A DNA stretch of 51,071 bases from Azotobacter chroococcum. GTDB lineage: Bacteria > Pseudomonadota > Gammaproteobacteria > Pseudomonadales > Pseudomonadaceae. Within the stretch, counting starts at the first letter, position 1. Each line of letters opens with the position of its first letter. The notes under the pieces were generated by a model that ran no database searches, was not told the origin of the DNA, and saw only the letters and a list, made by a program, of their open reading frames with translations. The DNA is taken from contig NZ_SMMU01000025.1 of NCBI RefSeq assembly GCF_004339665.1, positions 1 through 51,071 on the forward strand, written 5' to 3'. Shown here piece after piece: positions 1-51,071 of this stretch. The position numbers and the translations under genes are program-made.

Positions 1-458
1 TCGAGGAAGGCGTGCAGGTAGATCTTCTCGGCGCCGCGGCGCACGGCCAGTTCGGCCATGGCGGCGATGTGGTCCTGGTGGCTGTGCACGCCGCCCTCGG
101 AGAGCAGGCCGAGGATGTGCACCGCCTTGCCGCCGTCGACCGCCTGGTCGACGGCGGCGCAGATGGCCGGGTTCTCGAAGAACTCGCCGTCCTGGATGGC
201 CTTGGTGACGCGGGTGAGGTCCTGGTAGAGCACGCGGCCGGCGCCGAGGTTCATGTGGCCGACCTCGGAGTTGCCCATCTGGCCGTCGGGCAGGCCGACG
301 TCCATGCCGGAGCCGGAGATCAGGCCGTGGGGGCGGGTGGCGAGCAGGCGATCGTAGACCGGGGTGCGGGCGGCGTGGATGGCGTTGTGGGCGGGGCTGT
401 CACTGTGACCGAAGCCGTCGAGGATGATGAGTACCAGCGGTTTGGGGGTGGCAGTCAT
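1..458 (-). CDS. gpmI: 2,3-bisphosphoglycerate-independent phosphoglycerate mutase (N-terminal part)
   Basis: This enzyme interconverts 3- and 2-phosphoglycerate in glycolysis and gluconeogenesis, using two metal ions and an active-site serine. The reverse strand reads [20 protein letters not shown] at the start, then [15 protein letters not shown] and [10 protein letters not shown], which are hallmark blocks of the cofactor-independent mutase. The serine in GNSEVGH is the phosphoryl-accepting residue of the family. The ATG at 456-458 fits the family N-terminus. The gene leaves the window at base 1, so only about 152 of some 510 residues are visible. It is divergent from the rhodanese-grxC-secB genes, with about 180 bp between the starts. 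Confidence 0.95.
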
Positions 459-637
459 GGTTCCGACTCTGATGATGCGGTGATGTGGGCGCCCGGCAGC
501 CCGGGGCATGCAGGGGGCGACAGTCTACTGCCTCGCAGGGGCAGCGTCATGGCCATTGACTGCGGCGGCGGCGGCGGGTTCAGCCGGCCTGGGGGGCTGT
601 GTATACTGCCGGGATTTTACCGCTCTGGAACTTCCCG

Positions 638-1051
638 ATGGTCCCCAAGCTGATCGAATTCGCTTCCAACCACTACATCCTCGTCGGCCTGCTGGTCGTC
701 CTGCTGGTCCTGCTGCTGGTGACCGAGCTGCGCCGCGGTGGTCGTAGCCTCAGCAGCGGCGAGTTGACCTCGCTGCTCAACGGTGGCCAGGGCATGGTGC
801 TGGATGTGCGCGCCCACAAGGAGTTCTCCGGCGGGCACATCGTCGATGCCCTCAACATTCCCTACGACAAGCTGGCCAGCCGCATGGCCGAGCTGGAAAA
901 GTTCAGGGCCAAGACCCTTATCGTGGTCGATGCCATGGGCCAGCACGCCGGCACCGTTTGTCGCGACCTGCAGAAGGCCGGCTTCAGCGTGGCCAGGCTG
1001 GGCGGCGGCATGGGAACCTGGCGTGGGGACAATCTGCCCGTGGTCAAGTGA
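638..1051 (+). CDS. membrane-anchored rhodanese-like protein (YibN type)
   Basis: This is a 137-residue protein with one N-terminal transmembrane helix (about residues 14-30, rich in LVVLLVLLLV) and a rhodanese fold (about 40-135: VLDVR, GHI, ALNIP and the final GENLP-like GDNLPVV). Canonical rhodaneses carry a catalytic cysteine in the loop after the central strand. Here the loop reads VVDAMGQHAG, with no cysteine at that place, as also in YibN-type proteins, so sulfur transfer by the classical route is unlikely. A single cysteine lies a little later (TVCRDL). The ATG at 638 is chosen over an upstream in-frame start because it precedes the membrane helix directly. It stops 7 bp before grxC and probably shares an operon with grxC and secB. 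A TATACT box at 601-606 is a possible -10. Confidence 0.85.
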   Translation: MVPKLIEFASNHYILVGLLVVLLVLLLVTELRRGGRSLSSGELTSLLNGGQGMVLDVRAHKEFSGGHIVDALNIPYDKLASRMAELEKFRAKTLIVVDAMGQHAGTVCRDLQKAGFSVARLGGGMGTWRGDNLPVVK

Positions 1052-1058
1052 GGGAGCC

Positions 1059-1316
1059 ATGCCACACGTTGTCATTTACACCAGGCGCACCTGCGGCTAC
1101 TGCATTCGCGCCAAGCAGCTGCTGGATAGGAAGGGCGTCGCCTACCAAGAGATCGGCGTCGACGGCAGGCCGGAGCTACATGCGGAAATGATCCGCAAGG
1201 CGGCTGGAGGTACCACGGTGCCGCAAATCTGGATCGGCGATACCCATGTCGGTGGGTGTGACGATCTCCATGCCCTGGAGCGCGCGGGCCGTCTGGACGC
1301 GCTGCTCGGGGATTGA
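1059..1316 (+). CDS. grxC: glutaredoxin 3
   Basis: This is a small cytosolic thiol-disulfide oxidoreductase of 85 residues that uses glutathione to reduce protein disulfides and mixed disulfides. Visible features are the active-site CGYC near residue 12 (the commoner form is CPYC), the cis-proline TVP near residue 53 and the glutathione-binding GGCDDL near 66, all in the expected order and spacing. The length matches GrxC. It lies between the rhodanese gene and secB, the usual order in gammaproteobacteria. The proline-to-glycine change in the active site is the only oddity and occurs in other pseudomonad glutaredoxins. Confidence 0.93.
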
Positions 1317-1342
1317 ATCCGCAAATCGAACAAGGCTCTGCC

Positions 1343-1834
1343 ATGACTGAACAAGCTAGCAACGGCGCCGCACAAGACGGCCAGAACGCCCAATTCTCCC
1401 TGCAGCGCATCTACGTGCGCGACCTCTCCTTCGAGGCTCCGAAGGCCCCGGAGATCTTCCGCCAGGACTGGAAGCCGAGCGTCCAGCTGGACCTGAATAC
1501 CAAGCAGAAGCCGCTCAACGGCGGCGACTTCTACGAGGTGGTGCTGACCCTCTCGGTCACCGTGAAGACTGGCGAGGAGGTGGCCTTCATCGCCGAGGTG
1601 CAGCAGGCCGGCATCTTCCTGATCAAGGGCCTGGATGCCGAGGCCATGGCTCATACCCTGGGCGCCTTCTGCCCGAGCCTGCTCTTCCCCTACGCTCGCG
1701 AGGCGCTGGACAACCTGGTCGTGCGCGGCTCCTTCCCGGCCCTGATGCTGGCGCCGGTGAACTTCGACGTGCTCTACGCCCAGGAACTGGCGCGCATGCA
1801 GGCCGAGGGCCAGGCATCGGGCACGGTGCAGTAA
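1343..1834 (+). CDS. secB: protein-export chaperone SecB
   Basis: SecB is a tetrameric cytosolic chaperone that keeps precursor proteins unfolded and hands them to SecA. The 163-residue product carries the conserved blocks [33 protein letters not shown] and [13 protein letters not shown], and ends in the usual polar tail. The ATG at 1343 is chosen because MTEQ is the family N-terminus; an in-frame codon at 1313 overlaps the end of grxC and lacks support. The gene is followed at once by an intrinsic terminator, so it is likely the last gene of the rhodanese-grxC-secB unit. Confidence 0.96.
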
Positions 1835-1854
1835 GGCTGCAGCCCTGCCGAAGA

Positions 1855-1878
1855 AAGCGCCCTGCAGGGCGCTTTTTT
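1855..1878 (+). terminator. intrinsic terminator after secB
   Basis: The palindrome AGCGCCCTGCAGGGCGCT (1856-1873) is followed by a run of T to 1878. Its arms are G+C-rich and it sits about 20 bp after the secB stop. It also lies just beyond the trmL stop on the other strand, so it can separate the two convergent genes. Confidence 0.85.
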
Positions 1879-1886
1879 GTGCGTGC

Positions 1887-2348
1887 TCACTCCATCGCGA
1901 AATCGAGCTGACGCCAGGCCTCGTAGACTGCCACGGCCACCGTGTTCGACAGGTTCAGGCTGCGGCAGTCGGGGCGCATCGGCAGGCGCAGGCGCTGTTC
2001 CGGCGGCAGGCTTTCGCGGATCTCCTGCGGCAGGCCGCGGCTTTCCGGGCCGAACAGGAAGGCATCGCCGCGCCGGTAGCTCACGCTGTGATAGGGCTGC
2101 GATCCCTTGGTGGTGAAGGCGAACAGGCGCGGCTGGCCGAGGCTGTCCAGGCAGGCGGACAGGTCGGCATGGCGCTTGAGGGTGGCGTACTCGTGGTAGT
2201 CCAGCCCGGCGCGGCGCAGGCGCTTGTCGTCCAGCTCGAAACCCAGCGGGTCGATCAGGTGCAGGCTGCAGCCAGTGTTGGCGCAGAGCCTGATGATGTT
2301 GCCGGTGTTCGGCGGGATTTCCGGTTGGAAGAGGATGACGTGAAACAT
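1887..2348 (-). CDS. trmL: tRNA (cytidine(34)-2'-O)-methyltransferase TrmL
   Basis: TrmL is a dimeric SPOUT-class enzyme that 2'-O-methylates the wobble base 34 of two leucine tRNAs with S-adenosylmethionine. The 153-residue product shows the start MFHVILFQPEIPPNTGNIIR, the FGPESRGLP loop near residue 103 and the C-terminal MRPDCRSLNLSNTVAVAVYE that forms the trefoil-knot cofactor pocket. Length and motifs match the YibK/TrmL family. The ATG at 2346-2348 is set by that N-terminus; longer in-frame extensions run into the intergenic region. It converges on secB across a shared terminator. Confidence 0.94.
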   Translation of the reverse strand: MFHVILFQPEIPPNTGNIIRLCANTGCSLHLIDPLGFELDDKRLRRAGLDYHEYATLKRHADLSACLDSLGQPRLFAFTTKGSQPYHSVSYRRGDAFLFGPESRGLPQEIRESLPPEQRLRLPMRPDCRSLNLSNTVAVAVYEAWRQLDFAME

Positions 2349-2639
2349 GCACGGCTCCAGGCGGGGAGGCCGGCATTCTACCCTGCCGCTGCACCCTTGC
2401 CGTACCTGAGGCACCGTCTCTGCCCGCTGGCTGTGCACGCTGCGGCTGGGGTCGGGGGGGCGGTATCGGCGCTGCCGGAGGAGGGCGTCTGACGCCTGCA
2501 GGGCCGGCTGGAGGCATAAAAGAGGGGAGTTCCCGGCCTGCCTGTACCGGGGTCCCCGAAACCTTTGCCAGATTTTATGCATCCTGTGTGCCAGGAATTT
2601 CGGACCTGAGCGACAGGACAGGACCGGTCCGGCAAGGCA

Positions 2640-2657
2640 TGTAGGCAAAGGCTTACA
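2640..2657 (+). promoter_or_regulatory. GacA-type upstream activating sequence
   Basis: TGTAGGCAAAGGCTTACA has two six-base arms around a six-base spacer. It differs from the published GacA box (TGTAAG, six bases, CTTACA) at one position. It lies about 55-75 bp before the probable start of the GGA-rich RNA that follows, the arrangement seen for rsmX/Y/Z genes under GacS/GacA control. GacA binding is inferred from the match and the downstream RNA. Confidence 0.8.
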
Positions 2658-2680
2658 TGGTGTGATGGTGATCACGACTG

Positions 2681-2707
2681 TTTACCCTGCGGGGGGATGC
2701 ATATTCT
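2681..2707 (+). promoter_or_regulatory. possible promoter of the Rsm-type RNA
   Basis: A TTTACC at 2681 and a TATTCT at 2702 could be -35 and -10 elements. Their spacing of 15 is shorter than ideal, as often found in promoters that need an activator. Transcription would begin near 2713. Confidence 0.4.
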
Positions 2708-2712
2708 ATTGC

Positions 2713-3057
2713 TCAAGGACGTCGCGCAGGAAGCGCACCGAAAAACAGGGAAGGCGTCGCAGGCCCCCGCCAGGATGGCAGGTGATAGGGAGGTCGCGCA
2801 GGAGGCGCATCGAACGGCAGGGATGTCGTCGAGAATTCACCGGGAGGGTGAAGCCGCAGGGATGGTTGGCGCAGGATGCGTTGGGGAACTCAGGGATGAT
2901 CGCCAGGATGGCGTTGCTCATGGATGATGTGCGCAGGATGCGCGGCGAAACTCATGGATGGCTCAGGGACGATTCAGGGATGCTCTGCCAGGATGGCGGA
3001 TAGTCACGGATGTCAGAATCAGTCTGCAAGACCCCGCTCTGCGGGGTTTTCTTTTTT
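2713..3057 (+). ncRNA. RsmX/Y/Z (CsrB-like) regulatory RNA
   Basis: No protein is supported here. The strand instead carries about 21 GGA motifs in some 300 nt, many written as a short stem with AGGA or GGGA in the loop: 2724-2736 (GCGC-AGGAA-GCGC), 2769-2779, 2796-2808, 2838-2850, 2870-2880, 2901-2913, 2931-2943 and 2987-2997. Such hairpins are the binding sites of the translational repressor RsmA/CsrA, which these RNAs titrate. A GacA-type box lies upstream and a strong terminator ends the unit. The predicted length of about 345 nt and the motif number are close to enterobacterial CsrB and well above the 110-170 nt, few-site RsmX/Y/Z RNAs usual in Pseudomonas. The 5' end is approximate. Two shorter RNAs in tandem are an alternative, but no inner terminator is visible. 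Confidence 0.82.
3031..3057 (+). terminator. intrinsic terminator of the Rsm-type RNA
   Basis: CCCCGC (3032-3037), a TCT loop and GCGGGG (3041-3046) are followed by TTTTCTTTTTT. This is a textbook intrinsic terminator. Confidence 0.92.
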
Positions 3058-3085
3058 GTGCGCTCCGAAAGGGCGCATCCTGCGT

Positions 3086-3985
3086 TCAGCCGTGGGCCTC
3101 ATGAAGGCCGGGCATCCCTTCCAGCAGCGAGTGCAGCAGATCCAGCATGCCCTGCTGGCGTTGTGCGTCGCGATAGACCAGTCCCATCTTCAGCGGTATG
3201 CGCGGCTCGCTGAGCGGTTTCCACAGCAGGTCCGGGTGGCTGTGCGGCGGGCGCGAGCAGCCCGGCAGCACAGTGGCCAGGGTCGTCTGCGGCAGGCTGT
3301 CGAGAATGCTGTTCATGTTGTTCAGCTCGGCCTGCACCTGCGGACGGCGGCCGAGCATGGCGAGCTGCTCCTGCCAGATCTGCCGCACGCGGAACTCCTC
3401 GCCGAGCAGCAGCATCGGCAGCTCCGCTGCCTGGGCCAGGGAAACCTTCTTGAAGTCCTTCAGCGGATGGTTCTCCGGAATCACCAGCTGCAGCTCGTCC
3501 TCGTACAGCGGCAGGCTGTGCAGCCCGGGCTGGCGCGGCGGCAGGAAGCCGATACCGATATCCAGGGTGCCGGTCAGCAGGCGCCGCTCGATATCGATGC
3601 CGGACAGTTCGTAGAGCTGTACCACCAGATGCGGCTGTGCCTGGCGCAGGCGCTCCAGCAGCGGCGGCACCAGGCTGGTGCTGACCGTCTGCAGCACGCC
3701 GACCGCCAGGCTGCGCGCCGACTGCCCGCGAAAGGCGCGCAAGGCATCGCGGGCGCGCTCCAGGCCATCCAGCAGCGGCACCGCATGGCTGTACAGGGTC
3801 TGTGCGGCCAGGGTCGGCAGCAGGCGCTTGCCGGTGCGTTGAAACAGGTTGACGTCGAGGTCCGTCTCCAGGTGGCGGATCTGCTGCGAGAGCGCCGGCT
3901 GCGACAGGCTCAGCCGCTCTGCGGCGCGCCCGACATGGCCTTCCTCGTACAGCGCCACGAAATAGCGTAGCTGGCGAAAATTCAT
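3086..3985 (-). CDS. LysR-family transcriptional regulator
   Basis: The 299-residue protein starts MNFRQLRYFVALYEEGHVGR and has the winged helix-turn-helix of LysR regulators (about residues 1-60, with AAERLSLSQPALSQQIRHLE as recognition region). A two-lobed periplasmic-binding-like effector domain follows (about 90-290). It resembles the CynR/CysB-like branch, but the effector cannot be read from sequence. It is divergent from the aminotransferase-like gene, with 265 bp between the starts. The AT-rich spacer next to its start contains the dyad TTATCAATAA (3995-4004), a candidate autoregulatory site. Regulation of the neighbour is the usual LysR pattern but is inference here. Confidence 0.88.
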   Translation of the reverse strand: MNFRQLRYFVALYEEGHVGRAAERLSLSQPALSQQIRHLETDLDVNLFQRTGKRLLPTLAAQTLYSHAVPLLDGLERARDALRAFRGQSARSLAVGVLQTVSTSLVPPLLERLRQAQPHLVVQLYELSGIDIERRLLTGTLDIGIGFLPPRQPGLHSLPLYEDELQLVIPENHPLKDFKKVSLAQAAELPMLLLGEEFRVRQIWQEQLAMLGRRPQVQAELNNMNSILDSLPQTTLATVLPGCSRPPHSHPDLLWKPLSEPRIPLKMGLVYRDAQRQQGMLDLLHSLLEGMPGLHEAHG

Positions 3986-4250
3986 AATTTTCTCTTATCA
4001 ATAAATCTGGAAAATCGAAATGGCCCGCGGGGGCTATTCTTCTTAGTCTAGTGCCTGTCGATCATGCTTACAGCGCTCTGGAGGCTGGGCTGAGTAATGT
4101 ACCAGGCGGTAGTGCCAGAGCTGTTCATAGGTAAAGCTGAAGAAATAAATTATGGGTTGATCCGTGCTGCAGCTTGCCGGAGCGCCTGCTCCGAACGCCG
4201 GCGTACGAAGCCGCTGTTCCGGGACGGCTGCCGCCGTGAGGAGTTGTCCG

Positions 4251-5429
4251 GTGCGTGATGCCTTGGCCTGCATGCGGATGATGCGCACCATGGAGCGTCC
4301 GTCGCAGCTGTTCGTGCGCGGCCAGGGTTCGTGGCTGTGGGATATCCAAGGCAATGCCTACCTCGACTTCACCCAGGGGCTGACGGCAAACAGCCTGGGG
4401 CACAGCCCCAGCGTGCTGGTGAGCGCCCTGCGGCGTCAGGCGGAAAGCCTGATCAACCCGGGCGCCGGGTACTACAACCTCGGCATGCTCAAGCTGGCCA
4501 CACGCTTGTGCCAAGCCACCGACAGCGATCAGGCGTACTTCCTGAGCAGCGGTGCCGAGGCCAGAGAGGCGGCAATTCGCTTGGCGCGCAAGTGGGGGTG
4601 GCTGCATCGCGGCGGTGCCGGGCGCATCGTCACTGCGTTCGACAGCCCTGCTGGCGGTACTCGAGGGGCCTTGGCAGCTTCGGGCTGCATGTCCCCGAGG
4701 GACAAGGACGGTACGTCGGGTTTCGCCAGGGTGCCCTTCAACGATCTGGAGGCGCTGGCGGCCGCACTCGACGAGCAGACCGTGGCGGTGATGCTGGAGC
4801 CGCTGCAGGGGGAGGCGGGAGCGATCCCGGCGAGCCTGGAATACCTGCAGGGCGTCACTCGGCTGTGTAACGAGCGGGGCCTGCTGCTGATCCTCGACGA
4901 GGTGCAGACCGGGATCGGACGTTGCGGGGTGCTGCTGGCCGAGGAACTGTATGGCGTGCGTGCCGACATCATCGCGCTCGGTACGGGTTTGGGGGGCGGC
5001 GTGCCGCTGGCGGCCCTGGTGGCCCGTGGCAGTGCCTGCTGCTTCGAGCCGGGCGATCTGGTCGGCAGTTGCCACGGCAATGCGCTGGCGACCGCTGCCG
5101 GTCTGGCGGTGCTCGAGACCGTACTGGAGCCGAGCTTTCTCGAGCACGTTCGCGCAGTCGGCGAGCATCTGCGCAAGGGGCTGGCACAACTGGCCCGCCA
5201 TCATGGCCATGGTCCGCTGCGCGGTCAGGGCCTGTTACTGGGTTTGCCGCTGGTCGGCCTGTCGGCCCCGGCGGTGGTGGAAGCGGCGCTGAAGGAGCGT
5301 CTGCTGATCAATGCGCCGCAGGCGCACTGTCTGCGCTTTTCACCGGCGCTGACGGTCAGTCACGGCAACATCGACGAAATGCTCAAGCGCCTGACGCGTG
5401 CGCTTGGCCGGATCTCCGGCCGAAACTGA
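4251..5429 (+). CDS. class III aminotransferase-like protein lacking the PLP lysine
   Basis: This 392-residue product has the fold-type I layout of acetylornithine/ornithine-type aminotransferases: LDFTQGLTANSLGHS near residue 38, FLSSGAEAREAAIRLARK near 97, VMLEPLQGEAG near 180 and ILDEVQTGIGR near 214. The lysine that forms the Schiff base with pyridoxal phosphate should stand in the GKGLGGGxP motif. Here the motif reads LGTGLGGGVP, with threonine 245 (codon ACG, 4983-4985). The SFHGRT-like cofactor loop is also replaced by DSPAGGTRG (about 131-139). The reading frame is intact, so this may be a non-catalytic relative or a recently decayed gene. The GTG at 4251 is preferred because GAGGAG (4238-4243) precedes it by seven bases; an ATG at 4272 is the alternative. 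The LysR gene is divergent. Confidence 0.82.
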   Translation: MRDALACMRMMRTMERPSQLFVRGQGSWLWDIQGNAYLDFTQGLTANSLGHSPSVLVSALRRQAESLINPGAGYYNLGMLKLATRLCQATDSDQAYFLSSGAEAREAAIRLARKWGWLHRGGAGRIVTAFDSPAGGTRGALAASGCMSPRDKDGTSGFARVPFNDLEALAAALDEQTVAVMLEPLQGEAGAIPASLEYLQGVTRLCNERGLLLILDEVQTGIGRCGVLLAEELYGVRADIIALGTGLGGGVPLAALVARGSACCFEPGDLVGSCHGNALATAAGLAVLETVLEPSFLEHVRAVGEHLRKGLAQLARHHGHGPLRGQGLLLGLPLVGLSAPAVVEAALKERLLINAPQAHCLRFSPALTVSHGNIDEMLKRLTRALGRISGRN

Positions 5430-5454
5430 ATACCGTCTCTTGCGAAGTCGCAGC

Positions 5455-5485
5455 CGCCCCGCCAGGAATGCCGGGGCGTTTTTTT
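5455..5485 (+). terminator. intrinsic terminator after the aminotransferase-like gene
   Basis: CGCCCCG (5455-5461) pairs with CGGGGCG (5472-5478) across a ten-base loop, followed by seven T. It starts about 25 bp after the stop codon. Confidence 0.9.
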
Positions 5486-5555
5486 GCCCGTTTGAAATGT
5501 GGGGCGCTTGCCGTTGCAGCGGAGACGGCTGGAGGGTGAAAACGCGATTGCGAGG

Positions 5556-5589
5556 AAAAAAAGAGGCTGGGCCCGAATGCTGCCCAACC
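5556..5589 (-). terminator. intrinsic terminator on the minus strand
   Basis: Read on the minus strand, GGTTGGGC (5589-5582) pairs with GCCCAGCC (5572-5565) around a nine-base loop and is followed by TCTTTTTTT. It could end the predicted sigma-54 transcript or read-through from the activator gene upstream. Confidence 0.75.
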
Positions 5590-5657
5590 TTCACGCCAAA
5601 CCGTGCTGAACCTTTGCGCTGCCGTTGCTCTGGCCGACTCGCGAGAGCAAGGGATTG
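5556..5657 (-). ncRNA. candidate sigma-54-dependent small RNA
   Basis: A predicted transcript of about 100 nt runs from the sigma-54-like promoter (-12 at 5669-5670) to the minus-strand terminator. Near its 5' end TTGCTCT and AGAGCAA (5650-5625) form a hairpin. No start codon with a ribosome site is visible inside, so it would be non-coding. The alternative is that this is the leader remnant of an operon that has been deleted, leaving operators and promoter behind. No match to a known RNA family is claimed. Confidence 0.4.
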
Positions 5658-5667
5658 TGGAGGCTCC

Positions 5668-5684
5668 AGCGAGATTCGTGCCGG
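5668..5684 (-). promoter_or_regulatory. sigma-54-like promoter pointing into a gene-less interval
   Basis: The minus strand reads CCGGCACGAATCTCGCT, with GG (5682-5681), ten bases, then GC (5670-5669), the invariant -24/-12 geometry. GGCACG matches the consensus fully and the -12 half has TCGC instead of TTGC. Transcription would start near 5657. The sigma-54 activator gene and two dyads lie just upstream on the same strand. Confidence 0.55.
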
Positions 5685-5785
5685 CACAGGGAGGGCGCTC
5701 ATTGGCGATGATTTTCGGCGAGTGACGCCAATTGTGCCGGATAAAGGCAAAGTGCAAGAGCAAATGGCATCCTGCAGGCAGGACA

Positions 5786-5828
5786 TGTCCAGTTTTCTGG
5801 ACGCTTGCGCTGTCCAGTTCTCGGGACA
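5786..5828 (-). promoter_or_regulatory. two tandem operator dyads, candidate enhancer sites
   Basis: TGTCCAG-TTTT-CTGGACG (5786-5803) and TGTCCAG-TTCT-CGGGACA (5811-5828) are two near-identical inverted repeats with centres 25 bp apart. They lie between the activator stop (5839) and the sigma-54-like promoter, roughly 105-145 bp upstream of its -24 element. That is the normal distance for enhancer sites of sigma-54 activators. Binding by the adjacent activator is inference. Confidence 0.55.
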
Positions 5829-5838
5829 AGGGCGCGGT

Positions 5839-7302
<1,464 letters not shown>

Positions 7303-7428
7303 GGGGAAGCTCCTGTGCCGGCTGCCGGGCAAGTATGGCCAGCGCCGGCGGCGGGCGCCAAGGAACCCTGAGGAGCAGGGCAGGTCGATTCAGGAAGGGG
7401 CCCGTCCGGGCATTGACGGAGAACTTCC

Positions 7429-7587
7429 ATGGACCTGCTGCGCATTCTCATCGCCATTCTGCTGCCGCCGCTCGGCGTGTTCCTGCAGGTCGGCTTCGCC
7501 GGCGCCTTCTGGCTGAACATCCTGCTGACCCTGCTCGGCTACCTGCCGGGCATCATCCATGCGGTGTACATCATCGCCAGGCGCTGA
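7429..7587 (+). CDS. YqaE/Pmp3 family small membrane protein
   Basis: This 52-residue hydrophobic peptide has two predicted membrane helices (about residues 4-22 and 26-48). It carries the family signature LLPPLGVFLQVGF followed by LNILLTLLGYLPGIIHAVYII. The length and pattern are those of the UPF0057/Pmp3 proteolipids, linked in other organisms to membrane potential and salt or cold stress. GACGGAGAAC lies before the ATG as a possible ribosome site. It stands alone, divergent from the activator gene and convergent with the lipid-transport operon. Confidence 0.85.
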   Translation: MDLLRILIAILLPPLGVFLQVGFAGAFWLNILLTLLGYLPGIIHAVYIIARR

Positions 7588-7597
7588 GCGGCGCTGC

Positions 7598-8221
7598 TTA
7601 ACGGCCAGCCAGACGCCCGCCCTGGGCCAGCGTCCAGTCCACCAGCTGCCGGCTCAACTGGTCGCCGGCCGCGCCGAAGGCGGCGACCACGCTGTCGAGT
7701 CGTTCGTCCCCGGCGCTCTGGCGCACCTCGAAGCGGCGGCTGGCGAGGACGCGCTGGCTGGTGCTGTGCACCAGATTGACATCGAGGCTGACCCGTACCT
7801 GCGGCTTGCCGCCGACGTATTCGGCGTGAAAGCTGCGCAGGTCGCCGAGCAGCTCCAGGTCGGCATGCAGGTGATTGTCGTCGCTGCTCACCGAGGCCGT
7901 CCGGCCGTCCTCGCGGAAGGCTGCGATCAGCCGGTCGCGCAGCAGGGTCGGGGCGTCGTCGCTCCAGCGTGCGCCCTGGTAGGCGCTGATCCGGTTGCCT
8001 TCCGGCACCACCGCGATGCGCGCGCTGCCGAGCATGCGGTCGGCCTTCGGGGTAGCGATGCGCAGCGCCCGGTCGAGGCGGGAGCTGGCCGGCTGGGCTT
8101 GGAGTGGCGTGCCGGGCAGGCGATAGACGTGGATCGGCTCGGCCTCGGGCAGCACCGAACAGGCACTCAGGCTGGCGAGCAGGAGGAGCAGGGCGGGGAG
8201 GTGGCGGGACCCGAGGCTCAT
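7598..8221 (-). CDS. ABC-type transport auxiliary lipoprotein (PqiC-like)
   Basis: The 207-residue product begins with a lipoprotein signal whose lipobox LSAC sets the acylated cysteine near residue 21. The rest matches the ABC-transporter auxiliary lipoprotein family: IHVYRLPG early, VVPEGNRISAYQGARWSDDAPTLL in the middle and SLDVNLVH later. Proteins of this family are outer-membrane partners of MCE-type lipid carriers. Its ATG overlaps the stop of the MCE gene (ATGA), so it is the last gene of a four-gene operon (permease, ATPase, MCE, lipoprotein), an arrangement also known in P. aeruginosa. Its exact substrate is unknown. Confidence 0.85.
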   Translation of the reverse strand: MSLGSRHLPALLLLLASLSACSVLPEAEPIHVYRLPGTPLQAQPASSRLDRALRIATPKADRMLGSARIAVVPEGNRISAYQGARWSDDAPTLLRDRLIAAFREDGRTASVSSDDNHLHADLELLGDLRSFHAEYVGGKPQVRVSLDVNLVHSTSQRVLASRRFEVRQSAGDERLDSVVAAFGAAGDQLSRQLVDWTLAQGGRLAGR

Positions 8222-9156
8222 GGTGCGAACTCCTGCATCTGCTCCCGGCCGAGGAAGAAGCCGGAAGGATTGTCTTCGAGGTGGCGGGTGACCCGGCGCA
8301 GGCCGCCGAGGGTGGTGCGCAGCTCACTGATCGCCGGGCCGAGATCGGCGATGCCGTTCAGGCCGTTGTCCAGGGCTTGCTGGTTGTCCGCCAGCAGGCG
8401 GTCCAGGCGCGTGGTGCTGCGCTCGAGGGCGCCCATCGAGCGTTGTGCGCTGGCCAGCAGCTGGCGGCCGTTGTCGTCCAGCAGGCCGTTGGCGTTACGC
8501 GCCAGGCGGGTGATTTCCTCGAGCAGGACGCCGGTCTGCTGGCCGAGCCGGTTGAGCTGCTGCACGGCCTGGCCGAGGTCGGTGCGCTGTTCGGCGATTG
8601 CACTGGTAGCCTGCTCGAGATGCTCCAGGGTGCGGCCGAGGCGGCTGGCGTTCTCGGTCGAGAAGAGGTGGCTGGCGCCGGTCAGGATGCTGTTGATGCT
8701 GCTCATCACATCCTCGCCCTCGTCGAGCAGGGTGCTGAGCGGGGAGGGATCGGCGACGATCAGCGGCGGCTTGCCGCCCTCGCCTTCGAGCTTCGGGCTT
8801 TGCGGCGTGCCGCCGAACAGCTGGATGCTGCGGGCGCCGGTGATGTTGGCCAGCAGCAGGCGGGCGCGGGTGTCTCGCTTGATCGGCGTGCCGCTGTCGA
8901 GGCGGATGCGTGCGCGGGCCATGCGCGGGTCCTCGGGGTCGAGCCAGAGCTGCTCCACGTCGCCGACCCGGATGCCGCTGTATTCCACCGAACTGCCGAC
9001 CGCCAGGCCGCTCACCGAATGGTTGAACAGCACTTCGTAATGGTCGAATTCGCGGTCCAGGCTGGACTTGCTCAGCCAGAGGGCCAGGAGTAGGGCGGCG
9101 GCCACCGCCACGACGGTGAACAGACCAATCAGCACGTGGTGAGCGCGGGTTTCCAT
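8218..9156 (-). CDS. MCE-family periplasmic substrate-binding protein (MlaD-like)
   Basis: This 312-residue protein has one N-terminal membrane helix (about residues 8-28). The MCE domain follows (about 40-118), with HYEVLFNHSVSGLAVGSSVEYSG-like strands and the VEYSGIRVGDV motif. The long C-terminal part (about 140-300) is predicted mostly helical and probably forms a coiled tube. MCE proteins carry phospholipids between the inner and outer membranes for MlaFE-type transporters. Start and stop overlap the neighbouring ATPase and lipoprotein genes by four bases each, showing tight translational coupling. It is longer than MlaD (about 180 residues) and nearer to the PA3213 type. Confidence 0.88.
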   Translation of the reverse strand: METRAHHVLIGLFTVVAVAAALLLALWLSKSSLDREFDHYEVLFNHSVSGLAVGSSVEYSGIRVGDVEQLWLDPEDPRMARARIRLDSGTPIKRDTRARLLLANITGARSIQLFGGTPQSPKLEGEGGKPPLIVADPSPLSTLLDEGEDVMSSINSILTGASHLFSTENASRLGRTLEHLEQATSAIAEQRTDLGQAVQQLNRLGQQTGVLLEEITRLARNANGLLDDNGRQLLASAQRSMGALERSTTRLDRLLADNQQALDNGLNGIADLGPAISELRTTLGGLRRVTRHLEDNPSGFFLGREQMQEFAP

Positions 9157-9956
9157 CAGGGGGTCTCCTGCAGTTCGGCGGCCTGTTGCGCCGCACGGCC
9201 GCGCGGGCCGTGGAAGTATTCGCGGATCCAGGGGTCGTCGGTGGCCGCCACCACGGCAAGGCGGTCGGCGACCAGCACGCGTTTCTGCGCCAGCACGGCG
9301 ACCCGGTCGCAGCTGGTGTAGAGGGTGTCGAGGTCGTGGGTGACCAGGAGCACGCTGAGCCCGAGGGCGTCGCGCAGGGTCAGCAGCAACTGGTCGAAGG
9401 CCGCCGCGCCGATCGGGTCGAGCCCGGCGGTCGGCTCGTCGAGGAACAGCACCTCCGGGTCCAGCGCCAGGGCGCGGGCCAGGGCGGCGCGCTTGATCAT
9501 CCCGCCGGACAGCTCGTCCGGGTACTTGCCGGCGGCGCTGGCCGGCAGTCCGGCCAGGGCCAGCTTGAGCCGGGCCAGATGCCTGGCCTCGGGGCGCGTC
9601 AGCCCGGCATGCTCGATCAGCGGCAGGGCGACGTTCTCCTCGAGGTTCAGCGAGGTGAACAGGGCACCCTGCTGGAAGAGTACGCCGAAGCGTCGTTCCA
9701 GCCGGGAGCGCCGGGCGGCCGGCAGGCTCAGCAGGTCCTCGCCGAACAGCTCGATCCGCCCGGCGCTGGGCCGCTGCAGGCCGACGATGCTGCGCAGCAG
9801 TACCGACTTGCCGGTGCCTGAGCCGCCGACCACGCCGAGGATCTCGCCGCGGCGGATGTCTAGGTCGAGGCCGTCGTGCACCGTCTGCCGGCCGAAGCGG
9901 TTGACCAGGCCGCGCACCCGGATCAGGGGCTCCTGCGGCGGCATGCCGGCGCTCAC
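9156..9956 (-). CDS. ABC transporter ATP-binding protein (MlaF-like)
   Basis: The 266-residue ATPase shows Walker A GGSGTGKS (near residue 44), Q-loop FQQGALF, signature LSGGM (near 149), Walker B VLFLDEPTAGLDP (near 168) and the H-loop histidine in VTHDLDTL. The FQQGALF and LSGGMIKRAALARAL blocks are typical of the MlaF/Ttg2A group that powers phospholipid transport. It sits between the MCE and permease genes and overlaps both by a few bases. The C-terminal stretch after about residue 240 is extra and alanine-rich. Confidence 0.9.
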   Translation of the reverse strand: MSAGMPPQEPLIRVRGLVNRFGRQTVHDGLDLDIRRGEILGVVGGSGTGKSVLLRSIVGLQRPSAGRIELFGEDLLSLPAARRSRLERRFGVLFQQGALFTSLNLEENVALPLIEHAGLTRPEARHLARLKLALAGLPASAAGKYPDELSGGMIKRAALARALALDPEVLFLDEPTAGLDPIGAAAFDQLLLTLRDALGLSVLLVTHDLDTLYTSCDRVAVLAQKRVLVADRLAVVAATDDPWIREYFHGPRGRAAQQAAELQETP

Positions 9957-11119
9957 CAGCCCATCTCCATGAGGAACAGCGCGGCCAGGGCATCCAGCAG
10001 GATCACCATGAAGATCGACTGCACCACGCTGGAGGTGGTGCGTTCGCCGACCGACTGGGCGCTGCCGCCGGCCTTGAAGCCCTCCAGGCAGCCGATCACG
10101 GCGATCAGGAAGGCGAACAGCGGCGCCTTGCCGAGGCCGACCAGGTAATGGTTGACGGAAATCTCCTGTTCGAGGATGGCGAAGTACTGCACCGGCGAGA
10201 TGTCCAGCGCCAGGACGCAGACCGCCAGGCCGCCGAGGATGCCGCAGAGCATGGCGATGAAGGTGAGGATCGGCAGGGTCACCAGCATCGCCAGGACCCG
10301 CGGCAGCACCAGCAGTTCGACCGGGTCGAGGCCGAGGGCGCGGATCGCGTCGATTTCCTCGTTGGCCTTCATCGCGCCGATCTGCGCGGCGAAGGCGCTG
10401 GCGGTGCGACCAGCCATCAGGATGGCGCAGAGCAGCACGCCGAACTCGCGCAGGAAGGAGTAGGCCACCAGGTTGACGGTATAGATGGTGGCGCCGAACT
10501 GGCCGAGCACGGTGGCGCCGAGGAAGGCCACCACCGCGCCGACCATGAAGGTCAGCAGGGCGACGATGGGCACGGCGTCCAGGCCGGTCCGCTCGATGTG
10601 CGCGACCAGCGGGGTGACGCGCCAGCGCCGCGGACGCGGCAGGCTCAGCAGCAGGGTGCTGAGGGTCAGGCCGATGAAGCCGTACAGGGTGCGCTGCTGC
10701 TCCCAGAGCATCTCGACGACCCGACCGATGTGCGCCAGCTCGTCCCGGAGGGTGGAGCGTTTCGCTTCCTCCTCGGGAGCGGCCGCGGCGCCGGCGACCG
10801 CCGTGGCGACCGTGTGCAGCAGGGCCAGACGCTCGGCCGGCAGCTGCGGCGCCCAGCGGGCGATATCCGCCAGGCGCTGGGGGCCGAGCAGCTCCACCAG
10901 CAGGCTGGCGCCGGCGGTGTCGAGGGCGCCCAGGCCGTCCAGCTCGACCGGGCAGGCAGCATCGAGCCGCGGCCGGGCACGCTCGATCTCGCGTTTCAGG
11001 CGCGGGTAGTGCTGCAGCGTCCAGTCACCGGCGATGCTCAGTCCGGGGGGCTGGCCGTCGCCGCGCAGCTGCAGCTGACCTGGTGGTGAGGGGGTCGGGT
11101 GCATCGTTGCCCTGTCCAT
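9953..11119 (-). CDS. MlaE-type permease with an N-terminal STAS-like domain
   Basis: The 388-residue protein joins two parts. Residues about 15-100 look like a STAS domain (GDWTLQHYPRL, LDGLGALDTAGASLLVELL), the role played by separate MlaB in the canonical system. Residues about 140-388 are an MlaE permease with several membrane helices and the conserved FMVGAVVAFLGATVLGQFGA and MKANEEIDAIRALGLDPVELLVLPR blocks. It is the first gene of the lipid-transport operon. The start is taken at 11119; an ATG five codons later (11104) has a better spaced AGGG and may be the true one. The fusion would remove the need for a free MlaB subunit. Confidence 0.88.
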   Translation of the reverse strand: MDRATMHPTPSPPGQLQLRGDGQPPGLSIAGDWTLQHYPRLKREIERARPRLDAACPVELDGLGALDTAGASLLVELLGPQRLADIARWAPQLPAERLALLHTVATAVAGAAAAPEEEAKRSTLRDELAHIGRVVEMLWEQQRTLYGFIGLTLSTLLLSLPRPRRWRVTPLVAHIERTGLDAVPIVALLTFMVGAVVAFLGATVLGQFGATIYTVNLVAYSFLREFGVLLCAILMAGRTASAFAAQIGAMKANEEIDAIRALGLDPVELLVLPRVLAMLVTLPILTFIAMLCGILGGLAVCVLALDISPVQYFAILEQEISVNHYLVGLGKAPLFAFLIAVIGCLEGFKAGGSAQSVGERTTSSVVQSIFMVILLDALAALFLMEMGW

Positions 11120-11241
11120 GTCGCCTTGCGAGGGGACTTGCGGCGAATCTCCGGAGGATCATAGCAGTCCCGTTTTTCGATCACAGCATGCGCTGGGTGG
11201 CGCCTGCGACTATGTTCGAGGTTGCGCCGCGGCCGCTAGGC

Positions 11242-11295
11242 TAGGGTCTGTTGACGTTTTGGCGTAGGCTCACGCCAAAACGTCAACAGACCCTA
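11242..11295. repeat. perfect 24-bp inverted repeat
   Basis: TAGGGTCTGTTGACGTTTTG and four more bases (11242-11265) are repeated exactly in inverse orientation at 11272-11295, leaving a six-base loop. There is no T-run, so it is not a classical terminator. It lies between the permease start and yceH. A mobile hairpin or solo transposon end is possible. Confidence 0.85.
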
Positions 11296-11324
11296 ACAGT
11301 TTTCCACGTCGAGGATGTTCTGCC

Positions 11325-11996
11325 ATGTCCGATCGGTCCGAAGCGCCGCCTGCCCAGGAGCCGCTCAACGCCATCGAGGTCCGCATTCTGGGTTGCCTGA
11401 TCGAGAAGCAGGCGACCACCCCGGAAAGCTACCCGCTGACCCTCAATGCCCTGGTGCTTGCCTGCAACCAGAAGACCAGCCGCGAGCCGCTAATGAACCT
11501 CGGCCCCGCTCAGGTCGGCCAGAGTCTGCGCCAACTGGAGGGACGCTCGCTGGTGCAACTGGTCATGGGCAGCCGGGCGGACCGCTGGGAGCACCGCCTC
11601 GACAAGGCCCTGCAACTCACGCCGCCGCAGCTGGTGCTGATCGGGCTGCTGCTGCTGCGCGGCCCGCAGACCGTCAACGAGCTGCTGACCCGCAGCGCCC
11701 GCCTGCACGACTTCGACGACGGCGCAGACCTGCAGCACCAGCTGGAGCGACTGATCGGTCGTGAGCTGGTCTGCCGACTGCCGCGCCAGTCGGGGCAGCG
11801 CGAGGAACGCTACATGCACCAGCTGGGCACGCCGGAGGATCTGGAGGAGCTGCTGGCTGTGCGTGCGACCCAGGCGACGGGTAGCGACGGGGCGGCGAGT
11901 GGGCGGATCGAGGCGTTGGAGGCGCGCATCGCCGAGCTGGAGGAGCGGCTGGCGAAACTGGAAGGGGAACTGGCGGGCGGCAGGCTGCGGGAGTAG
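11325..11996 (+). CDS. YceH family protein (DUF480)
   Basis: The 223-residue protein matches the YceH/DUF480 family by [20 protein letters not shown] at the start and [20 protein letters not shown] soon after. Structures of the family show two winged-helix domains (about residues 15-95 and 97-180). The last 30 residues ([19 protein letters not shown]) form a short coiled coil. The cellular role is not established. The ATG at 11325 follows GGATGTTCTGCC and matches the family N-terminus. Right after the stop come two hairpins that also end the RNA encoded on the opposite strand. Confidence 0.88.
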
Positions 11997-11997
11997 A

Positions 11998-12035
11998 CCG
12001 TGCCAAAGCACGGAGGGGAGCCTGAGCTCCCCTCC
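11998..12035. terminator. tandem hairpins shared by yceH and the Crc-type RNA
   Basis: CCGTGC-CAAA-GCACGG (11998-12013) overlaps by two bases GGAGGGGAGC-CTGA-GCTCCCCTCC (12012-12035). Both stems are perfect. Neither has a clear T-run, but the position after yceH and at the end of the minus-strand RNA suggests bidirectional termination. Confidence 0.6.
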
Positions 12036-12370
12036 AAATCGACTTTGTGCTTTGTTCTTCTTGTGCTCGATCTGTTGTTGTTCTTGTCGACCGCCACCCT
12101 GAAGATGCTTCAGTCGGCCCCAGCCGGGCCAAGAGCAAACGTATTTCTTTGATCGCCGATATCGCGATGATCACCAGGTGATCCAGTCAGTCCGGGCGCT
12201 ACCTCAAGGTAGTTTTATTGTTCTCTGTCCGACTGCGGGGACTAGACCCCGAAACGCGTATCCTCTCCAAAAAAATCAGTTTGCGCCGTCTCTGCCGTGC
12301 TTATTTTTATTGTGTCAGAGTCGTTTCATGTTGTTGTTCTTTAGAGATGCCGTTTTTTATTTTTGTTGTG
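11998..12370 (-). ncRNA. CrcZ/CrcY-type small RNA that sequesters Hfq/Crc
   Basis: The minus strand carries six CA-rich motifs of the AANAANAA kind: 12352-12369, 12329-12342, 12301-12315, 12213-12224, 12073-12085 and 12051-12064 (for example AAGAACAACAACA). In pseudomonads such motifs bind Hfq with Crc. RNAs packed with them (CrcZ, CrcY, CrcX) relieve carbon catabolite repression when CbrA/CbrB is active. A strong sigma-54 promoter places the 5' end near 12370, exactly at the first CA motif, and stable hairpins end it near 12000. The length of about 370 nt fits CrcZ. No protein is encoded on either strand. Which of the named paralogs it is cannot be decided here. Confidence 0.85.
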
Positions 12371-12380
12371 CATGAGATAG

Positions 12381-12396
12381 AGCATTACCCGTGCCA
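12381..12396 (-). promoter_or_regulatory. sigma-54 promoter of the Crc-type RNA
   Basis: The minus strand reads TGGCACGGGTAATGCT. GG (12395-12394) and GC (12383-12382) are ten bases apart and TGGCACG matches the -24 consensus fully. The predicted start is near 12370. Confidence 0.85.
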
Positions 12397-12491
12397 GAAA
12401 AATAAAATCCTTTTAAATCAGTTAGTTAGTAAAAATGTGGTTTTCTGTAGAGCCTGCTGAGGGGAAATTCTGTTTCCGATCCACCCAGATT

Positions 12492-12520
12492 TGCTACCCA
12501 CAGGGCAAGTAGGGGTAACA
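12492..12520 (-). promoter_or_regulatory. possible CbrB enhancer site
   Basis: TGCTAC (12492-12497) and GTAACA (12515-12520) form an imperfect inverted repeat 120-150 bp upstream of the predicted RNA start. Another GGTAAC lies at 12546-12551. CbrB is the known activator of crcZ-type promoters, so this is a reasonable candidate, but the site is not tested. Confidence 0.35.
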
Positions 12521-12580
12521 GCTGGGCGCCCATCGCCATGCAGAGGTAACGCCCGGCTGCTACCGGCGCTCAGGCAGGTT

Positions 12581-12916
12581 TCAGTGGCTGCCGAAACGCG
12601 CCGGGGTTTCGTTCTGGCTGGCGAGAATCGCGCTGGCCAGCTCCATGTCGCTGGCCTGCAGCTGCGGGCTGGTCTCGCGTAGCTGCCGCAGCGCCGCTTC
12701 CAGATAGGGGCCGCGGATCTGGCCGTCGCTGGCGACGAAGCTGCCCGCATCCTCCTGGGCGGCGACAATCAGCTTGTCGTCCTTGAAGGTCAGGTAGGTC
12801 GAGGCGGTGGTCAGGCCGGAAGAGATGATGTCGCGCACGAAGTCATCATCGGCCTGCACGGCGCCGAAGGGGAGGATGGCCAGGGTGACGGCGAGGCCGG
12901 CGAGCTTGCTTTTCAT
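12581..12916 (-). CDS. DUF2388 family exported protein
   Basis: This 111-residue protein has a Sec signal peptide (about residues 1-22, ending AVQA before DDDFVRD). A small domain follows with the DUF2388 pattern: DIISSGLTTASTYLTFKD, then AAQEDAGSFVASDGQIRGPYLEAAL. Members are short periplasmic proteins of unknown function, common in Pseudomonas, some of them induced in stationary phase or stress. The ATG at 12916 follows GGAGTTTCCC. It is a single gene reading away from the Crc-type RNA, on the same strand and upstream of its promoter. Confidence 0.82.
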   Translation of the reverse strand: MKSKLAGLAVTLAILPFGAVQADDDFVRDIISSGLTTASTYLTFKDDKLIVAAQEDAGSFVASDGQIRGPYLEAALRQLRETSPQLQASDMELASAILASQNETPARFGSH

Positions 12917-13003
12917 GGGAAACTCCAGAGAGTGATGCCTAAATGAGATTACTGCGGGCTGGGTCGAGTTCCCTGGCGCAGGGCGCGGGTGCGCTCGATC
13001 GGA

Positions 13004-13255
13004 TCAGCGGTCCAGCAGGTAGCGGCGCCAGCGCTTCCAGAGCAGCAGCAGCGGCGTCGACAGGCTGACGAACAGCAGCAGTTGCAGCTTCCAGGAAAAG
13101 TCGGGCAGGACCTGCAGCAGCAGGGCGAGGCCGGTGGCGACCAGGGCCAGCCACAGCAGGTAGCCGCCGGCGTCGAAGACTTCCACGATCAGCAGCAGGA
13201 TGCCGAGGCTTAGCCAGTGCCAGGGCGACAGTCCTTGCAGGAAGGTCAGCAGCAT
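13004..13255 (-). CDS. short NfeD-like membrane protein
   Basis: This 83-residue protein is nearly all membrane: helices about residues 15-28, 31-47 and 56-72, with WHWLSLGILLLIVEVFDAGG, a pattern typical of the NfeD family. The usual soluble OB-fold after the helices is missing; the frame stops at WRRYLLDR. It could be a naturally short variant or a truncated copy, as no OB-fold sequence is seen in the following bases. NfeD proteins usually work with SPFH/stomatin partners or membrane proteases, and none is encoded beside it. ATG at 13253-13255. Confidence 0.65.
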   Translation of the reverse strand: MLLTFLQGLSPWHWLSLGILLLIVEVFDAGGYLLWLALVATGLALLLQVLPDFSWKLQLLLFVSLSTPLLLLWKRWRRYLLDR

Positions 13256-13385
13256 CGGCGACTCCGCAGGCCGGCACGGGCGGGACCGGGATGGGGGCTG
13301 GCGAGGCGACGGCTTGGCATGGGGGACTCCCTGGCGATGGACGGGTGGTATACGGCAGCAGGCCGGAGGCTGCAATCCTACCGGG

Positions 13386-15170
13386 TTAGCGCTGCTCGCT
13401 CTGTGGGGTGACGCGCATGACCTCCTCCAGGGTGGTCGATCCGGCGGCGACCTTCAGGGCGCCGGACAGGCGCAGGCTGCGCATGCCGTCCTTGAAGGCG
13501 GCACGGCGCAGGGCGAGCAGGTCGGTGTCGGCAGCGATCAGCGGCTTGAGGGCATCGTTCAGCAGCATGATCTCGTAGACCCCGGCCCGCCCGCGATAGC
13601 CGGTGTCGCGGCATTCCGGGCAGCCCACCGCCCGGTGCGCGCCGCTCGGCAGCGGGGCGTTCCAGGGCCGGGTCAGCGTCTGCCAGTCGGCCGCGTCGAG
13701 TTCGACCGGCGCCTTGCAGTGCGGGCACAGGGTGCGTACCAGGCGCTGGGCCATGACCCCGAGCAGGGTGGCCTTGATCAGGTAGTAGGGCACGCCCAGC
13801 TCGAGCAGGCGGGTGATGGCGCTGGGCGCGTCGTTGGTGTGCAGGGTGGAGAGCACCAGGTGGCCGGTGAGCGCCGCCTGGATGGCCATCTCGGCGGTTT
13901 CCAGGTCGCGGATCTCGCCGACCATGATGATGTCCGGGTCCTGGCGCATCAGCGCGCGCACGCCGCTGGCGAAGGTCAGGTCGATGTTGTGCTGCACCTG
14001 CATCTGGTTGAACGCCGGCTCGATCATCTCGATGGGGTCTTCGATGGTGCAGACGTTGACCTCCGGCGTCGCCAATTGTTTCAGCGTGGTGTAGAGCGTG
14101 GTGGTCTTGCCCGAGCCGGTTGGCCCGGTGACCAGGATGATGCCGTTGGGCTGGCCGGTCATGCTCTGCCAGCGGCGCAGATCGTCGGCGGAGAAGCCGA
14201 GGGCATCGAAGCTCTTGAGCAGCACCTCGGGGTCGAAGATGCGCATCACCAGCTTCTCGCCGAAGGCGGTCGGCAGGGTGGACAGGCGCAGCTCGATCTC
14301 GCCGCCGTCCGGGGCCTTGGTCTTGACCCGGCCGTCCTGTGGCCTGCGCTTCTCGGCGACGTTCATCCGGCCGAGGGACTTCAGCCGGCTGACCACCGCC
14401 ATGGCCACCTGCGGCGGGAACTGGTAGACGTTGTGCAGCACGCCGTCGATGCGAAAGCGCACGCTGCCCTGCTCGCGGCGCGGCTCGATGTGGATGTCGC
14501 TGGCGCGCTGCTGGAAGGCGTATTGGAACAGCCAGTCGACGATGGTGACGATGTGCGCATCGTTGGCGTCCGGCTCCTGGTCCGCCGCGCCGAGCTTGAG
14601 CAACTGCTCGAAGTTGCCGACGCCGCTGATCTTCTGCTCCGTGGCCGAGGCGCCGCTGACCGACCTGGCCAGACGGTAGAACTCCACGGTGAAGCGCTGG
14701 ATCTCCGCCGGATTGGCCACCACCCGGCGGATCGGCCGCTTGAGCACGTGGGTCAGGTTGGCTTCCCAGCTGCCGACGAACGGCTGTGCGCTGGCGACGG
14801 TGACGCCGTCCGCGGCAACCGCCACGGCGAGGATCCTGTGGCGCTGGGCGAAGGCGTAGGACATCAGCGGGGTGACCGCGGCGACGTCGATCTTCAGCGG
14901 GTCGATGCGCAGGTAGGGCTGTCCGGCATAGTCGGCCAGCCACCGGGTGAGACTTTCCAAGTCGAGCTTGCGCCCCGGCTGGGCGCGGTCGTCGAGCTGC
15001 TGGGCGGCGAGGAATTCCAGCGGATGCTGCTGGCTGTCCTGCGCGCTGCGGCGGATCGCCAGGCACTGCTCGGCGCTGTCCTGGCCGATCCGGCCCTGGG
15101 CGACCAGCGCGCGCAGCAGGTCGCCCAGGTCGAGCCAGCGGTTCTCGGGGGAAGAAGCGATGGAAGGCAT
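13386..15170 (-). CDS. orphan GspE/PulE-family secretion ATPase
   Basis: The 594-residue ATPase has an N-terminal GspE-like domain (about residues 15-150) and a catalytic domain with Walker A GPTGSGKTTT, Walker B IIMVGEIRDLETAE, LSTLHTNDAPSAITRL and a four-cysteine zinc module (CPHC about 40 residues before CPEC). All are intact, so it should be an active hexameric motor ATPase of the type II secretion/type IV pilus class. No pseudopilin, platform or secretin gene lies next to it; its neighbours are an NfeD-like protein and DUF502. It is distinct from the GspE of the secretion operon at 27.9-29.5 kb (different N-terminus, similar core). The ATG at 15170 is chosen because longer extensions run into the DUF502 gene. 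Confidence 0.85.
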   Translation of the reverse strand: MPSIASSPENRWLDLGDLLRALVAQGRIGQDSAEQCLAIRRSAQDSQQHPLEFLAAQQLDDRAQPGRKLDLESLTRWLADYAGQPYLRIDPLKIDVAAVTPLMSYAFAQRHRILAVAVAADGVTVASAQPFVGSWEANLTHVLKRPIRRVVANPAEIQRFTVEFYRLARSVSGASATEQKISGVGNFEQLLKLGAADQEPDANDAHIVTIVDWLFQYAFQQRASDIHIEPRREQGSVRFRIDGVLHNVYQFPPQVAMAVVSRLKSLGRMNVAEKRRPQDGRVKTKAPDGGEIELRLSTLPTAFGEKLVMRIFDPEVLLKSFDALGFSADDLRRWQSMTGQPNGIILVTGPTGSGKTTTLYTTLKQLATPEVNVCTIEDPIEMIEPAFNQMQVQHNIDLTFASGVRALMRQDPDIIMVGEIRDLETAEMAIQAALTGHLVLSTLHTNDAPSAITRLLELGVPYYLIKATLLGVMAQRLVRTLCPHCKAPVELDAADWQTLTRPWNAPLPSGAHRAVGCPECRDTGYRGRAGVYEIMLLNDALKPLIAADTDLLALRRAAFKDGMRSLRLSGALKVAAGSTTLEEVMRVTPQSEQR

Positions 15171-15243
15171 GCGGGGTCTCGGTGGTTCTGCGTCTGCCGT
15201 CAGCATGCCCGATGGAGCCGCCGGGACGAAGCGGCGGCCGTCT

Positions 15244-15927
15244 TCAGAAGCCTTTTCCGTGATCCAGGTCGAGGCTCTGGTCGCGCCTGGTCCTGGCTTT
15301 CGGGGGCGGCGTGAGGCCCATGGAGACATAGATGCTGGTCAGCTCGTCGATCCCCATGTGCGCCGGGCGCACCCACTCCACCGGCACGTAGAGCAGCCCG
15401 CCGCCGACCGGGATCGGCGCGGTGGGCACCAGGATGGCATGGTAGCTGCGGCCCTCGATCTCGATCGGCGTGGGGCTCGGCAGCAGCGCCAGCACGGCGG
15501 TGCCGTCGCCGCCGAAGAAGCACCAGACCGGACTCATGGCGCCGATGTCGGGATTCTTGTCCTTGTCCAGCAGGGCGACGAAGCGGTCCGCCAGGTTGTA
15601 GAGCTGGCCGATCAGCGGAGTGCGCCGCAGGGTGACGTCGATCAGCCGGGTCAGCGGCCCGCGCAGGCCCAACTGCACGGCCAGGCCCAGCGGATAGAGG
15701 CAGGCCAGCAGTACGAAGCCGCCGAACAGGTAGGCCAGCGACGGATTGCTCACGAAGTACTGGCCGAGGCCGGCGGAGATCTGCCCGGCGAGGGTGGAGG
15801 GGCCGATCAGGCGGTCCAGCAGGCTGATGATCCAGGCCAGCAGCACCAGGGTCAGGGTCAGCGGCAGGAGCGCCAGCAGGCCGGTCAGCCAGGTGGCGAA
15901 GATCGTTTTGAGACTTAGCTTGAACAT
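15244..15927 (-). CDS. DUF502 family membrane protein
   Basis: The 227-residue protein has two N-terminal membrane helices (about residues 10-34 and 62-86) and the DUF502 signature TPLIGQLYNLADRFVALLD followed by VWCFFGGDG and PIPVGGGLLYVPVEWV. It matches this widespread family of unknown function in length and order. It lies upstream of the orphan GspE-like gene on the same strand, with 73 bp between them, so joint transcription is possible. ATG at 15925-15927. Confidence 0.85.
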   Translation of the reverse strand: MFKLSLKTIFATWLTGLLALLPLTLTLVLLAWIISLLDRLIGPSTLAGQISAGLGQYFVSNPSLAYLFGGFVLLACLYPLGLAVQLGLRGPLTRLIDVTLRRTPLIGQLYNLADRFVALLDKDKNPDIGAMSPVWCFFGGDGTAVLALLPSPTPIEIEGRSYHAILVPTAPIPVGGGLLYVPVEWVRPAHMGIDELTSIYVSMGLTPPPKARTRRDQSLDLDHGKGF

Positions 15928-15979
15928 TGCGTGCGTCCGGACGGGGTCGCGCGGCAGGGCTCGCCCTGCCGGCGGGAGC

Positions 15980-17344
15980 CTATTTCAGCAGCGCTTTCCA
16001 GGGTTTCAGGGTCGCCACGGTCTGCGCCTGGGCGGCGCGCCGCTCGCGCAGGTCGTCGTCCAGCGGGCGGGCAGCCAGCTCGCCGAGCTTGGCCAATTCG
16101 CCGTACAGGCGGTCTGGCTCGGGCATTTCCAGCACGCCGCGGGCAAGGCGCAGCCAGACTAACATACGCTCGAGACGCGGAAGTTGCTCCGTTAGACCTT
16201 CCGGCTGCAGGCGGTAACGCGCCAGCGGCAAGGCGTGCGCCTCGTCCGCCAGCAGATGCGCCAGCCAGCGGCCCAGCGGTGCGGCGCCCTGGCGCTGGCC
16301 GGCGGCGCTGCGCCGGGCAATCCAGGCGCGGGTCAGCAGCCAGTGCGAGGCCTCCAGCGAGAACAGTCCCCAGCGGGTCTGCTCCAGTTCGGCGGTGAAG
16401 CGGGCCGGGGCTGCCTGGCGCACGGATTCGTCGTCCTGGCCGGCCAGCAGCTGCGGCCGCCAGTCCTCGATCAGCGCGTCCAGCGCGCCGCGCAGACCGC
16501 TGGAGCTGGCCCGCGGGGCGGCCTGGCCGAGGCTGCCGAGCAGGGCGCGCAGGTCGATCAACTGGGCGAGCCACTGTTCCAGCAGCTTCCAGTGACCGCT
16601 GAAACGGTACTGCTCGGCCAGCCGCTGGCTGCTGCCGAGCAGGTGCCAGGCCAGGAGCGCTAAGGCTTCGTCCAGCGGCAGCTCCGCGCCCGGGGCCGGC
16701 GCCGGCAGGGCAAGGGCGTAGCTGGCCGGGTCGAACAGCCGGTAGCCGCGCTCGGCCTTGCTGATGTCGCAGGGCATCAGCGGCAGGTCGGCGGCCAGGG
16801 CGAGGGCCAGCTCCAGGAGGGCGGCGGGCTCGCCTTCGCGCAGCTCCAGCTCCAGCTCGCAGATTTCCTCCGCGCACGGGCCGGCGACCACCCTGCCGAG
16901 GTCCAGCGCCGCCTCGACGGCGATCCGCTGCTCGTCGCGCTGCCAGACCAGGTCGGCCTTCTCGCGGACGAAATCGGTGCTGAAGATCGGCTGCAGGAGG
17001 GTCTTGTCCAGGCCGGCCAGTTCCGCCGGCCAGCACTGGTCGTCGAGCCGTGCCGGGTCCAGACTGGGTTGGTCCAGGTACCAATCCCATTCGTTGCGCT
17101 CGGACAGCCCGGCGACGCTCTGCCCGCGGCTCTTCAGGGTCTGGATGTACTGCCCGCCGTCGCGCCGCAGGCGCAGGGCGACCCGCGCGCGGGCCAGGTC
17201 CCGCGCCGGGGTGTCGTAATACTGGTTGAACAGCTCGTGGCGCTGCCAGCCGCTTTCGCTGCGGGCCTTCAGCAGGGGATGTTCGCGCAGGGCGGCGAGG
17301 GTGGCGCGGCTGACGCGCAGCTTGATTTCGGTTTCTTTGACCAT
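15980..17344 (-). CDS. CYTH-CHAD inorganic triphosphatase (YgiF-like)
   Basis: The 454-residue protein begins with a CYTH domain (about residues 1-200): the metal-binding ETEIKLR at residues 4-10, RHELFNQYYDTP, RVALRLRRDGG and ELELELREG. These residues line the triphosphate tunnel of inorganic triphosphatases. A CHAD domain (about 220-440), predicted helical and histidine-bearing, follows; such domains bind polyphosphate. The fusion is that of E. coli YgiF, which hydrolyses tripolyphosphate. It is divergent from the DUF47-Pit phosphate genes across 112 bp, a context that fits phosphate or polyphosphate metabolism. ATG at 17342-17344. Confidence 0.87.
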   Translation of the reverse strand: MVKETEIKLRVSRATLAALREHPLLKARSESGWQRHELFNQYYDTPARDLARARVALRLRRDGGQYIQTLKSRGQSVAGLSERNEWDWYLDQPSLDPARLDDQCWPAELAGLDKTLLQPIFSTDFVREKADLVWQRDEQRIAVEAALDLGRVVAGPCAEEICELELELREGEPAALLELALALAADLPLMPCDISKAERGYRLFDPASYALALPAPAPGAELPLDEALALLAWHLLGSSQRLAEQYRFSGHWKLLEQWLAQLIDLRALLGSLGQAAPRASSSGLRGALDALIEDWRPQLLAGQDDESVRQAAPARFTAELEQTRWGLFSLEASHWLLTRAWIARRSAAGQRQGAAPLGRWLAHLLADEAHALPLARYRLQPEGLTEQLPRLERMLVWLRLARGVLEMPEPDRLYGELAKLGELAARPLDDDLRERRAAQAQTVATLKPWKALLK

Positions 17345-17456
17345 GGTGGTGGCTTCAGGCGCCTATCATTGGGGTGTTTCAGGAATATGACATTTTCTGG
17401 CGGCTGTCCGGGACGCTCCGTATACTTGCCGCCTTTTCGAAGACGGGGTCGACCCT

Positions 17457-18134
17457 ATGCCAACCAATCCCTTCGTCAGTCTGTTCGGCCGCTCGCCCAT
17501 CGGTCCGATGCAGCAGCACATCGCCAAGGCGCACGAGTGTGCCGCGCACCTGGTGCCGCTGTTCGAGGCGGTGATGGCTCAGGACTGGGCCCGGGTGGAA
17601 CAGGAGCAGCAGGAGATGGTGCGTCTGGAAAAGGAGGCCGACCAGCTCAAGAAGAGCGTGCGCATCCACCTGCCCAAGAGCCTGTTCCTGCCGGTGCCGC
17701 GCTCGGATCTGCTCGAGCTGCTGAGTGTACAGGACAAAGTCGCCAACCGTGCCAAGGACATCGCCGGGCTGGTCCTCGGCCGGCAGATGATCGTTCCGCC
17801 CGCCCTGCAGCCGCTGATGCTGACCTACGTGCAGCGTTGCGTGGATGCCAGCGCCCAGGCGCTGAAGGCGATGAACGAGCTGGACGATCTGCTCGAGGCC
17901 GGTTTCGCCGGTCGCGAGGCGAGCCTGGTGGTGGCCATGGTCGAGGAGCTGGAGGCGATCGAGGAGGACACCGACCGCCTGCAGATCGAGGTGCGCCGCG
18001 CGCTGTTCAAGCTGGAGGGTGAGTTGCCGCCGGTCGACGTGATGTTCCTCTACACCATCATCGAATGGATCGGCGAGGTCGCCGACCGGGCCGAGCGTGT
18101 CGGCGGCCGTCTGGAGCAACTGCTGGCGCGCTGA
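17457..18134 (+). CDS. DUF47/PhoU-like Pit accessory protein
   Basis: The 225-residue, mostly helical protein belongs to the DUF47 (TIGR00153) family, related in fold to PhoU. It starts MPTNPFVSLFGRSPIGPMQQHI and has EADQLKKSVRIHLPKSLFLPVPRSDLLELL and the closing IEWIGEVADRAERVGGRLE. Such proteins are nearly always encoded just before a Pit transporter and are thought to adjust its activity. Here pit follows after 40 bp. A TATACT at about 17419-17424 is a possible -10 box. Confidence 0.9.
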   Translation: MPTNPFVSLFGRSPIGPMQQHIAKAHECAAHLVPLFEAVMAQDWARVEQEQQEMVRLEKEADQLKKSVRIHLPKSLFLPVPRSDLLELLSVQDKVANRAKDIAGLVLGRQMIVPPALQPLMLTYVQRCVDASAQALKAMNELDDLLEAGFAGREASLVVAMVEELEAIEEDTDRLQIEVRRALFKLEGELPPVDVMFLYTIIEWIGEVADRAERVGGRLEQLLAR

Positions 18135-18174
18135 AGCGCCAAGGTCTTTCTGCGTTTCAAAGGTACTCAATCTC

Positions 18175-19440
18175 ATGTCTCTTATTGCGGACCATGGCTT
18201 CGTCCTGCTTCTGCTCGCCTGCGCATTCGGTTTCTTCATGGCCTGGGGGGTCGGCGCCAACGACGTGGCCAACGCCATGGGCACTTCGGTGGGCTCGCGC
18301 GCACTGACCATCCGGCAGGCGATCTTCATCGCCATGATCTTCGAGTTCTGCGGCGCTTACCTGGCCGGCGGCGAGGTGACCGAAACCATCAAGAACGGCA
18401 TCGTCGATGCCGAGGTCATTTCCCCCGACCTGATGGTACTGGGCATGATGTCGGCGCTGCTGGCGGCCGGTATCTGGCTGCTGGTGGCCACCGCCAAGGG
18501 CTGGCCGGTATCCACCACCCACTCCATCATCGGCGCGGTGATCGGCTTCGCCGCGGTCGGCGTGTCGATGGACGCGGTGCAGTGGAGCGCCATCGGCCCG
18601 ATCGTCGCCAGCTGGGTGGTGACGCCGTTTCTCTCCGGCCTGGTCGCCTTCGGCCTGTTCATGAGCGTGCAGAAGCTGATCATCGACACCGATGAGCCGT
18701 TCCGCAACGCCAAGCGCTTCGTGCCCGTCTACATGTTCCTCACCGGCTTCATGGTCGCCCTGATGACCGTGACCAAGGGCCTCAAGCATGTCGGCCTGCA
18801 CCTCTCCGGCAACCAAGGCACCCTGCTGGCGATCGGCATCGGCGTGCTGGTGATGCTGCTGGGCATGGCCATCCTCAGCCGCATCCAGGTCGATGCCGAG
18901 GCGGACAAGGGCTTCCACTACGCCAGCGTGGAGAAGGTGTTCGCCGTGCTGATGGTGTTCACCGCCTGCTCCATGGCCTTCGCCCACGGCGCCAACGACG
19001 TGGCCAACGCGGTCGGCCCGCTGGCGGGTATCGTCGGCGTGATCCAGTCCGGCGGCGACATGGCGGTCGGCGCCAAGTCGGCGGTGCCGGGCTGGGTGCT
19101 GCTGCTCGGCGCCGTCGGCATCGTCATCGGCCTGGCCACCTACGGCTACAAGGTGATCGCCACCATCGGCAAGGAAATCACCGAGCTGACCCCCAGCCGC
19201 GGCTTCGCCGCCGAGCTGGCCACCGCCTCAACGGTGGTCGGCGCCTCGGCCATCGGCCTGCCGGTGTCCACCACCCACACCCTGGTCGGCGCCGTGCTGG
19301 GCATCGGCATCGCCCGCGGCATCGGCGCGCTGAACCTCGGCGTGATCGGCTCGATCTTCGTGTCGTGGATCATCACCCTGCCGGCCGGCGCGATCCTGTC
19401 GATCGTGTTCTTCACCGTGCTCAAGGCGATCTTCGTCTGA
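18175..19440 (+). CDS. low-affinity inorganic phosphate transporter Pit
   Basis: The 421-residue polytopic inner-membrane protein carries the two inverted PHO4 signatures: GVGANDVANAMGTSVGSRALT near residue 25 and AHGANDVANAVGPLAG near 270. Each half also has a PVSTTHSIIGAVIG or PVSTTHTLVGAVLG motif. These are diagnostic of Pit/PHO4 symporters that import metal-phosphate with protons. The ATG at 18175 directly precedes the first helix. It is paired with the DUF47 gene upstream. A strong hairpin begins eight bases after the stop. Confidence 0.93.
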   Translation: MSLIADHGFVLLLLACAFGFFMAWGVGANDVANAMGTSVGSRALTIRQAIFIAMIFEFCGAYLAGGEVTETIKNGIVDAEVISPDLMVLGMMSALLAAGIWLLVATAKGWPVSTTHSIIGAVIGFAAVGVSMDAVQWSAIGPIVASWVVTPFLSGLVAFGLFMSVQKLIIDTDEPFRNAKRFVPVYMFLTGFMVALMTVTKGLKHVGLHLSGNQGTLLAIGIGVLVMLLGMAILSRIQVDAEADKGFHYASVEKVFAVLMVFTACSMAFAHGANDVANAVGPLAGIVGVIQSGGDMAVGAKSAVPGWVLLLGAVGIVIGLATYGYKVIATIGKEITELTPSRGFAAELATASTVVGASAIGLPVSTTHTLVGAVLGIGIARGIGALNLGVIGSIFVSWIITLPAGAILSIVFFTVLKAIFV

Positions 19441-19448
19441 CCGAGACT

Positions 19449-19486
19449 CCCCGGCCCCTCGCCCATGCAGGGGCGAGGGGCCGGGG
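19449..19486. terminator. 16-bp perfect hairpin after pit
   Basis: CCCCGGCCCCTCGCCC (19449-19464) is repeated inverted at 19471-19486 with a six-base loop. It has no T-run, but its place between pit and argE suggests transcript ending or mRNA protection. Similar 'ccccggcccctc' text lies inside the element near 33.7 kb, so it may belong to a dispersed repeat. Confidence 0.6.
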
Positions 19487-19554
19487 GAGAGGGCTGGTTT
19501 CCCCCGCGCTCCATGCGACCTATCATGCAGGGCACCGTCTTCCGAGTGCCTGCC

Positions 19555-20712
19555 ATGCCCCTTCCCAGTCTCAAGCAGCAGTTCGCCGAGCTGATCGCCC
19601 TGCCCTCGGTGAGCTGCACCCAGGCTTCCCTGGACCTGCCCAACCGTCCGCTGATCGAGCGCCTGGCGAGCTGGCTCGGCGACCTCGGCTTCGCCTGCGA
19701 GATCCAGGACATCGCCCCCGGCAAGGCCAACCTGCTCGCCACCTGCGGCAGCGGCCCAGGCGGCCTGGTGCTGGCCGGGCACAGCGACACCGTGCCCTTC
19801 GACGCCGCGCTGTGGCAGAGCGATCCGCTGATCCTGCGCGAGGCCGACGACCGCTGGTACGGCCTCGGCGCGTGCGACATGAAGGGCTTCTTCCCGCTGG
19901 TGATCGAGGCGGTGCGCCCGCTGCTGGATCAGCCGTTCCGCCAGCCGCTGTTGATCCTCGCCACCTGCGACGAGGAAAGCTCGATGAGCGGCGCCCGCGC
20001 CCTGGCCGCCGCCGGCCGGCCGCTGGGACGGGCCGCGCTGATCGGTGAGCCGACCGGCCTCAAACCCATCCGCCTGCACAAGGGGGTGATGATGGAGCGC
20101 ATCGACATCCAGGGAAGAAGCGGCCATTCCTCCGACCCCAGCCTCGGCAACAGCGCCCTGGAGGCGATGCACGAGGCCATCGGGGAGCTGCTCGAGCTGC
20201 GCGGCCAGTGGCAGCGCGAATTCCGCAACCCGCTGTTCAACGTGCCGCAGCCGACCCTCAACCTCGGCTGCATCCACGGCGGCGACAATCCCAACCGCAT
20301 CTGCGGCCAGTGCGCCCTGGAGTTCGACCTGCGCCCGCTGCCGGGCATGGACCCCGAGCAGCTGCGCGCGGCGATCCGCGGCAAATTGCAGCCGCTGGCC
20401 GAGCGGCGCGGCGTGCGCATCGACTACGCCCCGCTGTTCCCCGGCGTGCCGCCCTTCGAGGAGGCTGCCGGCAGCGAGCTGGTGCGCCTGGCCGAGCGCC
20501 TCACCGGGCATCGGGCGGAGGCGGTGGCCTTCGGCACCGAGGCGCCCTACCTGCAGCAGCTCGGCTGCGAGACCATCGTCCTCGGCCCCGGCGACATCGC
20601 CTGCGCCCACCAGCCCGACGAATACCTGGAGCTGGCGCGGGTCGAGCCGACCGTGCAGCTGCTGCGCCAACTGATCGGACATTATTGCCTCGACCCCGTT
20701 CCTGCCCTGTAG
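19555..20712 (+). CDS. argE: acetylornithine deacetylase
   Basis: ArgE removes the acetyl group from N-acetylornithine in arginine synthesis. The 385-residue M20-family metallopeptidase shows LAGHSDTVPF (metal-binding His, catalytic Asp, near residue 80), GLGACDMKGF (bridging Asp, near 104), ATCDEESSMSGAR (catalytic and metal Glu, near 136) and IGEPTGLKP. The closing AHQPDEYLEL supplies the last metal histidine. The ATG at 19555 matches the family start; earlier in-frame ATGs lie in the hairpin region. Its last codons and stop fall in a REP-like repeat, so the final tail may differ from that of relatives. argA follows. Confidence 0.92.
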   Translation: MPLPSLKQQFAELIALPSVSCTQASLDLPNRPLIERLASWLGDLGFACEIQDIAPGKANLLATCGSGPGGLVLAGHSDTVPFDAALWQSDPLILREADDRWYGLGACDMKGFFPLVIEAVRPLLDQPFRQPLLILATCDEESSMSGARALAAAGRPLGRAALIGEPTGLKPIRLHKGVMMERIDIQGRSGHSSDPSLGNSALEAMHEAIGELLELRGQWQREFRNPLFNVPQPTLNLGCIHGGDNPNRICGQCALEFDLRPLPGMDPEQLRAAIRGKLQPLAERRGVRIDYAPLFPGVPPFEEAAGSELVRLAERLTGHRAEAVAFGTEAPYLQQLGCETIVLGPGDIACAHQPDEYLELARVEPTVQLLRQLIGHYCLDPVPAL

Positions 20713-20758
20713 GAGCGAATTCATTCGCGACTCGAACTGATCGGACATCATTGCCTCG
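20669..20758. repeat. REP-like hairpin between 24-bp direct repeats
   Basis: A 24-base sequence starting AACTGATCGGACAT occurs at 20669-20692 and again at 20735-20758 with one difference. Between the copies sits GTAGGAGCGAATTCATTCGC (20710-20729), a typical pseudomonad REP hairpin core. The argE stop codon is the TAG of this REP. Confidence 0.75.
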
Positions 20759-20805
20759 CTCCCCCACACGACCGCAGATACGCGTTTTCCATCGACAGGT
20801 TTTCC

Positions 20806-22107
20806 ATGCGCGACTACGTCAACTGGCTTCGCCACGCTTCGCCCTACATCAACGCCCACCGCGAGCGCACCTTCGTGGTCATGCTGCCGGGCGAGGGCAT
20901 CGAGCATCCCAACTTCGGCAACATCGTTCACGACCTGGTGCTGCTGCACAGCCTCGGCGTACGCCTGGTGCTGGTGCACGGCTCGCGCCCGCAGATCGAG
21001 GCGCGTCTGGCCGCCCGCGGGCTGACGCCGCGCTACCACCGCGGTCTGCGGATCACCGACGCACCGACCCTGGAGTGTGTGATCGATGCGGTCGGCAGCC
21101 TGCGCCTGGCCATCGAGGCGCGCCTGTCGATGGACATGGCCGCCTCGCCGATGCAGGGCGCCCGGCTGCGGCTGGTCGGCGGCAACTTCGTCACCGCCCG
21201 GCCGATCGGCGTGGTCGACGGCGTCGACTACCTGCACACCGGCGAAGTGCGGCGCATCGACCGCAAGGGCATCGGTCGCCAGCTCGACGAGCGCGCCATC
21301 GTGCTGCTTTCGCCTTTGGGCTATTCGCCCACCGGGGAGATCTTCAACCTCGCCTGCGAGGACGTGGCGACCCGTGCGGCCATCGACCTGAAGGCCGACA
21401 AGCTGCTGCTGTTCGGCGCCGAGCCGGGCCTGCTCGACGAGCACGGCGCCTTGATCCGCGAGCTGCGTCCGCAGCAGGTGCCGGCGCACCTCGCGCGCCT
21501 GGGCGGCGACTACCAGGGCGAGCTGCTCGACGCCGCCGCCCAGGCCTGCCGCGCCGGCGTGCCGCGCAGCCACATGGTCAGCTATGCCGAGGACGGCGCG
21601 CTGCTCACCGAGCTGTTCACCCGCGAAGGCGGCGGCACCCTGGTCACCCAGGAGCAGTTCGAGAAGCTGCGCGAGGCGACCATCGAGGACGTCGGCGGGC
21701 TGCTCGAGCTGATCAGCCCGCTGGAGGAGCAGGGCATCCTGGTGCGCCGCTCGCGCGAGGTGCTGGAGCGCGAGATCGGCCAGTTCAGCATCGTCGAGCG
21801 CGACGGGCTGATCATCGCCTGCGCCGCGCTCTATCCGATCGCCGACTCCGAGGCCGGCGAACTGGCCTGCCTGGCGGTGAGCCCCGACTACCGCCACGGC
21901 GGGCGCGGCGACGAGCTGCTCGAGCGCATCGAGGCGCGCGCCCGCGCGCTCGGCCTGAAGACCCTGTTCGTGCTCACCACCCGCACCGCCCACTGGTTCC
22001 GCGAGCGCGGCTTCCAGCCCAGCGGCGTCGAGCGCCTGCCGGCGGCGCGCGCCTCGCTGTACAACTACCAGCGGCAGTCGAAGGTGTTCGAGAAGGCGCT
22101 AGGCTGA
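20806..22107 (+). CDS. argA: N-acetylglutamate synthase
   Basis: ArgA makes N-acetylglutamate from glutamate and acetyl-CoA, the first step of arginine synthesis, and is usually inhibited by arginine. The 433-residue product has an amino-acid-kinase-like domain (about residues 1-280: ERTFVVMLPGEGIEH, LVLVHGSRPQIE, LRLVGGNFVTARPIGVVDG) and a C-terminal GNAT domain (about 290-430: LACLAVSPDYRHGGRGDELL, FVLTTRTAHWFRERGF). Both are complete. It follows argE by about 90 bp, the order known in Pseudomonas. It ends 19 bp from the convergent gspM. Confidence 0.94.
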   Translation: MRDYVNWLRHASPYINAHRERTFVVMLPGEGIEHPNFGNIVHDLVLLHSLGVRLVLVHGSRPQIEARLAARGLTPRYHRGLRITDAPTLECVIDAVGSLRLAIEARLSMDMAASPMQGARLRLVGGNFVTARPIGVVDGVDYLHTGEVRRIDRKGIGRQLDERAIVLLSPLGYSPTGEIFNLACEDVATRAAIDLKADKLLLFGAEPGLLDEHGALIRELRPQQVPAHLARLGGDYQGELLDAAAQACRAGVPRSHMVSYAEDGALLTELFTREGGGTLVTQEQFEKLREATIEDVGGLLELISPLEEQGILVRRSREVLEREIGQFSIVERDGLIIACAALYPIADSEAGELACLAVSPDYRHGGRGDELLERIEARARALGLKTLFVLTTRTAHWFRERGFQPSGVERLPAARASLYNYQRQSKVFEKALG

Positions 22108-22126
22108 GAGGCGAACGGTCGGGGCG

Positions 22127-22597
22127 CTACTTCGAAAACGTCAGCTGCGCGCCCACCCGGCCGGGCGCGGCGGCACTGCGCAGGTCGGCCTTGAGCAGCC
22201 GGATGCCGTCCCGGCTCGACTGCTCCAGCAGTTGCAGCAGCCGGTTGAAGTCGGCGTTGTCGAGGGCGAGCGTGACCTCGCCGGCGCCGCCGGACGTGAC
22301 CTGTGCCACCTTGAGCTGCAGGCGGGAGGCCTGATCCGCCAGCAGCTGTTCGAGGGGCTTGTCGCCCGGCGCCGACAGCGTGCCGGACGGCTGCAGACGT
22401 TTCGCCTCTTCGCTCGCGGCGCTCATCCAGACGACCAGGGCCTGCTTGCGGTCTACCTGTTCCTGCAGGCGCGACCGCTCCGCCGCCATGGGGCGCCAGG
22501 CGAGCAGGTAGAGCAGCGTGGCGAAAGCCAGCAGCGCGCCTCCTGCAAGAAGCAGTCTTTCCCGGTCACTCAGCTCTTGTATCCAGGCTTTGATCAT
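22127..22597 (-). CDS. gspM: type II secretion protein M
   Basis: GspM is a bitopic inner-membrane protein that pairs with GspL and links the assembly platform to the pseudopilus. The 156-residue product has the expected short cytoplasmic start (WIQELSDRERLLL), one membrane helix (about residues 16-34, ending AWRP), a coiled region and a small ferredoxin-like periplasmic domain (DNADFNRLLQLLEQ). It is the last gene of the operon and its ATG directly abuts the gspL stop. No gspN or prepilin peptidase gene follows, so peptidase must come from elsewhere in the genome. Confidence 0.85.
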   Translation of the reverse strand: MIKAWIQELSDRERLLLAGGALLAFATLLYLLAWRPMAAERSRLQEQVDRKQALVVWMSAASEEAKRLQPSGTLSAPGDKPLEQLLADQASRLQLKVAQVTSGGAGEVTLALDNADFNRLLQLLEQSSRDGIRLLKADLRSAAAPGRVGAQLTFSK

Positions 22598-23755
22598 CTA
22601 CTCGATTCCCTCTACGGCCATCTGGGCGCTGGTGTCTTGCTGGCGCTTCTGCACCTCGCCGAGCCGGGCCCGCAGTCCGTTCTGTTCCAGCGCGGCGGCG
22701 AAGCGCTCGAGGGCGGGCTGTTCGGCCGCCTGCAGTTCCAGCTCCAGGCGCCGGTCGTCTTCCGCATAGCGCATGCCGGTCACCTTGACGGCGCCGTGCT
22801 GGCGAAAGGCCGGGACGCTCTTTTCCAGCAGGCGCAGAAAGCGCGAGCCCTGCCGGCGTTGACGCAGTTCGTCGAGCCGCTGCTCCAGCTGGGTCCGCGG
22901 ATCGACGATTCGCTGCACCTCCGGAAAGGCCTCGCGGAACAGCTCGACGACCTGCTTGTCGAGCGCTTCCTTCTGGCGGGCCAGCCGATGGTTTTCGAGG
23001 CCCAGGGCGGCGAAGCCCAGGATCAGCGCCAGCAGGCCCAGCACCGCGGGAATCCTCAGCTGACGCAGCCGTGTTCCGGGCGCATCCTGCAGCCGGTACT
23101 CGCCCTGCAGCAGGTCGATGGCCTGCTCGGGCGACAGGCGCGCGGCCAGCGCCGCCAGTGGCGGGTCGTCCGGCGCGGCGGGCAGTGTTTCCAGGGCGCC
23201 GTGCCGCTCCAGGAGCGGTCGCCAGCTCGCCAGTTCCGCGCTGGCGAACGCCAGGCCGGCCAGTCCGGCGCCGTTGATCAGCAGGCGCTCGCCCAGGGGC
23301 GTCGCGATCAGTCGCTCCGGGTCACCGCGCAGGCTCTGGGCATCGGCGAACAGCGCCCTGGCCGGGATCGATGCCGCGCGCAAGCGGTCGCGCCAGGACT
23401 CGATCAGCGTGCGCGCGACGATCGCCACCGGGTAGCGGTGGTCCGCGCGCGGACTGCCCACCGCGAAATGCAGCAGGGCCGGGTCGTCGCAGAGTTGTTC
23501 TTCGAGCTGGTAGGGTATCGTCCGCCGGGCGGCGCGGCTGGCGTTGGGCAGCCGGACTTCGGTCACCAGCACCTGCTCCTGGGGCAGCAGCGCATAACAG
23601 GGATGAGTACGGGCCAGTTGCGCCAGCTGGGGAAGCTCGTCGGCATGGGCGAGCCGTCCGGCGTCGACGCAGCGGGCCTCGTCCGGGTTCCAGACCAGCC
23701 ACTCGACGGGCGCCTCGGGCCGCGGCCCGAGACTCACCAGCAGAAATTCATTCAT
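22598..23755 (-). CDS. gspL: type II secretion protein L
   Basis: GspL binds the ATPase GspE in the cytoplasm and GspM in the periplasm. The 385-residue protein has an actin-like cytoplasmic domain (about residues 1-240, with ALLPQEQVLVTEVRLP and RRTIPYQLEEQL), one membrane helix (about 258-276, VLGLLALILGFAALGL) and a periplasmic ferredoxin-like domain. The start ATG at 23755 overlaps the end of gspK by eight bases and has GGAG six bases ahead; an in-frame ATG at 23767 is possible but lies deeper in gspK. Confidence 0.87.
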   Translation of the reverse strand: MNEFLLVSLGPRPEAPVEWLVWNPDEARCVDAGRLAHADELPQLAQLARTHPCYALLPQEQVLVTEVRLPNASRAARRTIPYQLEEQLCDDPALLHFAVGSPRADHRYPVAIVARTLIESWRDRLRAASIPARALFADAQSLRGDPERLIATPLGERLLINGAGLAGLAFASAELASWRPLLERHGALETLPAAPDDPPLAALAARLSPEQAIDLLQGEYRLQDAPGTRLRQLRIPAVLGLLALILGFAALGLENHRLARQKEALDKQVVELFREAFPEVQRIVDPRTQLEQRLDELRQRRQGSRFLRLLEKSVPAFRQHGAVKVTGMRYAEDDRRLELELQAAEQPALERFAAALEQNGLRARLGEVQKRQQDTSAQMAVEGIE

Positions 23756-24797
23756 CGAGCGCTCCATAATGGCGTTGGTACACGGCGGAGGTGCCGTTGC
23801 GCATCTGGATGCGCGATAGCAGCACCAGATTCGCGTCGTGGTAGTCGACCTCGATCCGGGCCAGAAAGAATTCGGAGGAGACCTTGAGCTGCGTCTTGAC
23901 GGCCGCGTCGACGTCGGTGGAGAGCGTGTCGTCGCCGCTCTGGGTCAGCAGCGCCCAGAACTCGTCCACACTGCGAAAGCCTTCCGCGGGCCGTTCGCTC
24001 AACCATTGCGTCAGCAGGCCGAAGGGGACCTGTCCCTCGAACAGGGCCGACAGGAGCGGCGCCTGCTCCGGGCCGAGGCTATTCACGTTGACCAGCAGCT
24101 TGGTGCCGGGCAGGGCGCACAGATAAGGACGAAGCCTGTGCAGAAAACCCTTTTCGTCGTCCCGAGCCTTGGCGGCCAACTGCCGGAAGCCATCGATGAA
24201 ATGAAGCTCCGTCGGGTCCGCCAACGGACCGTTCGCCGGCAGATAGGCCGGCTCCAGGCCGGTATAGAACAGGTCTTCGGCCCCCTTGACTCCGGTCGGC
24301 AGGGTGTCGTTGTCGAGCCAGTCGCGCAGTGGCTCGACCAGTTGCGCCGTCTGCGACTCGTCGGCCCCCAGTTCCACCAGCAGGCGGACGAACTGGCGCA
24401 AGAGCAGCGGTTCCTTGGTCTGGGAGGCGTCCTGGGGCGTGTTCAGCGTGGTCAGGGCATTGAGATTGAAGCAGGCGTTCTGGTCCTGGATGCGGATTCT
24501 GATGACGCCGCCGTCGATCGGGTAGCTGAGCCGCGGATCGGCCCAGGCCTGCCGCGGGTGGGTGAGCTTGTCGGTCTTGAGGGCCGATTCCAGCAGTTTG
24601 CGCGCCAGCCTCTCGCCACCCAGGGCGAACCAGTAGGCCTGCTGATACTGCTCGCGGTTGGCCGCCTGCTGGATGTTGAGCTGGACCAGCGATCCCAGGT
24701 GGGTCGCGATGAGGGAGATCAGGGCCACCACCAGCAATACGACCATCAGCGCCATGCCGCGGCCATGCCGCCTGGCCGCCATTGCCGAGCCCTTCAT
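23748..24797 (-). CDS. gspK: type II secretion minor pseudopilin K
   Basis: GspK caps the pseudopilus tip together with GspI and GspJ. The 349-residue product has the prepilin-like start RRHGRGMALMVVLLVVALIS. Cleavage is expected after the glycine, and position +5 lacks glutamate, as is characteristic of GspK. The large globular head follows, with DQNACFNLNALT and calcium-site-like regions. Its ATG overlaps the gspJ stop (ATGA at 24797-24794). Alternative in-frame ATGs upstream lie within gspJ and are rejected. Confidence 0.88.
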   Translation of the reverse strand: MKGSAMAARRHGRGMALMVVLLVVALISLIATHLGSLVQLNIQQAANREQYQQAYWFALGGERLARKLLESALKTDKLTHPRQAWADPRLSYPIDGGVIRIRIQDQNACFNLNALTTLNTPQDASQTKEPLLLRQFVRLLVELGADESQTAQLVEPLRDWLDNDTLPTGVKGAEDLFYTGLEPAYLPANGPLADPTELHFIDGFRQLAAKARDDEKGFLHRLRPYLCALPGTKLLVNVNSLGPEQAPLLSALFEGQVPFGLLTQWLSERPAEGFRSVDEFWALLTQSGDDTLSTDVDAAVKTQLKVSSEFFLARIEVDYHDANLVLLSRIQMRNGTSAVYQRHYGALDE

Positions 24798-25420
24798 GGG
24801 ACGCTCGGCAGCAGCACGATCTGCGCCACCGCTCCATAGCGGTCGGTTTCGATGGTCAGCTCCAGCGCTTGGGGGAGCATCGCGGGCGAAGCCTGGCCCG
24901 CCGCGTCGCGCACCGGCGGCCATTGGTCGCTCCAGGTGCGGTTGTGGAAAAAGCGCAGGTCGATGCCCTCCACCGCTTCCAGCAGCGTGGCGCTGTGCCA
25001 TTGCGTGCCCACCGGGGTGTCGATCAGGGGCGAGCTTTCGCGAATCAGACGGCCGTCGCGCAGGCGATAGCGCACGCGCTCGAGGCTGGACCCCGGCGAC
25101 GAGCGGGACAGGATGCGCCGGCCGGTCTTGTAGAAATCCAGGAGCACCCCTTGCGGATCGCCGTCGGCAGGAGCCACCAGCACCTGGGCCCGAACGTCGC
25201 CCCGTTCGTTCCGTCCCTGGCGGACGACCAGCTGTTCCAGATCCCGGCGCAGCAGCTGCTGGGCCAGCTGCAGGCGCTGCAGCGACTCGATGCTTTCGCC
25301 CACCACCTGCTGGCTGCGCAGACCGCTGTTGAGCGTCAGCGCCGCGGCGAGCCCGAGCAGTGCCAGCAGGGCCATTGCCACCAGCACTTCGAGCAGGGTG
25401 AAGCCGCCACTGCCCTTCAC
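24794..25420 (-). CDS. gspJ: type II secretion minor pseudopilin J
   Basis: This 208-residue minor pseudopilin has the processing site GG-FTLLEVLVAMALLALLGL at residues 5-25, with glutamate at +5, and a wide beta-rich head (RVRYRLRDGRLIRES, FFHNRTWSDQWPP). The start codon is GTG at 25420, overlapping the gspI stop (GTGA), which points to translational coupling. It forms the tip complex with GspI and GspK. Confidence 0.88.
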   Translation of the reverse strand: MKGSGGFTLLEVLVAMALLALLGLAAALTLNSGLRSQQVVGESIESLQRLQLAQQLLRRDLEQLVVRQGRNERGDVRAQVLVAPADGDPQGVLLDFYKTGRRILSRSSPGSSLERVRYRLRDGRLIRESSPLIDTPVGTQWHSATLLEAVEGIDLRFFHNRTWSDQWPPVRDAAGQASPAMLPQALELTIETDRYGAVAQIVLLPSVP

Positions 25421-25785
25421 GGCGTCGCTCCCATGAAGGCTTGCAATTCGCTCAGCAGCCGGCCGTCATCGCCCGTCGTCCGGGCCGTCACCCGACGAAT
25501 ATCGGGATTGTCGGTTCCCTCCACCTGTTCGGTGAGGGTGAACCTGTACCCCGCCAGCTCGACCTTCCGGGTGCGCTTGCCGGTGGCTGGCCAGGCCGGC
25601 TGCAGATGCAGACTCGCCAGGTGGTTCTGGCCCGCCAGCTGGGCGAAGTAGCGGAGTTCGAGCTGCCCGGCATGCCGTCCGTGCTCGCCGACGATCTTGA
25701 GCAGGGCGCCGGCGGCCAGGGCGAAGATGGAGAGCGCCACCAGCACCTCCAGCAGCGTGAGGCCGCGCTGTCGCGACGGATTCAC
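25417..25785 (-). CDS. gspI: type II secretion minor pseudopilin I
   Basis: This 122-residue minor pseudopilin begins with GTG at 25785 and the cleavage motif RQRG-LTLLEVLVALSIFALA (glutamate at +5). A short head with AGQNHLASLHLQP, the typical GspI block, and YRFTLTEQVE follows. The GTG overlaps the gspH stop (GTGA). A much longer in-frame reading through gspH has no sense as a pseudopilin and is rejected. GspI starts assembly of the tip complex. Confidence 0.88.
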   Translation of the reverse strand: MNPSRQRGLTLLEVLVALSIFALAAGALLKIVGEHGRHAGQLELRYFAQLAGQNHLASLHLQPAWPATGKRTRKVELAGYRFTLTEQVEGTDNPDIRRVTARTTGDDGRLLSELQAFMGATP

Positions 25786-26318
25786 GGCCGCTCCGCCTGC
25801 ACCAGCCGCAGATCGCCCGCGAAACTGGCGCGGATCACCTGCGGCCATTGCGCGCCGGGATGGCCGAGGGTCAATTCGAACTCGCTGATCTGGCCGTCGC
25901 TGGCGATGAGGATCTGCGGCTCGCGCGCCTTCCCGCTCGTGTCGACCGGTTGTCCCGCCATGCGCAGTCGCAGCGTAGTCCCCTCGTTCAGCGCCAGGGC
26001 CGCCAGCCGCGAATCGGTGTCCACGGGCAGCCAGCGCGCCTTCTCGCGTCGATAGAAGCGATAGCCGGCCTCGCCCAGCCACAAGCCATGGTCGCGATTG
26101 CGGTAGATGGCCTGTTCCGCCGCCAGACCGATCTGCGCCTTCAGGCGGCGCGCCTCGCTTTCCAGGCGTTGCTGGGACGACTCCGGCAGCGCCAGGGAGA
26201 CGGTGACCGCCAGCATGCCCAGAATCGCCATCACCAGCATCACTTCCAGCAGGGTGAAGCCGCGGACAGGGCTAGTTGCCGATATCGGCTGCAAGCCCTT
26301 CTCCCCCCATCTCGCCAT
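25782..26318 (-). CDS. gspH: type II secretion minor pseudopilin H
   Basis: This minor pseudopilin has PVRG-FTLLEVMLVMAILGML as processing site and membrane helix (glutamate at +5). A beta-sheet head with LKAQIGLAAEQAIYRNRDHGLWL and SDGQISEFELTL follows, the GspH pattern. With the ATG at 26318 it has 178 residues and overlaps gspG by 47 bp. A TTG at 26294 with GGGGAG six bases before it would give a shorter, more typical leader and is a serious alternative start. Confidence 0.85.
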   Translation of the reverse strand: MARWGEKGLQPISATSPVRGFTLLEVMLVMAILGMLAVTVSLALPESSQQRLESEARRLKAQIGLAAEQAIYRNRDHGLWLGEAGYRFYRREKARWLPVDTDSRLAALALNEGTTLRLRMAGQPVDTSGKAREPQILIASDGQISEFELTLGHPGAQWPQVIRASFAGDLRLVQAERP

Positions 26319-26703
26319 CCGCGCCCAGCGAGTAGACGTCGAACGCCTTCTTCGTGCCCGGCTGCAGGTACTGGTAGGGATTGCCCCAGGGGTCCTGGGG
26401 CAGGCGCTTGATGTAGCCGTTGCTGTTGTAGCGCTTGGGCTGCGGGTCGATTTCCGGTTTCGTCACCAGCGCCTCCAGCCCCTGGTTGGTGGTGGGGTAC
26501 TGGAAGTTGTCCAGCTTGTACATGTCCAGCGCCTGCTCCAGCAGGGCGACGTCGGCCTTGGCCTTTTCGACCATTGCCCTGTCCTGGTTCTGCAGGACAT
26601 TCGGCGCCACCAGCGCCACCAGGAGGCCCAGAATCACCAGCACCACCATGATTTCCAGCAGTGTGAAGCCCTGTTGCCGGTGCGTTCGGATCGTTGCTTT
26701 CAA
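26272..26703 (-). CDS. gspG: type II secretion major pseudopilin G
   Basis: GspG is the main subunit of the pseudopilus piston. The 143-residue product has RQQG-FTLLEIMVVLVILGLL, then KADVALLEQALDMYKLDNFQYPTTNQGLEAL and the calcium-binding loop region near the end (YQYLQPGTKKAFDVYSLGADG), all typical. The start codon is TTG at 26703, supported by AAGGAG eight bases upstream; no in-frame ATG exists before the processing site. Confidence 0.93.
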   Translation of the reverse strand: MKATIRTHRQQGFTLLEIMVVLVILGLLVALVAPNVLQNQDRAMVEKAKADVALLEQALDMYKLDNFQYPTTNQGLEALVTKPEIDPQPKRYNSNGYIKRLPQDPWGNPYQYLQPGTKKAFDVYSLGADGEMGGEGLAADIGN

Positions 26704-26716
26704 GAGCGTATCTCCT

Positions 26717-27934
26717 TCAAAACGAGGTCAGGTTGTTGAGTTCCAGGATCGGCATGAGAATGGCCAGGACGATGCACAGCACGATGCCGCCCATGGCCAG
26801 GATCAGGGCGGGTTCGAACAGCCCGAGCAGCCAGGCGACACGGCTTTCGAACTCCGCCTCCTGGTTCTCGGCCGCCTTGTCCAGCATCTTCTCCAGCTCG
26901 CCGCTGCGCTCGCCGTTGGCGATCATGTACACCAGCAGCGGCGGGAAGGGGCCGGACTGTTCGAGGGCGCGGGACAGCGAGCAGCCTTCCCGCACCAGGT
27001 CGCCGGTGTTGACCACCGCCTGCTTCAGATGGAGGTTGGTCATCGGCCCGGCGGACACCTTCAGGCTGTGCAGCAGGTCGATGCCGCTGCCGACCAGGAT
27101 CGCCAGGGTCCGGGCGAACTGCAGCGATTGCTGGCCGAGGACGAAGGTGCTGACCAGCGGCAGGCGCAGCTGCGCCTTGTGCCAGCGGGTGCGTCGCCCG
27201 ACATCGTGCAGCCACCAGCGCGCCAGCAGCGCGAGGCCCGCCAGCGCCGCGAGCATGTGCAGGCCGTATTGCTGCAGGACATCGCTGATCAGGATCAGGT
27301 AGCGGGTCAGGAGCGGCAGCGTCTGTTCGGCATGGGTGAACTGTTCCACCACCTTGGGCACCACGTAGGTCATCAGCAGGATGATGACCCCCAGCGCCAC
27401 CAGCGTCAGAAACACCGGATAGATCAGCGCCACCTGCACCTTGCTGCGGATCTTCTGCAGCCTCTCGCCATATTCCGCCAGGCGCAGGAGCACGCCGCTC
27501 AGGTGCCCCGATTCCTCGCCGGCGGTGATCATCGCCCGATACAGCTCGTTGAAGCTGCGCGGGTATTCCGAGAGTGCCGAGGCGAGGCTGTGGCCTTCCA
27601 GAATCCGTGCCCGCACGGACAGCACGGTCGCCTTCAACAAGGCATTGTTGGTTTGCCGGGTTATGGCATAGAGCGCCTCTTCCAGCGGCAGGCCGGAGTC
27701 GATCAGGGTCGCCAGTTGCCGGGTCAGCAGCGCGACGTCGCGCGCCGGCAGCGGCCGGACCAGGCGGAATTTGCCGGTCCTGGCAGCGCGAGCCGGGCCG
27801 GCCGCCTCCACGGCGGTGGGCAGCAGGCCCCGTTCGCGCAGCATGGCGCGGGCATGGCGCGGCGAGTCGGCTTCGATCAGGCCGTTTTTGGTCTTGCCGT
27901 CGGTAGTCAGTGCGCGGTAGCTGAAGGCGGCCAT
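26717..27934 (-). CDS. gspF: type II secretion inner-membrane platform protein F
   Basis: GspF is the polytopic platform protein that couples the GspE motor to the pseudopilus. The 405-residue product starts MAAFSYRALTTDGK and has two T2SF domains (about residues 70-190 and 270-395) with three membrane helices (about 170-190, 215-235, 375-395). It shows the conserved MITAGEESGHLSGVLLRLAEY and MIANGERSGELEKMLDKAA repeats. The ATG at 27934 gives the usual N-terminus; a TTG at 27943 that overlaps the gspE stop is a less likely start. Confidence 0.93.
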   Translation of the reverse strand: MAAFSYRALTTDGKTKNGLIEADSPRHARAMLRERGLLPTAVEAAGPARAARTGKFRLVRPLPARDVALLTRQLATLIDSGLPLEEALYAITRQTNNALLKATVLSVRARILEGHSLASALSEYPRSFNELYRAMITAGEESGHLSGVLLRLAEYGERLQKIRSKVQVALIYPVFLTLVALGVIILLMTYVVPKVVEQFTHAEQTLPLLTRYLILISDVLQQYGLHMLAALAGLALLARWWLHDVGRRTRWHKAQLRLPLVSTFVLGQQSLQFARTLAILVGSGIDLLHSLKVSAGPMTNLHLKQAVVNTGDLVREGCSLSRALEQSGPFPPLLVYMIANGERSGELEKMLDKAAENQEAEFESRVAWLLGLFEPALILAMGGIVLCIVLAILMPILELNNLTSF

Positions 27935-27939
27935 GGCGT

Positions 27940-29457
27940 TCAATCGCTGCGAATGATGCGCAGCACTTCGTCGACGCTCGTCATGCCGCAGGTAACGAGA
28001 AGGCGCGCCTCGTCCATCAGGGAATTCATCTTGCTACTCAAGTATTGCTGCATCTCCATCTCTCCGGCCCGCTGGTTGATCAGTGTCGCCAGTCCGGCGT
28101 CCACCACCGCCAGCTCATAGATGCCGACCCGGCCGCGATAGCCGGTCTGGTTGCACTGCTCGCAGCCGCGGCTGCGATAGCCATCCGTTCCCGCCAGTTC
28201 GGGCTTGTTGAGCCACTGCGCTTCCTCCTCGGTGATCCGCGCCGGTTCGCGGCAGTGCTGGCAGAGTCGCCGCACCAGCCGCTGGGCCAGCACGCCTTTC
28301 AGGCTGGACGCCACCAGATAGGAGTCGATGCCGATGTCGCGCAGGCGCGTGATCGCGCCGGCCGCGCTGTTGGTGTGCAGGGTCGACAGCACCAGGTGGC
28401 CGGTCAGACTGGCCTGGATCGCCACCTCGGCGGTTTCCGCATCGCGGATCTCGCCGATCATCAGCACGTCCGGGTCCTGGCGCAGCATCGCCCGCAGCCC
28501 CTTGGCGAAGGTCATCCCGGCGCGGGTATTCACCTGCGTCTGTCCCACGCCCTCGATGGCGTATTCGACGGGATCTTCCACGGTGAGGATGTTGCGCGAG
28601 CTGTTGTTGAGCATGCCGAGGCCGGCGTAGAGCGTGGTGGTCTTGCCCGAGCCGGTGGGGCCGGTGACCAGGATGACGCCGTTGGGCTGCAGCAACAGGC
28701 GCTCGAAGGTCCGGTGGGCGTTCTCGGGCATGCCGAGGTCGCTGAGGCTGAGGCGTGCCGTCTGCTTGTCCAGGAGGCGCATCACCACGCGCTCGCCGTA
28801 GCTGGACGGCAGGGTGGAAACCCGCACGTCGAGGGCGCGGCCGCCGATGCGCAGCGCCGTGCGGCCGTCCTGCGGCACGCGCTTTTCGGCGATGTCGAGC
28901 TTGGCCATGACCTTGATGCGCGAGGTCAGCAGGGTGGCCAGCTTGTAGTTGGGCGACAGTATCTCGCGCAGCACGCCATCGATGCGAAAGCGCACCGACA
29001 GACGCTTTTCGTAGGGCTCGATATGGATATCGGATGCGCCTTCCTTGATCGCCTCGGTCAACATCGCATTGATCAGGCGAATGATCGGCGCATCGCCCTC
29101 GGCGGCGAGCAGGTCTTCGCTCTCCGGCAGTTCATCGATCAGCTCGAACAGATCGTCGTCGTCGCCGATCTTCTCGATCAGCTGCATATCGGCCTGACCG
29201 CTCTGCTGGTAGAGCGCTCCCAGGCGCCGCTCCAGCTGCTCGGCCGTGACCAGCACCAGCTCGAATTCCGCATCGAGGAAACGCCTGGCCTCGAGGATCG
29301 CCTCGAGAGGCGTCTGCTCGATGTGGTAACACCTCAATCGATTCGTCTCGGGCTCGACAACCAGCCGATAGCGGTCGGCGAAGCTGAACGGCAGCCGCTG
29401 AGGAGGGGGCGTGGCACCCGCCCGGACTTCTTCATCGGGAAACACTGAATCGGCCAT
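27940..29457 (-). CDS. gspE: type II secretion ATPase E
   Basis: This cytoplasmic hexameric ATPase drives pseudopilus assembly. The 505-residue protein has an N-terminal GspL-binding part (about residues 1-110) and the motor core: GASDIHIEPYEKRL (140-153), Walker A GPTGSGKT (266-273), the Asp and His boxes, Walker B LMIGEIRDAETAEVA, and LSTLHTNSAAGAITRL. A zinc-binding module with CQHC and CEQC about 40 residues apart follows. All catalytic residues are present. It starts six bases after the gspD stop. Compared with the orphan homologue at 13.4-15.2 kb the N-terminal region is unrelated, so each likely serves its own partner. Confidence 0.95.
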   Translation of the reverse strand: MADSVFPDEEVRAGATPPPQRLPFSFADRYRLVVEPETNRLRCYHIEQTPLEAILEARRFLDAEFELVLVTAEQLERRLGALYQQSGQADMQLIEKIGDDDDLFELIDELPESEDLLAAEGDAPIIRLINAMLTEAIKEGASDIHIEPYEKRLSVRFRIDGVLREILSPNYKLATLLTSRIKVMAKLDIAEKRVPQDGRTALRIGGRALDVRVSTLPSSYGERVVMRLLDKQTARLSLSDLGMPENAHRTFERLLLQPNGVILVTGPTGSGKTTTLYAGLGMLNNSSRNILTVEDPVEYAIEGVGQTQVNTRAGMTFAKGLRAMLRQDPDVLMIGEIRDAETAEVAIQASLTGHLVLSTLHTNSAAGAITRLRDIGIDSYLVASSLKGVLAQRLVRRLCQHCREPARITEEEAQWLNKPELAGTDGYRSRGCEQCNQTGYRGRVGIYELAVVDAGLATLINQRAGEMEMQQYLSSKMNSLMDEARLLVTCGMTSVDEVLRIIRSD

Positions 29458-29463
29458 CTCGGC

Positions 29464-31506
29464 TTACTTCTTGGGCGGCAGAACGTTGATCGACGTGGGG
29501 CCAAGCCCCGTCCACTCGGGCAGGACCGCCGGTCTCTCTTCCGGAAACAGCTCCACGGCGCTGTCCTTGTCTATCAATTGCCGGTCCCGAATGAAACCAT
29601 ATTTGGCCTTGCTGACCGAGGTCAGCATCTCCTGGTCGCGAATGATGGTGGGGCGTATGAAGACCATCAGATTGCGACGGGTAATCCGACTGACGTCCGA
29701 GCGGAATAGGCGACCCACCACCGGCAAGCTGCCCAGCCCGGGCACCTTCGATCCCCCCTCGCGGATGTCGTCGTCGATCAATCCGCCCAGGACGATGGTC
29801 GCACCGTTATCGACCAGGACGGCGGTTTTGATCTGACGCTTGTTGAAGCTGACGCCGTCATCGCCAACCTGCTCGCCCACCGAGGAGACTTCCTGTTCGA
29901 TCTGCAGTTGCACGGCACCGCCCTCGTTGATCTGCGGGGTGATGAGCAGCTTGACGCCGACGTCCTTGCGCTCGATCGTCCGAAATTGGTTGTTCGCGTC
30001 GTTGTCGTTACTGAGCGTCGAACCCGTGGACACGGGTATTTCCTGGCCCACCAGTATGGAGGCCGCCTGGTTGTCCAGGGTCAGCAGGCTGGGGGTGGAG
30101 AGAATGTTCGATTTCGTATCGTCCTGCAGCGCCTTCAAGAGCACGGCGAAATTCAGGCCCGAACCGCTGAGGCGCCCCACGCCGGCAGTCAGGCCGCCGA
30201 CGTTTCTCAGTGCGCCTGCCACCGACTGCTCGCCATCGGAGGTGGCGTCCAATATCCCGTTGAGGCCATTGCCGAGATTGGTGAAGTTGGTTCCGGCCAG
30301 TGCCCGTCCGCTGCCGTTGCGATCCGCGAGCAGCCACTGGACGCCCACTTCCTTGGCCCGATCTTCCCCCATCTCGACGATGATCGCTTCCACCAGGACT
30401 TGCGCGCGGCGGATATCGAGTTGCTCGATCAATTGCCCGAGGTCGCGAATGATCCTCGGGCTGCCCGACATGACGATGCTGTTGGTCGCCTCGTGGGCCT
30501 TGATATGGATGGCGTCCTGATTGGTCCCGGCGGATTCCGGGGGGGCCTTGCCCTCCTCTTCGCTGATGGTGCCGCTGATCTTTTCCAGCACCTCCGCCAG
30601 GTCCTCGGCCTTGGCGTATTTGAGGTAGTGGACCCGGGTGTTGTTGTCGGTCTGGACCTCGCTGTCGAGTTGCCCGATGACCTGGCGGAGATACTCGCGA
30701 TTCGCCTTGTCGGCCCGGATCAACAGGCTGTTGGTCCGATCGTCCGCCTTGATGATGGGCATCAGGCGCGAGCCTTCGCTGCCCTTGGTCTGCTCGCGGA
30801 TCAATGCCGTCAGGGTTTCGCTCACTTCCGGCGCGGAGGCGTTCTGTAGCCAGATGATCTCGGTATCGTCGCTATCGGCCTTGTCCACCCGCTCGATGAC
30901 CTCCAATAGCCGCCGAACATTGGCCTCGCGGTCGGTGATCAGAATGACGTTGGAGGCGGGGTAGGGTGTGATGATACCGCTCTGGTTATCCACCAGCGGA
31001 CGCAGGATGGGCACCAGGGCGGCTACGTCGACGTTTTGCACCTGAACTACCCGGGTGACGATTCTTTCACTGGTATGCGTCGGGGAATTGTTGCCACCCT
31101 GAACTTCGATCCCTTCCAGTTTCGCGCCTTGCTGGGGAATCACCTTCAGAATGTCTTTTCCCACATTGATGACGGAGTATCCATTGACGCCGAGCTGCAC
31201 CAGAAAGATTTCGTAGAGCTCCTCTTTCGTCACCGATTTCGGAGTGCTGATGCTGACCTTTCCCTTGACGCGCGGGTCCATGACGATGGTTTTGCCCGTG
31301 AGCTTTCCGATGCTGGCGATGAACTCCGAAATATCGGTGTCGCGCATGTCGAGGCTGTAGTCGTCGGCCCCGGCCGGGCATGCCAGCAGCCACGAAGTGA
31401 ACAGTAATGACGCCACAAGCGTCTTGATAGACAGTTTTCCTGATCTGCCTGCATACGTCGGCTGGTGTAGGTCAGAGAAGGACTCTGCCCGGCTTTCACA
31501 CCCCAT
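29464..31506 (-). CDS. gspD: type II secretion secretin D
   Basis: GspD forms the 15-fold outer-membrane channel. The protein shows a signal peptide (VASLLFTSWLLACPAGA), an N0 domain (YSLDMRDTDISEFIASIGKL), repeated N1-N3 domains (NASAPEVSETLTALI, VHYLKYAKAEDLAEVLEKI) and the secretin core (VLVEAIIVEMGED, NILSTPSLLTLDNQAASILVGQEIP, VPGLGSLPVVGRLF). The C-terminus lacks a recognised S-domain. The start is uncertain. The open frame reaches a GTG at 31587 inside AT-rich, promoter-like DNA. The ATG at 31506 gives a 680-residue protein with about 25 residues before the signal peptide. Later non-ATG starts are possible. Confidence 0.88.
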   Translation of the reverse strand: MGCESRAESFSDLHQPTYAGRSGKLSIKTLVASLLFTSWLLACPAGADDYSLDMRDTDISEFIASIGKLTGKTIVMDPRVKGKVSISTPKSVTKEELYEIFLVQLGVNGYSVINVGKDILKVIPQQGAKLEGIEVQGGNNSPTHTSERIVTRVVQVQNVDVAALVPILRPLVDNQSGIITPYPASNVILITDREANVRRLLEVIERVDKADSDDTEIIWLQNASAPEVSETLTALIREQTKGSEGSRLMPIIKADDRTNSLLIRADKANREYLRQVIGQLDSEVQTDNNTRVHYLKYAKAEDLAEVLEKISGTISEEEGKAPPESAGTNQDAIHIKAHEATNSIVMSGSPRIIRDLGQLIEQLDIRRAQVLVEAIIVEMGEDRAKEVGVQWLLADRNGSGRALAGTNFTNLGNGLNGILDATSDGEQSVAGALRNVGGLTAGVGRLSGSGLNFAVLLKALQDDTKSNILSTPSLLTLDNQAASILVGQEIPVSTGSTLSNDNDANNQFRTIERKDVGVKLLITPQINEGGAVQLQIEQEVSSVGEQVGDDGVSFNKRQIKTAVLVDNGATIVLGGLIDDDIREGGSKVPGLGSLPVVGRLFRSDVSRITRRNLMVFIRPTIIRDQEMLTSVSKAKYGFIRDRQLIDKDSAVELFPEERPAVLPEWTGLGPTSINVLPPKK

Positions 31507-31678
31507 CGACTGGGTAACCACTGCATCTGCGTATCGAGAGGATACTGAGGCAGATAAGTCAAAAGTAAATGGGTATTTATAATGCACGGCTGTATCCGTT
31601 TATTCGGCAAACTATGAAATTTCACGTTAAACGGATCCATCCGTAATATTTCTCAGGAAAGCGAGGCGGAGTCCAAGG

Positions 31679-32404
31679 CTAGGGTGGCACGCTGCCTTTG
31701 CGTATCGCCCTGGTACTGTCGGCTAGCTCATTCAGGCCGAGTTTTCGATAGGCGCCAACCATCATCTCCAGCGCGCCGCCGACGGCGGCGCTATCGGGAT
31801 AGCGCTCGATGATGTAGCGACAGCGGTTCAGCGCCGCCACGGGCTGATCGCGCTGCCATTGGAGCCTGGCGGCCTGTAGTTCGTTGTCCGCCAGGCGTTC
31901 CTCGACCTTGGCCAGCGTTTCCTTGGCGCGTTCGGCGTATTGGCTGTCGGAGTAGCGTTGTCTCAGGCGCTCGAGATCCTCTGCTGCCTGACGAACCTGC
32001 GCGGCCGAGGGGGCGGGGCTGAGGGCCAGCAATGCATTGGCGCGCAGATAGAGCGCATAGTCCATACGCTCTGTTTCGGCATTTTCCTCGATCACCTGAG
32101 TCACTATCTGGGCTGCTTCCTTCGGCCGGTCGAGCTGCAGCTGGCTGTAGGCAAGGGCCAGAGCCGCCTCGATGCGCTGCCTGCCCTGCGGATTGGAGCG
32201 CAGCAGCTCGACCAGCCGGGCTGCCGCCGCCTCATGTTGACGGGACTGGATGAGCTCCATGCTCTCGTCGTAGAGCAACTGCTCCCGTGATTCTCCTGGG
32301 GACGACGCGGAACGCAGGTTTTTTCCGAAGGGGGTGCAGCCAGTCGCCAGCCCTGCCAGCAAGGCGAGCGCAACGAGGCGGCTGGCTGATCGGCGGAGGG
32401 TCAT
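31679..32404 (-). CDS. TPR outer-membrane lipoprotein, candidate pilotin
   Basis: The 241-residue product has a lipoprotein signal (LVALALLAGLATGC, acylated cysteine near residue 23). Helical tetratricopeptide-like repeats follow (AAARLVELLRSNPQGRQRIEAALALAYSQLQLDRPKEAAQIV, then LERLRQRYSDSQYAERAKE and ALNRCRYIIERYPDSAAVGGALEMMVGAYRKLG). The last block resembles BamD. It lies between gspC and gspD, a place where standard operons have no gene. TPR lipoproteins of the PilF/PilW type are pilotins for the type IV pilus secretin, so a pilotin role for the adjacent GspD is a reasoned guess. The ATG at 32404 is chosen over a TTG at 32443 because it starts the signal peptide directly. Confidence 0.75.
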   Translation of the reverse strand: MTLRRSASRLVALALLAGLATGCTPFGKNLRSASSPGESREQLLYDESMELIQSRQHEAAAARLVELLRSNPQGRQRIEAALALAYSQLQLDRPKEAAQIVTQVIEENAETERMDYALYLRANALLALSPAPSAAQVRQAAEDLERLRQRYSDSQYAERAKETLAKVEERLADNELQAARLQWQRDQPVAALNRCRYIIERYPDSAAVGGALEMMVGAYRKLGLNELADSTRAIRKGSVPP

Positions 32405-32439
32405 CCGGTTCCGTACCTCTTCAAAAGACAGCTCATGGA

Positions 32440-33069
32440 TCAATTTTGATAGCCCGGGTCCGTTCGCCCCGGCGCACGGCGACTCGAATCCGCTTCGCCG
32501 ACCGCGCCGGCTCCGCTAGGCCGTGGCGATCGGCTCGTCTGGAGCGGCGCCGTGGCGGCGATGGAGACCTTTGTGTCATTCAGGGCGGGCTTTTCCAGCT
32601 CGACGTATTGCTGCTGACCGGACACCTCGAACACCACCCGGTCCGCCAGGATTTCGATCAGCCTGGCGTCGCCGTTGCCTGACAGTCTGTCGCCGACGGC
32701 ATAGGCTCGCTGCCGACCGGCTTCTGCGAGGATGGCCACGGAAGTGCTCCCCTGGGGGGCCTTGACGACGCCCAGCAGCTTGACGCTCAGACGGCTTTTC
32801 ACCTGCGTCGCAAGCGCCTTTTGGGCCGGCTCCTCTGCAAGCGAGCCGAACAGTTCCGCCTGCTGGATCGCCTTGAGATCCAGCATCGGCGTATCGCCCG
32901 GCGTTGCCTCTCGTGGCTTGACCGGCGCCGCGGAGGCCGATGACTCAGGCCAAAAGAGCGTTTTGGCGATCCCCACCGCCTGGATCGAGGCAACTGTCAG
33001 CAGAATCATGCTGAGCGCTCTGGGTAGCGTCGCGGCGGCTATCCGGTGCCCAATCAGATCATTCAACAT
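32440..33069 (-). CDS. gspC: type II secretion protein C
   Basis: GspC connects the inner-membrane platform with the secretin periplasmic domains. The 209-residue protein has one membrane helix (about residues 18-40, LSMILLTVASIQAVGIAKTLFW) and the homology region (about 62-160: LKAIQQAELFGSL, LSVKLLGVVKAPQGSTSVAIL, YAVGDRL, IEILADRVVF). The C-terminal tail is short and rich in Pro/Ser/Arg, without a PDZ domain, as in some Xcp-like and Hxc-like systems. It is the first gene of the operon. A 110-bp spacer parts it from a broken glucanotransferase gene copy. Confidence 0.86.
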   Translation of the reverse strand: MLNDLIGHRIAAATLPRALSMILLTVASIQAVGIAKTLFWPESSASAAPVKPREATPGDTPMLDLKAIQQAELFGSLAEEPAQKALATQVKSRLSVKLLGVVKAPQGSTSVAILAEAGRQRAYAVGDRLSGNGDARLIEILADRVVFEVSGQQQYVELEKPALNDTKVSIAATAPLQTSRSPRPSGAGAVGEADSSRRAPGRTDPGYQN

Positions 33070-33178
33070 GCGTAAAGCCGTCTCGAAACGGTGCGGATCG
33101 GAATTTCGGTCGGAGGGGCGACCCGCTGGCGGGCCGCCCCCGTTAAAGCGAACCGCTCGGTGACGAGCAGGCTCACTC

Positions 33179-33400
33179 TCACTCCTGGGCCTGGGTGTCC
33201 GGAACCCAGGCGGCCAGGTAGCCCTTCACGTCCACGTTCTGGGTGCCCTTGACCTGAACGGTGAGGCGGCCGTCCTTGCCACTCGTGAGCCGCTCCGCGT
33301 GGTAGGTAGGTCGCGCTGTCATTCGGCTGATAGAGCGCGAGTGCCTGGAAGATGACATGTTCGTCGAGTTTCCCGTGGGAGACGAAGAGGGCGGCAGCAG
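33179..33400 (-). pseudogene. internally deleted copy of the GH70 glucanotransferase gene
   Basis: The minus strand first codes for LDEHVIFQALALYQPNDSATY (close to residues 109-128 of the intact protein). It then jumps, with a frame change, to KDGRLTVQVKGTQNVDVKGY and ends AAWVPDTQAQE, the intact C-terminus. At DNA level 33303-33390 matches 39146-39228 and 33179-33290 matches 37179-37300. About 1.85 kb is missing. The join falls at a shared GTAG. Similarity continues downstream to about 33090 (matching 37090-37178), including a hairpin. The fragment has no usable start and is a remnant. Confidence 0.85.
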
Positions 33401-33707
33401 GGCGTGGGCAGAGCGCCTGACGAGCCGTGAATGTGCCGCAAGCAGCGACACCCATAGGCACTGAAGCCTTGTCGGGGAAGCATAGGATACCTTAATTCGG
33501 AGGCAGCGCTGTCTTTGTGGGGTCTGAATTCGCCGCACAACCATCTGTCACCGTGATTTTGTTGTTTTTGTCTCTTGTCATCCGGGGGGCGTTGTCGCTC
33601 CGAAACGAACAGATAGCTAAATAGCTAAGAAGAATCAAGCCCAATGACCGTAGGTGACTGCCGACTTTCTCTTGGTAACGTTATCTTATTCATTGAGCTT
33701 TGTGCAA

Positions 33708-33829
33708 GGAAATCTAGACGAGGCAATCGCATGATGGGGTGGATGCAGCCATTCACGGCCTCTCCCCGGCCCCTCTCCATTCTTGGGAGACGGGAGAAAG
33801 GGGTTCATGCGATTGCCGGGAAATCTAGA
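33708..33829. mobile_element. MITE-like element with 13-bp terminal inverted repeats
   Basis: GGCAATCGCATGA (33722-33734) and its exact inverse TCATGCGATTGCC (33805-33817) bound a stretch of about 96 bp. An 11-bp direct repeat GGAAATCTAGA flanks it on both sides (33708-33718 and 33819-33829), looking like a target-site duplication. The inside is C/G-rich and partly self-complementary, with no coding potential. Confidence 0.6.
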
Positions 33830-33886
33830 TGAATCGTTTTACCTGGGCGAACTTTATGGAATAAGCCGCTTGTCAAACAAAACTTC

Positions 33887-33902
33887 AGGCACTAGGGTTG
33901 CG
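33887..33902 (+). promoter_or_regulatory. sigma-54-like promoter upstream of the glycosidase gene
   Basis: AGGCACTAGGGTTGCG has GG (33888-33889) and GC (33900-33901) ten bases apart, with GGCAC and TTGC both as in the consensus. Transcription would start near 33913 and leave a leader of about 420 nt. A CA-rich stretch (about 33976-33987) and AACAATAGGAA (34317-34327), next to the start codon at 34334, lie in this leader. No activator site was found. Confidence 0.5.
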
Positions 33903-34333
33903 CTATCCCATTGGCATTGACTTGGGCGCAAGCTTACTCTCCTGCCCGCGTTGGGTGGCCCTGATGGCAATCGATAAAAACAACAAAATGGCGGCAGCAG
34001 ACTCTGCCTTGCGGTGTTATGGATCGCAAAGAAAGCGCTGTCTCAGAGCTAAGAGGTATCCCTAATGCTTCCAGCTGTCCATGCGCGCACGATCGTGGGC
34101 GATGTTCCTCCTTCCCCTGGATGTCCTTGGCCTTTCCCTGGCAGCCACTCTGCACCGGGAGGACAGCGGACATTGCCTGCTGCGGTTATCTGCAGCTACG
34201 AGTCAAATCCCTCCGCCACTGACTTCCGACCCTGGGGCCCTTGGTCCTGAGGTCGTACACCTCAAGGAAAAAGCGCGATACGCAAGGAAACGCACCTCCT
34301 GCTTACCAATAAGCCCAACAATAGGAAGCTCGT

Positions 34334-36952
34334 ATGTTTCGTCGCAAATATCTTGGCACCACTGCTATGACCGCTGTAGCGCTGTCCTTGGCGTCGCTCT
34401 ACGGGGGCGCTTATGCTGACAATCCCCAGGCAGCCCAGACCGGGGAGGGCGGGGTAGATAACTCGGTGATCTTCCCAGCCTACCCACTCGAGCCGAACGG
34501 TCGCGATGAAACGGTCTCCGTGTCGGTAACCAATCAGGAAGCGGCGCAGCGCACCTATACGATCAGCACGACGATGGACCTTCGTGACGATGCCGAGAAG
34601 CGGCGGGTTTTCACCGAAGATGCCGCGCACCCCTTGCTGCGGAGTGGCAATTTGATGTTCGATGGCCTGTTCGCCATGGCCATGGACGACTTGCAGATGC
34701 TGAGTGTCAGCGAGATCCGTGACGGCAGCTACAACGCTGGCGAGCCCATTGACTGCAACTGTTTCCAGACGGGAGAAAAATGGACCTACGTCTGGACCCG
34801 TGACTTGTCCTATGCGGCCCGGCTCGGCTTGGCCGAGCTTTATCCTGCGCAAGTTATCAATTCTCTGCGCTTCAAGACCAGCGACTTCCGTGAAGGGGCT
34901 CAGTCGCCTGCGAGCCTTCCCGAGGGCAGCCTTCAGATTGTTCAGGATACCGGCTCCGGTGGCAGTTGGCCGGTGAGCACGGACCGTGTGACCTGGGCTC
35001 TGGCGGCCGAAAGCGTTCTCAACAGCCTGTCCGGTGAGGCCTACGACAAGTTCTCGGATTATGCCTACGCCGCCTTGCGCGGCACCATTGAAGCTGATCG
35101 CCAGGCGGCGTTCGATCAGGCGCTCGGCCTGTATAACGGTGAGCAATCCTATCTTGACTGGCGCACGCAGACCTACGCGACCTGGATCGTCGATAACCTG
35201 AGTCACATGTCCGAGTCCAAGGCTCTGTCGACCAACGTCGTTCATTACCAGGCGCTGCGACTGACCGCGCGACTGGCCCGTGAACATGGTGATGCGCCGC
35301 TGGCGCAGCGCTATGATGATTGGGCCGATGCGCTGAAGGACAAAATCAATAAACATTTCTGGCTGGAAGAGGCTGGTTTATACGCGAGTCTGACGAGCGC
35401 GGCCGAGGATCAGGCGCCCGTCGAAAAATTCGACATGCTCGGCTCGGCTCTGGCCATCCTGAGCGGGATCGCTCCGTCAAGCCGTGCATCGGAGGTTCTG
35501 GCCAACTATCCGCATGGCGAGCGGGGCGTTCCGGTGTATTACCCGCAGCAGCCGGGTATAGAGGTCTATCACAACCGTGCGCTATGGCCCTTTGTCACTG
35601 CATATGAGCTGCAGGCGGCTGCCAAGGTCCGTAATTCGGCGGTCGCAGATAACGCGATCCAATCCCTCATGCGGGGAGCGGCATTGAATCTCTCCAACAT
35701 GGAAAACCTGGAGTGGCTGACCGGAAAGCCTTTTTATGATGATGGCCCGGTGATCAACTCCCGGCGTCAGCTGTGGTCTGTCGCGGGTTATCTGAATATG
35801 GTCATCGGGACGATATTTGGATATCAAGTCGACAAGTCTGGAATTACGGTCGAACCATTCCTTACGGCCAAAGCACGGCAGTTGTTCGGTGATTCACCCC
35901 AGGCACGGCTTTCCGGACTCCACTACAAGGGCCGCTCTCTCGACGTGGTGCTGAATTTGCCGGAGGCGATGTCCGGGACAGGCTACTACATGGTTGAGAC
36001 GGTACGCTTGAACGGAGCGCCGGTTACCGGCGTCATCGAAGAAAGTCAGCTGAACGATGCTGCGAATGTCATCGAAGTCGACTTCGGTGACTTGCATGCC
36101 GGTGATACGCGTATCACCATGGCGCCAGAGGTCGATCCAGGCGATCATCGGGATCCGCGTGTCTTTGCTCCTGTCGAGCCGCAGGTCACTTCCATTGTGC
36201 AAAAAGATGGCAAGTACACTGTCCACTTTACGGATAATGGAAATACCGGGGTTTCGAGCGACTCGGTGTACTATCGTATTTTCCGGGATGGCAAGCTCGT
36301 TGACGATCGATTGACGCAGATGAGCTGGACTGACCGCAGCAAGGCTCCCGCCGGATCCCGTGTCTGCTATGCAGTGCAGGCAGTCTTCAGCAGCAGTGGC
36401 CATCGTTCGCATCATTCGGCGCCGTTCTGCTCCGAGGAGGCAGCGGTCCAGGTCATTCCTGTGACCGATGCTCGCGTGCTTAGTAATGTTGCGGTAACGC
36501 CGCCCTCTGACGGTATTACCGAGCCGACGTTGCGCGACTGGGGTGCTCCCACCGATACGCTGGAAATCCAGGACATCTCTATCAGGGAGTCTGGTCGCTA
36601 CGCCATCGAGCTGGTCTATAACAACCATCAATATGCCATTAATACCGGGGTCACCAACGCGGTGAAACAAATTGATGTGCTGAGAGGCCGCAACAAGGTG
36701 GTAGCTACCGGTATCGTGCAAATGCCGCATGTCGATCCGCGTAATGGTGAGCAACCGCTGAGGACGTCTACGGAGATGGCGGTCGATCTGGAGCCCGGAA
36801 CCTATCGTCTCGTGTTCAGCGATTATTTCAATATGAGTTATCTGAAGTCGAATGCCATCTATTCCGGTAGCGGCGGAATAGGCGGTCCTGTCAATCGGGC
36901 CAGCATTGCCAAGGTGCGGATTGTGAAACTCGGGCCTTCGGACGTCCGCTAA
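34334..36952 (+). CDS. secreted six-hairpin glycosidase-like protein
   Basis: The 872-residue protein has a Sec signal peptide (about residues 1-28, AVALSLASLYGGAYA). A large helical catalytic region follows (about 70-540) whose WTYVWTRDLSYAARLGLAEL, GGSWPVSTDRVTWALAAE, YHNRALWPFVTAYELQAA and RRQLWSVAGYLNMVIGTIFG blocks look like an (alpha/alpha)6 barrel of amylo-glucosidase or debranching-type enzymes. A beta-rich C-terminal half (about 560-872) with a fibronectin-like section and a sugar-binding-like end (IRESGRYAIELVYNNHQYAIN) completes it. The GH family cannot be assigned with certainty. GC content and codon use look lower than in its neighbours, suggesting transfer. The context (GH70 enzyme, type II secretion) points to alpha-glucan handling outside the cell. 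Confidence 0.75.
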   Translation: MFRRKYLGTTAMTAVALSLASLYGGAYADNPQAAQTGEGGVDNSVIFPAYPLEPNGRDETVSVSVTNQEAAQRTYTISTTMDLRDDAEKRRVFTEDAAHPLLRSGNLMFDGLFAMAMDDLQMLSVSEIRDGSYNAGEPIDCNCFQTGEKWTYVWTRDLSYAARLGLAELYPAQVINSLRFKTSDFREGAQSPASLPEGSLQIVQDTGSGGSWPVSTDRVTWALAAESVLNSLSGEAYDKFSDYAYAALRGTIEADRQAAFDQALGLYNGEQSYLDWRTQTYATWIVDNLSHMSESKALSTNVVHYQALRLTARLAREHGDAPLAQRYDDWADALKDKINKHFWLEEAGLYASLTSAAEDQAPVEKFDMLGSALAILSGIAPSSRASEVLANYPHGERGVPVYYPQQPGIEVYHNRALWPFVTAYELQAAAKVRNSAVADNAIQSLMRGAALNLSNMENLEWLTGKPFYDDGPVINSRRQLWSVAGYLNMVIGTIFGYQVDKSGITVEPFLTAKARQLFGDSPQARLSGLHYKGRSLDVVLNLPEAMSGTGYYMVETVRLNGAPVTGVIEESQLNDAANVIEVDFGDLHAGDTRITMAPEVDPGDHRDPRVFAPVEPQVTSIVQKDGKYTVHFTDNGNTGVSSDSVYYRIFRDGKLVDDRLTQMSWTDRSKAPAGSRVCYAVQAVFSSSGHRSHHSAPFCSEEAAVQVIPVTDARVLSNVAVTPPSDGITEPTLRDWGAPTDTLEIQDISIRESGRYAIELVYNNHQYAINTGVTNAVKQIDVLRGRNKVVATGIVQMPHVDPRNGEQPLRTSTEMAVDLEPGTYRLVFSDYFNMSYLKSNAIYSGSGGIGGPVNRASIAKVRIVKLGPSDVR

Positions 36953-37010
36953 GCATGTCTGATCGGTGGCCCCGAAGATAACTTCGTCAGAGTTGGAGTC
37001 GATGGTTGTC

Positions 37011-37033
37011 GACCCGATGCAGTGCATCGGGTC
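37011..37033 (+). terminator. hairpin after the glycosidase gene
   Basis: GACCCGATGCA (37011-37021) and TGCATCGGGTC (37023-37033) form a perfect stem followed by TTCC. It is a likely, not ideal, terminator about 60 bp after the stop. Confidence 0.55.
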
Positions 37034-37119
37034 TTCCGCATCAGCTCGAGGGATTCGATGCGCCTATCAACATGCGTCGAGAGGTTTCAAAACGGAGCAG
37101 GTCAAAATATCGGTCAAAG

Positions 37120-37145
37120 AGGGCGGCCCGCTGGCGAGCCGCCCT
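37120..37145 (-). terminator. hairpin after the GH70 gene
   Basis: AGGGCGGC (37120-37127) pairs with GCCGCCCT (37138-37145). On the minus strand it is followed by CTTTGACC, a weak T-stretch. A diverged copy of the same hairpin lies at 33115-33140 behind the gene remnant. Confidence 0.55.
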
Positions 37146-37178
37146 CCCTTCAAGCGAACCGCTCGGTGACGAGCAGGT

Positions 37179-39527
37179 TCACTCCTGGGCCTGGAGATCC
37201 GGAACCCAGGCGGCCAGGTAGCCCTTCACGTCCACGTTCTGGGTGCCCTTGACCTGAACGGTGAGGCGGCCGTCCTTGTCGGTCTTGAGCCGCTCCGGCT
37301 GGTAGCCCATGGCGTCGACGAACCACTGGTTGCGGTGCTGCGCACCCATGTCGACGACGATGGTCGTGTCCAGCGCCGGGTTGTTGCCGGCGACTACGGC
37401 CACGCCCGTCTTGCGGTCGTTGCCGAGGCGGATATTGCTGATCAGGTCTTCGCCGTTGCCGCCAGTGTTGCTGTCCTCGTAGCGGATCACCTGCTCGCCC
37501 TTGGCGAACTGCTTGCGCAGCTTGAGGATGTTCACGATGTCGTCGCGGTACGGTGTCGGGGCCGACATGTACGGCTTCGAGGACATGAACATGTCGCCGT
37601 AGAAGACCGTCGGCACGGTGTCCTTGGTGGTCAGCAGGATGGCGTACATGGCCGGGACGTTGTGGGGCGCCCACTGCTTCTCGACGCTGTTGCGGTCGGC
37701 GTCGTACTTCTCCAGCTGACGCAGCTCGTAGGGCTGGCTGTTCGGCTCGTAGCCCCCGGCCTCTTCCTCGGTCAGCGGGACGTTCACCAGGATGTTGTGC
37801 TCCTGGTCGTGGTTGTTCACAAACGACCAGTTGGGTAGTGCCGGACCGCCGTTGACCCGGTCGATCAGCGACGCCTCGAAGGCGTAGCGCAGCGGCGCCC
37901 AGTCGCGGCCGAAGGAGAACATCAGGCCCGAGAAGGGGCCGGCGTCCATGGCCATCTGGCCGTAGTTGTTGGACTGCTCGAAATCGACCTGCTGGGCCAC
38001 ATAGGATTCGATATAGCTCAGATGCTCGTTGACGTCCTCGCCGGCGAAGTAGTTGAGCCGCTGAGTCACTTCGTCGCGCAGGATATCGGTATTGATGTGG
38101 GAGGCAGCATCGATACGGAAACCGTCGAAACCGAAGTCGAGCAGATATTTCTGCCAGTTCAGCTGCTCCTGCTGCACGTCTTCGCGGATGGTGTCGAGGT
38201 CGTTGCCCACCAGGAACTCGAAGTCGAGCACGTTGGTACCGATGTGCGATGCGTCGTTCTCGGGGCCATCGTAGCGCAGCGCGGTGACCTTGGCGTCGTC
38301 TTCCGATTTCTTCGAGTAGCCGGGCTGGGCGGCCAGGTACTCGTCCATCAGCGGGCCGATGGGGTTGGGGGTCATGCGCAGCTCGGCCAGCATGGTGGCA
38401 CGGATCTCTTCGTCGCTGCCCGTGTAGCCCTTGCTGCGCGCGAAGTCCATGAAGGTCTGGACGACGACATCGGAGCGCGGCTCTTCGTAGTACAGGAAGA
38501 GCGGCGCATACACGGCGTTTTCGCTCTCCGCGTTCTCGACCGCGAACCAGGTATCGGCCAGCAGATAGCCGTCGATGGTGTTGATCTTGCCGTACTTGGC
38601 CGCGTCGCTCTCGGCCAGGAAAGCCGGGAGGTAGTTTTCGGGATGGTTCGGGCCAAGATAGCGGTAGAGCTTGCTGTTGGCATCGCTGAGCACCCGGAAC
38701 AGGCCCTGGTACTGCGTCGTGGTGCCGTGGAAGTGGAAGTAGTCCCATTCCTTGATCACGCCGTGCTCGGTCTGCCCCGGCGCCGAGCCCTTGCTGTAGG
38801 TCGAGTAGAGGTAGTGGTCGAGGAAGGGGTTCATCGGCTTGCCGTACATGTCGATCCCGGTCACCGGCAGCACGTGGCGCTCGTTCAGACCGATGATCTG
38901 GTTCGGGACCACGTCGACCTGGATGCGGATGTCGTTGTTGTGCAGGGCACCGATGGCCGCCTTCAGCTCGTCGGCGGTACCGTACTTGGTCGGGCCCTTG
39001 CCGTAGGCGCCGAGGTCGTAGCGGTCGGCGATCGCGTAACCCTCGCCGTACTTGGAGTCGGAAGCGGCGCGGTAGGGCGGCGGCGACCAGACATCGGTGA
39101 TGCCCCACTGCGCCAACTGCGGGGCATTCTCGGCCAGGGCCTTGTAGGTCGCATTGTCGTTCGGCTGATAGAGCGCGAACGCCTGGAAGATGACGTGCTC
39201 GTCGAGTTTCTCGTTGGAGACGAAGACGTCACCCGACGCGGGCTGCCGGACTTCGGGCTTGCCCATCTCGACCTTCACGCTACCATCCGGCTCGGTGGTG
39301 ATCGCCTGGATGCCGAGAAACTTTTTCCGCCCCTGGCCTTTCTGCTCTTCCGTGGTCGCTTCGTCGGCCTGGACTTCCTGCCATTTCACGCCGCCCTTGC
39401 CGTCGGGCACCTGCTCGAGTGCCGCGGGAGGGGTGGCTGGTGCCGCAACCGCTGCGCCTGACAACAGGCCTGAAATTGCGATGCTGAGCAGGGAAATTGC
39501 AAAAAATTGGCTTGGTGATGTTCTCAT
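37179..39527 (-). CDS. gtfD: secreted GH70 alpha-glucanotransferase (GtfD-like)
   Basis: The 782-residue enzyme has a Sec signal peptide (about residues 1-28, cleaved near AVAA). Its catalytic motifs follow in the order DVVPNQ (205-210), GFDGFRIDAASH (466-477, nucleophile Asp473), HLSYIESY (502-509, acid/base Glu507) and SFVNNHDQEHN (568-578, transition-state Asp574). The block QEQLNWQKYLLDFGFDGFRI is typical of GH70. Here motif I precedes II-IV, as in GH13, whereas glucansucrases are permuted. Non-permuted GH70 enzymes of this size are the GtfC/GtfD type, which cut alpha-1,4-glucans such as starch and rebuild them with alpha-1,6 links. No sucrase-type repeats occur. It should be exported, probably by the adjacent type II system. 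A broken copy lies at 33.2 kb. Confidence 0.86.
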   Translation of the reverse strand: MRTSPSQFFAISLLSIAISGLLSGAAVAAPATPPAALEQVPDGKGGVKWQEVQADEATTEEQKGQGRKKFLGIQAITTEPDGSVKVEMGKPEVRQPASGDVFVSNEKLDEHVIFQAFALYQPNDNATYKALAENAPQLAQWGITDVWSPPPYRAASDSKYGEGYAIADRYDLGAYGKGPTKYGTADELKAAIGALHNNDIRIQVDVVPNQIIGLNERHVLPVTGIDMYGKPMNPFLDHYLYSTYSKGSAPGQTEHGVIKEWDYFHFHGTTTQYQGLFRVLSDANSKLYRYLGPNHPENYLPAFLAESDAAKYGKINTIDGYLLADTWFAVENAESENAVYAPLFLYYEEPRSDVVVQTFMDFARSKGYTGSDEEIRATMLAELRMTPNPIGPLMDEYLAAQPGYSKKSEDDAKVTALRYDGPENDASHIGTNVLDFEFLVGNDLDTIREDVQQEQLNWQKYLLDFGFDGFRIDAASHINTDILRDEVTQRLNYFAGEDVNEHLSYIESYVAQQVDFEQSNNYGQMAMDAGPFSGLMFSFGRDWAPLRYAFEASLIDRVNGGPALPNWSFVNNHDQEHNILVNVPLTEEEAGGYEPNSQPYELRQLEKYDADRNSVEKQWAPHNVPAMYAILLTTKDTVPTVFYGDMFMSSKPYMSAPTPYRDDIVNILKLRKQFAKGEQVIRYEDSNTGGNGEDLISNIRLGNDRKTGVAVVAGNNPALDTTIVVDMGAQHRNQWFVDAMGYQPERLKTDKDGRLTVQVKGTQNVDVKGYLAAWVPDLQAQE

Positions 39528-39960
39528 GGGGAGTCGCTTTACCTTGTGTGATGAGAAGTCACGACAGGAGCGCTGCCAGGGGCAACTTCCTGCTGGCCAG
39601 GGTGGCGTCGGGTGTGCTCATGTCGATATCCCTGACTCTTCTCGGTTGAATGACCCATCGAAAGAGGACATGCGCAGTCTTGCCAGGCATTGCTGCATTC
39701 ACTCGGGCGGCCTGATCCGCACGCGACGCGACCGCACTGCAGGCACGGGGTACCAGCAGGGGCGAGTGAAAGAGCAATAGTTCAGAAGCGAGCACAGAAA
39801 CCGTGTCGACATACAAAACTGGCGGTCCCGCTATCATCGGAAAATTTCCTTTAGACCGGAGACTTTGCGTCGCCATCTTTCGATGGTTTTGCCTTTTTCA
39901 GTTCAGCTTCCGCTCACGTGGAGTGAGTTGACCAAGGGAGCGAAGCTGTGGTGCTGTCCA

Positions 39961-39978
39961 AAAGACAGCGCTGTCTTT
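39961..39978. promoter_or_regulatory. 18-bp perfect palindrome upstream of gtfD
   Basis: AAAGACAGCGCTGTCTTT is fully palindromic and lies about 430 bp before the gtfD start. CAGCGCTGTCTTT recurs at 33504-33516 upstream of the gtfD remnant. It may be an operator for an unknown regulator. The rest of the gene-less stretch 39528-40180 is AT-rich, with a further dyad ATATAC-ATTC-GTATAT (40005-40020), and shows no supported gene. Confidence 0.4.
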
Positions 39979-40184
39979 ACAAGCAAGCTAACGATAACAT
40001 GCTGATATACATTCGTATATGTTGACTTCGATGAACGGTTTGGTTGATCGACACATTGCATTCTTCGTTAGCTAATTGCGGTGAAAAGGAGAAAATAAGG
40101 AGCAATCCTGCCGGATTGGAGGAGTCCTTGGGTGACGGGACGAGTTCGTTCGGCTGTAACCCGCCCTTAACTGCACGGACTGGC

Positions 40185-40357
40185 TGAAAGGGCCTTGGTG
40201 GTGGTGTCCAGGCCGACCGATAGGCGGCGAAGCAAGCGTCTGGTTTAGCGCTGCCCCGGCGTTCCTGGTCCGCCAGGGAGGCGCGGGCCTCTGCCTCGAA
40301 GGCCTGGCGCGCCTCCTCGTCCAGCGGGCGGGCGCAAAAGCTTGCGCCGCAATGAAT
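40185..40357 (-). pseudogene. duplicated 3' fragment of gshA
   Basis: This stretch repeats, with many changes, the 3' end of gshA and its downstream flank (about 40410-40607). Shared runs include GAGGCGCGGGCCTC, TCGAAGGCCTGGCGC and CCAGCGGGCGGGCGC. Small deletions break the frame. It is a remnant left by tandem duplication or by insertion next to gshA. Confidence 0.7.
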
Positions 40358-40407
40358 GCCCCGTTAAGCGGCAGGTGGATTCGCTAGGGGGCGCCTGCCG
40401 ACAAGAC

Positions 40408-40423
40408 GGCCGGCTTGCCGGCC
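40408..40423 (-). terminator. hairpin after gshA
   Basis: GGCCGGC-TT-GCCGGCC (40408-40423) lies 14 bp after the gshA stop on the minus strand and is followed there by GTCTTGTC. It is a probable but weak terminator. Confidence 0.5.
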
Positions 40424-40436
40424 TTGGTGGTAGCGC

Positions 40437-42020
40437 TCAGGCTCCGGCGGTCTGGATGCTCGCCTGATACGCCGCGACGAAGTCGTCGAAGCTGCCGCTG
40501 TCGCGGCGTTCCAGTTCGGCCTGTTCGGCCAGCGAGGCGCGGGCCTCGGTTTCGAAGGCCTGGCGCTCCTCCTCGCCCAGCGGGCGGGCGCGGAAGCTTT
40601 CGGCGTGGGCCAGGCTCTGGCGCAGGGCGAAGGCGCGGAAGCTTTCGCCGCGTTCGCGCAGGGTCGCGAGGACGCGCGCCGAGGGGGTGAGGTCCGGGTT
40701 GGCGAGCTTGGCCTGCTGGGCGCGCAGGGCGCTCGCGTAGCCGTCGCCGCCGTAGGCCCGGTCGAGCAGCTCGGCGCAGGGCTGCAGGCGTTCGAGCAAC
40801 TCGCCGGCCCAGTCGGCGAAGAGCACTGGCTTGCCCCGGCGCTGCAGGTGCAGGCCGGGGCGGCGGCCTTCCTTGACCACCTTGAGGAAGTTGCCGGTGC
40901 AGCTGGCGCATTCGTCCGGGGCCAGGCAGGGGCTGTCCTCGAGGGCGCAGAACAGCAGGAAGGCGTCGAGGAAGCGCGCCTCGTCGAGGTCGATGCCCAG
41001 CGGCAGGAAGGGGTCGATGTCCAGGCAGCGCACCTCGACGTACTGCACGCCACGGGCGACCAGCGCCTGGATCGGCCGCTCGCCGCTGCCGGTGATGCGC
41101 TTGGGGCGGATGCTCGAGTAGTACTCGTTCTCGATCTGCAGCACGTTGGTGTTGAGCTGCAGCCATTCGCCGTCGCGCTGGGTGCCGATCGCGGCATACG
41201 GCGCATAGGGCGTGGAAACCGCCCGGCGCAGGCTGTCGGTGTAGCTGGCCAGGTCGTTGTAGCAGGGGGTGAGACCGGCCTGGGCGTTGTTCTGGTAGCC
41301 CAGGTCGCTCATCCGCAGGCTGGTCGCCCAGGGCAGGTAGAGGGTCTCGGCGTCGAGTTCCTGCAGATGGTGCGATCGGTCGCGCAGGAAACTCCTGTCG
41401 AGCGCCGGCGAGGCGCCGAACAGGTACATCAGCAGCCAGCTGTAGCGGCGGAAATTGCGGATCAGCGCGATGTAACGTTCGGACTGGAAGTCGCGGACGC
41501 TGCGGGTGTCGCCCTCGGCCTGCTGCAGCAGCGGCCAGAGCGCTTCCGGCAGGGAGAAGTTGTAGTGGATGCCGGCGATGCACTGCATGGTCTTGCCGTA
41601 GCGCAGCGCCAGTCCCTTGCGATAGACGTGCTTGAGCTGGCCGATGTGGGAGCTGCCGTAGCGGGCGATGGGGATGTCCTCTTCCTCCGGCAGCGGGCAG
41701 GGCATCGACGGGCTCCACAGGTATTCGCCGTCGAGCGTGGCGCAGGCGAAGCGCTGGATGCGCTCCAGGTCGGCGAGGGTCGCCGCCGGGTCGGTCTCGG
41801 CGGGGGTGATGAACTCCAGCAGCGCCTCGGAGTAGTCGGTGGTGATCTGCGGGTGGGTCAGCGCCGAGCCCAGTGTCTCTGGGTGAGGGGTCTGCGCCAG
41901 CTCGCCATTGCCATCGACGCGCAGGCATTCCCGCTCGATGCCGTGCAGGCAGTGCCTGAGCAGGGACTGGTTGGCGGGCTCGCCCAGCAGGGCCAGACGG
42001 CGGGAAAGTAGCTCGCTCAA
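40437..42020 (-). CDS. gshA: glutamate-cysteine ligase
   Basis: GshA joins glutamate and cysteine by a gamma-peptide bond, the first and limiting step of glutathione synthesis. The 527-residue product shows [21 protein letters not shown] (near residue 28), [16 protein letters not shown] (near 60) and [13 protein letters not shown] (near 147), followed by [14 protein letters not shown] and [16 protein letters not shown]. These are typical of the proteobacterial type 1 enzyme. The start codon is TTG at 42020 with AAGGA eight bases upstream; MSELLSRRL is the usual Pseudomonas N-terminus. A damaged copy of its 3' end lies just downstream. Confidence 0.94.
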
Positions 42021-42198
42021 GTTCGGATTCCTTCAGGCACGGTCGGCCCAATATGGGGACGGACGGACGGCTATACAAGTATCGTCGGCCCGGGGCCGGA
42101 GGGGAAATGGCGGCGGCAGGACAGGAGCAGGGCGCCGCTTGTGGTGGGAAAGGCCGGCGGCCGTTTCCCACCCTACCCAAAGCGGGGCAACGGAGCGC

Positions 42199-42582
42199 CT
42201 ACAGGCGGGCGAAGGTGGCCAGCGCCTTGGCCACCAGCTTGCCGTGCTGGTGCACCTCGGCCTCGATCACCTGGGTGCGCTTGCCGCTGTGCTCGACCCA
42301 GGCGCGGCAGGTCAGCTCGCCCTCGCTGACCGGGCGGATATAGTTGACCTTGCACTCCAGGGTGACACTGTCCGGCGTGCCGTCGTTGAGGCTGTGGCTG
42401 GCCTGGCCCATGGCGCTGTCGATCAGCGAGAACAGCGCGCCGCCGTGCAGCTTGCCGTGCAGGTTGCGCAGGCCGTCGTGCATGGCCAGGCGCACCGTCG
42501 CCTCGCCGCCGCCGGCGGCGAGGATCTCCAGGCCGAGCAGGCGGCCGAAGGCGCTGCTCCTGCCGATGGCTTCTTCTTGCAT
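42199..42582 (-). CDS. PaaI-type hot-dog thioesterase
   Basis: The 127-residue protein has the hot-dog fold signature LHGKLHGGALFSLIDSAMGQAS near residue 42, in which the HGG and the Asp of IDSAM lie at the active site, then TLECKVNYIRPVSEGEL. It should hydrolyse acyl- or aryl-CoA esters, but the substrate is unknown. It begins 11 bp after the tex stop and is probably cotranscribed with tex. The ATG at 42582 is used; a GTG at 42588 is better spaced from GGAAG and is possible. Confidence 0.86.
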   Translation of the reverse strand: MQEEAIGRSSAFGRLLGLEILAAGGGEATVRLAMHDGLRNLHGKLHGGALFSLIDSAMGQASHSLNDGTPDSVTLECKVNYIRPVSEGELTCRAWVEHSGKRTQVIEAEVHQHGKLVAKALATFARL

Positions 42583-42593
42583 GCTCACGGGGT

Positions 42594-44909
<2,316 letters not shown>

Positions 44910-45103
44910 ATGACTTCCTGCTTGGGCGGGGGAAGGTGGCCGCAGCGGCCACAGGGGAGGGCGATTATAACGGCCGGGCGCAGGCGCGGCGGCCTTGTGT
45001 TTTCCCCGGCGACTGTCCACCATGCCGGCCATTAAATGGCAATGAGCCATTATGCGTGCGGAGATCGCCGCTGGCCCGTCCCCTCCACCTGGATTGCAGT
45101 CGA

Positions 45104-45796
45104 ATGTTCCGCCCGAGGCGACCGCGCAGAAGTCGAATGGGTGCCGTCGTCGCCGTGCTGGGCCTGTTCCTCGGCGGCCTGTTCGGCGCGCTGGCGCAGG
45201 ACTGGGATTTCGCCCGCATCCTCGAACGGGCGGAGAAGCTCTACGGGCCGCTGGGCGAAGGGCGCGCGCGGCTCGTCGCCTGGCAGAGCCTGCTGGCCGA
45301 CAGCGCCAGGGACAGCGAGCTGGACAAGCTGCGTACCATCAACGATTTCTTCAACCTGCGCCTGCAGTTCAAGGACGACGCCGTGCTCTGGCGCCAGGCC
45401 GACTACTGGGCCACGCCGGTCGAGGCGCTGCGCCGCGGCGCCGGCGACTGCGAGGACTTCGCCATCGCCAAGTACGTCAGCCTGCGCCGCCTCGGCGTGC
45501 CCGCCGGCAAGCTGCGCATCACCTACGTCAAGGCGCTGCGCCTGAACCAGGCGCACATGGTGCTCACCTATTACCCGCGCCCGGACGCGGTGCCGCTGGT
45601 GCTGGACAACCTGATCGGCGAGATCCTCCCGGCCAGCCGGCGCGACGATCTGCTGCCGGTGTACGCCTTCAACGGCGAAGGCCTCTGGCTGCCCGGCGGT
45701 GCGGTCGACAGGAAGGTCGGCGACAGCAAGCGGCTGTCGCGCTGGCAGGATCTGCTGAAGAAGATGCAGGCCGAGGGTTTCCCGCTGCAGCATTAG
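45104..45796 (+). CDS. lapG: LapG periplasmic cysteine protease
   Basis: LapG cleaves the N-terminus of the large adhesin LapA and frees cells from surfaces when c-di-GMP is low. The 230-residue protein has a membrane-targeting signal (about residues 10-32) and a transglutaminase-like cysteine protease domain. Its catalytic Cys lies in [20 protein letters not shown], the His in [11 protein letters not shown] and the Asp in [10 protein letters not shown]. Conserved [14 protein letters not shown] precedes them. The ATG at 45104 (MFRPRR) is favoured; an ATG 11 codons later is possible. lapD follows after eight bases, so the two form an operon. Confidence 0.92.
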
Positions 45797-45804
45797 GAGC
45801 CGAA

Positions 45805-47745
45805 ATGTCGCTGTTCAAACAGCTGTTGATCGCCATCTGCCTGTTCCTGCTGGTCGCCTTTGCCGGCAGTTTCGTGGTCAGCCTGGAAACCTCGCGCGGC
45901 CAGTACGCCAACCAGCTGCGCGCCCACGCCCAGGACGCCGCCACCGCCCTCGGCCTGTCCCTCGCGCCGCACATCGACGATCCGGCAATGGCCGAGCTGA
46001 TGGTCAGCTCGATCTTCGACAGCGGCTACTACTCGAGCATCCGGGTGGTCGGCCTGGACGACAGGCTCATCGTCGAGCGCCAGGGCGGGCCGGACGGCGG
46101 CAATGCGCCGGACTGGTTCGCCCGGCTGGTCGGCCTGCGCGCCGAGGGTGCCGACGCCATCGTCAGCCGCGGCTGGCAGCAGGCGGCGCGGGTCGAGGTG
46201 ATCAGCCATCCGCTGTTCGCCATCGACCGCCTGTGGCAGAGCGCGCTGGGCTGGCTCGGCTGGCTGCTGCTCTGCGGGTCGGTCAGCGCCGTGCTTGGCG
46301 CCCTGCTGCTGCGCCGCCAGTTGCGGCCGCTGGACTATCTGGTCGAGCAGTCGCGGGCCATCGCCCGGCGGGAATTCCTCAGCCTGCCCGAGCTGCCGCG
46401 CACCCCGGAGCTGCGCCGGGTGGTCGAGGCGATGAACCAGATGGTGGAAAAGCTCAAGGCGCTGTTCCGCGAGGAGGCCCTGCGCAGCGAGCGGCTGCAC
46501 GCCGAGGCCTACCGCGACAGTCTCACCGGGCTGGGCAACCGCCGCCATTTCGACCTCCAGCTGCAGTCGCGGCTGACCGGCGAGGAGCGGGCCAGCAGCG
46601 GCTTCATGCTGCTGCTGCGCATCGACGATCTGGTCGGCCTCAACCAGCGCCTGGGCGGGCAGCGTGCCGACCGTCTGCTGGTCGCGGTGGCCGAGCAGCT
46701 GCGCCTGGCCTGTGCCGAGCATGACCTGCTGGCGCGCACCCGCGGCGGCGAGTTCGCCATCCTCGCGGCGGGTCTGGAGCGCGATGCAGCCGAGCGGCTG
46801 GCCGAGCGGCTCGACCAGGCGATGAGCAGCCTCTACCACACCGGCGCCTGCGATCGCCTGCCGGTCGCCCATATCGGCCTGACGCCCTTCAGCGCCGGAG
46901 AGGTGCCGGGAGATCTCTATCGCGCCCTCGACGAGGCGCTGGCCCAGGCCTCCAGCCAGAGCGGGCCGCGCTGGGCCTGCGGCGAGCCCGGCACCGTGGC
47001 GCCGCCGGCGGACGAGCGGGACGGCTGGTATCGCCGGCTCGACCACGCCCTTCGGGAAGGGTTGTTCCAGCTGCACTTCCAGCCGGTGGTCGGCGCCGGC
47101 GAGTCCGGGCGCGTCCTCCACTACAAGGTGCTCGCCCGCCTGCCAGACGGGCAGGACCGGTTGTTGCCGGCGGGGCAGTTCCTGCCCTGGCTGGAGCGTT
47201 TCGGCTGGAGCACGCGCCTTGATCTGACCATGCTCGAGCAGGTCCTGCGGCACCTGGAGGAGCACGACGGTCAGCTCGCCCTCAGCCTGACCGGGGCCAC
47301 GCTGCGCGATCCCCTGGCCCTCGAGCGGCTGGCCGAGCTGCTGCAGCATCATTCCCGCCTGGGGGAGCGGCTGATTCTCGAGGCGGACGAGGAGCAGCTG
47401 CCCGAGCCGGGGGCGCTGGAGGCCCTGGTCCGGCGTCTGCACGAGCTGGGCTTCGCGCTCGGCGTACAGCACTTCGGCGGACGCTTCAGCCTGATCGGCA
47501 ACCTCGCCCGGCTCGGACTGGCCTACCTCAAGGTGGATGGCAGCTACATCCGCGACATCGACCGCGAGGAAGACAAGCGGCTGTTCATCGAGGCCATGTA
47601 TCGCGCGACCCACAGCATCGACCTGCCGCTGATCGCCGAGCGGGTGGAAAGCGACGGGGAATGGCAGGTCGTGCAGGCGATGGGCTTCGCCGGCGGGCAG
47701 GGACGCCGACTCGGCGAGCCGGCGCCCTGGGCATGGGGACTGTAA
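45805..47745 (+). CDS. lapD: LapD c-di-GMP receptor
   Basis: LapD holds LapG away from LapA when it binds c-di-GMP. The 646-residue inner-membrane protein has a first helix (about residues 6-26), a periplasmic domain (about 30-145) with the GWQQAARVEVISHP output region, a second helix (about 150-172) and a HAMP domain. A degenerate GGDEF domain (RGGEF) and a degenerate EAL domain (KVLAR in place of EAL) follow. Loss of both catalytic motifs is the rule for LapD, which signals without making or breaking c-di-GMP. It lies directly behind lapG, with GGAGC before the ATG. Confidence 0.92.
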   Translation: MSLFKQLLIAICLFLLVAFAGSFVVSLETSRGQYANQLRAHAQDAATALGLSLAPHIDDPAMAELMVSSIFDSGYYSSIRVVGLDDRLIVERQGGPDGGNAPDWFARLVGLRAEGADAIVSRGWQQAARVEVISHPLFAIDRLWQSALGWLGWLLLCGSVSAVLGALLLRRQLRPLDYLVEQSRAIARREFLSLPELPRTPELRRVVEAMNQMVEKLKALFREEALRSERLHAEAYRDSLTGLGNRRHFDLQLQSRLTGEERASSGFMLLLRIDDLVGLNQRLGGQRADRLLVAVAEQLRLACAEHDLLARTRGGEFAILAAGLERDAAERLAERLDQAMSSLYHTGACDRLPVAHIGLTPFSAGEVPGDLYRALDEALAQASSQSGPRWACGEPGTVAPPADERDGWYRRLDHALREGLFQLHFQPVVGAGESGRVLHYKVLARLPDGQDRLLPAGQFLPWLERFGWSTRLDLTMLEQVLRHLEEHDGQLALSLTGATLRDPLALERLAELLQHHSRLGERLILEADEEQLPEPGALEALVRRLHELGFALGVQHFGGRFSLIGNLARLGLAYLKVDGSYIRDIDREEDKRLFIEAMYRATHSIDLPLIAERVESDGEWQVVQAMGFAGGQGRRLGEPAPWAWGL

Positions 47746-47761
47746 ACAGGCTGGCGGGCCT

Positions 47762-48100
47762 TCAGATCAGCCCGCCGTCCTCCTCGTCGAGCAGCCGCTG
47801 GCGTCCCTGCAGCGCGTCGCGCGCCCGGCTGCGCCCGGCCAGCTTGGCCTGGGCGGCCTCCGGCAGGTCGGTGATGCGCAGCACGCCCTTGTCGATCAGC
47901 GCGTAGATCAGGTCTTCCAGCACCCGGATCATCTCCAGGTCGCTCTGGCGCAACTGCAGCAGGCTGCTCTGCGCCGCCTGCCCGGCTTTCCAGGCCAGGG
48001 CCTCGGGACTGGCCGCGTCGATTCCGCCGTCCATGTCCTCGAACGGCACCTGTTCCACCCGCAGCAGGTTGCCGTGGGCATCGCGTTTCACATACAGCAT
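47762..48100 (-). CDS. small conserved protein of the lap locus
   Basis: The 112-residue cytosolic protein starts MLYVKRDAHGNLLRVEQVPF and has the conserved block LLQLRQSDLEMIRVLEDLIYALIDKGVLRITDLPEAAQAKL. I recall similar pseudomonad proteins carrying the unsupported label 'tryptophan synthase subunit beta-like', and nothing enzymatic can be seen. It sits between lapD and lapA, apparently as in P. fluorescens, and the long helical middle could be a protein contact. GGGAGG precedes the ATG at 48100. Function unknown. Confidence 0.75.
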   Translation of the reverse strand: MLYVKRDAHGNLLRVEQVPFEDMDGGIDAASPEALAWKAGQAAQSSLLQLRQSDLEMIRVLEDLIYALIDKGVLRITDLPEAAQAKLAGRSRARDALQGRQRLLDEEDGGLI

Positions 48101-48140
48101 CGAGCCTCCCGCTCGCATGACCAATGGGTGAGCTGGCAAG

Positions 48141-48160
48141 CCGCCGCCGGAAGGCGGCGG
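48141..48160 (-). terminator. hairpin after the lapA-like gene
   Basis: CCGCCGCC-GGAA-GGCGGCGG is a perfect eight-base stem 10 bp beyond the stop. It has no T-run, so it may end or protect the transcript. Confidence 0.5.
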
Positions 48161-48170
48161 GGCAGGCCGG

Positions 48171-51071
48171 TCAGGTGTTCTCCACCTTGGCGACCGATTG
48201 CTTGACCAGCTCGGTGATGATGTCGTTCGCCGTGGAGCCGTAGGCGGACAGATCCAGCGCGCCGCCGGCCCCGTCCTGCAGCTGGATGGTCGCATCCGCG
48301 GTTCCGCCCGTGTCGAACTCCCCGGTCGTGCTGATGCGCAGGGTCGAGGTGCCCTGGTCCAGCTGCAGGAACTCGAGAATGTTGCTTTCGCCGGCCCCCT
48401 GGAGCAGGTCGCTCAGGTCGAGGGTGTCGCCTTCGCTGGGGTCAAAGTCGGTGACGACATCGTTGCCGGTATCGCCGGCGCGCCAGACGAAGGTATCGGC
48501 GCCGTTGCCGCCGGTCAGGGTGTCGTCGCCCGCGCCGCCGATGAGGATGTCGTCCTCGTCGCTGCCGATCAGCAGGTTGTCGGCACTGTCGCCGGCCAGG
48601 GCCGAGCCGCTGTCGCCGGCCGCCAGGGTCGACTCCGGCTCGAAAGTCACGCTCAGGGTCTGTTCGGCACTGCTGTCGCCATCGCCGTCCTCGGCGGTGG
48701 CGTAGAGCTCGATCTGCTGGGCATGGGTGCTGGACTGGCCGGAAACCGCTTCGAGCTCCAGCTTGAACGAGGTGCTGGCGGTGTCGCTGGTGAGGGTGAT
48801 GCTGGCGATTCGCGCGCCTGCGTCCGTGATGGTGAAGGCGATGTCCAGCGCACTGCCGTGCGTGCCCTGGCTGTTCTGGCCCTGAACGGTGCCGGTGGCA
48901 ATCTGCGCGCCGGAGGCGTCGAAGGCCTGCCAGGTGAGGCTTTCACCATATCCCAGCTGCAGGGCGGTCAGGCTGAGGGAGGACATGCCGGCGGCGGCGT
49001 TCGTCGACTGGTCGAGGAACTGGAAGGTCAGCTTTTCGCCCTGATCGATGCTCTGTCCGTCGGAGACGCCGAAGGAGAAGTTGCTGGTGTTGACGGTCGC
49101 CGCCGTGCCATTGGACTCCAGGGCGGTGGCCATCAGATTGAACTGCTCGCCAAGGGCGGCCGAGACCGTGTAGGAGTCCTGGTTGCCGCCGGAGATGGTG
49201 AAGTTCTCCTGGGTGGTCGTGGTGATGGCCGGGTCCAGATCCTGGAGCAGCTCGATGCTGTACAGGCCGGTCAGCGGATTGGCCGAGACCGTGAAGATCG
49301 CGGTGCTGGTCCCCGCGACCACGGCGGTCAGCGAGCCGTCCGGATTGCTGACATAGGTGAGCTTGCTGCCCTGGTAGGTCAGGTAGGCCGCGGTCGTGGT
49401 GCCGTCTTCGTTGAGCGTGGTGGATAGAATGTAGCCGCTGGCGTCGACCGCGCCCCTGAAGCTGATGCTCGCGCCATCCAGATCGACGATCGGCTCGAGG
49501 TTGAGGTCGCCGATGGCCGTCGTGCCCGCCTCCAGGTTCAGCACGGCCGGCGCCAGGGTGCCGAGGACCGGCTGGGTGTCGGTGATCAGGATGTCCAGGC
49601 TGTCGCTGGCGGTCTGGCCGTTGGCGTCGGTGAGCAGCAGGGCGAAGGAGTCGAGCACGCTGGCGTCGCCGGCGCTGTGGTCCTGGGCGCCGTCCACGGC
49701 GTAGCTGTAGCTGACGGTGCTGCCGTCGAAGCCGGTGAGGGTCAGCAGGCCCTTGGCGGTGTCGAGGCTCACCGGGGTGGCGGGGCTCAGCGCTTGGAGC
49801 TGGGCCAGGGTCAGGGTGGTGCCGGCGATCTGCAGGGAGGCGATGCCGGCCTCGCCGGCGAGGCTGAAGCTGCCGCTGATCGGCGTGCCGGCATCCTCGG
49901 CGATGGAGTGATCGCCCAGGAGCGGGCCGTTGCTGTCCGGCACCGAGATGCTCGGCGGCCCGTCGGTATGGCCCTCGATGCGGATGGTGACGGTGGCGAT
50001 CGCCTGGTCGCCGTCGGCGTCCTGCACCGTGTAGCTGAAGGTCTCGGTCAGAACCTGCCCGTCCTGGAGCAGGTTGACCAGCGGGTGGGCGTTGTCCAGC
50101 ACGTAGCCGTAGGTGCCGTCGGCATTGAGGGTGACGCTGCCGTAGAGGGCGGCGTTGCCGGCGCTCCAGCCGGCGAAGGTCACCGGGCCGTCGAAGGCGC
50201 TGTCGTTGGCCAGGGCGTCGCCTTCGACTGCGTAGCTGCCGCTGTCCTCGACCAGGGCATGGCTTTCGCCTTCGGCCAGCGGCTGGGTGTCGGTGATCAG
50301 GATGTCCAGGCTGTCGCTGGCGGTCTGGCCGTTGGCGTCGGTGAGCAGCAGGGCGAAGGCGTCGAGCACGCTGGTGTCGCCGGCGCTGTGGTCCTGGGCG
50401 CCGTCCACGGCGTAGCTGTAGCTGACGCTGCTGCCGTCGAAGCCGGTGAGGGTCAGCAGGCCCTTGGCGGTGTCGAGGCTCACCGGGGTGGCGGGGCTCA
50501 GCGCTTGGAGCTGGACGAGGGTCAGGGTGGTGTCGGCGATCTGCAGGGAAACGATGCCGGCCGCGCCGGCGATGCTGAAGCTGCCGCTGATCGGCGTGCC
50601 GGCATCCTCGGCGATGGAGTGATCGCCCAGGAGCGGGCCGTTGCTGTCCGGCACCGAGATGCTCGGCGGTCCGTCGGTATGGCCCTCAATGCGGATGGTG
50701 ACGGTGGCGATCGCCTGGTCGCCGTCGGCATCCTGCACCGTGTAGCTGAAGGTCTCGGTCAGGACCTGCCCGTCCTGGAGCAGGTTGACCAGCGGGTGGG
50801 CGTTGTTCAGCAGGTAGCCGTAGCTGCCGTCGGCGTTGAGGGTGACGCTGCCGTACTGGGCGGCGTTGCCGGCGCTCCAGCCGGCGAAGGTCACCGGGCC
50901 GTCGAAGGCGCTGTCGTTGGCCAGGGCGTCGCCTTCGACTGCGTAGCTGCCGCTGTCCTCGACCAGGGCATGGCTTTCGCCTTCGGCCACGGGCTGGGTG
51001 TCGGTGATCAGGATGTCCAGGCTGTCGCTGGCGGTCTGGCCGTTGGCGTCGGTGAGCAGCAGGGCGAAGGC
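48171..51071 (-). CDS. lapA: LapA-like giant RTX adhesin (C-terminal part)
   Basis: The frame is open to the end of the window, giving 966 C-terminal residues of a much larger surface adhesin. It holds two near-identical 237-residue repeats of the T1SS-143/cadherin-like kind (VEDSGSYAVEGDALANDS, FSYTVQDADGDQAIATVTI, LLTDANGQTASDSLDILITD). A diverged module and a beta-rich region follow, then RTX calcium-binding repeats (GGAGDDTLTGGNGADTFVW) and an acidic/hydrophobic C-terminus suited to type I secretion. The neighbours lapG and lapD support identification as LapA, which LapG cleaves at its N-terminus, outside the window. The transporter genes lapEBC are not seen here. Confidence 0.88.
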   Translation of the reverse strand, partial: AFALLLTDANGQTASDSLDILITDTQPVAEGESHALVEDSGSYAVEGDALANDSAFDGPVTFAGWSAGNAAQYGSVTLNADGSYGYLLNNAHPLVNLLQDGQVLTETFSYTVQDADGDQAIATVTIRIEGHTDGPPSISVPDSNGPLLGDHSIAEDAGTPISGSFSIAGAAGIVSLQIADTTLTLVQLQALSPATPVSLDTAKGLLTLTGFDGSSVSYSYAVDGAQDHSAGDTSVLDAFALLLTDANGQTASDSLDILITDTQPLAEGESHALVEDSGSYAVEGDALANDSAFDGPVTFAGWSAGNAALYGSVTLNADGTYGYVLDNAHPLVNLLQDGQVLTETFSYTVQDADGDQAIATVTIRIEGHTDGPPSISVPDSNGPLLGDHSIAEDAGTPISGSFSLAGEAGIASLQIAGTTLTLAQLQALSPATPVSLDTAKGLLTLTGFDGSTVSYSYAVDGAQDHSAGDASVLDSFALLLTDANGQTASDSLDILITDTQPVLGTLAPAVLNLEAGTTAIGDLNLEPIVDLDGASISFRGAVDASGYILSTTLNEDGTTTAAYLTYQGSKLTYVSNPDGSLTAVVAGTSTAIFTVSANPLTGLYSIELLQDLDPAITTTTQENFTISGGNQDSYTVSAALGEQFNLMATALESNGTAATVNTSNFSFGVSDGQSIDQGEKLTFQFLDQSTNAAAGMSSLSLTALQLGYGESLTWQAFDASGAQIATGTVQGQNSQGTHGSALDIAFTITDAGARIASITLTSDTASTSFKLELEAVSGQSSTHAQQIELYATAEDGDGDSSAEQTLSVTFEPESTLAAGDSGSALAGDSADNLLIGSDEDDILIGGAGDDTLTGGNGADTFVWRAGDTGNDVVTDFDPSEGDTLDLSDLLQGAGESNILEFLQLDQGTSTLRISTTGEFDTGGTADATIQLQDGAGGALDLSAYGSTANDIITELVKQSVAKVENT
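49566..51071. repeat. 711-bp tandem repeats inside the adhesin gene
   Basis: The sequence of about 49566-50276 recurs at 50277-50987 with only scattered changes. A further copy begins at 50988. The period is 711 bp (237 codons), so the reading frame is kept. Copy number upstream of the window is unknown. Confidence 0.9.

Follow-up and report, generated by a model that had tools for sequence, protein, structure and literature searches.

Rsm RNAs present GGA motifs to RsmA/CsrA dimers and thereby titrate them; E. coli has for this a long CsrB with many sites, and the pseudomonads have several short Rsm RNAs. A locus of Azotobacter chroococcum raises the question of which of these kinds of sponge it encodes and how such an RNA could have come about. 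It lies in contig NZ_SMMU01000025.1, of which the whole stretch analysed, 51,071 nucleotides, is called the window here. In it, an initial annotation had proposed an Rsm RNA with the size and the site number of CsrB, placed behind a GacA-type box.

The GacA-type upstream box TGTAGGCAAAGGCTTACA is located at 2640..2657 on the plus strand and was found to agree at 11 of the 12 defined positions (one mismatch), as annotated. It is the only match with two or fewer mismatches in the 51-kb window, and shuffled versions of the window contained 0.14 such boxes on average, 14 of the 100 shuffles having one. In A. beijerinckii (11 of 12) and A. vinelandii (10 of 12) the box is found at the corresponding place, as it is in a fourth Azotobacter genome (G002). 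A -10-like hexamer, TATTCT (2702..2707, plus strand), lies 44 nt 3' of the box, and this is the usual spacing, the gap being 44-45 nt in all 24 Pseudomonas rsmY loci measured. A consensus scan from 2400 to 3150 found no sigma-70-type promoter pair. The transcription start would be at 2715, a position which we presume by analogy with known RsmY start sites. From there the predicted RNA covers 2715..3056 on the plus strand, about 342 nt, and ends in an intrinsic terminator with a T run (3028..3056, plus strand). The terminator-like site at 3028-3050 is the only one on this strand between 2400 and 3150, which bears out the strong terminator described earlier at the end of the RNA; the internal terminator that the initial annotation had named as a sign of two short RNAs was not found on the plus strand before 3028.

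The stretch 2691-3040 has 22 GGA motifs and the predicted RNA 21, in agreement with the first estimate of about 21 in about 345 nt. In 1000 dinucleotide shuffles of 2691-3040 the count was 13.0 +/- 2.5 and at most 20 (plain shuffles reached 21), and in 300 dinucleotide shuffles of the predicted RNA it was 12.1 +/- 2.4 and at most 18. Moreover, this is the densest 345-nt stretch for GGA on either strand of the window, with 22 motifs here and at most 15 on the plus and 14 on the minus strand at other places. By a stem rule of at least four pairs, 12 of the 21 motifs can occupy hairpin loops, compared with a mean of 2.2 and a maximum of 7 in dinucleotide shuffles. At least eight motifs had been annotated in perfect short hairpins, a number that this rule allows, with the qualification that 300 shuffles in which the GGA motifs were fixed gave a mean of 4.6 and a largest value of 12, level with that observed. 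The fold of the whole RNA was not unusually stable compared with shuffles (z 0.05), and among the folds of the four modules described below, that of module 2 alone leans to unusual stability (z -1.74, with -0.72, 1.08 and 0.29 for the other three). The likeness to CsrB in size and in number of sites (about 350 nt and about 18 or more sites) is also real, at 342 nt and 21 GGA.

The covariance search which had been suggested as a check has given a match over the cut-off for RsmY and for neither of the other two families. The 3' part of the RNA (2920-3050) matched the RsmY model (RF00195) with 67.4 bits against a cut-off of 57, which supports the proposed Rsm RNA behind the GacA-type box, and two weaker tandem RsmY matches below the cut-off lie upstream, at 2715-2795 (32.9 bits) and 2787-2870 (31.8 bits). 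The PrrB/RsmZ model (RF00166) scored 14.4 bits at this locus against a cut-off of 44, and RsmZ identity was rejected on this score; the CsrB model (RF00018) gave a whole-length match of 29.4 bits against a cut-off of 71. At the cut-off, Rfam annotation labels just the last 131 nt of the long RNA as RsmY. No RsmY was found elsewhere in the genome at E <= 0.001, which leaves one RsmY locus. The RNA departs from the usual RsmY size (about 120-130 nt with 7-8 GGA), this size being a habit of the family and not its definition.

The neighbouring genes were compared with those of other rsmY loci. A convergent gene for a LysR-type regulator lies at 3086..3985 on the minus strand, and it is the conserved rsmY neighbour. 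Its protein has 96% identity with A. beijerinckii and 93% with A. vinelandii, which places the host in Azotobacter. With the LysR protein, 46 Pseudomonadaceae loci were fetched (2 Azotobacter and 44 others), and a GacA box with an ordinary RsmY occupied this site in 32 of the 44 non-Azotobacter loci. The RNA measures 120-132 nt with 7-8 GGA in 24 of these 32; the ends of the remaining eight were not parsed, and they are of the same size by eye. In the other 12 of the 44 (L015, L017, L018, L019, L021, L025, L026, L029, L037, L053, L054 and L055) the box search over the 1.5 kb on the rsmY side of LysR gave no GacA box, so the rsmY-LysR link is not universal. Behind LysR, a class III aminotransferase gene (4275..5429, plus strand; acetylornithine-transaminase-like, below the curated cut-offs shown, with an uncertain start codon) is shared by both Azotobacter loci; among seven Pseudomonas loci compared, six have it (in one the match covers only 41 residues) and L051 does not. 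On the other side of rsmY lies trmL (1887..2348, minus strand); A. beijerinckii and A. vinelandii have it there together with secB, and the seven Pseudomonas loci have neither within about 4 kb. The earlier remark that a position next to trmL differs from known rsmY loci is hence right for one side only, because the LysR side is conserved and trmL is absent from the seven Pseudomonas loci; this absence suggests that the trmL side of rsmY was rearranged in the Azotobacter lineage. Since the 3' part of the RNA is over the RsmY cut-off, the genome has this sole RsmY locus and Pseudomonas rsmY has the same LysR neighbour, we identify the predicted long RNA as the RsmY orthologue in Azotobacter.

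At about 2350-2640 of the window, the block with secB and trmL meets the one with rsmY and LysR. A partial NrsZ-like sRNA (2443..2643, minus strand; 50.8 bits, below the cut-off of 76.9) is divergent from rsmY. It has a sigma-54-type box TGGCACACAGGATGC at 2593-2579 with one mismatch, such boxes being no rarer than chance in the window; the box occurs, with variants, in the four Azotobacter, and the NrsZ body seems by eye to be gone in A. vinelandii (L014). The window also holds a full-length CrcZ sRNA (11980-12369, minus strand; 307.6 bits), with a sigma-54-type box (12382-12396, minus strand) about 12 nt upstream, and a c-di-GMP-I riboswitch (39818-39903, minus strand; 77.1 bits).

The length of the RNA is accounted for by four modules on the plus strand. 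Module 1 (2719..2790) and module 2 (2791..2863) correspond to the two RsmY matches under the cut-off, module 3 (2864..2925) forms a direct repeat with module 4, and module 4 together with the conserved RsmY 3' end (2926..3021) falls in the match over the cut-off. Every module combines hairpin GCGCAGGANGCGC, exact or slightly varied, with a CA-GGA stretch, another hairpin carrying GGA and a final GGA stretch. The direct repeats, of 43 nt and 81% identity between modules 1 and 2 (2717/2789) and of 42 nt and 79% between modules 3 and 4 (2857/2919), show the duplication directly. An RsmY match over the cut-off with further tandem matches was found in all four Azotobacter genomes searched, and each of the four RNAs has four modules: 342 nt with 21 GGA in the window, 339 nt with 22 in A. 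beijerinckii, 344 nt with 22 in A. vinelandii and 336 nt with 20 in G002. Matching modules are 75-98% identical across species and different modules within one RNA 51-77%, and it is because of this better agreement across species that we place the four-module expansion before the four Azotobacter species compared. A tree built from 19 modules gave one group each for modules 1, 2 and 3 (bootstrap 91, 97 and 93%) and a weak one for module 4 (56%). Modules 1 and 2 fell on the side of Pseudomonas RsmY with 3 and 4 opposite (89%).

The second hairpin of the module retains its predicted pairing through changes on both sides. Among 28 hairpins (16 from Azotobacter and 12 hand-picked among 32 from Pseudomonas), 17 have G-C as the third pair counted from the loop, 8 have A-T and 2 have G-T, the pair being broken in 1, and the fourth, fifth and sixth pairs are formed in 24, 21 and 19; these counts come from kin sequences and so are not independent events. 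The hand-picking mostly removed repeats, and also L052, in which the hairpin is shifted, and L043, which was not parsed. In a re-count of 35 hairpins, the 16 from Azotobacter and the 19 brought into register by script out of all 32 from Pseudomonas (13 were not), the third pair was G-C in 21, A-T in 11, G-T in 2 and broken in 1.

We consider it very probable that the Azotobacter rsmY RNA has grown in place, from one core module to four, and that it is made as a GacA-driven transcript of about 342 nt which sponges many RsmA dimers. The ancestral core module would have consisted of hairpin GCGCAGGANGCGC, a single-stranded CA-GGA, hairpin CGCCAGGATGGCG and again a single-stranded CA-GGA, and it would have been multiplied to four tandem copies with the promoter and the 3' end unchanged. 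Two or more shorter Rsm RNAs (RsmY1/RsmY2) could instead be produced from the same locus by an internal promoter or by processing, which appears improbable to us. The last module with the 3' end alone resembles a complete RsmY, and a table in PMC7366521 gives RsmY1-2 for A. vinelandii, which could mean two RNAs, but passages of PMC12923157 and PMC11330419 have one RsmY. Module 1 carries the canonical 5' end, and the canonical 3' end follows module 4, with no plus-strand terminator before 3028, no sigma-70-type promoter in 2400-3150 (consensus scan only) and no second GacA box with two or fewer mismatches in the window.

That the RNA should be a true member of the CsrB family, acquired or retained, is very unlikely. 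Its size, its GGA number and the weak whole-length CsrB match would fit such an origin, but 29.4 bits is far under the CsrB cut-off, and membership was rejected on this score; RsmY is over its own cut-off, and synteny and module structure tie the RNA to RsmY. A chance GGA-rich or coding stretch hardly comes into question, since the open frame at 2662-3003 (113 codons), although it covers much of the RNA, is not kept across the four Azotobacter species because module 1 measures 72, 78, 71 and 71 nt in them, the longest frame differs between species, promoter and terminator are conserved, and the GGA count is above that of all 1000 dinucleotide shuffles. We retain the growth of rsmY in place, and infer one full-length transcript with a capacity above that of an ordinary RsmY.

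The genome assembly (4.86 Mb, 99 contigs) has one CsrA-family gene, and its product is identical, letter for letter, to the A. vinelandii RsmA as printed in a passage of PMC12889724. RsmZ matches over the cut-off were found at eight places (G000, contigs C2, C8, C9, C12, C16, C26, C51 and C64); the A. vinelandii papers count seven or eight. Six of the eight were parsed and carry 5-9 GGA each: in five a terminator ends an RNA of about 141-190 nt (the longest value probably runs past the true end), and in the sixth no end was parsed. By eye, the remaining two do not differ much in size, and their boxes agree at 11 and 9 of 12 positions. The RsmZ loci look ordinary, and among the Rsm RNAs of this genome RsmY alone is long.

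GacA-dependent rsmY has already been reported for A. vinelandii. According to passages of PMC12923157 and PMC4824345, stationary phase induces RsmZ1-7 and RsmY there, and a gacA mutant lacks this induction; RsmA governs the translation of algD, phbR and arpR, and it is RsmZ1 and RsmZ2, not RsmY, that these passages name as shown to bind RsmA. By analogy, GacA-dependent transcription would be expected for the long RsmY described here, which is likely a GacA-controlled sponge with a high capacity for RsmA. With GacS/GacA active, GacA would act at the box and one transcript of about 342 nt would be formed; its 21 GGA sites, about half of them loop-capable, could bind many RsmA dimers at once, and this capture would free the RsmA-repressed mRNAs (in A. 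vinelandii, algD, phbR and arpR). Binding and titration of RsmA are predicted here from the GGA sites and the hairpins. Compared with an ordinary RsmY, the long one would have roughly three times as many sites on a single promoter, so that each transcription event would free more mRNA from RsmA. Further, a proposal in a passage of PMC7911923 holds that in P. brassicacearum more GGA go with a longer RNA life, and if this link between GGA number and half-life holds, the long RsmY may also be longer-lived.

Longer forms of RsmY were also seen outside Azotobacter. The CsrB model was used as a detector of long RNAs in 248 family genomes and matched 12 of them, none over the cut-off; as this search missed the fourth Azotobacter, it is no full census of long RsmY in the family. 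It brought out a series in genus g5, in which five genomes carry, next to an acyl-CoA dehydrogenase gene, long RNAs rich in GGA that follow a GacA-type box; in other g5 genomes a short RsmY has the same site and similar ends. The dehydrogenase gene was present with 85-100% identity in all 11 g5 loci compared (9 genomes), and through it 30 loci (among L112-L115, L117 and L132-L161) were examined from 37 g5 genomes, 36 of the 37 having a match and 6 of those no fetched locus. First 20 of the 30 loci were measured, and the other 10 with a looser pattern (nine of 126-168 nt, and G023 with 199 nt). Over the range of 116-511 nt and 6-36 GGA, 23 of the 30 are short, with 14 at 116-121 nt (6-7 GGA) and 9 at 126-168 nt (7-9 GGA), and seven are longer, at 195, 199, 268, 284, 353, 433 and 511 nt with 11, 11, 18, 18, 22, 28 and 36 GGA, respectively. 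The steps of about 80 nt between the three longest suggest gain of modules; in self-comparison of six of the longer RNAs, the best shifted identity was only 35-45%.

Since relatives of both lineages carry short forms at the corresponding site, two independent elongations of RsmY, in Azotobacter and in g5, are the simplest reading. We regard it as probable that RsmY length is an evolutionary dial, turned by in-place growth through GGA-hairpin modules in at least two lineages and reaching or passing the size of CsrB. Such growth would mean that many-site sponges of CsrB type can arise repeatedly from the small RsmY.

Other candidates for long RsmY were considered and set aside. Long distances between box and LysR had suggested a long RsmY in relatives of P. 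citronellolis/P. nitroreducens, and this was rejected because the extra length is behind a normal terminator. Four CsrB-search matches in g6/g15 are by eye not like long RsmY, and a compact-RsmY pattern, present in 141 of the 248 family genomes, was rejected as a length test as it also matches coding sequence and the last Azotobacter module. Genus g6 showed series of three to five matches to the RsmY model (29-41 bits, under the cut-off) spaced about 228 nt apart (G066:C1:1082525-1083550; G082:C2:98630-99656; G119:C1:2734677-2735469; G074:C1:2655205-2655770; G058:C12:26123-26690). These are tandem arrays of short Rsm genes, perhaps of the rsmX type.

Orthologous rsmY genes in short, intermediate and long forms, with the same kind of promoter, make up a natural series of sponge capacity. 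If the reading of length as a dial is true, the amount of RsmA that a single transcript buffers may depend on its number of sites, and the relation of site number to RsmA titration and to RNA stability is directly testable along the short-to-long series, with alginate, polyhydroxybutyrate and cyst lipids as outputs in A. vinelandii. Our searches of the open-licence PubMed Central literature gave no published description of a long RsmY. Lopez-Pliego et al. (2020, Arch Microbiol 202:579) have reportedly studied A. vinelandii RsmY, and the A. vinelandii rsmY locus found in our analysis is very probably the gene of that study.

In comparison to the known systems, the Azotobacter RNA shares with Pseudomonas RsmY (RF00195) the GacA box, the gap from box to -10, the 5' hairpin GCGCAGGAAGCGC, the 3' end with its terminator and the LysR neighbour, whereas Pseudomonas RsmY has one module, 120-132 nt and 7-8 GGA in place of four modules, 336-344 nt and 20-22 GGA. 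Duplication raises sponge capacity in tandem rsmX as well (rsmX-1/rsmX-2 in P. brassicacearum, up to five copies in P. syringae), but the unit duplicated in that case is a whole gene of about 110 nt, and in Azotobacter it is the module within one RNA. With enterobacterial CsrB (RF00018), which has 18 CsrA sites in E. coli according to a passage of PMC7366521, the likeness is in size and number of sites. Unlike CsrB, whose cut-off of 71 bits stands far above the score reached here, the Azotobacter RNA is built from RsmY modules, and hence its likeness to CsrB is likely convergent.
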